Shown: positions 1 through 37,659 of the stretch, in pieces | How the letters are laid out: every line of letters starts with the position of its first letter | How positions within the stretch are numbered: position 1 is the first letter of the stretch | The notes under the pieces: model-generated | Databases searched by the model: none | The model's input: only the letters and a program-made list of their open reading frames with translations | Told to the model about the DNA's origin: nothing | Source: a virus | IMG/VR virus record: IMGVR_UViG_3300026200_000139 | Location: 1-37,659 of that record | Reading direction: 5' to 3' (one strand) | DNA length: 37,659 nucleotides | Position numbers and translations under genes: made by a program

Positions 1-1
1 A

Positions 2-136
2 TCAAGTTGCAAAGCTCAAGGATTAAGAACTAGAAGTGGTGGGAAGAGTCATAAGGTAGGCAAACATAGGGTCACAGTTGGTGGCAAAAAAATTAAAGGA
101 AAAAAATATGGCGGACCGCTCCCTGACTGGAGTTGA
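2..136 (+). CDS. C-terminal end of an unknown basic protein (5' truncated)
   Basis: Frame 2 is open from the window edge to a TGA at 134-136, giving 44 residues. They are rich in Lys, Gly and His and end in YGGPLPDWS. The stop is two bases upstream of the ATG at 138, inside a TGATATG junction, which suggests translational coupling to the next gene. The neat junction is the main reason to treat this as the tail of a real gene. The protein family cannot be named from this fragment. Confidence 0.55.
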   Translation, partial: SSCKAQGLRTRSGGKSHKVGKHRVTVGGKKIKGKKYGGPLPDWS

Positions 137-137
137 T

Positions 138-692
138 ATGGATACACGTTACAAAGGTAAACTCCTTGTAGCAACACCTGTACTAAACAATAACGTTGTT
201 TTTCAACAAAGTGTTGTCTACATATATGATGAAAATCCCACAACAGGACAAGTATGTGGTGTTATTTTAAATAAGCCTAGTCAGTTTAAGATTAGTAGCT
301 TAGGTTCGTTAAAAGATATACCGTTCGACCCGACACTTGAAATGACTTTTGTACATAAAGGTGGGCCGGTTAGTGATACATCTATTGTTTTATTACATAC
401 TAATGAATGGGTAAGTGCTAATACATTAAATGCAAATAACAAATTAGCAATTACTAGCGACTTACTTATGATAGAGAAATTAGCATCAGGTAATGAGCCT
501 AAAGGCTGGAGAATGTTCGCAGGCATGAGTGTCTGGACTAAAGAACAACTAAATGTTGAAGTCAATGATCAAAATGCATGGCTGATATGCGATCCTACTG
601 ACACTAGTGTCTTTGATTTTAATGAGGGAGAACAGTGGCTGAAAGGCTTAGAGCTATGTTCACAACAAATGCTTTCTAACTACATCGACTAG
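138..692 (+). CDS. YqgE/AlgH family (DUF179/UPF0301) protein
   Basis: The 184-residue protein has the family layout. An N-terminal KGKLLVATP segment is followed by FQQSVVYIYDEN and GVILNKPS (the usual pattern is 'F.rSVvyi..h...GamGlvlNkP'). A central GGPV and a later MFAGMSVWTKEQL complete the family pattern. Start 138 was chosen because it gives the normal family N-terminus, has GGAG five bases upstream, and abuts the stop of the preceding gene; in-frame starts at 78 and 108 fall inside that gene. Family function is poorly defined; in pseudomonads AlgH affects gene regulation. A copy in a phage would be an auxiliary gene of unknown effect. The family call is firm. Confidence 0.85.
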   Translation: MDTRYKGKLLVATPVLNNNVVFQQSVVYIYDENPTTGQVCGVILNKPSQFKISSLGSLKDIPFDPTLEMTFVHKGGPVSDTSIVLLHTNEWVSANTLNANNKLAITSDLLMIEKLASGNEPKGWRMFAGMSVWTKEQLNVEVNDQNAWLICDPTDTSVFDFNEGEQWLKGLELCSQQMLSNYID

Positions 693-724
693 TCATCTAA
701 TTACATTCTAAACATAATTATATA

Positions 725-732
725 CTAAATAA
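725..732 (+). promoter_or_regulatory. T4-type late promoter box (CTAAATAA)
   Basis: A CTAAATAA box lies 26 bases before the ATG at 758. It matches the ATAAATA-like element found before many other genes in this window. T4-like late promoters consist of this -10 element alone. Assignment is by motif. Confidence 0.45.
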
Positions 733-758
733 TAATGCTATATTAGGAGGCATTATTA
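730..758 (+). promoter_or_regulatory. Hairpin holding the ribosome binding site in its loop
   Basis: AATAATGC at 731-738 pairs perfectly with GCATTATT at 750-757, extendable by T730-A758. The 11-base loop holds most of the Shine-Dalgarno sequence AGGAGG at 745-750. The ATG begins at 758, so the stem abuts the start codon. This could present or limit the ribosome site; the effect is not known. Confidence 0.5.
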
Positions 759-1339
759 TGTTTAAATCTATGTTAGATTATGATTACCGCAGAGCATTAG
801 CATTTGCGTTTTGTATGTTCATAGCGATAGGATGTACACAAACATTAGCCGAAGGACAAACAGTTGATCCAGGATTAGAAGCAGAGCGAAACAAAACTGT
901 TCCAGATACAGCACCAAAGGCTCCAACACCAGACGAGTTAGAGCCGTTAGTAAGTCAGATGGCAAAATGGCCAGCACTATATGATTGTGGTAAGACAGAT
1001 CAAGTATTGGCAATTGTAACAGGTAAGTATGGTGAGCAACCTATGATAGTTGGCATGGGGGTTATACAAATTCCAAATGGTCAAATATTAAAAGCGCCAG
1101 TACTAGTATACTTTAATAAAGAAACGACGACGTTTAGTTTAGTATCGCATTTCGAAAATGCATACAGTTGTATAATGACATCGGGAGACGGCTTACAACC
1201 AGCTAGAGGATCAGCTAAACCGACGCAGAAACAACAGAATAAACCATTTAAACCAGGAACTTACGAATTTTCAGATAAACTTGACCTTAAGATTAATTTA
1301 ATTCAGAATGCTAATCTAGATTTTTTAGTTTTACGGTAA
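758..1339 (+). CDS. Predicted lipoprotein or exported protein, unknown function
   Basis: The 193-residue protein starts with a charged stretch and a hydrophobic segment at residues 14-26 that ends in AIGC, which resembles a lipobox with Cys at about residue 26. A Pro/Glu-rich linker follows, then a globular region with two Cys (in LYDCGK and YSCIM) that could form a disulfide. The SD is AGGAGG inside an RBS hairpin. The TAA stop overlaps a strong terminator hairpin. I do not recognise the family beyond 'exported phage protein'. An envelope or cell-surface role is inferred only from the signal sequence. Confidence 0.7.
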   Translation: MFKSMLDYDYRRALAFAFCMFIAIGCTQTLAEGQTVDPGLEAERNKTVPDTAPKAPTPDELEPLVSQMAKWPALYDCGKTDQVLAIVTGKYGEQPMIVGMGVIQIPNGQILKAPVLVYFNKETTTFSLVSHFENAYSCIMTSGDGLQPARGSAKPTQKQQNKPFKPGTYEFSDKLDLKINLIQNANLDFLVLR

Positions 1340-1364
1340 CCTTCATTATGAAGGTTACTCTTTA
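1336..1364 (+). terminator. Rho-independent terminator-like hairpin
   Basis: GTAACCTTCA (1336-1345) and TGAAGGTTAC (1349-1358) form a perfect 10-bp stem with a 3-base loop, followed by TCTTT. The stem includes the stop codon of the preceding gene. The tail is short on T, so strength is uncertain. The AACCTTCA arm is repeated downstream in the tandem repeat and could pair alternatively. Confidence 0.6.
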
Positions 1365-1401
1365 ACCTTCACAATAAATACTCTTTAACCTTCACAATAA
1401 A
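1356..1401 (+). repeat. Perfect 23-bp tandem repeat, two copies
   Basis: The unit starting TACTCTTTAACCTTC runs 1356-1378 and is repeated exactly at 1379-1401. Each copy carries CAATAAA; in the first copy this continues into an AATAAATAC late-promoter box (1373-1381). The second copy runs into the SD AAAGGAG of the next gene. It is a recent-looking duplication of a promoter or leader segment. Confidence 0.85.
1374..1381 (+). promoter_or_regulatory. T4-type late promoter box (ATAAATAC)
   Basis: An exact ATAAATAC box created at the junction of the 23-bp tandem repeat, 29 bases before the ATG at 1410. Confidence 0.5.
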
Positions 1402-1409
1402 GGAGTAGT

Positions 1410-1673
1410 ATGTTTACCGAGTCTGAAGTTAGATCGCGATTAGCCTTTTATACAGGCAAATGCGTATATGAAAAGCAATGTGGCGCCGAACGTACATATA
1501 TGCTTAAAACCCACCCATTACAATCACATGATATTGATATAGAAACAAAAAACTATCATAAACCACAACCTGAACCTGAATCAGGTAGAATGGTACTATG
1601 GGATTTAGGTAAGAATAAATGGCGTGACTTAAGACCTGAGGGCTTCCGATCAATTCGAACTGAATTTTCTTAA
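1410..1673 (+). CDS. Small phage-family protein (DUF2693-like)
   Basis: This 87-residue protein has a middle segment with GAERTYMLKT and a C-terminal MVLWDLGKNKWRDLR. That resembles a small T4-like phage family pattern 'G.eRt m.cT ... vVWDlek..WRsfr'; I recall it as DUF2693, but the name needs a profile search. The SD AGGAG lies at 1401-1405. It sits between a duplicated promoter segment and talC and is probably co-transcribed with talC (gap 10 bases). Function is unknown. Confidence 0.6.
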   Translation: MFTESEVRSRLAFYTGKCVYEKQCGAERTYMLKTHPLQSHDIDIETKNYHKPQPEPESGRMVLWDLGKNKWRDLRPEGFRSIRTEFS

Positions 1674-1683
1674 GGAGTAATGA

Positions 1684-2340
1684 GTGAAATTTTTTATTGA
1701 TACAGCTAATATAGACAAAATTTTAGAACTAATTCCTACCGGTATGGTAGATGGAGTAACTACTAATCCTTCGCTTATATATAAGAATGGCGATGATATG
1801 GCTAAAACTATTAAGGGCATTTGTAATATACAGAATGGGCCTGTTAGTGCTGAAGTAACAGCAATAGATCATGCTCATATGGTTCAAGAAGGGCAATATC
1901 TAGCAAGTTTGGCAGACAATGTTGTTGTTAAAGTTCCATTAACAGTTGATGGCTTAATTGCTTGTAAGACGTTAAGACATTTAGGTATTGAAGTAAACGT
2001 TACATTATGTTTTAGTGTAGCCCAAGCCTTGTTAGCCGCAAAGGCTGGAGCAACTTATATCTCACCCTTTGTCGGACGCTTAGATGATATTGGGGAAGAT
2101 GGTATGAATCTTATTGCTGATATTGTTAAAATGTATTGTGTACAAGGATTTAAAACTGAAGTGTTAGTAGCAAGTGTTAGAAGTGTAAAACATGTCGAAC
2201 TAGCGGCTGTACTAGGTGCTCAAGTAGTAACTATACCGCCAGACGTTGTCTATAAGATGTATGAACACATATTAACTAAAAAAGGATTAGATAGCTTTAT
2301 GGCAGACTGGGCAAGTACAGGGCAAACTATTTTGAAGTAG
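1684..2340 (+). CDS. talC: Transaldolase (TalC/fructose-6-phosphate aldolase type)
   Basis: The 218-residue protein has the full length of the short TalC-type transaldolases. Motifs are FFIDTAN (residues 3-9), DGVTTNPSL, the Schiff-base Lys in VVVKVP, NVTLCFS, AGATYISPFVGRLDD and the late VLVASVRS. The enzyme moves a dihydroxyacetone unit in the non-oxidative pentose phosphate pathway. TalC is a common auxiliary gene of marine T4-like phages and fits a role in making ribose-5-phosphate and NADPH for nucleotides, alongside the Nrd genes here. The start is GTG with AAGGAG upstream. The last 14 bases overlap the convergent gene at 2327. Confidence 0.95.
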   Translation: MKFFIDTANIDKILELIPTGMVDGVTTNPSLIYKNGDDMAKTIKGICNIQNGPVSAEVTAIDHAHMVQEGQYLASLADNVVVKVPLTVDGLIACKTLRHLGIEVNVTLCFSVAQALLAAKAGATYISPFVGRLDDIGEDGMNLIADIVKMYCVQGFKTEVLVASVRSVKHVELAAVLGAQVVTIPPDVVYKMYEHILTKKGLDSFMADWASTGQTILK

Positions 2341-2830
2341 CCATACCAGCTAATGGATTTTCTAATGCTTTCTCAATCTTCTTATTAATATTTTCTTCTG
2401 TCTTCTCAAGTGATTCTTCTATCTCTGTTTGAACTGTTTTCATTTGAGCTTTAATATCTTTAACACTTGCATTGATATCAGCACGTAACTCTCTATCTAA
2501 TAACTTTGTTTCTTTGTTTGAATCTTCAGTTAGGTTTGTTACATAATCTAGATCCTCTTTAAGATCTATTTTAATATCACGTGTATAATCTCTAGCAGTT
2601 ATAACTGACTCTTGTATTTCTACTAGCTTTCCTTCAATTAATGCTATGCGTTTATCAAAGTCTGAAAGATCTGGAGCAACATATTTGTTAATCTTTGCTT
2701 CCATCATTTGATATCTATTAAAGAGTTCGAAGCCTCCCCATAGGCCACCCATAATAGTACCAATCAATGGTATAACTATTAAGAGCTTACTGCCCCCTAC
2801 TTTAATTCCTTTATACTCTATCTCTGCCAT
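2327..2830 (-). CDS. Membrane-anchored coiled-coil protein, unknown function
   Basis: The 167-residue protein has one hydrophobic segment at about residues 16-35 (LLIVIPLIGTIMGGLWGG). The rest is long and charged, with heptad-like spacing of Leu, Ile and Val typical of coiled coil. No catalytic motif is visible. The SD AAGGAGG is strong. It follows the 596-residue exported protein by 11 bases and is probably in the same operon. A spanin-like or envelope-associated role is possible but unsupported. Its end overlaps the end of talC on the other strand. Confidence 0.75.
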   Translation of the reverse strand: MAEIEYKGIKVGGSKLLIVIPLIGTIMGGLWGGFELFNRYQMMEAKINKYVAPDLSDFDKRIALIEGKLVEIQESVITARDYTRDIKIDLKEDLDYVTNLTEDSNKETKLLDRELRADINASVKDIKAQMKTVQTEIEESLEKTEENINKKIEKALENPLAGMATSK

Positions 2831-2841
2831 TTTGCCCTCCT

Positions 2842-4632
2842 TTATTTCTTATATTGTTCGTCTATCATTTCGTTCATTATTTTATCTGAAGCTAACTCAT
2901 ATAGTTGTGCCGCAGGATCTATTAACTGTGGCATGTCTTCATATACTTGTAAATCACTATACCAATTAGCTAAGTCTTCATTGTTTTTCTTTTGATATGC
3001 TTTAAATGATTCTGTATCTGTCAAACTAGCCATAAGTGCTATCTTAGTTGCTTCGTTAATAGCATTATAAGTATCAGCCATAGCCATTAAAATCTTTCTA
3101 GCTATCTTCTGTTTAGCCTTATCAACTTGTTCTTTTATCTTTTCTTCCTTTGTCATTTCTTTCTTAGCTACTTTAGTTTTAGACTTAGACTTTGACTTAG
3201 AGTCAGCAGTTTTAGTTTCGCTACTTGATGTTTCTTCTGTTGCTTCTGTTTCTGTTTCAGTTGTTGATGCTGTTTCAGTTGTTTCTGTTTCAGCTTCTGC
3301 TGTTTCAGTTGTTTCTGTTTCAGTAGTAGCTTCTGTTGTAGCTTCAGTTGTTTCAGTTGTTTCAGTTGTTGCTGATGCTGAACTTTCAGTAGTAGCTTCT
3401 GCAACTGCACTTTCAATTGCTCCGCCTACTGATGCTTCAACTTCTGCAACATTAACTACTTCAGTTGTTCCACCTGAGTCAGCACTAAAATCTAAACTTA
3501 TTGATGCAACTTCATCAATTGTAACTACACCTGTTTCTAAGTTTGTTGAAGCCATCTCAACGTTTGCCACGTTAGCTGTTTCATCAATCTCAACAGTAAA
3601 TTCTAAATTAACACCGCCGCCGCTGTCATCAGCTATTTCTACTTCAAACGACTCTTGAGTTGGTTGTGTAATAGTTGTAGTTGTATCTGTACCAGGTTGT
3701 ATAATTGGATTATAAATTAATTGTGTTTGGCTTTCTAATGTGTCTATAGCAGATTGTACAGAAGTTACAATAGTTTGATTAATTGTTTCTACTACTGATT
3801 CTAGTACATCATAAGTCATACTAAGGTTAAAGTTTTGTACATCTGTATCCCAGCCTGACCCATCATAATTAGAATCTATTCCAAGGAACGTTGCTATTAT
3901 CTGTGAGTTTGCACCATATGTATTAGTTCCAACATCTAAAGTTGTACTAAAAGTTTGATATGAACTAGTTAATGTCCAAGTATTACTTTCTTGTGTGTTA
4001 GCACCTGTGTCTGGATCATAAAGTTTTACTGTAATTGTAAATTGTGTATTACTTGGGCTAGAATCTTTAGCTTGTGCATCAGCTGTGGCACTAAAGCCAT
4101 AGTTTAGAGACTGTTGGTTAAAATAGTTGTCTGTATCAGTTGTATATGTGTGTTGCCCTTCTGTTTTAATATGAAGGTCGTCAAAAACGTGAGTATGTCG
4201 TCCACACCCTTGCCCATCTCTATAAAAACCATCTCCTGCGCCATAAGTACAAACTACTGTACTATCGCCGCCGGTTGCATTTAAATTAGAATTAACAATA
4301 ACATCGCCTGTAGATACATCCTCTTCTGTTACAGTAATAGTTGTTTGTGTTACTTGTTGCGTAGACGTTACGTTTTCTATAACTGTTTCTGTAAAATTTG
4401 TTGTTGTAGTAGTTTCTAAGTTATCGCCAACTTGTGAAGTAGAAGTTCCTGTAACTTCACTAGCAACAGATACAGAAGTCACAACGCCACCTTGCGGGCC
4501 TGTACCGCCAACTGTATATTGTTGATCGTATGCTAGACTATAAGAGGAAGAGCAACATAGCAAGACTACCAAGGCCAACGCCCCAAGTCTTCTTATTGTT
4601 GTTCCATTCTTTTTCAACGTTTTCAAGTTCAT
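2842..4632 (-). CDS. Large exported Thr/Glu-rich protein, unknown function
   Basis: The 596-residue protein begins with a basic region and a signal-like hydrophobic stretch (ALALVVLLCCSSS, about residues 18-30). Residues to about 400 look beta-rich and Thr/Asn/Asp-rich, with a GCGRHTHVFDDLH segment. A low-complexity Thr-Glu-Ala tract follows (about residues 410-470), then a Lys/Ser linker and an alpha-helical C-terminus. The DNA of the Thr-Glu tract holds imperfect repeats, including a 25-base unit at 3269 and 3299. Its first 95 bases overlap the 3' end of the upstream gene in another frame. The SD is AAGGAA. An extracellular or virion-surface role is likely but inferred. Confidence 0.75.
   Translation of the reverse strand: MNLKTLKKNGTTIRRLGALALVVLLCCSSSYSLAYDQQYTVGGTGPQGGVVTSVSVASEVTGTSTSQVGDNLETTTTTNFTETVIENVTSTQQVTQTTITVTEEDVSTGDVIVNSNLNATGGDSTVVCTYGAGDGFYRDGQGCGRHTHVFDDLHIKTEGQHTYTTDTDNYFNQQSLNYGFSATADAQAKDSSPSNTQFTITVKLYDPDTGANTQESNTWTLTSSYQTFSTTLDVGTNTYGANSQIIATFLGIDSNYDGSGWDTDVQNFNLSMTYDVLESVVETINQTIVTSVQSAIDTLESQTQLIYNPIIQPGTDTTTTITQPTQESFEVEIADDSGGGVNLEFTVEIDETANVANVEMASTNLETGVVTIDEVASISLDFSADSGGTTEVVNVAEVEASVGGAIESAVAEATTESSASATTETTETTEATTEATTETETTETAEAETETTETASTTETETEATEETSSSETKTADSKSKSKSKTKVAKKEMTKEEKIKEQVDKAKQKIARKILMAMADTYNAINEATKIALMASLTDTESFKAYQKKNNEDLANWYSDLQVYEDMPQLIDPAAQLYELASDKIMNEMIDEQYKK
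3269..3323. repeat. Direct repeat of 25 bp (period 30) in a Thr/Glu-coding tract
   Basis: GCTGTTTCAGTTGTTTCTGT plus TTCAG occurs at 3269-3293 and again exactly at 3299-3323, within a wider tract (3230-3400) built from TTTCAG/TTCTG hexamers. The repeat keeps the reading frame (30 bases = 10 codons), so slippage would change protein length without a frameshift. Confidence 0.8.
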
Positions 4633-5092
4633 GTTCCTTCAACCATTTCTCATAATCGGGACGCTTCTCTGGATTCTCTGCCCATGCCTTCGCCGCATCA
4701 ACTCCAATTTTGCCTTTATAAGGACAAGGAGTTCCTGCCATTTCCATAGCTTCAAATACTCTTGCATCTTGGCATAAAAGACTTACTGCCGCAACCTTCA
4801 TGCCCATACCATACAATGATCTAGATAACTTGAGTCTTTCACAGTTTAAATCTCTAATGGTTGTACCGCCAGCTATACCAAAAATTTGGGTTTGTATAGC
4901 GGCGCTTGTGCCTGTAGAACATACATCTTGATTGTTTATCATTACGTTTGGTGCACTAGCTGTAGGTGGTGTTCGATCTACAGTAGTCGTTCCAGTAACA
5001 GTAGATGTTACTGTATTATCGGCGTGTGCCGTTGCACTAATTAAAAAAATTGTTACCATGACAGTAACAATAAGTATTGAAAACTTCTTCAT
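4538..5092 (-). CDS. Exported phage protein with C-terminal membrane segment
   Basis: A clear signal peptide (MKKFSILIVTVMVTIFLISA, then TAHA) begins the 184-residue protein. The middle holds NNQDVCSTG, NCERLKLSR, ALLCQDARVFEAM-like and AGTPCPYKGKIG segments with four Cys. A charged helix and a terminal hydrophobic run (LGSLAMLLFLL) follow. The pattern resembles exported proteins I associate with marine T4-like phages; function is unknown. Start 5092 gives a standard signal peptide; an ATG at 5110 would add six residues. The 3' end overlaps the next gene by 95 bases, so this gene's membrane tail and that gene's signal peptide use the same DNA. Confidence 0.75.
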   Translation of the reverse strand: MKKFSILIVTVMVTIFLISATAHADNTVTSTVTGTTTVDRTPPTASAPNVMINNQDVCSTGTSAAIQTQIFGIAGGTTIRDLNCERLKLSRSLYGMGMKVAAVSLLCQDARVFEAMEMAGTPCPYKGKIGVDAAKAWAENPEKRPDYEKWLKEHELENVEKEWNNNKKTWGVGLGSLAMLLFLL

Positions 5093-5160
5093 GCCCTCTT
5101 GCTCCTGCATTTCTCAACCTGGTAGAGTTGTGCCCGATTAAACTTATTATATTGTATATA

Positions 5161-5170
5161 CTTATTTATC
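5161..5170 (-). promoter_or_regulatory. T4-type late promoter box (GATAAATAAG), minus strand
   Basis: GATAAATAAG read on the minus strand, about 70 bases before the start at 5092. It probably drives the 5092 to 2327 operon. Confidence 0.5.
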
Positions 5171-5219
5171 AGACACTACGAGATATACACCTTACAGAAT
5201 AAACTGCTACTATAACTAC

Positions 5220-5708
5220 TTACTTTAATGGGCAATTTGAACACGTATGTTGGTCTAGAATTCTAAACATACTATGTTCGTGGGTGACAAAATAGTCAGT
5301 GTGAGGTCCAGGTTCGATTTTGCATGTTGTAAACATTAAGTGTCTAGATTCTTCATCTCTGTGTGTTCCACATGCTGGTGCTTGATTCTCAGCCACTATA
5401 GGGTGAGCAAAAACTACATCAGGAAATCCATCATTATTAACATCATAATATATTGTAATACTTCTAGGAACTTCATTTACTTTCCAATCGTGAACAAACT
5501 CCAATGATGGCTCTTTAATAAAGGGATTCTCACCAAACCATTCACCCCAGAATTGATTAGTCGTTCCTTTTTTAGGAACTTCCATTAGTTCATGTTCGGC
5601 CATGCCTTCATGAATGCCTTCATGAGCTGTAGCTTTCGTTACTAGCGACATTAAAAAGATTGAAAATAATATAAGAAGTCCAGCCATTACATGACGTTTA
5701 ATTGTCAT
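5220..5708 (-). CDS. Exported protein with EF-hand-like calcium loop
   Basis: The 162-residue protein has a signal peptide (about residues 1-28, ending KATAHEG). The sequence DVNNDGFPDVV fits the D-x-N-x-D-G-x-x-D calcium-binding loop seen in exported dockerin/VCBS-type repeats. Its C-terminal half is His/Cys-rich (CGTHRDEESRH, HEHSMF, HTCSNCPLK), which could bind a metal. The SD AGGAG is good. Periplasmic or extracellular location is inferred from the signal. The family is unknown. Confidence 0.7.
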   Translation of the reverse strand: MTIKRHVMAGLLILFSIFLMSLVTKATAHEGIHEGMAEHELMEVPKKGTTNQFWGEWFGENPFIKEPSLEFVHDWKVNEVPRSITIYYDVNNDGFPDVVFAHPIVAENQAPACGTHRDEESRHLMFTTCKIEPGPHTDYFVTHEHSMFRILDQHTCSNCPLK

Positions 5709-5782
5709 TGTAAACTCCTGTGGAAATACCGCTAAATTTTTTAGATTTTGAATTAAGCTACACCAATGTAGCTGTTCGTGAT

Positions 5783-5833
5783 TAAGGCGATAATACTATC
5801 CACAATATATAGTATAGTGTATTTATCGCCTTA
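5783..5833. repeat. 11-bp perfect inverted repeat around a minus-strand late promoter
   Basis: TAAGGCGATAA (5783-5793) and TTATCGCCTTA (5823-5833) are perfect inverted copies. An inner pair TACTAT/ATAGTA lies between them. The right arm contains the CGATAAATAC box. It could be a bidirectional terminator for the gene ending at 5849, an operator, or both. A second hairpin, AGCTACA/TGTAGCT with a CCAA loop, lies at 5756-5773. Confidence 0.65.
5819..5828 (-). promoter_or_regulatory. T4-type late promoter box (CGATAAATAC), minus strand
   Basis: CGATAAATAC on the minus strand, about 110 bases before the start at 5708, embedded in the 11-bp inverted repeat. Confidence 0.5.
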
Positions 5834-5848
5834 GTAATTAAGATGTGA

Positions 5849-6271
5849 TTACTTTAACCAAGCAATCTTTTCGCCTGCGTCTTTTCTTCTACTATGTTCT
5901 TCTATGGAACCTGGATATCTCCAACCCCATATAGCACAACATAACATTGCACCACCTGTCCACATAATTGCTTTTATGTTTCCTGTCGTAAACCACATTA
6001 AACATAAACTTGATGCCATTGTTACCAACATCAAATACTTTGCTTTTGTAGGGAATACTCTTTTAGAAGCCCAGTTAGTTAAAAAGGGTCCAAATAGTTT
6101 GTGGTTCATAATCCAGTTATGCATACGATCCGAACTTCGTGCAAAACAGAAAGCCGCACCTACTGCCGGTGTCGACCAAGGTAACCCTGGTAGATATACA
6201 CCGATAATTGCAATTACTAATAGGACACAACCTAAACTAAACCACAATGCCTTTTTTATATTAATCTTCAT
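5849..6271 (-). CDS. DUF454 (YbaN-like) membrane protein
   Basis: The 140-residue protein shows the DUF454 pattern: an N-terminal membrane segment, then GVYLPGLPWSTP, FCFARSSDRMHNW, and NHKLFGPFLTNW. Two further hydrophobic segments follow at about residues 80-115. Family members are small inner-membrane proteins of unknown function. It starts 10 bases after HemA with a strong SD AAGGAG, so the two are likely made together. The pairing with a heme-synthesis enzyme is suggestive but not evidence of a shared function. Length is normal for the family. Confidence 0.85.
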   Translation of the reverse strand: MKINIKKALWFSLGCVLLVIAIIGVYLPGLPWSTPAVGAAFCFARSSDRMHNWIMNHKLFGPFLTNWASKRVFPTKAKYLMLVTMASSLCLMWFTTGNIKAIMWTGGAMLCCAIWGWRYPGSIEEHSRRKDAGEKIAWLK

Positions 6272-6281
6272 ACAACTCCTT

Positions 6282-7487
6282 TTAGAGAAAAGCCTTTCTA
6301 TGTGACTTTGTCTCTACTTTAACTAAAGCATCTACTAAATTGTCCATCATAGCATCTGTATGATGCGGAGTTGGAGCAAACCGTAAACGTTCAGTACCTA
6401 CCTCTACTGTAGGATAGTTAATAGCCTGACAATAAATTCCAAAATCATTGATTAAGGCATCGCTCATTGCTTTACAGCGTTTTGCGTCTCCTACGAAGAC
6501 CGGTACTATATGTGTTTCATTTTCAAAAATTTGTAAACCATTCGCTCTTAATAGGTCCTTTAAATGACTAGCACGTTCCTGATGTTGTACTCGTAGTTGA
6601 TTGTTGTCCTGCAAATATTTTACACTTGCTAAAGCACCAGCACAAGTGACTGGTGATAAAGAAGTAGTAAAAATAAAACCTGAGGCGACCGAACGGATAG
6701 CGTCTAAGACAACTGCCTTCCCTGCTATATATCCACCCTGTACACCAAAGGCTTTACCTAACGTACCATTTAATATATCAACTCTGTCCTGTGATCCTTG
6801 CTTTGCTGACCAACCAGCACCTGTTTCACCATACAGGCCAACGGCGTGGACTTCATCAAGATATGTAACGGCATTATATTTTTCAGCTAAGTTGAGAATG
6901 TCATCTAATTTACTGACATATCCATCCATGCTATACACAGACTCAAAAACAACACAAGGTGTTCCTTTGACGTCTTTCAGTATACTTTCTAACTGCTCTA
7001 GATCATTGTGCTTAAAAATATGTTTCTTAGCACCACTGTTTCTGATTCCTTCAATTAATGAAGCGTGATTTTTACTATCACTTACAAATTCAATGTCGGG
7101 AATGATTCGTTTAAGAGCAATCAATGTCCATTCGTTGGCAACATAAGCTGAAGTATAAAGCAGAGCTGACTCTTTGCTATGCAGAGAAGCTAACTCATGC
7201 TCTAATGCAACATGATAATGAGATGTTCCAGCAATATTTCGTGTGCCACCTGCACCCGCACCTGTCTGGTTAAGGGCAGTTTTCATGGCATCTAAAACAA
7301 CTGGATGTTGTCCCATACCTAGGTAATCATTTGAACACCAATTTACAATATCCTTAATATTATATTTGCCATACCATATGGCGTTAGGATATTGTCCTCT
7401 GGTACGGAGAATATCGTTAAAGACACGGTAATTGCCGTTATCTTTAAGTTCTTGGATCTTCTCCTGAAATGGTGTTAGGTCTATCAT
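6282..7487 (-). CDS. hemA: 5-aminolevulinate synthase (ALAS)
   Basis: The 401-residue protein is full length for ALAS, which condenses glycine and succinyl-CoA to 5-aminolevulinate, the first step of heme synthesis in Alphaproteobacteria. Seen motifs are [36 protein letters not shown] with Asp211 and His214, the PLP-binding Lys245 in GTLGKAFG, and [20 protein letters not shown] near the C-terminus. These separate ALAS from other alpha-oxoamine synthases. The start codon is only a few bases from an ATAAATA late-promoter box and has no SD. It overlaps the upstream gene by 44 bases. A phage copy with HemF elsewhere in the window implies an effect on host heme supply. Confidence 0.95.
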
Positions 7488-7665
7488 TAGTTTGTTTATT
7501 TATATGGGGTTTTTTAGGTGGTCCTATATAATGAACGTACGGAGCACCAAAAGAGCATCCCATAGGTGGCCAACTAACAATGTAACCGGCTTCACGCATT
7601 TCTCTATCACTTTGCGCCATCCAATCACCAAATTTACTAAACCAATTTAAAATTTTTCTAAACAT
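7444..7665 (-). CDS. Small hypothetical protein
   Basis: The 73-residue ORF has an amphipathic basic N-terminus ([16 protein letters not shown]), a Gly/Pro-rich centre ([21 protein letters not shown]) and a polar tail. Its 3' end overlaps the start of hemA by 44 bases. No SD is visible; a TATAAT-like box lies 4 bases upstream of the ATG. No family is recognised. The ordered composition and its position in the operon favour a real gene. Confidence 0.6.
7494..7505 (-). promoter_or_regulatory. Late promoter box (ATATAAATAAAC) abutting the hemA start, minus strand
   Basis: On the minus strand ATAAATA ends about nine bases before the hemA ATG at 7487. If used as a T4-type late -10 box, the transcript would begin at or very near the start codon. 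No SD is present. It lies inside the preceding gene. Confidence 0.4.
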
Positions 7666-7968
7666 ACTATTATATAGCAGAAAAGATTAACCCCCTGTAG
7701 GTACTATTGATTCTCTACAGGGGGCTCGCTATCTGAAAACATTTATTCGGGCTACGCCGCGATTGTTGTTAGGCCCTAAACCACTCTTATCTTTTATGCA
7801 TTACCGTAATTGGTAATCTATCAATAAATGTGAGTAAGTCTAGTGCGGTTATCTAGGTCCTGCTTTTCATTGGTCTTCCTCTATCTGCCGCTAATATGGT
7901 GTACTATGATTATAGTAACACAAGTATTTACATAGGTCAAGCGAAAACCGTACTAAAAGTGGTTTAAA
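7666..7968 (-). other. Gene-free stretch: candidate structured leader or small RNA
   Basis: No credible ORF is seen. The minus-strand promoter at 7912-7940 would make a leader of about 230 bases. It contains a 10-bp perfect stem (CCCCCTGTAG 7691-7700 with CTACAGGGGG 7715-7724) and a second possible stem, GGGC/GCCC, around 7750-7777. These are islands of G+C in an AT-rich genome. The segment may be a 5' leader for the 7665 gene or a separate RNA; I could not match a known riboswitch. Confidence 0.4.
7912..7940 (-). promoter_or_regulatory. Sigma70-type promoter, minus strand
   Basis: On the minus strand, TTGACC (7935-7940) and TACTAT (7912-7917) are separated by 17 bases. An overlapping TATAAT (7909-7914) at 20 bases spacing is the alternative -10. 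It lies just after the small gene ending at 7969 and reads toward 7665. Confidence 0.6.
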
Positions 7969-8103
7969 TTAATGTTTCTTGGATCTGGATCTGCCCATGT
8001 AGTGTTCTGAAGGTTCGTAGTTCCATCTTTTACCTTTATGTCCTCGAACTTCAGCATACCACATTCGCATTCTGCAAATTAGTCGTTTTACTTTGTATGC
8101 CAT
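7969..8103 (-). CDS. Small basic protein, unknown
   Basis: The 44-residue ORF starts MAYKVKRLICRMRMWYAEVR and is strongly basic with several Trp/Tyr. The SD AAGG lies at good spacing before the ATG, and a perfect consensus sigma70 promoter lies 80 bases upstream. That makes a real, early-expressed peptide likely. The family is not recognised. Small basic early phage proteins often bind host machinery, but nothing here shows a target. Confidence 0.65.
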   Translation of the reverse strand: MAYKVKRLICRMRMWYAEVRGHKGKRWNYEPSEHYMGRSRSKKH

Positions 8104-8180
8104 TTTTACCTTAAGTATAAATTGTTAAAAAATATGCTTAAGGAATAGCAATACCCTAGTCTTTTCCAGTGTCTGTATTG

Positions 8181-8209
8181 ATTATATGGGTATTTATATA
8201 AAGTGTCAA
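8181..8209 (-). promoter_or_regulatory. Perfect consensus sigma70 promoter, minus strand
   Basis: On the minus strand TTGACA (8204-8209), a 17-base spacer and TATAAT (8181-8186) match the consensus exactly. The spacer also contains TATAAATA, a late-promoter box. It reads into the small gene at 8103. Confidence 0.85.
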
Positions 8210-8214
8210 AAAGG

Positions 8215-8243
8215 TTGACATAATAGATAGAATGTGATATAAT
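8215..8243 (+). promoter_or_regulatory. Perfect consensus sigma70 promoter with extended -10, plus strand
   Basis: TTGACA (8215-8220), a 17-base spacer and TATAAT (8238-8243), preceded by TGA as an extended -10. It stands back to back with the minus-strand promoter; only five bases separate the two -35 boxes. It reads into the 8340 gene. Confidence 0.9.
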
Positions 8244-8339
8244 ACAGCTATTAAATCATACAGGGGATATATTAGACGATAAGTTTCCAGATAAGTTGAT
8301 AGTAGAAAAAGTTAAAAACTTTACACAGGTGACTAGAGA

Positions 8340-8705
8340 ATGAAATATTTAATTATTATACTGTTATTAACATCTAATGCACATGCTTGGCCGAATAAGA
8401 ATATAAATAATTTCACACCAATGTATTTAAGTAATTTAAAAATTACAGTACTGGAAAATACTAATGGTGATTTTATAATAACAAATGTTAGAAAGTTGAG
8501 TGCCTTTAGAAGATGGAGTATTCATAAGGGAGACATTATTTTAGAAATAAATGGAGAAGATATTACAATATTTGATTTGATGGCATTAATGCCCGATGAT
8601 GAACCCAAGTTTAAAATATTAAAAAAAGATGGGAAGATTACATTGAATCAAATGGATTTGAGGCATGGTATATTTTTCCCACCAGACTTTACGGAAATAA
8701 AATAA
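8340..8705 (+). CDS. Exported PDZ-like domain protein
   Basis: A short signal peptide (MKYLIIILLLTSNAHA) opens the 121-residue protein. Residues about 50-105 resemble a PDZ domain of the protease/secretion type: FIITNVRK, then HKGDIILEINGEDI, then FKILKKDGKITL. No protease domain is attached. It is the first gene after the plus-strand early promoter and overlaps the FmdB-like gene by one base. A periplasmic peptide-binding or adaptor role is inferred from the fold only. Confidence 0.7.
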   Translation: MKYLIIILLLTSNAHAWPNKNINNFTPMYLSNLKITVLENTNGDFIITNVRKLSAFRRWSIHKGDIILEINGEDITIFDLMALMPDDEPKFKILKKDGKITLNQMDLRHGIFFPPDFTEIK

Positions 8706-8926
8706 TGCCGATTTATACTTACAGATGTAATATGTGTGGTTATTCAGATGAAATTATAATAGATGTTGACAAACGAGATAAGAAGTTTCCTTGTGAACAA
8801 GGAGGTTGTACAGGTGTTATGGAAAGAGATATAGATGCACCATCTTTTCAACTCAAAGGAAATGGTTGGGCTAAAGATGGCTATAGTAATAAGAAACAAA
8901 AACCAAAAGAGGAGAATAAGGAATAA
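8705..8926 (+). CDS. FmdB-type zinc ribbon protein
   Basis: The 73-residue protein starts MPIYTYRCNMCGYSDEI, the FmdB family signature. Residues 8 and 11 (CxxC) are one half of the zinc site and CEQGGC (from residue 30) the other. SFQLKGNGWAKDGY is the family's second hallmark. It is a putative regulatory or nucleic-acid-binding zinc ribbon of unknown role. Its ATG shares a base with the upstream stop (TAATG), so the two genes are coupled. Confidence 0.88.
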   Translation: MPIYTYRCNMCGYSDEIIIDVDKRDKKFPCEQGGCTGVMERDIDAPSFQLKGNGWAKDGYSNKKQKPKEENKE

Positions 8927-8929
8927 AAT

Positions 8930-9910
8930 ATGGAATTAACTTATATGATCGTAGGATTTATTCTTGCGGCATACTCGGTTGTTGCTAATGATAGTGTACA
9001 AACATTAGGTCCTTGGATAGCATCTAACTCAGATCATCCAGGTAACACAGAGCCATCATTTAATTGGCAAACACTTTGGCTATCAGCATCAGCAGTTTTA
9101 ATATTTACATTATGGTATGGGTGGTATATTAACGGGGGCGACATATCATTTGGTAGACTAAACAAAATACCTTTCCAAGAAGTACAATGGTACCATGCAA
9201 CTGCTCCACTTGTACTTCTATTACTAACACGAGTTGGCGTACCTGTATCAACAAGTTTCTTAGTCCTGTCTGCATTTGCTAGTACATTTGTATTAGAAAA
9301 GATGTTAGTTAAATCTATTATAGGATATGCCTTAGCGGCAATAGTTGCTTATGCTATTTGGATGGTAGTTGAACGTGTTATAGATGAGAAAGCAGATAAG
9401 GTACCTGAAACACATAAAGTTTATTGGCGTGTTGGTAGTTGGATCACTACAGCATTCTTATGGTACACTTGGTTATCACACGACATGGCCAATATTGCTG
9501 TATTCCTTCCTAGAGTATTATCCGTTGAATGGATGCTTTTTGTATCTGTTGTGTTTATAGTATTCTTAGGATACACGTTTTATGAACGTGGAGGAAAGAT
9601 TCAACACGTTGTTTTAGAAAAGACTGGCACTAGGTATGTGCGTTCAGCAACATTAATTAATGTAGTATATGCATTTATATTAATGTTCTTTAGAGAGTAT
9701 AATGATATTCCTATGAGTACTACTTGGGTCTTTGTTGGATTGTTATGTGGAAGAGAACTTGCAATATCAACACTTATGGAAAACTATAAGTTTAAGTATG
9801 TGTTTCCTATAATAGGCCGTGACTTCTTAAAAATGATGTTAGGACTAATTGTGTCAGTAGGAATTGTATTGTCAATACACTATGTTATTATACCTAACGG
9901 GTTACACTAA
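8930..9910 (+). CDS. Multi-pass membrane protein, possibly PiT-like permease
   Basis: The 326-residue protein has about nine hydrophobic segments. Two short elements recall inorganic phosphate transporters (PiT): VANDSVQTLG near residue 18 (PiT: 'GANDxANxxGT') and VGVPVSTSF near residue 104 (PiT: 'G.PVSTTH'). The rest is too divergent to be sure. Phosphate uptake genes are common in marine phages, which makes the idea plausible. The SD AAGGAA is good; it follows the FmdB gene by three bases. It overlaps the convergent gene by 17 bases. Function is an inference; the membrane character is clear. Confidence 0.75.
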   Translation: MELTYMIVGFILAAYSVVANDSVQTLGPWIASNSDHPGNTEPSFNWQTLWLSASAVLIFTLWYGWYINGGDISFGRLNKIPFQEVQWYHATAPLVLLLLTRVGVPVSTSFLVLSAFASTFVLEKMLVKSIIGYALAAIVAYAIWMVVERVIDEKADKVPETHKVYWRVGSWITTAFLWYTWLSHDMANIAVFLPRVLSVEWMLFVSVVFIVFLGYTFYERGGKIQHVVLEKTGTRYVRSATLINVVYAFILMFFREYNDIPMSTTWVFVGLLCGRELAISTLMENYKFKYVFPIIGRDFLKMMLGLIVSVGIVLSIHYVIIPNGLH

Positions 9911-10598
9911 ACATCTTACGATAATCTTTGATTAGAGCAGATGCAAACTCACATTGTGAGTTAAGTCCAGGGTGTTGCCCGTCTTGTGCTTTATCAATAT
10001 AATAATCTACTATATTATACTTGCAATATTCTATATCAGGTTCAAGTAAATCTGATATTAATTTTGCTTCTAGATTATCTAGCCCAGGCGGTTGAAAATG
10101 TAATATGCTTTTAATTCCTTGCTTTCTTAAAGACAATTCAGCATAATTTATATACCAGGAAGTTGTATGAGGATCGTCATCGGGGCTCCAAACTGTTTGA
10201 TAATACCCTTTTGCTTTTTTAGATTTTATCCAAGCACCTAGTCTATCAGTTCTACGTTCAGGATCAAAGTCAACCCCCCATCGATCCAGATCCCCATCTT
10301 TTGAAATCATCATTGAACGATTTATATAAGTCCATTGGAAGATAATTAAATCATTTGGCTTAAAGTGTTCTTGAACTAATTTGAGAGTATATAATATTTC
10401 TTTGTTACTAGAACCAGGAAAAGATAAGTTCCTTACAGTTCGATTAGCATGACGGCCTAATATTGAGGCATAACTTGATTTAGATGGCTTACCGTTACAA
10501 TCTTCTAATCCTTGACCGTAAGTATAACTACACCCAAATGCATATAACGTTGGTGTTGATGTTTTGACATAGTCTATATCAAACCAGTTATTCTTCAT
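9894..10598 (-). CDS. SGNH/GDSL-type hydrolase-like protein
   Basis: The 234-residue protein has block I as FGCSYTYGQGLED (Ser24 as candidate nucleophile). SFPGSSNKEIL carries the expected Gly/Asn region, and a C-terminal DGQHPGLNSQ matches the Asp-x-x-His of block V. Members are esterases, lipases or carbohydrate deacetylases. The start lies four bases after the lipase stop without an SD, so it is probably coupled to it. The substrate could be an acyl lipid or an acetylated surface sugar. Confidence 0.75.
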   Translation of the reverse strand: MKNNWFDIDYVKTSTPTLYAFGCSYTYGQGLEDCNGKPSKSSYASILGRHANRTVRNLSFPGSSNKEILYTLKLVQEHFKPNDLIIFQWTYINRSMMISKDGDLDRWGVDFDPERRTDRLGAWIKSKKAKGYYQTVWSPDDDPHTTSWYINYAELSLRKQGIKSILHFQPPGLDNLEAKLISDLLEPDIEYCKYNIVDYYIDKAQDGQHPGLNSQCEFASALIKDYRKMFSVTR

Positions 10599-10602
10599 TG
10601 TA

Positions 10603-11445
10603 TTAACGCATTAATGTAATTGGATCTAAACTTTTCATAGCAGATGGTTGCGGAACTTCTTTACTACTATTTGCTAAATTGTTTAAGTGTTTAATATATT
10701 CATTAATATTATGATCAGAAATAGGATCAAACTTACCTTTTAATATACTAACAAAAAATCCACGCCAACGATCCTTAGCTATTTGCCAAGGTGTATAGTT
10801 TCTAAGGTTACCAAAATGGTTAAAGTAATGACAAGTGCCGTGATGTTTATAACCCATCCAACGCATTGGTACACGAGTAACAATATCATTATTGTTTCTC
10901 CAACGGTAATGTTTGAACGGAATATGATTAATGTAACTAGGCCAACCAACCCTTGGAGTTCCATAAGTATGTAACTCTTTAGGATTCGTACATTTATTTT
11001 CGCCTTTACAACGACTTGCACATATAGTTGCCATGCCTGCACCTAACGAATGTCCAGTAAACCAAACGTTACGTTCTGCTTGTTCTCTTTCTAAGTCTTC
11101 TTCTATTTGAGGCCACAACTTATCAACTTCATGTTTAAATCCTTTATGAACTCGTCCGACTGTTTCTGAAACAACAGGCCATGCTTCTGCATCAGCTTTA
11201 ATATCGTTCCATTGTTTAGGTTGTGTTCCACGACAAGCAATTACAAAATCATGCTTATTCATAAAACGATATGCTTCTGCACCTTTAATATTATAGTATT
11301 CTATAGTAGTAAAGCCTAGCTTTTTACCTTCTCGAGTTGCATCTTCCCCTTCATAATAAGCAATAGCACTTAGTTCAGCAAAAAGTAATGCACGGTGTTC
11401 AAATGATAAATTAGCTATTGGTTTCGTTAATTTTTTACTGAACAT
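10603..11445 (-). CDS. Class 3 lipase (alpha/beta hydrolase)
   Basis: The 280-residue protein has FTGHSLGAGMAT with nucleophile Ser133, the Asp of NNNDIVTRVP (Asp187) and a late His in SDHNINEY (His245). Together these make the lipase_3 catalytic triad. FVIACRGT near residue 70 is the family's oxyanion region. No signal peptide is seen, so it would act in the cytoplasm or after lysis. The SD AAGGAA is good, and a GATAAATACC late box lies 46 bases upstream, so expression is probably late. Lipases are unusual in phages; a role in membrane breakdown or lipid use is inferred. Confidence 0.88.
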   Translation of the reverse strand: MFSKKLTKPIANLSFEHRALLFAELSAIAYYEGEDATREGKKLGFTTIEYYNIKGAEAYRFMNKHDFVIACRGTQPKQWNDIKADAEAWPVVSETVGRVHKGFKHEVDKLWPQIEEDLEREQAERNVWFTGHSLGAGMATICASRCKGENKCTNPKELHTYGTPRVGWPSYINHIPFKHYRWRNNNDIVTRVPMRWMGYKHHGTCHYFNHFGNLRNYTPWQIAKDRWRGFFVSILKGKFDPISDHNINEYIKHLNNLANSSKEVPQPSAMKSLDPITLMR

Positions 11446-11490
11446 TAATATTCCTTTATTTTTATTAGTTTATGGTATAGTAATAATATA

Positions 11491-11500
11491 GGTATTTATC
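11491..11500 (-). promoter_or_regulatory. T4-type late promoter box (GATAAATACC), minus strand
   Basis: GATAAATACC on the minus strand, 46 bases before the lipase start at 11445. It is divergent from the plus-strand CTAAATAC box at 11546. Confidence 0.55.
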
Positions 11501-11545
11501 TCCATGCGCCAGCACCTTATCGTCGAAGTATTTACACACAGGCAA

Positions 11546-11553
11546 CTAAATAC
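11546..11553 (+). promoter_or_regulatory. T4-type late promoter box (CTAAATAC)
   Basis: CTAAATAC, 19 bases before the ATG at 11572. It probably drives the 11572-14915 operon. Confidence 0.55.
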
Positions 11554-11571
11554 AGTATAGGAAACGAAACC

Positions 11572-11838
11572 ATGAAAAGAACCACTAGATCTATACTCGA
11601 AGAACTAAACAGTATTCACCGTACGACTGATAACGAAGCATTAATACAGTCAACAGGGAATAACTTAATTGAAAGTTCGATTAATTTATTAAACAGAATA
11701 ACTGATAGTTATGACGCAGATACAGCCGCAGAATTAGAAAGACGTTTTATAAACAGTATTAGAAGTGGTGATCCTCGTAAATTTAAACGTGGCGTTGATA
11801 AAATAGTTGAAGCAAGGAAAACAAATGATTCTCAATGA
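11572..11838 (+). CDS. Small helical protein, possible capsid-internal protein
   Basis: The 88-residue protein is mostly helical and charged. It starts MKRTTRSILEELNS, which contains an ILE|E site resembling the T4 prohead protease rule (Leu/Ile-x-Glu) close to the N-terminus. The SD AGGAAA lies before the ATG. It overlaps the nucleotidyltransferase gene by 14 bases, so the two are coupled. No known domain is visible. The capsid-internal idea rests only on the shared N-terminal pattern of neighbouring genes. Confidence 0.7.
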   Translation: MKRTTRSILEELNSIHRTTDNEALIQSTGNNLIESSINLLNRITDSYDADTAAELERRFINSIRSGDPRKFKRGVDKIVEARKTNDSQ

Positions 11839-12529
11839 AGGCGGTAACATATTCAAAAATGCTGAGGGCGAACCAGCTACAATCCGTATTAATAAAGCAG
11901 ATGTAAAGCCTACATTAGGTTGGCTTGAAAAGATCACTGGATTAGATCATAAAGGCCATATGCTTGGCAGTACTGGTGTTAAAGACACTAGTGGTGATTT
12001 AGATGTTGCTATTGAGAAAGATAAAGTTAGTAAAGACGATCTAGTAGGAAAATTACAAGCATGGGTAGTTAAAAATCATCCTGATGACGAGCCTAAACAA
12101 TGGATTCGAAAGTCTGGTATTTCAGTACATTTTAAAACACCTATTAGAGGTAATGAGAAAAACGGATTTGTACAAACAGATTTAATGTTTGGTGATCAGA
12201 AGTTTATGAAATTTGCTTTAGGTGGCATGGACGCAAAAAGTAACTTTAAAGGCCAACACCGTATGATTATGATTGCCTCGTTAGCAAAAGCACTAGGATA
12301 TAAGTGGAGCCCCTCAAATGGATTAGTTGATAGAATAAGCAACGAACCTTTGGAAGGTGCAAAGGATCCAAAGTTTATTGCAAAGACTTTAATGGGTCCA
12401 ACTGCAACTCCGCAAGACTTACAAAGTGTAGAATCAATTAATGCTAAAATTAAAGCAGACCCTAATTACGAAAACTTAGTTAAAGATGCCAAAGACTGGT
12501 TTGAAAAAGATGGACTAGAGCTACCATAA
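11825..12529 (+). CDS. Pol-beta-type nucleotidyltransferase
   Basis: The 234-residue protein carries the nucleotidyltransferase signature. MLGST (Gly48-Ser49) is followed by SGDLDVAI with Asp58 and Asp60, then VQTDLMF with Asp119, the third metal ligand. This is the Pol-beta-fold 'GS ... DxD ... D' arrangement. Start ATG 11825 has AAGGAA at good spacing; the TTG at 11807 would add six residues without an SD. The protein begins MILNEGG, with LNE|G as a candidate prohead protease site. The next gene overlaps by one base and encodes a KxDG ligase-like protein. Substrate unknown. Confidence 0.8.
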   Translation: MILNEGGNIFKNAEGEPATIRINKADVKPTLGWLEKITGLDHKGHMLGSTGVKDTSGDLDVAIEKDKVSKDDLVGKLQAWVVKNHPDDEPKQWIRKSGISVHFKTPIRGNEKNGFVQTDLMFGDQKFMKFALGGMDAKSNFKGQHRMIMIASLAKALGYKWSPSNGLVDRISNEPLEGAKDPKFIAKTLMGPTATPQDLQSVESINAKIKADPNYENLVKDAKDWFEKDGLELP

Positions 12530-14031
12530 TGAGATTTTTTGAATTTAAACAAATTGTAAAAGAAATGGAAGCACGTATCCAACATGCAGAAGATATCATC
12601 TTCTGGGAAGGAAGTGCTGGAGCCAAACGTGCTTTGCAATCTTTAGCTAACATGGCCAAAGGTGGACACAAAGATGTAACAATCAAATGGGATGGATCAC
12701 CTGCTGTAATATTTGGTCGTGATGCAGATGGCAAGTTTGTCTTTACAGACAAGTCAGGCTTTAGTGCAAAAGGATATGATGGTAAGTCACAAAGTGGCGA
12801 TGACTTACAGGCCATGTTACTTGGTAGAGGTAAAGGTGGCGAGAAGTCAGACAGTTATAAAGCATTTGCAGGCAATATGAAAGATGTATTTGACGAATTT
12901 GAAAAAGCTGTACCTAAAAAACACAAAGGCTATTTCAAAGGAGACATGTTATACTTTAATACTCCTGATACAATAGGTGAAACGCTGTCCTTTAAACCTA
13001 ATACAGTAACATATACAGTACAAAAAGATAGTGACATAGGTAAACAAATAGCAAGAAGTAAAACTGGTGTAGTTATTCATAGAGTTGTAGATCAAAACGG
13101 TAACGAAGGTCCTTTAGGTCAAACACCTCTATTTGAAGGTAAAGAAGTATTAGTATTACCACCAGTGACTGTAGTTGATGCTCCAAACGTAGACATGAGT
13201 AGCATTAAAGAAGTAAGTGGAATTGTAAGTAACAATGCTAACGAGATTGACAGTTTATTAAACAAAGAAACATTAGCCGCAATGAAGGTTAGTGACTTCT
13301 CTCAAATACTTTATACATATACTAATAGTAAAGTTGATACAGGATTAGATAAACTAGGTAAAGACTTTGTACAATGGCTATCAGGTAGCAAAGTAAGTAA
13401 AAATAAACAAGCAAAAATTATTGAATATGTAAAAACAAATATTAAGGCTTTTAATGCATTATGGCAAACAGTAAACGGTATCATGAGAGTTAAAGATGAT
13501 ATCATTAATCAATTAGAAAATCAACCTGCTGATGTTAAAGCATCAATAGGTGGTAAGCCTGGAGGAGAAGGTTATGTATTAGCTAATCCAAAAGGAGATA
13601 TAAAACTAGTTAATCGTGCAGGCTTTAGTGCGGCTAACAGAGCAGTAAAACGAGAGGGGACTAATATGAGAGCAAGTGACTTTACAGATACCGACTTTAT
13701 GCGTAGAGGTATTGATCCAGCAGACGTTGACGATAACGACGATCCAGGATTTAAACAAGATATGATGTTTAACCAATTAGGCAAAATATTAGATTCACAA
13801 TCTAATCCAAAGCCGTTGAATACCGTTACAACTGATGATGGTAAAAAAATGAAAGTTGATGTAGCACAAGCTAAAACATTACGTATGATGGCAACTACTG
13901 ATAGAGTTAAGCCAGCTATACGTTTTGAGTTTACTAAAGACATTCAAAAATCAGCTGGATTAGAACAATTTCTTGCAGTTAAAGATCCAAAAGAGATGAT
14001 TAATATCTTTGCTGACAAGTATATGAAGTAG
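12529..14031 (+). CDS. KxDG nucleotidyltransferase/ligase-like protein
   Basis: The 500-residue protein has IKWDGSPAVIFG with Lys53, matching motif I (KxDG) of the covalent nucleotidyltransferases (DNA/RNA ligases and capping enzymes). FKGDMLYF near residue 145 could be motif III and TGVVIHRV near residue 185 motif IV. A later KLVNRAGFSAANR may supply basic contacts. The C-terminal third is unrecognised. It opens MRFFEFKQIVKEMEA, very like the T4 internal-protein targeting peptide. TAATG coupling joins it to the Pol-beta-type gene, suggesting that they act together in nucleic-acid end processing or repair. The ligase idea is an inference from motifs. Confidence 0.7.
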   Translation: MRFFEFKQIVKEMEARIQHAEDIIFWEGSAGAKRALQSLANMAKGGHKDVTIKWDGSPAVIFGRDADGKFVFTDKSGFSAKGYDGKSQSGDDLQAMLLGRGKGGEKSDSYKAFAGNMKDVFDEFEKAVPKKHKGYFKGDMLYFNTPDTIGETLSFKPNTVTYTVQKDSDIGKQIARSKTGVVIHRVVDQNGNEGPLGQTPLFEGKEVLVLPPVTVVDAPNVDMSSIKEVSGIVSNNANEIDSLLNKETLAAMKVSDFSQILYTYTNSKVDTGLDKLGKDFVQWLSGSKVSKNKQAKIIEYVKTNIKAFNALWQTVNGIMRVKDDIINQLENQPADVKASIGGKPGGEGYVLANPKGDIKLVNRAGFSAANRAVKREGTNMRASDFTDTDFMRRGIDPADVDDNDDPGFKQDMMFNQLGKILDSQSNPKPLNTVTTDDGKKMKVDVAQAKTLRMMATTDRVKPAIRFEFTKDIQKSAGLEQFLAVKDPKEMINIFADKYMK

Positions 14032-14036
14032 GCGAT

Positions 14037-14915
14037 ATGGAACTCAAATTCTTAGACGAGATATATGAAGCGAGAATGACTCGCAATAGTACTGACCAAA
14101 AGAAGTTATCATATACTGACTGTGGTGAAAGGCTATACTTATCGCTATTGATTCTTGAGTTACTAAGGCAATACCCAGGTTCTTCTAAAGGTATTGCTAA
14201 TGGGTATGCGAAAAAGACTGTAGACAATCAAAACTATAAGCACTTTCGTATGCATGGAACTGATTTATATAACTTAATATATTTTGTAGCTGGACCAGAA
14301 GAAGCAGTTAATAAATTAAAAGATCCAGCGGCCGCATTGGCTTTGAGAAAACGTATATCATTTCCACTCTTAGCATTAAATGGATACCTTCATAAAATAG
14401 CTTCCGGTGGTACTGTTGGTACTAATTCAGAATTGTTTATGCGTATAGAAAATATGTTACGCATAAACTCCGAGTATAAATCAATTAGACGGTACCTTGT
14501 TAATTACGGTACTGCTAGTATACGTGACAAAAAGTCAGTAACAACAAAACTATTATTTGCCGCTAGAGCAAAATTAAGAAATAGTGATTTAATTTCATAC
14601 TTAGAAGAACTATCAACTAACAGAGACTTAGAAACTTCGATGGTTAAGGATCACGAACCTACAATTAGTATTCCTGACCAAACACCTACATCAAATAAAG
14701 ACTTAATGTTTTATAGATACATTGTAGGTCCACGTAACTTAGTAGGTACTAAAAAGTTTTTAGACATGGCAAAGGCAGGCAAAAGTGTTCCGTCTCCTTT
14801 TATTGCTTCTTACTTTCCGGCTATTAAATTACTGGATGATATTGTAAAAGCTGGCCCAGGATACATCACAATGCTTAAAGCACTCCAAAAACGAGCATTA
14901 CAGAGCAAAAAGTAA
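14037..14915 (+). CDS. Conserved-looking phage protein, unknown function
   Basis: The 292-residue protein is mostly alpha-helical, with several basic segments. It starts MELKFLDEIYEARM, with IYE|A and LDE|I as candidate prohead protease sites; the start resembles T4 Alt (MELITELFDE). It follows the KxDG gene by five bases and ends the operon. No catalytic motif is visible. The Alt resemblance is limited to the N-terminal peptide; no ADP-ribosyltransferase signature was found. Confidence 0.75.
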   Translation: MELKFLDEIYEARMTRNSTDQKKLSYTDCGERLYLSLLILELLRQYPGSSKGIANGYAKKTVDNQNYKHFRMHGTDLYNLIYFVAGPEEAVNKLKDPAAALALRKRISFPLLALNGYLHKIASGGTVGTNSELFMRIENMLRINSEYKSIRRYLVNYGTASIRDKKSVTTKLLFAARAKLRNSDLISYLEELSTNRDLETSMVKDHEPTISIPDQTPTSNKDLMFYRYIVGPRNLVGTKKFLDMAKAGKSVPSPFIASYFPAIKLLDDIVKAGPGYITMLKALQKRALQSKK

Positions 14916-14934
14916 CCAAAATTCCCCCAATCGA

Positions 14935-14942
14935 CTAAATAC
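14935..14942 (+). promoter_or_regulatory. T4-type late promoter box (CTAAATAC)
   Basis: CTAAATAC, about 60 bases before the ATG at 15003. Between them lies a leader with SD AGGAG. With the strong terminator at 15376 it makes a single-gene late unit. Confidence 0.6.
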
Positions 14943-15002
14943 TATTAACTAACATACAAGAGAAAGTATGTCAGGGTCATTAGAGAAAATAGGAGAAATA
15001 AA

Positions 15003-15341
15003 ATGGCTGGAGTAGCAAGAACAAACGGATTAGGTCACGCACACGAGACCTTATATTCAACAGCAAACTTAGGTTTTTACGTAATCGACGGTGGCGCATC
15101 ATTAGCCGCTGAAGGTGGAATTGGTAAAGCCTTAGAAGCATTAGCACAAGCAATTAACCCAATCGCAATGAACAGCGAAGGAACAGCTGGATTAGTTAAC
15201 GTAGTAGTTGACGATTCACAATGGGACGCGGCGGCACTACAAGTAGCAGTACGTAACTTAGGTACAGCAGTAGGATCTGGAAATTATGATGCCTCAGGTG
15301 CAACTGCAACTGCTGGTGGACAATTTATAGTATCTGCGTAA
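15003..15341 (+). CDS. Probable abundant virion protein
   Basis: The 112-residue protein is Ala/Gly-rich with few charges (GGASLAAEGGIGKALEALAQA; C-terminal GQFIVSA). This composition suits a small structural or decoration protein. Three features argue for high expression: its own late promoter box, the strongest-looking SD in the area (AGGAG, eight bases from ATG), and its own strong terminator. Codons ending in C are also more frequent than in neighbours (many AAC, ATC). I do not recognise a named family; virion location is inferred. Confidence 0.75.
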   Translation: MAGVARTNGLGHAHETLYSTANLGFYVIDGGASLAAEGGIGKALEALAQAINPIAMNSEGTAGLVNVVVDDSQWDAAALQVAVRNLGTAVGSGNYDASGATATAGGQFIVSA

Positions 15342-15373
15342 TTTAATTACACTTTACTATTAAAACAGTACAG

Positions 15374-15406
15374 AAAAGGGTTCAGGTTTTACTGGACCCT
15401 TTTTTT
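15374..15406 (+). terminator. Strong Rho-independent terminator
   Basis: GGGTTCAG (15378-15385) pairs with CTGGACCC (15392-15399), with one G-U, across loop GTTTTA, then seven T. It ends the virion-protein unit. Confidence 0.92.
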
Positions 15407-15428
15407 GTGACCGCTAAGTATACAAGTC

Positions 15429-15851
15429 ATGCAATCATTTGAAATCAAAACATTAATTGATATAACACAAACTGGTCAAACTAAATTTAAAAGTAAGGAT
15501 CGGATGCTGATTAATCAACAAGCAAATTGGAATACATTTTTCCAAGTATTAAGTATGCGAGTTAATCCAGAGTTCGGGACCTGGCCAGCAGTAGAGAAAT
15601 GTAAGGTTGATGATTTAGGGTTTGGTACTAAGCATAAAGGTCAGCATAATGTTTGGACATTTCGTTTAAGTATTGAACGTGATTATGCACTAAGTGAAGA
15701 CACCTTAAAGGTTGACTTTGATTTAGTCCCCGTTATTAAAGGATTATCAGAAACTATACTAAATAATAATGACGCATTTAGAACAACAGATGTACAGGCA
15801 CAAAATATAGTATTTAAGTTAGTAGATAATACTGATGGACCACAAGTATAA
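15429..15851 (+). CDS. Phage protein, unknown function
   Basis: The 140-residue protein has alternating hydrophobic and polar stretches typical of a beta-rich fold. Features include MQSFEIKTLIDIT, WNTFFQVLSMRVNPEF and HNVWTFRLSIERDY. No catalytic motif is visible. The start lacks a clear SD. The gene ends in a TATAAATAC box that includes its stop codon. The size and position after the virion gene suggest a structural role, unproven. Confidence 0.7.
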   Translation: MQSFEIKTLIDITQTGQTKFKSKDRMLINQQANWNTFFQVLSMRVNPEFGTWPAVEKCKVDDLGFGTKHKGQHNVWTFRLSIERDYALSEDTLKVDFDLVPVIKGLSETILNNNDAFRTTDVQAQNIVFKLVDNTDGPQV

Positions 15852-15855
15852 ATAC
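15847..15855 (+). promoter_or_regulatory. T4-type late promoter box (TATAAATAC)
   Basis: TATAAATAC overlapping the stop codon of the previous gene, about 115 bases before the ATG at 15969. Confidence 0.55.
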
Positions 15856-15968
15856 TATTGTGAAAAGTTAAGTTGTTAGATTCTTTGCGTTTCACCAGGC
15901 ATACATTATAATATAAGGCAATTAAAAATAGGCCCCTTCCACGATAATTAACGGAATGGAGAGATATA

Positions 15969-16217
15969 ATGGTGCAACAGAAACGCACTCAACAAGACAT
16001 TGAAGCAGATAATCTAGAAGCCCACGTGGCGCTATGTCACGAACGCTATGAAACCTTAGAACGTCGATTAACATTAATTGAAACTAAGGTCGAACATATC
16101 CATACCGATATACTACATGGTAACAAGTCGATGATGAAAGTAATAGTTGGTGCTACAGGCACAATAATTGCAGGCTTACTTTCCACACTAGTTGTCATCC
16201 TAATGAATTTTAACTAA
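15969..16217 (+). CDS. Small coiled-coil protein with C-terminal membrane segment
   Basis: The 82-residue protein has a charged helix (residues 6-50, ERYETLERRLTLIETKVEHI) that fits a short coiled coil. One membrane segment follows at residues 57-79 (VIVGATGTIIAGLLSTLVVIL). The SD GGAG is at a good distance. The layout resembles small phage tail-anchored proteins, including some holin-like or host-membrane factors. No named family is certain. Confidence 0.75.
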   Translation: MVQQKRTQQDIEADNLEAHVALCHERYETLERRLTLIETKVEHIHTDILHGNKSMMKVIVGATGTIIAGLLSTLVVILMNFN

Positions 16218-16233
16218 TCCTTTTACTAAACAC

Positions 16234-16241
16234 ATAAATAC
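16234..16241 (+). promoter_or_regulatory. Late promoter box (ATAAATAC) abutting the 16246 start
   Basis: ATAAATAC ends five bases before the ATG at 16246 and there is no SD. A T4-type late start here would give a nearly leaderless mRNA. Confidence 0.45.
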
Positions 16242-16245
16242 ACGT

Positions 16246-16599
16246 ATGTTGCTACGTGAGATAACTCAATCGCTTGACGAGAAGCAAATCTGGGGTAGAC
16301 GAGGCAAAGAAGTAGTTCGAAAGTTCCGCTGTACTGCTGGTCGTCGCAAAGGTAGAATTGTGGCTAAAATATCCCAATGTTTTGCCGCTCCCAATGTTAA
16401 AGCAAAAATACGAATGAAACGTACTAGAGCTAAACTTGGAGCAAAAATGATGCGTAAGAGAAATAAGACAATGCGTACAAACCCAGCTTCAATTAGAGTA
16501 CAAGCACTGAACAAAGCTTCTAGGTCTACTACTAAAGCACCAAAAAGAGGTATGAAGCCATTCAAGCCTAAACGTGTTAAGTCAACGAGGAAGAAGTAA
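16246..16599 (+). CDS. Very basic IWGR-domain protein, copy 1
   Basis: The 117-residue protein is rich in Lys and Arg. A short N-terminal peptide (MLLREITQSLDE) precedes QIWGRRGKEVVRKFRCTAG, then RKGRIVAK with a downstream Cys. The tail is histone-like (Lys/Arg/Ala). The next gene encodes a paralogue with the same core. LDE just before the core is a candidate prohead protease site. The charge suggests packing with DNA inside the capsid, an inference. No known nucleoid-protein fold is recognised. Confidence 0.75.
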   Translation: MLLREITQSLDEKQIWGRRGKEVVRKFRCTAGRRKGRIVAKISQCFAAPNVKAKIRMKRTRAKLGAKMMRKRNKTMRTNPASIRVQALNKASRSTTKAPKRGMKPFKPKRVKSTRKK

Positions 16600-16601
16600 C
16601 C

Positions 16602-17024
16602 ATGCGTGTATCTGACATAGTTCCAGAAGTATTAACAGAAGGTGTTGTAGCTATCTGGGGACGAAATAAAGGTAAAGTTGTTAGGAAATTTAGATGTACG
16701 TCAGGTGCTAGAAAAGGACGTATTGTTGCTAAAGCGGATACTTGTAATGCGGCTAAAAATGTAAAAAGCATGAACACACTAAAGAAAGTAAGACGTTCAA
16801 AAGGAGCAACTACCCAACAATCAATTAATAGACGTAAAAGAGCTGGTGCAACTTCAAAACGTATTGCAAAAGCTAATAAACCATTATCACAAAAAAGATA
16901 CGATAAAGCTGTTACTAGAAGAAAGAAAGCAACGACAAGTAGAAAAATACCTAAGCGAAATGTATCTAAGACAGCAACTAAGGCATTCAAACCTAAAAAA
17001 GTTAAGTCAAAAAGGATTAAATAG
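16602..17024 (+). CDS. Very basic IWGR-domain protein, copy 2
   Basis: The 140-residue protein is a tandem paralogue of the previous gene. It shares AIWGRNKGKVVRKFRCTSG, ARKGRIVAK, a Cys about ten residues on and a C-terminal FKPKKVKS. The N-terminal peptide differs (MRVSDIVPEVLTEG) but again ends in Leu-x-Glu before the core. It starts two bases after the first copy. The long Lys/Arg-rich tail resembles DNA-condensing proteins. Duplication followed by divergence is the simplest reading. Confidence 0.75.
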   Translation: MRVSDIVPEVLTEGVVAIWGRNKGKVVRKFRCTSGARKGRIVAKADTCNAAKNVKSMNTLKKVRRSKGATTQQSINRRKRAGATSKRIAKANKPLSQKRYDKAVTRRKKATTSRKIPKRNVSKTATKAFKPKKVKSKRIK

Positions 17025-17028
17025 CAGT

Positions 17029-17505
17029 ATGAGAGCTTTCGAATTTAAAAATAAGGTTGAAGAAGAACAAATAGTAGAAATTGTTCCTGCTATAGCGGCC
17101 GTTGGTCGTGTAGGAGCAAAGATGGGTTCAGCCGTAGCAAAAGGTGCCGGACAAGTTGCAGGGAAAGCCGCAGACTTAGGTGCCAAAGCAGGAAAAGGCA
17201 TAGGACAAAAAATTGCCAAAGGTACTGCTGGTATAATAAAAAAAGCACAACAAAAAGTAGCTGGAGCAGTCCTTAAAAAAGGTGCTTCACTATCAATGCC
17301 CTCGATGGGTGGAAAAGAACAAGAATTTAGTATTCAAGACGTTAAAGGTGACCAAGTTACAGTAGCTAATCCAAAGCCTAAACCTGGTGAGCCAACAGCA
17401 TTCATATACACTAAAAAAGAATTAGATCCAATTATAAAAGCAAAAGCAGATGCAGTAGCTGGTAAAGGTTCTGTACCTGATGCTCCAGGTATGAAGGCTT
17501 CGTAA
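17029..17505 (+). CDS. Ala/Gly/Lys-rich protein with capsid-targeting-like N-terminus
   Basis: The 158-residue protein starts MRAFEFKNKVEEEQIVE, close to the start of the KxDG protein and to T4 internal proteins. Residues 25-90 repeat Gly-Ala-Lys helices (AKGAGQVAGKAADLGAKAG) that could bind nucleic acid or membrane. A small C-terminal domain with FSIQDVKGDQVTV and FIYTKKELDPI follows. It is a likely internal or scaffold-associated protein by context; the family is unknown. Its last base begins the next ATG. Confidence 0.7.
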   Translation: MRAFEFKNKVEEEQIVEIVPAIAAVGRVGAKMGSAVAKGAGQVAGKAADLGAKAGKGIGQKIAKGTAGIIKKAQQKVAGAVLKKGASLSMPSMGGKEQEFSIQDVKGDQVTVANPKPKPGEPTAFIYTKKELDPIIKAKADAVAGKGSVPDAPGMKAS

Positions 17506-17711
17506 TGAAGATAAACGAATTAATAAGCAAATTCACTATTGCGGTGAGCAATGAAGAAAAAGAACTTTTAAATAAACTTGATTATCCATTGCCCTTACAT
17601 AGTTTCCACGAACGAGAACAATTCATTATTGAGTCACTTATACGCAAAGCATTAGTAAGTAGAGTACGCAATAAGAATATGGTGTTGGTAGTTGCTAATG
17701 AACTCAAATAA
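17505..17711 (+). CDS. Small hypothetical protein
   Basis: The 68-residue protein starts MKINELISKF, the same short peptide (MKINEL) that opens the 18164 gene, with INE|L as a possible protease site. The rest is helical (EREQFIIESLIRKALVSRVR). It overlaps both neighbours (TAATG upstream and 14 bases downstream), so it is part of one translation-coupled run. No function is known. Confidence 0.65.
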   Translation: MKINELISKFTIAVSNEEKELLNKLDYPLPLHSFHEREQFIIESLIRKALVSRVRNKNMVLVVANELK

Positions 17712-18123
17712 ACTTGAACAAGAACTTAACGATATTATGGAGCATGGTCTTCAAGATATATATTTTCCTTATGCTAAAGGCAAAAGTGTAAGAATTAAAA
17801 ATGTTGTTATTAGAGAAACTAAAAAAGGCTTTTTAGTATTTGATGTGAAAAGAAGTAAGCGGATAGCTGAAACTGTTAGTAAAAGAGGTGCTATTGCGTA
17901 TGCAACTGCTATAGCTAAAAACCGTGAAAATACACTGGAAGAAATACTAGCATTAGATCAGAAGCTAGGAAAACACTATATGGATAGCATTTTTGCTAAA
18001 AATACCATAGAAGCTACTAATGATGAGTTTAGAATAGAGTCAGCATTAGTAAGATTTGACATTGCAAAAGACAATACTTGGCATTATACTAGCCAATTGG
18101 ACGAGCATATCTTTGACGATTGA
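17698..18123 (+). CDS. Phage protein, unknown function
   Basis: The 141-residue protein has a charged N-terminal helix, then IYFPYAKGKSVRIKN and FLVFDVKRSKRIAET, and a helical C-terminus. An ATG at 17698 was preferred to the TTG at 17692. The gene overlaps the previous one by 14 bases. No motif links it to a known enzyme. Position in the same coupled run suggests a shared virion assembly role. Confidence 0.65.
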   Translation: MNSNKLEQELNDIMEHGLQDIYFPYAKGKSVRIKNVVIRETKKGFLVFDVKRSKRIAETVSKRGAIAYATAIAKNRENTLEEILALDQKLGKHYMDSIFAKNTIEATNDEFRIESALVRFDIAKDNTWHYTSQLDEHIFDD

Positions 18124-18124
18124 T

Positions 18125-18133
18125 GATAAATAA
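18125..18133 (+). promoter_or_regulatory. T4-type late promoter box (GATAAATAA)
   Basis: GATAAATAA, 31 bases before the ATG at 18164. Confidence 0.5.
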
Positions 18134-18163
18134 CTATAACACTTAGGATGGGAACATACTGAT

Positions 18164-19069
18164 ATGAAAATAAATGAACTATCGAAACCATTAACAGCAA
18201 ATGCGTTGAACGAAAGTCTAGGTAAAAACTTCGGGCAAAGGCTCCGATTGGAAGCCTTCACACTTTCCCAGTTGGAAGACGCACGAAATAGACTAAGAAC
18301 TCAACTAGCAGATGTTGAAACTAATGAAAGTTTCGAAACTGTACATAACAGTGATGCCTATCAAAAGGGCAAATTGTTCTTAGACACTATCAACAAAGAA
18401 ATTGACGAACGTGACGAATGGGTTACTGAAGCTGACCAAGACCCAGAAACAGGTTTTACGAAATGGCTTAAAGACAAAAAAGGCAAAAGCATAAGAGAAC
18501 TTAAAGGTAACGAATATACTAAAATGTCAAAAGAATTTCAAGCACAGAAAAAAGAACCAGTTAAAGAAGGCGCTGAAGAATCAGCTCAATTAGTTATGGC
18601 CGCAAAGGACATGGTTGATAGAGTTACAGGCTGGATGGAAGACACAGCAGAAATGCAAACTGAATCAATGCTAGAACTAGGCGATTCTATTCGTGACGAA
18701 CTAGGCAGTGAAATGAGCGAACAATTCATTCAAACTGTAAAACCAGCACTTGAGAATTTATATACAGTATTTGAAACTACACGTGAAGCACTAACAGGTG
18801 GCGTAGCCATTATAACAGGCGAAGGTGGCCCAGAAGTAATGCCGGGTGGCGAAGAGCCTACAGATATTGAAGGCGAACCAGAGATGGAACCAACGGACGA
18901 TATGGACGGTGACATAGATGCTGAAGCTCCAGTAGACGATGAATTTGGTGCAAGTGCTCCTGCTACAGGCGGAGAAGAAACGGCTGATAGAGCAAAACGC
19001 GAATCAGTTGAACGATCACGTAGACTAGGCAACATTTTAAGCGGAGACGCTTCAAAAAAAAAGTCTTAG
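18164..19069 (+). CDS. Scaffold-like or capsid-internal protein with acidic C-terminus
   Basis: The 301-residue protein starts MKINELSKPLTANALNESLG, with two Leu/Ile-x-Glu sites (INE, LNE|S). Residues 40-215 are mainly charged helices, including a long region with EMQTESMLELGDSIRDELG. Residues 225-275 are very acidic (Glu/Asp/Pro/Gly), and a basic tail follows. Helical core plus acidic segment resembles prohead core/scaffold proteins, which the phage protease digests during maturation. This is inference from composition and N-terminus; no homologue could be checked. Confidence 0.7.
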   Translation: MKINELSKPLTANALNESLGKNFGQRLRLEAFTLSQLEDARNRLRTQLADVETNESFETVHNSDAYQKGKLFLDTINKEIDERDEWVTEADQDPETGFTKWLKDKKGKSIRELKGNEYTKMSKEFQAQKKEPVKEGAEESAQLVMAAKDMVDRVTGWMEDTAEMQTESMLELGDSIRDELGSEMSEQFIQTVKPALENLYTVFETTREALTGGVAIITGEGGPEVMPGGEEPTDIEGEPEMEPTDDMDGDIDAEAPVDDEFGASAPATGGEETADRAKRESVERSRRLGNILSGDASKKKS

Positions 19070-19110
19070 AGACAAATTTTAAAACAGAATTAATCTCAAT
19101 TTTTAGGAAT

Positions 19111-19395
19111 ATGATAGGCGGTGCTGATAATAAAGATCAGCCTGCCTATCTTTCTTTCGACGCTATCAATAAAATTATGACTAACCTTGATCAAACACAT
19201 TTTGATTATAATGGATTCAAAGCTGTTTACGATGCCAATCCAGAAATACAAAACTATGTCAAAAACTTTGATGATAAAGGTATTACATTAAACACTAATG
19301 TTGAAGCACCTTCCGATGCTCAAATTCCCCAAGCTGACTCCAATGCTGATGTAGTAGGCGATATGGCAAAACGTGCCACTGCTAACGCCCAGTAA
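19111..19395 (+). CDS. Small acidic protein, unknown function
   Basis: The 94-residue protein follows the scaffold-like gene by 41 bases. It is acidic and Asn/Asp-rich, with a helical N-terminal half (LSFDAINKIMTNLDQTHFD) and a flexible C-terminus. The SD is weak (TTAGGAAT). No domain is recognised. It ends just before an early-type promoter, so it is probably the last gene of the late run. Confidence 0.65.
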   Translation: MIGGADNKDQPAYLSFDAINKIMTNLDQTHFDYNGFKAVYDANPEIQNYVKNFDDKGITLNTNVEAPSDAQIPQADSNADVVGDMAKRATANAQ

Positions 19396-19399
19396 TTAC

Positions 19400-19428
19400 T
19401 TGACTTCGTTAAAAAAGTAGTATATACT
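19400..19428 (+). promoter_or_regulatory. Sigma70-type promoter that would give a leaderless mRNA
   Basis: TTGACT (19400-19405), a 17-base spacer and TATACT (19423-19428). The ATG at 19435 is seven bases after the -10 box, where transcription would start, and no SD is present. Confidence 0.75.
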
Positions 19429-19431
19429 ACT
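19416..19431. promoter_or_regulatory. 16-bp perfect palindrome over the -10 box (candidate operator)
   Basis: AGTAGTATATACTACT is a perfect palindrome covering the TATACT box. A dimeric repressor binding here would block the promoter. The binding protein is not identified. Confidence 0.5.
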
Positions 19432-19434
19432 GTT

Positions 19435-20079
19435 ATGAATGAATTAAAGACCTATCCTAATCTCATATGGAAATATAATTACGAACCAGGATTTGATGTT
19501 AAAGCCTTTGAAGCCCATATTTTTAAATATGGTACTCGTACCGGAGTTTCAGAAGCAGATGGAGGTATTACTACAGCTGGTGGTAAAGGCGATCCACATA
19601 AATGGGAATCGCTGTCACCTTTCTTAGATTGGCTTCAACCTAAAATAGAAACTTGTTTAAAAGAATGGGCTGTTTGGTATAACTTTACTTTTATATCAAT
19701 GAGTTGGGCAAATGAACATAAACCAGGAGGCTGGACTAAACCACATGAGCATGGTAGTACTTCTGTTGTTGTAGCATGTTATGTTAAACAACCTACAAAT
19801 GGTGGCAATTTTTTAGCTGAATCATTATTAAGAGAAAGATGGACAGCATATTCTAGACTATCTAGCGAAAGTAAGTTAATGAATGATGCTATTCATCCTC
19901 CAACAATACACGACTACTGGCAAGAAATTCCTGTACAAACTAACGATGTATTATTATTTCCAGGATGGCTTAATCATAAAACACAACCTAATACTAGTGC
20001 AGAGTATACAGATGATGGTAATAATAGAATAGTTTTTACATTAAACTATATAGCAGGAGTTAATGATGAGTATTCCTAA
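19435..20079 (+). CDS. 2OG-Fe(II) oxygenase-like protein (first of three)
   Basis: The 214-residue protein has WTKPHEHGSTSVVVACYV, where His-x-His replaces the usual His-x-Asp. LFPGWLNHKTQPN holds the second metal His, and NRIVFTLNYI the Arg expected to bind 2-oxoglutarate. The arrangement matches the putative 2OG-Fe(II) oxygenases found in marine phages (I recall TIGR02466). Substrate unknown. A promoter lies directly upstream with no leader. It overlaps the second oxygenase-like gene, so the three are coupled. Confidence 0.75.
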   Translation: MNELKTYPNLIWKYNYEPGFDVKAFEAHIFKYGTRTGVSEADGGITTAGGKGDPHKWESLSPFLDWLQPKIETCLKEWAVWYNFTFISMSWANEHKPGGWTKPHEHGSTSVVVACYVKQPTNGGNFLAESLLRERWTAYSRLSSESKLMNDAIHPPTIHDYWQEIPVQTNDVLLFPGWLNHKTQPNTSAEYTDDGNNRIVFTLNYIAGVNDEYS

Positions 20080-20716
20080 AGGAATTGAAAAATTAATAGA
20101 GAATTCACCATTGAGTGATAAATTTAGTAGGTCTATGGATCAATTTATTATAGAAACACATTGTCCTTTTATCGAAGAACTTGAAGTGTTATTTAATAAC
20201 AAAGGGCCTGATGACAGCGAAGGCAAATTTACTATTAACGGCTATCAATTTGATGTAACAGCCGAAATAACAGAACAATCTCGCAAATGGGGTAATCAAT
20301 GGGACGTATCAGATAAAGTAATAGGACTTGCTAAGTGGGTTGAAGCTAAATGTCGTGGGCAAATGATTCCTATTAAAAACTTAAAAATTAATATGTCTTG
20401 GTGTATTGATTATAATGAAGGCGGGTACCAAGGCTTACATAGTCATGGTGATCAGGCAATCACATGTATATTTCACCTTGATGATCAACCCGATCTTGAT
20501 GGAAAAGAAAAAGATAAAGCAAGTTATGGTATGCTTTATACAATTATGCCTGAACCTAACGGATCTCAAATTGTTAGAAATTATGTATCGAAACGTGGCC
20601 AATGTATTATAATAGACGGCAAAGTATTCCATGGAGTTTATCCTGTAAAAGGATCAAGACGAACAGTTGTTATTGACTTTGATTTTGAATATTTGGCTCC
20701 GGATGAAAAAATATGA
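20066..20716 (+). CDS. 2OG-Fe(II) oxygenase-like protein (second of three)
   Basis: The 216-residue protein has YQGLHSHGDQAITCIFHL for the first metal site, KVFHGVYPVKGSRRTVVIDF for the distal His and the Arg. It is clearly related to the third gene (20713). Both share an N-terminal 'QFIIET' segment, a 'QSW/MSW' strand and the MDGRVYHGTYPG-type C-terminus. The ATG at 20066 has AGGAG at normal spacing; 20063 is three bases upstream. Substrate unknown; protein, nucleic acid or small-molecule hydroxylation are all possible. Confidence 0.7.
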   Translation: MSIPKGIEKLIENSPLSDKFSRSMDQFIIETHCPFIEELEVLFNNKGPDDSEGKFTINGYQFDVTAEITEQSRKWGNQWDVSDKVIGLAKWVEAKCRGQMIPIKNLKINMSWCIDYNEGGYQGLHSHGDQAITCIFHLDDQPDLDGKEKDKASYGMLYTIMPEPNGSQIVRNYVSKRGQCIIIDGKVFHGVYPVKGSRRTVVIDFDFEYLAPDEKI

Positions 20717-21270
20717 CCGATAACTTTTATAGTGCTAACAATCAATTTATTATTGAAACAGAATATCCATTATGGGAAAGCTACAAAGATGTTTTTACAA
20801 CTCGGTTTACACAACGGTCACCTTATCCAGATCGTACACAATTTACTATTGATGCAAAAGAAATATCAAGCACATTAATTAAATGGCTAGAAGAAAAAAT
20901 TAAAAAATATATGCCTATTACTAATCTTAGAGTAGACCAATCTTGGGCTATTGAATATGGACATGGTGGATACCAATCAATACATAATCATACACAGAAA
21001 CCTCAATTACTTAATATGATAATGTACTTTGATAATCCACGAGATAAAATACAACCAACTGATGGAGCTCTGTTTACACTAATGTCACATCCTGACGGAA
21101 CACAAGTTGTATCGCACTTTCATTCTTATCCAGGCAAAACTGTTATTATGGATGGTAGAGTATACCATGGCACGTACCCAGGCAATCAACCACGAAGATG
21201 TTTTGTAATTAACTTTGCCTTTGATTATTTAAAACCAACGGAGAAAACATTTGATATCAAACAAATTTAA
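20713..21270 (+). CDS. 2OG-Fe(II) oxygenase-like protein (third of three)
   Basis: The 185-residue protein has YQSIHNHTQKPQLLNMIMYF, RVYHGTYPGNQPRRCFVINF and the QFIIETEYPLWE start shared with the second gene. His-x-His, then a distal His and Arg, fit the Fe(II)/2OG binding pattern. The start ATG overlaps the previous stop (ATGA). The end overlaps the nuclease gene. It probably arose by tandem duplication with the second gene. Substrate unknown. Confidence 0.7.
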   Translation: MTDNFYSANNQFIIETEYPLWESYKDVFTTRFTQRSPYPDRTQFTIDAKEISSTLIKWLEEKIKKYMPITNLRVDQSWAIEYGHGGYQSIHNHTQKPQLLNMIMYFDNPRDKIQPTDGALFTLMSHPDGTQVVSHFHSYPGKTVIMDGRVYHGTYPGNQPRRCFVINFAFDYLKPTEKTFDIKQI

Positions 21271-21925
21271 CTATACTACTATTGATAAAAAATCTGTAGA
21301 CGGTAAACGATTATATGATTGTCCAGATGGTAATTCTGTAGCAAGTGTTACAACAATTTTAGATAAGACTAAAGATAAAACCCAACTTATTGCTTGGCGT
21401 AAACGGGTAGGAGAAGTTAAAGCTCAAGAAATTGTTAATGAAGCCGCTAGTGTAGGTACTCGTATGCATAAGTTTTTAGAGGACTATGTTGAAACAGATG
21501 AATGGCCTAAGGCCGGCTCTAATCCGTATAGCCTACAAGCAAATAAGATGGCTAGCGTGATTAAAGAACAAGCTCTTTCAAACGTAGACGAAATATGGGG
21601 TAGTGAAGTACAGTTATACCACCCTAAGATATATGCAGGAACTACAGACCTTGTAGGCGTCTTTAAAGGTCAAGAATGCATCATGGACTTCAAGCAATCA
21701 AATGGGCCTAAAAAAGAAGAATGGGTTGATGACTATAAAATGCAGTTAGTAGCCTATGCTCTAGCACATAATGAAATTTACGGTACTAATATTAGCGAAG
21801 GCCACGTTTTTGTATGCTGTAGAGACCTTACATACCAGCAATTTGACATTTTTCCTGACACCTTTAAGTCATGGGAGAATAAATGGTGGGATAGGGTGTA
21901 CCAGTACTATGACCGTTTCGCATAA
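21251..21925 (+). CDS. RecB-like PD-(D/E)XK exonuclease
   Basis: The 224-residue protein carries the RecB-nuclease set: Glu119 in GSEVQL, Asp133 in GTTDLVGVF, Asp146-x-Lys148 in IMDFKQS and the QLVAYA motif (Gln165, Tyr169). This is a DNA exonuclease type common in marine T4-like phages, with likely roles in recombination or host DNA breakdown. The TTG start at 21251 has GGAG seven bases upstream and overlaps the preceding gene by 20 bases; no ATG gives a full domain. Confidence 0.88.
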   Translation: MISNKFNYTTIDKKSVDGKRLYDCPDGNSVASVTTILDKTKDKTQLIAWRKRVGEVKAQEIVNEAASVGTRMHKFLEDYVETDEWPKAGSNPYSLQANKMASVIKEQALSNVDEIWGSEVQLYHPKIYAGTTDLVGVFKGQECIMDFKQSNGPKKEEWVDDYKMQLVAYALAHNEIYGTNISEGHVFVCCRDLTYQQFDIFPDTFKSWENKWWDRVYQYYDRFA

Positions 21926-21929
21926 ATAT
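21921..21929 (+). promoter_or_regulatory. T4-type late promoter box (CATAAATAT)
   Basis: CATAAATAT overlaps the stop of the nuclease gene and lies 21 bases before the GTG start of the tailspike gene. Confidence 0.55.
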
Positions 21930-21949
21930 ATAAAACAAGGAGTTGAAAC

Positions 21950-23578
21950 GTGGCAATAGTCCAGATCAGTCGTATACAAATTAGAAGAGGTCAAAAGAAC
22001 GTAGGCTCTGGGATTCCGCAATTAGCAGGTGGAGAACTAGGTTGGGCCGTAGATACTCGTGAACTTTACATAGGTAATGGCTCAGTATCTGAAGGATCTC
22101 CGTCAGTTGGTAATAGTAAAATATTAACACAACATGACAATCTTTTTACATTTGCTGATCAGTATCAGTATCAAAAACCAACTGCAACTATGCAGACAGG
22201 AGAAACACCAACACTTCCTGTTACTAGAACATTACAAGACAGATTAGATGAAGCTGTTAGTGTTAAGAGTTTTGGTGCGTTAGGTGACGCAACAGATCAA
22301 ACAGTAAAATTACAACAGGCAATTGATCAATTATATATTAATACTGCTACTAAAGGTAGTACAGCAAGTAGAGTTGCGTTAACAATTCCAGCAGGTGATT
22401 ATACAATTTCAGCTTCGCTAAAAGTACCTCCACATGCAACTATAGTAGGTGCTGGTAGCGATAAAGTTATTATTACACAAACAGTAGATCAACCTATATT
22501 CGAAACTGTAAATAGTGGCAGTACTCCGGGATCACCGGCATTAGATGCTACAAGTACAACATTAAACCAAGCAAGACACGTTACAATTAAGGGCATGACT
22601 ATAAAGACTACAAGTAATAATGTTGGCTTAAAAATACAAAGTTGTAGAGAAAGTACGTTTGAAGATATTATTATTAATGGTCCTTGGACTAGTGGAACAG
22701 GACATCTTGTTAACCAAGTTGGTATTTACATGGGAGCATTAAGTACTTCTGTTAATTCAATTAGAAATACTTTTAAAAATATCTCTATCAAAGGCTTTGC
22801 TAGAGGTATTGAATCTAAATATGATATTGAAAATAACTTATGGGACAAATGTGTTTTTGAAACATTAGGATATGGTATTGTGTTTGGTGACGGTACTGTT
22901 ATTAATGCCGCAGGTATGCTAACAGGTCCAATTAATAACAATATTAGTAATTGTAAATTCCAAGACATTGATAAACAAGGTATTTGGATTCATATAGGTA
23001 ATAATAATAGAAGCACACATAACACTTTTATTGGTGTAGGAAATAATGGCGGTACAGAAGGAAATGCTTCACATTCAATTATTAAATATTCCTTTGGTAC
23101 AGCATATACTAATATTTCAACAAATGATTACTTTGACAGAACTAGACGTTTAACATATGACCAATCATTAATTTCTGGATTTCCTTATGTACCAGAAGTT
23201 GAAGGGCCTGCTATTTACGATATGGAATACTCATATAATATTCCAGTTGTTCAATATAACTCATACACTAGAGTATTAAGAGCACCAGCCGAAGCTGATC
23301 GAACAATCTATATTGATTACATATATAGATCTTCAGCCGTAAATGCTGTAAGACAAGGCACTTTGGAAATTTTAATTAACCGTTCAACTGGAACAGCAAC
23401 ACTAACAGATGATCATAGTTACTTGGGTGGTTCAACTTTTGAAAATAACATAGAATTTAGAGCAAGTCTTACTGATGAAAATGGCGACACAATAGTTGAC
23501 ACAACCATAGTAGAGATGTTAAACTCTACTACAGCTGATACAGGTAACATAATATTTAAGGTAAAGTATAAGTCATAG
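21950..23578 (+). CDS. Tailspike or tail-fibre protein with pectate-lyase-type beta helix
   Basis: The 542-residue protein begins with a phage-fibre N-terminal domain, ISRIQIRRG, GIPQLAGGELGWAVDTREL and LYIGNG (residues 6-44). From about residue 104, VKSFGALGDATDQTVKLQQA starts a pectate-lyase-3-type right-handed beta helix that runs to about residue 400 with Asn/Ile/Gly-rich turns. The C-terminal part looks like a trimer or receptor-binding domain. Such proteins bind or cleave host surface polysaccharide. The GTG start has AAGGAG upstream. It is the best host-range candidate in the window. Enzyme residues cannot be assigned by eye. Confidence 0.88.
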   Translation: MAIVQISRIQIRRGQKNVGSGIPQLAGGELGWAVDTRELYIGNGSVSEGSPSVGNSKILTQHDNLFTFADQYQYQKPTATMQTGETPTLPVTRTLQDRLDEAVSVKSFGALGDATDQTVKLQQAIDQLYINTATKGSTASRVALTIPAGDYTISASLKVPPHATIVGAGSDKVIITQTVDQPIFETVNSGSTPGSPALDATSTTLNQARHVTIKGMTIKTTSNNVGLKIQSCRESTFEDIIINGPWTSGTGHLVNQVGIYMGALSTSVNSIRNTFKNISIKGFARGIESKYDIENNLWDKCVFETLGYGIVFGDGTVINAAGMLTGPINNNISNCKFQDIDKQGIWIHIGNNNRSTHNTFIGVGNNGGTEGNASHSIIKYSFGTAYTNISTNDYFDRTRRLTYDQSLISGFPYVPEVEGPAIYDMEYSYNIPVVQYNSYTRVLRAPAEADRTIYIDYIYRSSAVNAVRQGTLEILINRSTGTATLTDDHSYLGGSTFENNIEFRASLTDENGDTIVDTTIVEMLNSTTADTGNIIFKVKYKS

Positions 23579-23581
23579 TTA

Positions 23582-24007
23582 ATGCTAGACGAATTATTCG
23601 AGATTAAATTAAAGCGTTGGAACGATTTTCGTTCTAAACTAGAAAAGAGTATTAAACCCTTCGAAGACGTTATTGATTATTATAATACCAAAAAGAGGTG
23701 TAAATTAAGTACAGATCCATGGAATCAAGCTATTTGGCCTACTCCATGGGAGTTATTAGATCATAATAAGTATTGTGATTTTATGTTAACCTTAGGAACC
23801 TGTTACACTCTACAGTTAACCGACAGGTTTAAAGATTCCAAGTTTGAGATACATATCAGTATAGACAAGGTAAATGAAGAATTATTATACCCTTTGCACA
23901 TTGAGGCTAAAGTTTTGTGCTATAATTATGATGGAGTTATTCAAAAAAATGAATTGCCCACAACAATTATACCACAACGAATTTACAAGATGCCACGGTT
24001 ACAATAA
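23582..24007 (+). CDS. Hypothetical protein after the tailspike gene
   Basis: The 141-residue protein follows the tailspike gene by three bases without an SD, so it is probably coupled. It has charged N-terminal helices and an aromatic middle (TDPWNQAIWPTPWELLDHN), then a beta-rich end (LTDRFKDSKFEIHISIDKV). A tailspike chaperone or partner is a guess from position only. Its stop lies in a late-promoter box. Confidence 0.65.
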   Translation: MLDELFEIKLKRWNDFRSKLEKSIKPFEDVIDYYNTKKRCKLSTDPWNQAIWPTPWELLDHNKYCDFMLTLGTCYTLQLTDRFKDSKFEIHISIDKVNEELLYPLHIEAKVLCYNYDGVIQKNELPTTIIPQRIYKMPRLQ

Positions 24008-24011
24008 ATAC
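24003..24011 (+). promoter_or_regulatory. T4-type late promoter box (AATAAATAC)
   Basis: AATAAATAC overlaps the upstream stop codon and lies 51 bases before nrdA. No sigma70 site was seen there. Confidence 0.45.
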
Positions 24012-24062
24012 AATATCATTTACTAAATTAACAAGAACTAAAGCAAAGGAAAATTAAAGCAC

Positions 24063-26390
24063 ATGTCAAACGGCGTAGGAATAAAGATTCAAAAACGAGA
24101 TGGAAAATTAGTACCACTTAATGTAAATAAAATACACTTCGTAGTCGAAGAGGCATGTGAAGGACTAGCAAATGTAAGTGCATCACAAATTGAAATGAAT
24201 GCAAATATTCAATTTTATGATGGAATGTCAACAAACGAAATACAAGAAATTTTAATTAGGTCAGCAAATGATTTAATTACTTTAGATATTCCTAATTATC
24301 AATTTGCCGCGGCAAGATTATTACTTTATCCAATATACAAAGAAGCGTTTGGTCATTTCAAACCAATTACTTTACAAGAAATGATTGATAAAAATATTAA
24401 ACGTGGAGTATATGATAAAGCTATTTTAGAAAAGTATTCTTCTGACGAGATTAAAACTCTTGACAAATTTATTAAACATCAGAGAGACGAAAATTTTACC
24501 TATGCAGGTCTAAGACAAATTGTAGACAAATACCTTTGTCAAGATCGAAGCACTGGAGAAATTTTTGAGTCTCCACAATTTATGTATATGATGATAGCGG
24601 CAACATTATTTGCTGAGTATCCAGAAAGAAATCGTTTAGCTTATGTAAGGAGATATTATGATGCGACCTCACTTTTTAAAATCAATATCCCAACGCCAGT
24701 CATGGCCGGGGTGCGTACCCCTGTTAGGCAATTTGCTTCGTGTGTTCTTGTTGATAGTGACGATACCCTTGATAGTATTTTTGCTAGTGATATGTCGATT
24801 GGTAGATATACTGCCCAAAGGGCCGGCATCGGAATCAATGCGGGTAGAGTAAGAGCTATTAATTCTAAAATTAGAGGTGGTGAAGTTGCTCACACAGGTG
24901 TGATTCCGTTTCTTAAGAAGTTCGAAGCAACTGTAAGATGCTGTACTCAAAACGGAGTACGTGGTGGTAGTGCAACAACGCACTTCCCTTTATGGCATTT
25001 AGAAATTGAAGATATTCTTGTATTAAAAAATAACAAGGGTACTGAAGATAATCGTGTCCGTAAATTAGATTATTCAATTCAAATGAATAAATTGATGTAC
25101 GAACGATTATTAAAAAATGAAGATATTACTCTATTCTCACCACATGATGTGCCAGATTTATATGAAGCATTTTTTACTGACCAAGATTTATTCCAAGAAC
25201 TTTATGAAAAGTATGAACGTAAAACTTCACTTAGAAAAAAGAAAATTCCTGCAATGGATCTTTTTTCATCTGTAATCAAAGAAAGAGCAGAAACTGGCCG
25301 CATTTATATAATGAATGTTGACCATTGTAATACGCATAGTTCTTTTACTGATACTGTTTATATGAGTAACTTATGTCAAGAAATTACACTACCAACTAAA
25401 CCGTTACAACACATTGACGACGAAGAGGGTGAGATTGCATTATGTATTCTTTCTGCTATTAATGTTGGTAAAATTAATCAACTAGAAGAATTAGAAAACC
25501 TATGTGAACTAGCAGTTAGATCATTAGATGAAATTATAGATTACCAACGGTATCCTGTAAAAGCGGCTAAAATAAGCACAAAAGCACGTAGATCTTTAGG
25601 TATTGGATATATTGGTTTAGCACACTATCTAGCAAAGAATCAAGTTAAGTATAATGACAAAAAAGCATTAACAAAAGTACACGAACTAACAGAAGCATTT
25701 CAATACTATCTATTAGTAGCTTCTAACAACCTTGCTGTTGAAAAAGGAAAATGTGAGTACTTCAATCGTACTAAATATTCACAAGGACTATTGCCCATTG
25801 ATCATTATAAGAAAGATTTAGACGCAGTATGCAATATAACATTAAAATATGATTGGGATACTTTACGCAAAGATATTAGAAAACACGGCCTACGGCACTC
25901 AACGTTGTCTGCACAAATGCCATCAGAGAGCAGTAGCATTGTGTCAAATGCCACAAACGGAATCGAACCGCCTAGAGGATACTTGTCTGTTAAGAAATCA
26001 AAAAAAGGGCCTCTTAAGCAAATTGTTCCACAATATCAAACTTTAAAAAATTACTATACCCTACTATGGGATATGCCTGATAACGAAGGCTATATTAATA
26101 TTGTTGCTGTAATGCAAAAATTCTTCGACCAAGCTATTAGTGGTAACTGGAGTTACAATCCTACACACTTTGAAAACAACGAAGTACCAATGAGTACTAT
26201 GATTCAAGATATGCTAATGACATACAAGCTAGGTTGGAAAACATCTTATTATCAAAACACATACGACTTCAAGGTTGATGCAACTGAAACTCCAATAGAA
26301 GTCGCTTCCGAAAGCACGCCTAATTCATTTCAACCCCAACTCGACATTACAAAACAATCCGAAGAAGACTGTGAGAGTTGCGTAATATAA
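24063..26390 (+). CDS. nrdA: Ribonucleoside-diphosphate reductase, class Ia alpha chain
   Basis: The 775-residue protein is full length. An ATP-cone-like regulatory domain sits at residues 1-90 (KRDGKLVPLN). Core motifs include RQFASCVLVDSDDTLDSI (active-site Cys), YMSNLCQEI with the second Cys, AQMPSESSSIVSNATNGIEPPR, and the C-terminal CESCVI thiol pair that is reduced by glutaredoxin. It reduces ribonucleotides to deoxyribonucleotides for phage DNA. It is followed by nrdB (17 bases apart). Retaining the ATP cone is worth noting, since some phage NrdA lack it. Confidence 0.97.
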   Translation: MSNGVGIKIQKRDGKLVPLNVNKIHFVVEEACEGLANVSASQIEMNANIQFYDGMSTNEIQEILIRSANDLITLDIPNYQFAAARLLLYPIYKEAFGHFKPITLQEMIDKNIKRGVYDKAILEKYSSDEIKTLDKFIKHQRDENFTYAGLRQIVDKYLCQDRSTGEIFESPQFMYMMIAATLFAEYPERNRLAYVRRYYDATSLFKINIPTPVMAGVRTPVRQFASCVLVDSDDTLDSIFASDMSIGRYTAQRAGIGINAGRVRAINSKIRGGEVAHTGVIPFLKKFEATVRCCTQNGVRGGSATTHFPLWHLEIEDILVLKNNKGTEDNRVRKLDYSIQMNKLMYERLLKNEDITLFSPHDVPDLYEAFFTDQDLFQELYEKYERKTSLRKKKIPAMDLFSSVIKERAETGRIYIMNVDHCNTHSSFTDTVYMSNLCQEITLPTKPLQHIDDEEGEIALCILSAINVGKINQLEELENLCELAVRSLDEIIDYQRYPVKAAKISTKARRSLGIGYIGLAHYLAKNQVKYNDKKALTKVHELTEAFQYYLLVASNNLAVEKGKCEYFNRTKYSQGLLPIDHYKKDLDAVCNITLKYDWDTLRKDIRKHGLRHSTLSAQMPSESSSIVSNATNGIEPPRGYLSVKKSKKGPLKQIVPQYQTLKNYYTLLWDMPDNEGYINIVAVMQKFFDQAISGNWSYNPTHFENNEVPMSTMIQDMLMTYKLGWKTSYYQNTYDFKVDATETPIEVASESTPNSFQPQLDITKQSEEDCESCVI

Positions 26391-26407
26391 ATTAACTGGA
26401 TTATAAA

Positions 26408-27523
26408 ATGACTTCTAAAACTGTATTCAATAAAGAAAAAGTCGATTTCACTAAACAGCCAATGTTCTTTGGTGAAGCACAAAATGTACAACGGTACGAT
26501 GTATTTAAATTCCCTGAGTTTGATAAACTTAATCAAACTATGCTTGGATACTTTTGGCGGCCAGAAGAAGTAAGTCTACAAAAAGATCGTTCAGACTTCC
26601 AACACTTTAGACCAGAACAAAAGCATATCTTTACTAGTAACTTAAAGTATCAAACTTTATTAGATAGTGTACAAGGTAGAGGACCAGCACTAGCTTTCTT
26701 GCCTTATGTTTCCTTACCAGAATTAGAAGGGTGCATTATTACTTGGGACTTTTTTGAATCTATTCACAGTAGAGCATACACACATATTATGAAGAATGTA
26801 TATGCTAATCCGTCGGAAGTATTAGATACAATCCTAGACGATAAAGAAATTATTAAAAGAGCAGAAAGTGTTACAAAAAACTATGATGAGTTTACACTTG
26901 CTGTTGATAATCTTATGCATCATAAAAAAGGTACAATGCGTGAAGTTAAAAAGAAACTATTTCTTGCAATGGTGAATGTTAATATCTTAGAAGGACTACG
27001 TTTTTATGTATCGTTTGCATGTACGTTTGCATTTGGTGAATTAAAAATGATGGAAGGCTCAGCTAAGATTATTTCCTTAATTGCTAGAGACGAAGCAACA
27101 CATTTAAATCTAACAAACCATATTCTTAAAAATTGGATGAAGGGTGATGACGATCCTGAAATGAAAAAAATTGTTAAAGAATGTGAAGACGAAGTTTATG
27201 ATATGTGGCGTGCCTGTGTTGAGGAAGAAAAAGCGTGGACTAACTATCTATTTAAAGATGGATCAATTATTGGATTAAATGAAAACTTATTACATGCTTA
27301 CGTTGAATACATTGCTAACAGAAGATTAAAAGCGTTAGGTTATAAAACGCTTTATGACCGCCCACTGAATACAAACCCATTACCCTGGACACAACATTGG
27401 TTAAGTAGTTCAGGACTTCAAGTAGCTCCCCAAGAGACAGAAGTAGAATCGTACATCATAGGTGGTATAAAACACGACGTAGATGAAGCAACGCAAAATA
27501 AATTAAAGGGATTCAAATTGTAG
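26408..27523 (+). CDS. nrdB: Ribonucleoside-diphosphate reductase, class Ia beta chain
   Basis: The 371-residue protein has the diiron helices: ITWDFFESIHSRAYTHIMKN with Glu and His, EGLRFYVSFACTFAF with Glu, and ARDEATHLNLT with Glu and His. The radical Tyr region (SRAYTH) matches class Ia. It partners with NrdA upstream. It is followed by a block of probable host-derived genes before the glutaredoxin gene, which would otherwise complete the nrd operon. Confidence 0.96.
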   Translation: MTSKTVFNKEKVDFTKQPMFFGEAQNVQRYDVFKFPEFDKLNQTMLGYFWRPEEVSLQKDRSDFQHFRPEQKHIFTSNLKYQTLLDSVQGRGPALAFLPYVSLPELEGCIITWDFFESIHSRAYTHIMKNVYANPSEVLDTILDDKEIIKRAESVTKNYDEFTLAVDNLMHHKKGTMREVKKKLFLAMVNVNILEGLRFYVSFACTFAFGELKMMEGSAKIISLIARDEATHLNLTNHILKNWMKGDDDPEMKKIVKECEDEVYDMWRACVEEEKAWTNYLFKDGSIIGLNENLLHAYVEYIANRRLKALGYKTLYDRPLNTNPLPWTQHWLSSSGLQVAPQETEVESYIIGGIKHDVDEATQNKLKGFKL

Positions 27524-27548
27524 TTAAACAATAATAAGAGAGGTGACT

Positions 27549-27635
27549 ATGTTAGATTGGATATTAGGATATTGGTATTGTGAACAATATGATTTTGTTG
27601 ATAGAAAATGTAAGAAATGGGTAGAGAAAAATTAG
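27549..27635 (+). CDS. Tiny Trp/Cys-rich peptide
   Basis: A 28-residue ORF beginning MLDWILGYWYCEQYDFVD with a good SD (AGAGAGG). Two Cys and four Trp are unusual for its size. It stops just before the next gene. No family is known; it is called real because of the SD and its fit between genes. Confidence 0.45.
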   Translation: MLDWILGYWYCEQYDFVDRKCKKWVEKN

Positions 27636-27651
27636 ATGAGTGGTTGTATTA

Positions 27652-27963
27652 ATGGATAATTTTTATTTGTTTTTATTAGTATTTGCTTTGAGTAATGGCT
27701 TTACAATGTCAAGGCATTACTGCTCCTATTTAAGAAACTTACGAGAAAAAATTATTGAAAAGATAACCTATGGTTGGTGGATTGCCATACATACTGTTGT
27801 AGATATAGGAAGTATTATTGGTATGTTGATTTGGTATAACAATGATAAACACTTTTGGGTTGTTGTAGCAGGTCTTGTTTTTATGATTTTATGGTACATA
27901 CCATTGTATTTAAAGTATTTAAAAAAAAGAAAAAATGATAACAATATTAGCAAACGCACATAA
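27652..27963 (+). CDS. Small membrane protein with three membrane segments
   Basis: The 103-residue protein has hydrophobic segments at about residues 2-17, 40-58 and 67-88, with a Lys-rich tail. The ATG at 27652 was preferred over an upstream GTG at 27640. The 3' end overlaps an IscA-like fragment in another frame. Its DNA is A-rich compared with flanking genes, a sign of recent transfer. No function is known. Confidence 0.65.
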   Translation: MDNFYLFLLVFALSNGFTMSRHYCSYLRNLREKIIEKITYGWWIAIHTVVDIGSIIGMLIWYNNDKHFWVVVAGLVFMILWYIPLYLKYLKKRKNDNNISKRT

Positions 27964-28057
27964 AAGATTTAATGAATTAACACAAAAAAACAGAAAAGTC
28001 TTTGTTAGACTATCTGTTAAAGGTGGTGGATGTGCTGGTTTTAATTCTAATTTGTAG
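27935..28057 (+). pseudogene. Truncated IscA/ErpA-type Fe-S carrier (N-terminal fragment)
   Basis: The 40-residue ORF reads MITILANAHKRF, then VFVRLSVKGGGCAGF, which matches the N-terminal half of A-type iron-sulfur carriers, including the first conserved Cys in GGGCAGF. The stop follows five residues later. The usual C-terminal CGCG motif with the other two Cys is missing (family length is about 107). It overlaps the membrane gene at its start and ends five bases before hemF. A deletion or recombination that joined it to hemF is the likely cause. Confidence 0.7.
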
Positions 28058-28061
28058 AAAA

Positions 28062-28871
28062 ATGAAAATAGAAACAAAAAAAAAATTAACAAAAGAATGG
28101 TTTATAAAATTACAAAACATTATTTGTAATAATGTTGAACAGTTAGAAAGGGAATATGGCTCTAATATAAAATTCAAAAGAAATAAATGGAAATACGGAG
28201 AATTTAGAACCATAAAGGGTGAAGTAGTTGAAAAAGGCGGCGTTGCTTTTTCAAACGTTATAGGCAAATTTCCTAAAGAATTTGCAAAAACAATTCCGGG
28301 AACAAAAAACAATACTTATTTTTGGTCTTCAGGTGTCTCGGTAGTATTTCATCCAAAAAATCCTAAAGTTCCAGCGATGCATTTCAACACTAGATTTATT
28401 TGTACTCAAAAAAAATGGTTTGGAGGTGGTATGGACGTAACACCCTGCCTTGTAGATGTTAAAGAAAAAAAATATTTTCACAATAAATTAAAAAAAATGT
28501 GTAATCTTCACAATAAAAAATATTATTCAAAGTATAAAAAATGGTGTGATGAATATTTTTATCTACCACACAGAAAAGAGCTTCGTGGTATAGGTGGGAT
28601 CTTTTTTGACTATAAAATGGACAATTGGGAAAAAGATTTTTTATTTATTAAGGATGTAGGTATTACTTTTGCTGATTTAGTTGAGAAAATTATGAGAAAA
28701 AAAATGTATTTAAAGTGGACAAAAAAGGAAAAAGAAATTCAATTATTAAAACGAGGTAGATATGTTGAATTTAACTTGTTGTATGATCGGGGTACAAAAT
28801 TTGGGTTAAACAGTAATGGTAATCCGGAATCTATATTAATGTCTATGCCACCAACAGCACAATGGAAATAA
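28062..28871 (+). CDS. hemF: Oxygen-dependent coproporphyrinogen III oxidase
   Basis: The 269-residue protein shows the HemF order: FWSSGVSVVFHPKNPKVPAMHFNTRF, WFGGGMDVTPC, KKWCDEYFYLPHR, RGIGGIFFDY and RGRYVEFNLLYDRGTKFG, ending ESILMSMPP. It converts coproporphyrinogen III to protoporphyrinogen IX, a late step of heme synthesis. The start at 28062 gives a normal N-terminus; upstream TTG 28002 lies in the IscA fragment. SD is weak. The DNA is strongly A-rich (many AAAAAA runs), unlike nrd genes, suggesting recent capture from a host. It complements HemA elsewhere in this genome. Confidence 0.95.
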   Translation: MKIETKKKLTKEWFIKLQNIICNNVEQLEREYGSNIKFKRNKWKYGEFRTIKGEVVEKGGVAFSNVIGKFPKEFAKTIPGTKNNTYFWSSGVSVVFHPKNPKVPAMHFNTRFICTQKKWFGGGMDVTPCLVDVKEKKYFHNKLKKMCNLHNKKYYSKYKKWCDEYFYLPHRKELRGIGGIFFDYKMDNWEKDFLFIKDVGITFADLVEKIMRKKMYLKWTKKEKEIQLLKRGRYVEFNLLYDRGTKFGLNSNGNPESILMSMPPTAQWK

Positions 28872-28903
28872 TGTTTGGAAAAAATATACGGAGAAAGAAG
28901 AAC

Positions 28904-29179
28904 ATGTCAGAAAAGAAATTGCAGAGTGTAATATATAGTAAGCCTAACTGTCCTTACTGTACTAAAGCTAAAGACTTACTTAATAATTCTAGAATTGATT
29001 ATACCGAAATAACAATTGGTAAAGATATAACTGTTGAACGACTATTTGAAGAATTTGATTTAAATGGCATGCCTAGGCCAAAATCTGCACCACAAATTAT
29101 TTTACACGGTAAGTATGTAGGCGGGTATAAAGAACTCGAACAATATTATCAAGATCACGACATGTGGCGTGATAACTAA
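28904..29179 (+). CDS. Glutaredoxin
   Basis: The 91-residue protein has the redox site CPYC in VIYSKPNCPYCTKAKDLL (residues about 8-25), and a late SAPQIILHGKYVGGYKEL containing the cis-Pro and the GG glutathione-site motif. It is the reductant for ribonucleotide reductase and would normally follow nrdB directly; here it is separated by the hemF block. Start 28904 has GGAG upstream and the standard N-terminus. The upstream ATG at 28862 has no matching sequence. Confidence 0.93.
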   Translation: MSEKKLQSVIYSKPNCPYCTKAKDLLNNSRIDYTEITIGKDITVERLFEEFDLNGMPRPKSAPQIILHGKYVGGYKELEQYYQDHDMWRDN

Positions 29180-29194
29180 CAATAGGGGTTAAAT

Positions 29195-29506
29195 GTGCTA
29201 ATTGAAACAAATTATAAAGTAAATGATGTAGTTACTATAAAACTAAAATCCGGCGAAGAACTAGTTGGTAAGTTAGAAGAAGAAAACGAAAGCATGGTTA
29301 AAGTTAGTACACCTTTAACAATAGTTGCTACTGAAAAAGGTATTGGATTACAACAATTCTTGTTTACTGCTGAAGTTGGTAAATCCTATACTATTAGACA
29401 CGACTCAATTACATTAATTACAATTACAAGAGAAGATTTTGCTGATGCATACCGTCAACAAACATCATCATTAGTAGTACCAGAAAAGCCGTCACTTATC
29501 GTTTAA
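29195..29506 (+). CDS. LSm-like small beta-barrel protein
   Basis: The 103-residue protein has VVTIKLKSGEELVGKLEEENESMVKVSTPL, which resembles the Sm1 half of LSm proteins, then beta strands and a polar tail. The GTG start has AGGGG upstream; the overlapping ATG at 29193 is out of frame. Similar small barrels occur in marine T4-like phages. An RNA-binding role is possible but not shown. Confidence 0.65.
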   Translation: MLIETNYKVNDVVTIKLKSGEELVGKLEEENESMVKVSTPLTIVATEKGIGLQQFLFTAEVGKSYTIRHDSITLITITREDFADAYRQQTSSLVVPEKPSLIV

Positions 29507-29514
29507 ATAAATAC
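29507..29514 (+). promoter_or_regulatory. Late promoter box (ATAAATAC) abutting the 29519 start
   Basis: ATAAATAC ends five bases before the ATG at 29519. No SD precedes the gene, so a leaderless late transcript or coupling with the upstream gene is implied. Confidence 0.55.
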
Positions 29515-29518
29515 TAGT

Positions 29519-30787
29519 ATGGCAGATATACACAGAGATACAGATCCTCGTGTTTGTGGGGCGACAACAACTGTAGCTGGCAATACTGATGTCTATGCTA
29601 ATAATTTGCTAGTATCAGTTGACGCCGATCCTAATTCACATGGCGACGGTGCCTTGATAGCTCATTCAAATGAAGTATATGCTGATAACATTCTTACAGT
29701 AAATCATACACCAGATACAGCAAATGCAGATTCTCTTTGTCCTGTTCCACCACATTGTGGCCCAGATACAGACGGGGGATCTCCAGACGTATGCACAGGT
29801 GATCCAACTAGTGATCCTGTAGTAGTTCTTCCGCCACCTGTAATAGTAAAAATCGAAGCACGACAGGCAATAATAATGCGAGAACCGTTTAATATAGGAA
29901 ATTTTCCGCCTATAATGCCAACAGATCCAGTAGAAGTTAGACACATACAACCAAGTCCAATTACTATTCGGGAACAACAAACAATAAAACATGTTCCAAC
30001 GCCTGTAATGACAGCTGATGATATAATTGAAGTAGAGCCCATTGCTCAAGAAAATGCACCAGCTCAAACACATGAAGACTTATGTCATCCATTTGATGGA
30101 CTTTTAGATCAATATCTGATAGAAGCTAAAAAAGGCTTATGGTTAGAAAAAGGTATAGTATATGATTCTCCAAAAACAAAGTCAAATCCAACTGGTCTAA
30201 GAGAACTTCCATACTCTGGTCCTATTGGTCCTAACTATTACTTTCAGAAACCTGATGGAACTGCTGATACTGATCGTGAATTTCAGAATGAAAAGATTTT
30301 AGGAATATGGAAAGAGATTGGATATGTAAATGCAAATGTCTGGTATACTGATCAAACTCCTTGGTGTATGGGCTTCCTTAATTTTGTTTTAAAGAAGGCA
30401 GGTTATCGATATTTACAAAGTGCTACTGCAAAACATTTAATAACAAAACAAGCAAAATATGAGTCAACAGAAATTACTGATTTTAGAGAAGCAAAATGTG
30501 GAGACATGTGTTACTGGTCATCTTCACACGTAAATTTTGTTTATAGTAATGACTCAGATGCTCAATCTATGTCCTTTGTTGGAGGGAATCAAAATGCTAA
30601 TGCTCTTACTACATTGGTAGAAAATAATCCAGCAGGCGGAACAGTTAGCCATAATTGGGCAGGAACGGCACCAAGTCCTTATAACCCTAAAGGGAAGAAA
30701 GGTGGTAAAGGTGCATATAACTATGGTAGAGGTACACCACATGATACCATGCTACTTAAAATTTTTAGACCAAAAAAGATATCTTAG
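29519..30787 (+). CDS. PAAR-domain spike protein fused to a C-terminal peptidase-like domain
   Basis: The 422-residue protein starts with a PAAR-type tip domain (residues 1-95): DPRVCGATTTVAGNTDVYAN, DPNSHGDGALI, and SPDVCTGD. A Pro-rich linker follows (about 100-190). From about residue 230 the sequence WYTDQTPWCMGFLNFVLKKAG gives a Cys and then GDMCYWSSSHVNFVYS a His, resembling the phage cysteine-peptidase family with 'TPWC..FvnW...GHV.fy' (I recall TIGR02594). It would sharpen the baseplate spike and deliver a peptidoglycan-cutting domain. No SD; a late promoter box lies five bases upstream. Confidence 0.82.
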   Translation: MADIHRDTDPRVCGATTTVAGNTDVYANNLLVSVDADPNSHGDGALIAHSNEVYADNILTVNHTPDTANADSLCPVPPHCGPDTDGGSPDVCTGDPTSDPVVVLPPPVIVKIEARQAIIMREPFNIGNFPPIMPTDPVEVRHIQPSPITIREQQTIKHVPTPVMTADDIIEVEPIAQENAPAQTHEDLCHPFDGLLDQYLIEAKKGLWLEKGIVYDSPKTKSNPTGLRELPYSGPIGPNYYFQKPDGTADTDREFQNEKILGIWKEIGYVNANVWYTDQTPWCMGFLNFVLKKAGYRYLQSATAKHLITKQAKYESTEITDFREAKCGDMCYWSSSHVNFVYSNDSDAQSMSFVGGNQNANALTTLVENNPAGGTVSHNWAGTAPSPYNPKGKKGGKGAYNYGRGTPHDTMLLKIFRPKKIS

Positions 30788-30888
30788 CCATTTTAACTAC
30801 TTTAAAGCCACATTTTATAATAGAACCTGCATTTAAACATACATAATAGTACATATCGATATAAATTTTTAACTAAGGAGAAGGATAT

Positions 30889-31065
30889 ATGTCAAAGCAT
30901 GAAGAAATCGTAGAGCAATACGAAGCGTATTTAAAAGAACACGCATCATTCGAAGAAAAGAATGTAAAAGCCTCAGCGGCAAGAGCCCGCAAGGCATTAG
31001 GTAATCTTGGCAAATTAGCTAAGGGTCGAAGAGCAGAAATTCAAGAAAGAAAGAATTCACTATAG
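30889..31065 (+). CDS. Small basic helical protein
   Basis: The 58-residue ORF starts MSKHEEIVEQYEAYLKEH and contains AARARKALGNLGKLAKGRR, a strongly basic helix. The SD AAGGAGAAGG is excellent. It is missed by length cut-offs. It could bind DNA or RNA polymerase; no family is certain. It lies in its own gap between the spike gene and the first cold-shock gene. Confidence 0.7.
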   Translation: MSKHEEIVEQYEAYLKEHASFEEKNVKASAARARKALGNLGKLAKGRRAEIQERKNSL

Positions 31066-31068
31066 ACT

Positions 31069-31077
31069 AATAAATAA
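31069..31077 (+). promoter_or_regulatory. T4-type late promoter box (AATAAATAA)
   Basis: AATAAATAA just after the small basic gene, about 85 bases before the first cold-shock gene and directly before its leader hairpin. Confidence 0.4.
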
Positions 31078-31080
31078 TAA

Positions 31081-31127
31081 CTATACACAAGCATAGTACA
31101 GTATTGAATTGTACTATGTTTGTATAG
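31081..31127 (+). promoter_or_regulatory. Long leader hairpin before the first cold-shock gene
   Basis: CTATACA/TGTATAG (31081-31087 with 31121-31127) and CATAGTACA/TGTACTATG (31092-31100 with 31110-31118) form a two-part stem with an internal loop. It sits between the late box and the SD. No T-run follows, so a regulatory leader is likelier than a terminator. Confidence 0.65.
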
Positions 31128-31161
31128 TAACAATAAACAATAAAGGAAACAAAGAAACAAT

Positions 31162-31371
31162 ATGAGTACAATGAACGGAAAAGTAAAATGGTTTAATGAC
31201 GTAAAAGGTTACGGATTCATTACACCGGAAGATGGAAGTAAAGATATTTTCGTACACACATCGGCAGTAAGAGATGCAGGTATGAACAATTTAGTTGAAG
31301 GTCAAGCATTAACGTTTGACATACAAGAAGGCGCAAAAGGCCCAGCGGCAGTTAATTTACAGTCTAATTAA
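31162..31371 (+). CDS. Cold-shock protein (CspA family), copy 1
   Basis: The 69-residue protein is a complete single [22 protein letters not shown] with RNP1 (KGYGFI) and DIFVHTSAV with RNP2. It binds single-stranded RNA/DNA. It has an SD AAAGGAAA and a structured leader. A second copy follows at 31464. Confidence 0.94.
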
Positions 31372-31393
31372 ATCATCTAAAAATTACTAGAAA

Positions 31394-31452
31394 CTGATAA
31401 ATATTATCAGTAATTATTACTGACGAGGGAAAGTTCCTCGTGTCACGAGGAA
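31394..31452 (+). promoter_or_regulatory. Chain of four overlapping or adjacent hairpins before the second cold-shock gene
   Basis: Perfect inverted repeats are 394-400/404-410 (CTGATAA), 408-413/417-422 (CAGTAA), 424-430/434-440 (CGAGGGA with TTCCTCG) and 434-441/445-452 (TTCCTCGT with ACGAGGAA), all plus 31000. The last two share 434-440, so they exclude each other. The last one hides the only SD-like sequence, GAGGAA (31447-31452). An RNA switch controlling translation is suggested. Confidence 0.65.
31396..31404 (+). promoter_or_regulatory. T4-type late promoter box inside a hairpin (GATAAATAT)
   Basis: GATAAATAT within the first palindrome of the second cold-shock leader, about 60 bases before the ATG at 31464. 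Confidence 0.35.
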
Positions 31453-31463
31453 TTATAAAAAAT

Positions 31464-31688
31464 ATGAGTAAAATCACAGGAACCCTAAAATGGTTTGATG
31501 CTAAGAAGGGGTACGGTTTCATTACACCAGATGATGGCGGCAAAGACGTTTTCATTCACATCTCTGCATTCGAACAAGCTCACATTACAAACATCCGCGA
31601 CAAGATGATGCTAGAATATGAACTAGTTGATAATCGTGGACGTGAGATTGCTGGGAATGTATCACAGCCTGATAGTTTTAATAGATAA
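31464..31688 (+). CDS. Cold-shock protein (CspA family), copy 2
   Basis: The 74-residue protein has [21 protein letters not shown] and KDVFIHISAF, the RNP motifs of a CspA domain. The C-terminal half diverges from copy 1 (AHITNIRDKMM), so the two are not a recent exact duplicate. The ATG at 31464 gives the standard start; a GTG at 31440 would lie inside the leader hairpin. The leader structure can mask its SD. Confidence 0.92.
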   Translation: MSKITGTLKWFDAKKGYGFITPDDGGKDVFIHISAFEQAHITNIRDKMMLEYELVDNRGREIAGNVSQPDSFNR

Positions 31689-31696
31689 TAATTAAA

Positions 31697-31909
31697 TTAA
31701 CCAATGCTTCTAAATGGTATAGGAGTGCCTTCTGAATCAACTATCAATTCATCGTTAGCTGTTCCACAAAGTTTCTTCTTACCATTAGAACTTACAAACA
31801 TTGTAGGTTTAACTTCATATGGAGTTACATTACCTTCTGCGTCTGTAACATTATAATATTTTTTATTGTTAACTGATTTAGTACCTCTTGTACTTTTATA
31901 CCCTGCCAT
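31697..31909 (-). CDS. Small phage protein, unknown
   Basis: The 70-residue protein is basic at the start (MAGYKSTRGTKSVNNKKYYN) and beta-rich after (VTPYEVKPTMFVSSNGKKKL). The SD GAGGAA is good. It follows speD by 11 bases and is probably in its operon. It is not recognised. Confidence 0.65.
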   Translation of the reverse strand: MAGYKSTRGTKSVNNKKYYNVTDAEGNVTPYEVKPTMFVSSNGKKKLCGTANDELIVDSEGTPIPFRSIG

Positions 31910-31920
31910 TGTTCCTCATT

Positions 31921-32337
31921 TTAATATCTGATACTTTCATTTATTGCCCCCTTCTTTAACCGAATCGGTTTAAGTCCTGTTTCTCTGTTTAGAAATTTAT
32001 AATCAATTTTTACTACATTAAAATCTTGTTTAATCTTCTCTGCTATTTTGTAAGGATCGAAATCAGCACACGAATATACGTCTAGTTGCATTAAAGCTGG
32101 TGACGGTTCATCCCATACATGCATAGCAATATGTGAAGTTTCTATAACAGCAATTCCTGTTATTCCTCTGTTACCAGGTTCATTACAATATGCAACATAT
32201 GGTCCCATCATAATTCGCATATTAATAGATATTATAAAGTCTTTCAACCATTGTGTAAGGACAGTTACGTCATTCGGAGGGTTACTGACTTCTGCTCGAA
32301 TAATTAAATGTTTGTGGATTAATAGATTATTCTCCAT
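31921..32337 (-). CDS. speD: S-adenosylmethionine decarboxylase (SpeD type)
   Basis: The 138-residue protein has AVIETSHIAMHVWDEPSPAL, where the Ser-His pair matches the self-cleavage site that makes the pyruvoyl cofactor, and LDVYSCADFD matches the conserved 'vDvftCG' region with Cys. The enzyme supplies the aminopropyl donor for spermidine. SpeD is frequent in marine T4-like phages. The SD AGGA lies five bases from the ATG. The Ser is preceded by Thr rather than directly by Glu, a small departure from the usual ESH. Confidence 0.88.
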   Translation of the reverse strand: MENNLLIHKHLIIRAEVSNPPNDVTVLTQWLKDFIISINMRIMMGPYVAYCNEPGNRGITGIAVIETSHIAMHVWDEPSPALMQLDVYSCADFDPYKIAEKIKQDFNVVKIDYKFLNRETGLKPIRLKKGAINESIRY

Positions 32338-32390
32338 AAATCCTAAATGTAGTCATAATGACCTTTCTAATCATATAGTTATCCGCATTG

Positions 32391-32399
32391 CATAAATAG
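32391..32399 (+). promoter_or_regulatory. T4-type late promoter box (CATAAATAG)
   Basis: CATAAATAG, 34 bases before the ATG at 32433. Confidence 0.45.
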
Positions 32400-32432
32400 T
32401 GGTGGAAATAGATGTACAACTTGGAGAATATT

Positions 32433-32498
32433 ATGGATATAATAGCAGTACCAAGCCAACAGGAGGCTCAAAATGAAGAGCCTGCGAGTATGGTGTAA
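32433..32498 (+). CDS. Tiny ORF, possible leader peptide
   Basis: The 21-residue ORF (MDIIAVPSQQEAQNEEPASMV) has GGAG nine bases upstream; an in-frame ATG at 32412 has no SD. It overlaps the next gene's start by 26 bases, so it could couple translation. Its reality is uncertain. Confidence 0.35.
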   Translation: MDIIAVPSQQEAQNEEPASMV

Positions 32499-32634
32499 AG
32501 GAAAATTGAACAAAGTGAAACCTTTAGTTCCCTGGATGTTTAAGGCTTATATACTTTGGAGTATAATAGCTGATGTTACTCTTCTGGCAGGAATTATATA
32601 TCTTGCAATCTACGGCGTACCAATTTTAAACTAA
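32473..32634 (+). CDS. Small single-pass membrane protein
   Basis: The 53-residue ORF has a basic N-terminus (MKSLRVWCKGKLNKVKP) and one membrane segment at about residues 24-47 (ILWSIIADVTLLAGIIYLAI). The SD AGGAGG is strong. It is likely real. Basic N-terminus and one hydrophobic segment fit a small inner-membrane protein; function unknown. Confidence 0.6.
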   Translation: MKSLRVWCKGKLNKVKPLVPWMFKAYILWSIIADVTLLAGIIYLAIYGVPILN

Positions 32635-32670
32635 AAAGAGCCAAACAAAGTTTGACCCAATCTTAGTAAT

Positions 32671-32748
32671 TTATATTTCTGCACAAGCATAGCAGTTGAT
32701 TTCTAAGCCAACTGATACTTCTGCGATTTGTGGTTTATTCCATTTCAT
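32671..32748 (-). CDS. PqqA-like peptide
   Basis: The 25-residue ORF begins MKWNKPQIAEVSVG and continues LEINCYACAEI. It closely follows the alphaproteobacterial PqqA form (I recall MKWAAP...EICVGMEVTSYESAEI in Methylorubrum). It shares MKW, P6, E10, V13, G14, E16, Y20, A23, E24 and I25. Glu16 and Tyr20 are at the exact spacing of the pair that PqqE cross-links to build pyrroloquinoline quinone. The SD GGAG is six bases from the ATG. No other pqq gene is in the window, so it would depend on host PqqB-E. The two Cys (19, 22) are unusual. Alternatives are a decoy or another modified peptide. Confidence 0.7.
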   Translation of the reverse strand: MKWNKPQIAEVSVGLEINCYACAEI

Positions 32749-32783
32749 CGCTATCTCCAAAATTGATTGTTAATATAATGTGC

Positions 32784-32804
32784 TAGTACAAATTAAATGT
32801 ACTA
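32784..32804. repeat. 7-bp inverted repeat upstream of the PqqA-like gene
   Basis: TAGTACA (32784-32790) and TGTACTA (32798-32804) are perfect inverted copies around AATTAAA. It lies 36 bases upstream of the PqqA-like start and could be an operator or leader hairpin. Confidence 0.4.
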
Positions 32805-32848
32805 ATAATATTTAACATCTTAACAAAACTCTTTGAATATACCGGTTA

Positions 32849-32878
32849 TTGACCTTACTATTAATATGTGTTATAAAT
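32849..32878 (+). promoter_or_regulatory. Overlapping sigma70 and late promoters for the tmRNA
   Basis: TTGACC (32849-32854), 17 bases, TATAAA (32872-32877). The same TATAAATA is a T4-type late box (32872-32879). The tmRNA could thus be made both early and late. Confidence 0.65.
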
Positions 32879-32880
32879 AA

Positions 32881-33236
<356 letters not shown>

Positions 33237-33255
33237 CTTTTTTTAAAAAAAATGC

Positions 33256-33284
33256 TTGACACAACTTCTTTGTTGTTGTATAAT
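33256..33284 (+). promoter_or_regulatory. Perfect consensus sigma70 promoter
   Basis: TTGACA (33256-33261), 17 bases, TATAAT (33279-33284), all exact. It reads into the 33325 gene. Confidence 0.9.
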
Positions 33285-33324
33285 TGTATTCTAACGTACT
33301 TTAATAATATCAAGCGAGGATATA

Positions 33325-33918
33325 ATGGATACTAACAAAGGTAAGCAGTATAGAATCTTAAACGAAATACTATTCCAATATCTACCAGATTTTTTTCCAA
33401 CTAAGGCTAATAAAAAAAATGCCTTAGCCTATCCTAATGCATATAATGTAGAACACTTAGTAGAACTTGCAATGGCAAATATAGGTGGATATAAATGGGT
33501 TGATGCAATTGGATATGACTTTGATGATGAGGATAAGTCAGATGCTAAAACTTGTACACTACGTAAACATGATGCACAATTTACTCTTAATAAAATAGAA
33601 CACAAGATTGGAAGTTTAAGAATTGTAGTCTACAATGAGATAACTGATAGCCTAGATTATTTTTATGTTACTAAAGTTGGTAGAGAAAATCGACTTGAAA
33701 AAGGATACCTAGCAAAAGATAGATTACAAGAACGTATGCGTTCAAGATATAATATAGGACGTGATGACTATTGCAGTTTTGAAAATTTTAGATGTGATAG
33801 CTTTAAAGAACTAGCAACTATGACAGACAAGAAAATGGAAAAGAAAAATCCAAAACTGAAATACTTACTATCAAAATCAGCCATGTTTGCAACACATTTC
33901 GATGAGCAACTCGTATAG
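33325..33918 (+). CDS. Early protein, possibly a PD-(D/E)XK nuclease
   Basis: The 197-residue protein has a helical start and then VDAIGYDFDDEDKSDAKTCT followed by strands IGSLRIVVYNEIT. The Asp ... Asp-x-Lys spacing recalls the restriction-type nuclease core, but the match is short. A perfect sigma70 promoter and SD GAGG point to strong early expression. No named family is recognised. A host-DNA-attacking nuclease is possible; that is inference. Confidence 0.65.
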   Translation: MDTNKGKQYRILNEILFQYLPDFFPTKANKKNALAYPNAYNVEHLVELAMANIGGYKWVDAIGYDFDDEDKSDAKTCTLRKHDAQFTLNKIEHKIGSLRIVVYNEITDSLDYFYVTKVGRENRLEKGYLAKDRLQERMRSRYNIGRDDYCSFENFRCDSFKELATMTDKKMEKKNPKLKYLLSKSAMFATHFDEQLV

Positions 33919-33987
33919 GGGCATCATCTGGGAGTGATCGAGTGTCGCACGTTTGATTAGGTGGTTCGATTCCATCATGCTCCACCA
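33918..33987 (+). tRNA. tRNA-like element, degenerate
   Basis: The first base is the G of the upstream stop codon. GGGGCAT (33918-33924) pairs with ATGCTCC (33977-33983) with one G-U. A 5-bp T arm, GGTGG/CCATC, holds TTCGATT. CCA is encoded (33985-33987). The D arm has only three pairs, and the anticodon arm (loop GTCGCAC) relies on G-U pairs; with U33 conserved the anticodon would be CGC (Ala), but this is weak. It is either a divergent tRNA or a decayed relic. Confidence 0.5.
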
Positions 33988-34006
33988 AGTAACATAAAGG
34001 AACTTC

Positions 34007-34459
34007 ATGCTACACAATTTACCGATTGGTGTGATTACAGAACAAGGTCGTCGTAATCCTACACAACGAATATTTGATATTCTAGAACAACATGCTATCG
34101 ATAGTCCTGGCCTTAAGGGGCGTTTTAAATTAGCTTGTGCTATTGTTTATAAGAAAACTATTATTACTGTTGGAACAAACAGTTATAAGACACACCCTAT
34201 TATGGAGGAATATGGTAACAATAAAGAATCGATATTCCTCCATGCTGAGATAGATGCATTTAATAAAGCATTAAAATTACTATCAAAAGAACAACTTGCA
34301 AAGTGCGACTTATATATTCTGAGAGTAAAGCGAGACAAAAAGAATAAGTGGGTTAGAGGCCTAGCTAAACCCTGTAAAGGTTGTATGAAAGCTATAGCAC
34401 AACATAACATTCGTAATATCTTCTTTACACAGGATAATGATGCAAAACGAAAATGGTGA
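34007..34459 (+). CDS. Deoxycytidylate/cytidine deaminase-like protein
   Basis: The 150-residue protein has FLHAEIDAF with the zinc-ligand His79 and catalytic Glu81, and KPCKGCMKAI with Cys123 and Cys126. The order and spacing match the CMP/dCMP deaminase fold. It would supply dUMP for dTMP synthesis if it is a dCMP deaminase; substrate class is not certain. The SD AAAGGAA is good. It starts 20 bases after the tRNA-like element. Confidence 0.85.
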   Translation: MLHNLPIGVITEQGRRNPTQRIFDILEQHAIDSPGLKGRFKLACAIVYKKTIITVGTNSYKTHPIMEEYGNNKESIFLHAEIDAFNKALKLLSKEQLAKCDLYILRVKRDKKNKWVRGLAKPCKGCMKAIAQHNIRNIFFTQDNDAKRKW

Positions 34460-34468
34460 CATATAGCT

Positions 34469-34475
34469 ATAAATA
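34469..34475 (+). promoter_or_regulatory. T4-type late promoter box (ATAAATA)
   Basis: ATAAATA within TATAAATAAC, about 36 bases before the ATG at 34511. Confidence 0.5.
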
Positions 34476-34510
34476 ACTGAGTAGTTTATAAAACGAAAGG
34501 TTAACTTAGC

Positions 34511-34960
34511 ATGTACGAATATAAGTGTAAAATATTAAGAATCATCGACGGTGATACTGTCGACGTTGATATTGATTTAGGATTTGGAATATGGATGCAT
34601 AAAGAACGAGTTCGAATGATGGGCATTGACACACCTGAATCACGAACACGTGACAAAGTTGAAAAGAAATTTGGATTAGCATCTAAGAAGCGATTAAAAG
34701 ATATGCTTCCAGTTGGATCAGCACAGATATTAAAAACCCAAATAGCAAGAGATGGCGAAGATGCTAAAGGAAAGTTTGGCCGTATTTTAGGAGATTTTAT
34801 AGTCCATTATACGCCGGAAGATAGGCAAACTAAAGCGTCCGAAATTATGATTTTAGAAGGCTATGCAGTTGCATATCATGGCCAGAATAAAGAGGACGTT
34901 GAACAAGAACATTTAAATAATAGAACACGATTAATAAAAGAAAAAAAAGTAGTATTGTAA
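34511..34960 (+). CDS. Staphylococcal-nuclease-like (thermonuclease) protein
   Basis: The 149-residue protein has RIIDGDTVDVDIDLGFG, ERVRMMGIDTPESRT and GKFGRILGDF, matching the SNase calcium site, the first catalytic Arg-Leu/Met region and the second Arg region. It has no signal peptide, so it would act in the cytoplasm or after release. The SD AAAGG lies upstream. Likely DNA/RNA degradation for nucleotide recycling. Confidence 0.9.
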   Translation: MYEYKCKILRIIDGDTVDVDIDLGFGIWMHKERVRMMGIDTPESRTRDKVEKKFGLASKKRLKDMLPVGSAQILKTQIARDGEDAKGKFGRILGDFIVHYTPEDRQTKASEIMILEGYAVAYHGQNKEDVEQEHLNNRTRLIKEKKVVL

Positions 34961-34962
34961 AT

Positions 34963-35286
34963 ATGTATAGACCGTTGCCGGATGGCCTAACAATTAGTTC
35001 TTCAGATGTACAAGGCTTAGGCTTATTCGCAACAAAAGACTTTGAGGCAAATACAGTTCTCGGTATTGTACACATAGCTAATAAAAATTTCCCGCATGGG
35101 TATATTAGAACAGCATTAGGGGCATTTTATAATCACTCTGAAACTCCTAACTGTAAAACACTTAAAGGATATTGGCATCAACTGCCTGTTAGATATCTTG
35201 TAACCATTAAGCCAATAAAGGCACAACCTGGGTTACTTCGGGAATTAACAGCAAAATATAGCTTGTATACCGATTTTGACAGTTAG
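34963..35286 (+). CDS. SET-domain protein
   Basis: The 107-residue protein is a minimal SET fold: QGLGLFATKDFEANTVLG at the start, FYNHSETPNCKT (the Asn-His-Ser cofactor motif) and a late RELTAKYSLY with the Tyr. SET proteins are lysine methyltransferases. The start follows the nuclease stop by two bases without a clear SD, so it is coupled. A pre-SET domain is absent. A target in the host or phage is unknown. Confidence 0.85.
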   Translation: MYRPLPDGLTISSSDVQGLGLFATKDFEANTVLGIVHIANKNFPHGYIRTALGAFYNHSETPNCKTLKGYWHQLPVRYLVTIKPIKAQPGLLRELTAKYSLYTDFDS

Positions 35287-35324
35287 TGCTTTATATTAGC
35301 ATATAAATTTTACTAAAAAACCAA

Positions 35325-35332
35325 TTAAATAC
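35325..35332 (+). promoter_or_regulatory. T4-type late promoter box (TTAAATAC)
   Basis: TTAAATAC, about 30 bases before the SleB-like gene start at 35363. Confidence 0.5.
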
Positions 35333-35362
35333 AATCGTCTAGATAGAATAAAGGACATTAAC

Positions 35363-35920
35363 ATGAAACTATGTCTTAAAAAACTATGCGTAGGTTTTTT
35401 GTTTATTGCTACATTGTTAGTTAGCAACGTGTATGCCGCAGAGTTATATACACAAGAACAAGAGCCAGAACTATATTGTTTAGCAGAAAACATTTATTGG
35501 GAGTCACACCCGGATAACCTTGCCGGTAGAGCGGCAGTTGCCGACGTGGTACTTAATAGAGTAGCTGATACTAGGTTTCCCAATACAATCTGTGAAGTTG
35601 TTAGACAAGGTCTAACACAAGAAAGTTGGAGGACTAAAGGTAAAGAAGTTTCGGACGTAGAACGGATATATAATCCTGTTCGTAATATGTGCCAGTTCAG
35701 TTGGTGGTGTGATGGCAAACCAGATATCATTCTTAACGAGGATGGTAAAGACTGGCGTAACATTCAAGAACTTGCATACAAAATCTTTACCAAAGGTTAT
35801 CTACGAGGTATAAGCGATAATGCAACACATTATCACGCACCATACGTTCATCCTGAATGGAATAAACGTTTTGAGAAAAAAGGCCGAATAGGATTGCATC
35901 TTTTCTATCGCCAAAATTAA
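35363..35920 (+). CDS. SleB/CwlJ-type cell wall hydrolase
   Basis: The 185-residue protein has a signal peptide (about residues 1-25, ending VYAAEL). The hydrolase core follows: YCLAENIYWES with the catalytic Glu region, LAGRAAVADVVLNRVADTRFP, and CQFSWWCDGKPD. SleB/CwlJ enzymes cut peptidoglycan glycan strands. A signal sequence and a late box fit an exported lysis enzyme. It overlaps nothing; the desaturase starts three bases later. Confidence 0.9.
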   Translation: MKLCLKKLCVGFLFIATLLVSNVYAAELYTQEQEPELYCLAENIYWESHPDNLAGRAAVADVVLNRVADTRFPNTICEVVRQGLTQESWRTKGKEVSDVERIYNPVRNMCQFSWWCDGKPDIILNEDGKDWRNIQELAYKIFTKGYLRGISDNATHYHAPYVHPEWNKRFEKKGRIGLHLFYRQN

Positions 35921-35923
35921 TAT

Positions 35924-36733
35924 ATGCGAAGACCAAATAAGACTGTAATAGCATTTTTTATATTCATTCACTTAGGAGCACTTTTAGCCTTTATCCCTAG
36001 TACTTTCTGTTGGAGTGCAGTAGCCTTAATGATCTTTATGCATTGGCTAACAGCTTCAGTTGGAATATGTTTAGGGTTTCATAGATACTTAACACACCGA
36101 GCAGTAATACTTCCAAAATGGTTAGATTATATTATTATAACTATTGGAACATTGGCTTGTCAAAATGGTCCAATTAATTGGGTAGCTCATCATAGAATGC
36201 ATCATAGAGGATCAGATACTTTAATGGATCCACATAATGCTAGTGAAGGCTTTTGGTGGTCACACATAGGGTGGATGTGCTATACTCAACATAAATTTGA
36301 TCATCCTGCGAGAATAACTAAATTTGCTAGAGACATAAGTGGTAACCGTTATTATCAATTTTTAGAAAAACAATTTATATCATTACAAATTGGATTAGCA
36401 ATTCTGTTTTATCTACTTGGTGGAGTATCTTGGGTAGTATGGGGAATATTTGTTCGCTTAGTATTAGTTTACCATTCTACTTGGTTTGTTAATAGTGCTT
36501 GTCATAAATGGGGATATAGAAACTTTGAAATAAAAGGTGATTTATCCACATGTTGTTGGTGGAGTGCAATATTAAGTTATGGCGAAGGTTGGCATAATAA
36601 TCATCATGCAGATTCAAAACGTGCTAATAACAGAGTTAAAGCATTTGAAATTGATCCTACCTTTATTGTTATTAAAATACTTGAAAAATTTGGTTGTTTG
36701 AAATTGGCGAAACGAAGGTTGACTTCTATCTAA
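35924..36733 (+). CDS. Membrane fatty-acid desaturase (delta-9/SCD type)
   Basis: The 269-residue protein has three His boxes: HRYLTH (residues 53-58), HHRMHH (89-94) and EGWHNNHH near residue 216, all in the acyl-CoA desaturase-type order. Four hydrophobic segments surround them. It introduces a double bond in acyl chains, changing membrane fluidity. A phage copy suggests remodelling of host or virion-associated lipids. It follows the hydrolase gene by three bases and is probably in the same late operon. Confidence 0.93.
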   Translation: MRRPNKTVIAFFIFIHLGALLAFIPSTFCWSAVALMIFMHWLTASVGICLGFHRYLTHRAVILPKWLDYIIITIGTLACQNGPINWVAHHRMHHRGSDTLMDPHNASEGFWWSHIGWMCYTQHKFDHPARITKFARDISGNRYYQFLEKQFISLQIGLAILFYLLGGVSWVVWGIFVRLVLVYHSTWFVNSACHKWGYRNFEIKGDLSTCCWWSAILSYGEGWHNNHHADSKRANNRVKAFEIDPTFIVIKILEKFGCLKLAKRRLTSI

Positions 36734-36752
36734 GTATAGTGTATTATACTTA
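36731..36752 (+). repeat. 8-bp inverted repeat at the desaturase stop
   Basis: TAAGTATA (36731-36738) and TATACTTA (36745-36752) are perfect inverted copies that include the stop codon. It may help end the transcript. Confidence 0.5.
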
Positions 36753-36775
36753 CATGATGAAAGTTATGACAACCA

Positions 36776-36809
36776 TACCAATATCAAATATTTTGGTAAA
36801 CCTTTTTTT
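36776..36809 (+). terminator. Weak Rho-independent terminator
   Basis: TACCAA (36776-36781) pairs with TTGGTA (36793-36798), followed a few bases later by seven T (36803-36809). It ends the desaturase transcript and precedes a sigma70 promoter. Confidence 0.5.
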
Positions 36810-36818
36810 ATTTTATGC

Positions 36819-36847
36819 TTGACCTTTGGAAAAATGTTTGTTATAAT
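36819..36847 (+). promoter_or_regulatory. Sigma70-type promoter
   Basis: TTGACC (36819-36824), 17 bases, TATAAT (36842-36847). One mismatch from consensus. It reads into the lipoprotein genes. Confidence 0.85.
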
Positions 36848-36882
36848 GTTTACATAATGAAAACTACCTTATGGAGGCTAAA

Positions 36883-37440
36883 ATGAAAGGCAATCTAAAA
36901 ACAGCATTAATGTGTGGTGCATTAGCATTAACCATTTCTGCCTGTAGTACAGTAACACACGTTGTAGAACGTGAAAACGATGTTGTACCAAATTGGTACA
37001 TGAACTGTAAAGACACCGGATCAGAAGGTTATTTTTGGTGGAGTAAAGATTACTACTATGCTTGTGGTGGATCAGTAAGTGGCTTTAAAGAAGCGGCTTA
37101 TGATAAAGCTACACAAATAGCAAAAACCAAAATTGCTGATCGAATTAACGGTGAAGTTAACAAGCGAACTACTATTGAGTATAACGATGCTGGTAGTGAG
37201 GAATCACTAACAAGTTCAACTCAAAGTCAGATGCTTATCGTTAACAAAATTACCGATACCGCAGTAAGACACTACTCTCAAAACGACGGCTACTTATATA
37301 AAAGAAATGGTGTATATCATTATTTTGTAATGGTTAAAGTTGAGAAGAGTATTATTGATTCGTTGGTAACTGAAGCTAAGGCTAAGAGTACCAAAATAGA
37401 TACTATTAGTATTAACAAGTCAGCTAAAAGCATAGACTAA
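36883..37440 (+). CDS. Predicted lipoprotein
   Basis: The 185-residue protein has a basic start and a hydrophobic signal ending LTISAC, a lipobox with Cys near residue 21. The mature part has an aromatic region (GYFWWSKDYYYACGG) and a segment AAYDKATQIAKTKIADRING that resembles LPP20-type lipoproteins. The start 36883 has GGAGG at ideal spacing; the ATG at 36871 overlaps the SD. It is driven by a host-type promoter, so it is probably an early envelope protein; superinfection exclusion is one possibility, unproven. Confidence 0.82.
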   Translation: MKGNLKTALMCGALALTISACSTVTHVVERENDVVPNWYMNCKDTGSEGYFWWSKDYYYACGGSVSGFKEAAYDKATQIAKTKIADRINGEVNKRTTIEYNDAGSEESLTSSTQSQMLIVNKITDTAVRHYSQNDGYLYKRNGVYHYFVMVKVEKSIIDSLVTEAKAKSTKIDTISINKSAKSID

Positions 37441-37494
37441 TGTTAGACTCTTATCTATTTCATAATATAATTCTAACTTTAATTGGAGTTTATA

Positions 37495-37659
37495 ATGGAC
37501 AACCCATTTTATAAATTACTACTCATCAGTACGGTATGTATTTTAGTAAATGCGTGTAGCTCTACTAAAAAACTTACACTAGAAGAAGCTGGTCACCAAT
37601 ATTGTGAAAACGATAAAGTTATAGTTGAAAAGAACGGCAAGTTGGATTCAGTGCAAGTA
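37495..37659 (+). CDS. Second predicted lipoprotein, 3' end outside the window
   Basis: The 55 visible residues start MDNPFYKLLLISTVCIL and reach LVNAC, a lipobox with Cys near residue 21, then SSTKK and a polar region. The SD GGAG lies upstream. It follows the previous lipoprotein by 54 bases and probably shares its promoter. The frame is still open at the window end. Confidence 0.75.
   Translation, partial: MDNPFYKLLLISTVCILVNACSSTKKLTLEEAGHQYCENDKVIVEKNGKLDSVQV

Follow-up and report, generated by a model that had tools for sequence, protein, structure and literature searches.

PQQ is a redox cofactor; in many bacteria the oxidation of methanol and alcohols is driven by dehydrogenases that depend on it. 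Its peptide precursor, PqqA, is consumed one per PQQ, with PqqE, together with PqqD, joining a Glu and a Tyr of the peptide; the pqqA gene usually lies in a pqq operon, but this location is not required.

The presence of PqqA in a phage is already in print, having been described in 2020 for the Lake Baikal phage population VP_266 in the part of PMC7678222 drawn on here, which also mentions that a Baikal phage population presumed to go together with VP_266 encodes radical SAM proteins. Methylophilaceae carry 3-12 copies of pqqA, the other pqq genes being single-copy with one exception (excerpts of PMC4109929), an arrangement that points to a role for precursor dose. In Acetobacter, PQQ rose by 29% when pqqAB was overexpressed and about eightfold with pqqABCDE (excerpts of PMC7936290), so that PqqA by itself may not be the limiting factor in every organism. 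A bacterial peptide family annotated as PqqA has also been found co-expressed with defence systems (PMC11118758). In the open-licence PubMed Central literature we found no report on the breadth of pqqA in phages, or on pqqA in OM43 isolates.

Here we describe a pqqA gene in the IMG/VR virus record IMGVR_UViG_3300026200_000139, the whole of which (37,659 nucleotides) is referred to below as the window, and follow it through related phages, environmental and cultured phage collections, and bacteria.

The pqqA gene of the window and its surroundings

The gene and the features around it are, in window coordinates:

32473 to 32634, plus strand: 53-aa ORF containing a stretch judged hydrophobic by eye, left flank, convergent with pqqA
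32622 to 32848, no strand: stretch missing at the matching junction of the relative G101 (blastn breakpoints), spanning pqqA, its upstream region and its terminator
32638 to 32658, minus strand: intrinsic terminator 12 nt past the pqqA stop, with a 9-bp stem, a 3-nt loop and a T run
32671 to 32748, minus strand: pqqA, 25-codon PqqA precursor peptide gene (Glu16, Tyr20, Cys19, Cys22), above the cut-offs of TIGR02107 and PF08042
32755 to 32758, minus strand: Shine-Dalgarno sequence GGAG, 6 nt before the pqqA ATG, read from the sequence
32836 to 32864, minus strand: weak sigma-70-like promoter candidate upstream of pqqA
32854 to 33279, plus strand: permuted tmRNA, right flank, divergent from pqqA

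The ORF (32748 to 32671, minus strand) starts with ATG, stops with TAA and encodes in 25 codons the peptide MKWNKPQIAEVSVGLEINCYACAEI, in which E16 and Y20, the pair joined by PqqE, stand three residues apart. The peptide scores 33.8 bits with TIGR02107 (E 2.1e-8, curated cut-off 20) and 27.2 bits with PF08042 (E 3.9e-6, curated cut-off 21.1); no PHROGs family was found for it. A six-frame profile search of the whole 37.7-kb record returned the ORF as its single match (31.6 bits, E 1.0e-8), and the same six-frame PqqA search of 14 control genomes returned none. Likewise, a degenerate PqqA DNA pattern derived from the window peptide matched the window once, at the pqqA site, and had no match in 100 dinucleotide shuffles of the window. 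We therefore firmly assign the ORF, on its sequence, to the PqqA family as a genuine phage pqqA.

Chance resemblance to PqqA was considered and is ruled out by the profile scores and by a control search of IMG/VR with the PqqA pattern mis-framed by one base, which gave 6 matches, none of them a PqqA. The first-pass annotation had described a 25-codon gene with a good Shine-Dalgarno sequence, lying on the minus strand between a membrane gene and the tmRNA and resembling alphaproteobacterial PqqA over its full length, Glu16 and Tyr20 included, and had named a PqqA profile search among its checks. All of this is borne out: the ORF is in that place, GGAG precedes its ATG by 6 nt, the 53-aa ORF and the permuted tmRNA flank it, and both profile scores are significant.

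The terminator is well defined, a 43-nt piece folding at -14.2 kcal/mol (z -4.7). A promoter search around pqqA returned 5 sigma-70-like sites against 4.2 expected from shuffles, none of them above chance. A perfect TTGACA-17-TATAAT promoter lies at 33256-33284 (plus strand), overlapping the 3' end of the tmRNA ahead of the gene at 33325-33918.

Head and baseplate family genes in the window, and tail genes in the relative G050, mark this as a genuine phage genome, in which pqqA, a metabolic gene of cellular type, qualifies as an auxiliary metabolic gene. Its host was probably an alphaproteobacterium, as we infer from the type of PqqA, the permuted tmRNA and a 5-aminolevulinate synthase gene (6282-7487, minus strand; TIGR01821, 569 bits), a gene already reported from a phage in the part of PMC11480375 consulted. 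The window further encodes an oxygen-dependent coproporphyrinogen oxidase, HemF (28002-28871, plus strand; NF003727, 338 bits, cut-off 297), for which tblastn found no match in the relatives G050 and G001, an S-adenosylmethionine decarboxylase (31921-32337, minus strand), a fructose-6-phosphate aldolase/transaldolase (1684-2340, plus strand) and a DesA-like desaturase that scores far below its model cut-off (35924-36733, plus strand). G050, the window's closest relative, has a gene of the tryptophan halogenase family (phrog_2928, E 2.7e-98; L446, 18149-19717).

Distribution and conservation among phages

G050 (75 kb; aligned DNA 92-99% identical to the window) carries an identical PqqA peptide and Shine-Dalgarno sequence. 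The PqqA protein of G001 is 88% identical to that of the window, and pqqA with its Shine-Dalgarno sequence shares 86.8% DNA identity over 91 bp; the other aligned pieces of these two genomes are 66-78% identical, except for the tmRNA (82% over 74 bp). Their pqqA genes differ by 5.5 synonymous changes in 14.7 sites and 3.5 non-synonymous changes in 60.3 sites. Leaving the identical G050 copy aside, the best of 222 phage copies has 88% DNA identity to the window pqqA, and the best of 119 bacterial ORFs reaches 82% protein and 77% DNA identity.

The gene is not present throughout the lineage, nor always in the same place. In G101 the tmRNA comes immediately after the same 53-aa ORF, with no pqqA in between: the blastn breakpoints are 14 nt apart there and 227 nt apart in the window, so that about 213 bp are missing. 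G102 has the same junction lacking pqqA, and since the two assemblies are 99.99% identical and represent one phage, the empty tmRNA site rests on one relative. Of the marks of a moron-like stand-alone gene, the pqqA region thus shows a site that is empty in one relative and a terminator, its promoter candidates being no commoner than by chance. In G001 and G116-G118 pqqA occupies another site, upstream of a homologue of the window gene at 11572-11838; G117 and G118 are again one phage (99.9% identical), so this second site rests on three relatives (G001, G116 and G118). Across the wider lineage, 43 of 80 loci were searched, on contigs at least 15 kb long, many of them fragments; pqqA was found in 4 of the 43, two of the four being the same phage. 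It was further found in 1 of 80 speD loci. The gene is thus accessory, and the 4/43 presence rules out that it is a fixed gene of this lineage.

Beyond these relatives, the degenerate in-frame PqqA pattern matched at least 120 stretches in IMG/VR, 118 of 120 being ATG-started ORFs of 23-27 aa with a PqqA core, and the narrow motif GLEINCYACAE at least 119. With four in-frame IMG/VR scans pooled and two non-PqqA loci dropped, at least 329 loci had a PqqA core. TIGR02107 exceeded its cut-off in 47 of 49 records taken from the first scan and in all 20 records picked from later scans; the two that fell short are the ORFs already judged not to be PqqA. Judged by these scans, phage pqqA is far more widespread than reported in the literature covered (open-licence PubMed Central). 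Grouping the loci by three, two or one common neighbour ORF families within 4 kb gave 58, 35 or 4 groups, respectively; as the grouping shifts with the threshold, we claim no number of lineages. Among six families of pqqA neighbours compared with PHROGs, four corresponded to portal, major head, exonuclease or endolysin, one to a family of unknown function and one to none.

The first two patterns, degenerate and narrow, fix E16 and Y20, which makes conservation at these residues uninformative, and the scans were therefore repeated with the N-terminal half alone fixed. Among the matches listed, both residues were then found in 240 of 240 peptides (120/120 Methylophilales-like and 120/120 alphaproteobacterial-type); the alphaproteobacterial-type scan demanded an ATGTGG start, so the window's own peptide lies outside it. 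At residues left free by the first pattern, pN/pS was 0.34 for each type (20 and 98 loci); the shifted frames gave 1.8 and 1.0 for one type and 1.9 and 1.4 for the other. Two further expectations of the first-pass annotation hold up here: nucleotide changes bear the mark of coding constraint (0.34 in frame against 1.0-1.9 in shifted frames), and those related phages that have pqqA keep its frame, Shine-Dalgarno sequence, E16 and Y20, as do wider relatives.

Of the 118 pqqA ORFs that the first scan gave, 111 are preceded by a 4-base Shine-Dalgarno core, which occurs in 5.0% of random 13-nt pieces from the same loci, a stricter count that we prefer to a 3-base test passed by 118/118 ORFs but also by 22% of random pieces. 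Terminator-like structures within 60 nt past the stop accompany 48 of 224 pqqA ORFs, that of the window included, against 1 of 224 mononucleotide shuffles. These signals bear on whether pqqA might be a functionless scrap of host DNA carried along by chance, a reading that its patchy presence and its two different sites within one lineage would favour. Yet the substitution pattern contradicts it, Shine-Dalgarno cores are far above the chance level and terminators frequent, pqqA is present in distinct phage groups, and the window copy is nearer to other phage copies than to the bacterial ones; we regard such passive carriage as extremely improbable.

No match to the window peptide was obtained by tblastn in the 50,697 records of an isolate phage collection, nor to any other of the four alphaproteobacterial-type peptides used, and a Methylorubrum-type peptide gave weak matches only (E 8), to Melnitz. 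A query of the Methylophilales type matched 12 records. Nine belong to phages of Methylophilales hosts, representing six phages (P19250A, MEP301, Venkman, MEP401, MEP402 and Melnitz, the last with four strains), and the other three are one Caudoviricetes genome from a spring and two contigs of the Acinetobacter 'phage' MD-2021a. Translation gave an intact pqqA ORF in P19250A, MEP301, Venkman, MEP402, Melnitz-1 and the spring genome; MEP401 is represented by its tblastn match only. One MD-2021a contig (CAKLQF020000010.1) was set aside as likely bacterial DNA, its match being surrounded by ppk, pqqB, pqqC, pqqD and a gene for a radical SAM protein; this host-like verdict covers one of the two contigs. 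None of the matched isolate records carries an annotation as PqqA. In two records the annotation has a hypothetical ORF, probably mis-called, on the other strand across an intact pqqA (Melnitz-1, MZ577095.1, 74848-74943, minus strand; MW202481.1, 2067-2195, minus strand).

According to the part of PMC10580990 (2023) used here, Venkman, MEP301 and Melnitz were the only earlier OM43 isolates, forming three distinct groups, to which MEP401 and MEP402 were added; combined with our tblastn matches, this means that pqqA is present in each of the five OM43 phages listed in that paper; P19250A, a Methylophilaceae phage, has it too. A term search of the main texts of PMC10580990, PMC8024684 (MEP301) and PMC9004378 (Melnitz) found no mention of phage pqqA.

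Bacterial counterparts and the probable fate of the peptide

The ending GLEIN[C/S/T]YACAE was found in 114 stretches of bacterial contigs, some of which may be phage DNA in MAGs; the 80 titles listed among them comprised 76 alphaproteobacterial entries, two Proteobacteria, one Verrucomicrobia and one Flavobacteriaceae. All 25 bacterial genomes chosen for this peptide type contained pqqA, in 1-5 copies, and 22 had PqqE over the cut-off; the three others, whose genomes are possibly incomplete, include G075, with a peptide identical to phage ones. The background for the class was pqqA in 54 of 289 sampled genomes. Six alphaproteobacterial genomes of 1.2-2.5 Mb (G079, G080, G081, G088, G089 and G090) have 4-5 pqqA matches each, and at the locus L149 three such matches lie near one another.

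This survey does not sustain one claim of the first-pass annotation, that Cys19 and Cys22 set the peptide apart from classical PqqA, because both are found in the PqqA of marine alphaproteobacterial genomes. Phage peptides of the window type have C22 in 20/20 cases and either C (11) or S (9) at position 19, and in the ATGTGG-starting subset both cysteines, for which no selection was made, occur in 120/120 peptides among the matches listed. This would suit a peptide that a host radical SAM enzyme turns into some modified product other than PQQ, with Cys19 and Cys22 involved. However, the bacteria that share the pattern mostly hold PqqE as well (22/25), and the Methylophilales-like phage peptides have Met at position 22 in 101/120 of the matches listed (C in 16/120), so the cysteines are not needed in phage PqqA generally. 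We consider a different product unlikely.

PqqE over the cut-off was found in none of the 48 phage records with pqqA, including the window record, where the PqqE search gave no match and hence no sign of a pqq operon around pqqA; many of these records are fragments, which makes the missing PqqE weak evidence. Matches below the cut-off occur in two large phage records (G030, 22 bits; G040, 17 bits). Copies of pqqA outside the pqq cluster are known in bacteria too. A PQQ-dependent alcohol dehydrogenase is present in one of the 48 records and has no model match in the window record. In this one record, G038 (72 kb), pqqA is joined by genes for a methanol dehydrogenase of the PQQ-dependent kind (608 bits) and for the alpha subunit of a formate dehydrogenase (885 bits). 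The two dehydrogenase genes of G038, a phage according to IMG/VR, are adjacent (L437, 5989-7863 and 7943-10783) and suggest a phage-borne C1 oxidation set.

A peptide supplied without its enzyme could also act as a decoy that occupies host PqqD or PqqE and shuts down PQQ synthesis or another PqqD-dependent pathway, in keeping with the retention of the whole PqqA profile region and with the lack of PqqE over the cut-off alongside it in the 48 records. For such a decoy the reacting residues would be dispensable, yet E16 and Y20 stand in all 240 unselected relatives among the matches listed, and the pairing of pqqA with a methanol dehydrogenase in G038 also speaks against it. We think a decoy very unlikely.

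Among the readings considered, a precursor fed into the host PQQ pathway would fit the sequences best. Host PqqD and PqqE would bind the phage PqqA and link its Glu16 with its Tyr20, after which the other PQQ enzymes of the host would turn the cross-linked peptide into PQQ. PqqA supplied by the phage might in this way sustain PQQ, and with it the PQQ-dependent dehydrogenases of the host, once host gene expression drops. Because one PqqA is spent per PQQ while the enzymes are reusable, a 78-bp gene alone could keep PQQ supplied, and for a phage that wants more PQQ the greatest gain per base would come from pqqA alone, which fits the stand-alone gene seen here. Processing of the peptide, a PQQ-making host and a raised PQQ or energy yield are likely, though inferred, steps. 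We judge it probable that the window gene encodes a genuine PqqA used by host PqqD and PqqE as a consumable substrate, sustaining PQQ during infection.

A broader proposal, whose chances we would put at about even, is that PqqA represents a widespread class of substrate-only auxiliary genes largely missed by gene calling. Many phage lineages infecting PQQ-dependent bacteria would have acquired it repeatedly, generally with none of the enzymes, the reason being that energy conservation in infection is limited by the supply of PQQ. It may be near universal in Methylophilales phages, and in phages of marine alphaproteobacteria it may move from one genome site to another, and from phage to phage, as a unit no longer than about 200 bp. 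If this is true, viruses commonly steer the PQQ pathway via its substrate and not an enzyme, with a gene of 23-27 aa found in hundreds of phage sequences. The cultured carriers (MEP301, MEP401/402, Venkman, Melnitz and P19250A) make the idea directly testable, and pqqA exemplifies the real metabolic genes that can be overlooked when annotation leaves out very short ORFs.

Comparison with known systems

The closest cellular counterpart is the pqqA with a GLEIN[CS]YACAE ending found in marine alphaproteobacteria (such as MED-G10/HIMB59, Rhodospirillaceae single cells and MarineAlpha MAGs), which shares with the phage gene its length, W3, P6, G14, E16 and Y20, Cys22 and the Shine-Dalgarno sequence, but differs in that 22 of 25 such genomes also hold PqqE. 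Among viruses, contigs from reservoir sediment (excerpts of PMC13188868) resemble the window in that a viral pqqA was named as an auxiliary metabolic gene; there it is a list entry without sequence, context or conservation, and viral pqqD and pqqE are listed too.

VP_266, the Lake Baikal Methylophilaceae phage population, is like the window in having a phage PqqA, there in a phage of PQQ-using bacteria and proposed to support PQQ supply, whereas it is a freshwater methylotroph phage that also carries methanol dehydrogenase (part of PMC7678222). The window pqqA, in contrast, has the alphaproteobacterial-type ending and is a stand-alone unit in a record with no model match to a PQQ-dependent alcohol dehydrogenase. 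The extra pqqA copies of Methylophilaceae, which are not accompanied by matching numbers of enzyme genes, offer the cellular parallel of the phage gene, with the difference that they lie on the host chromosome (excerpts of PMC4109929).
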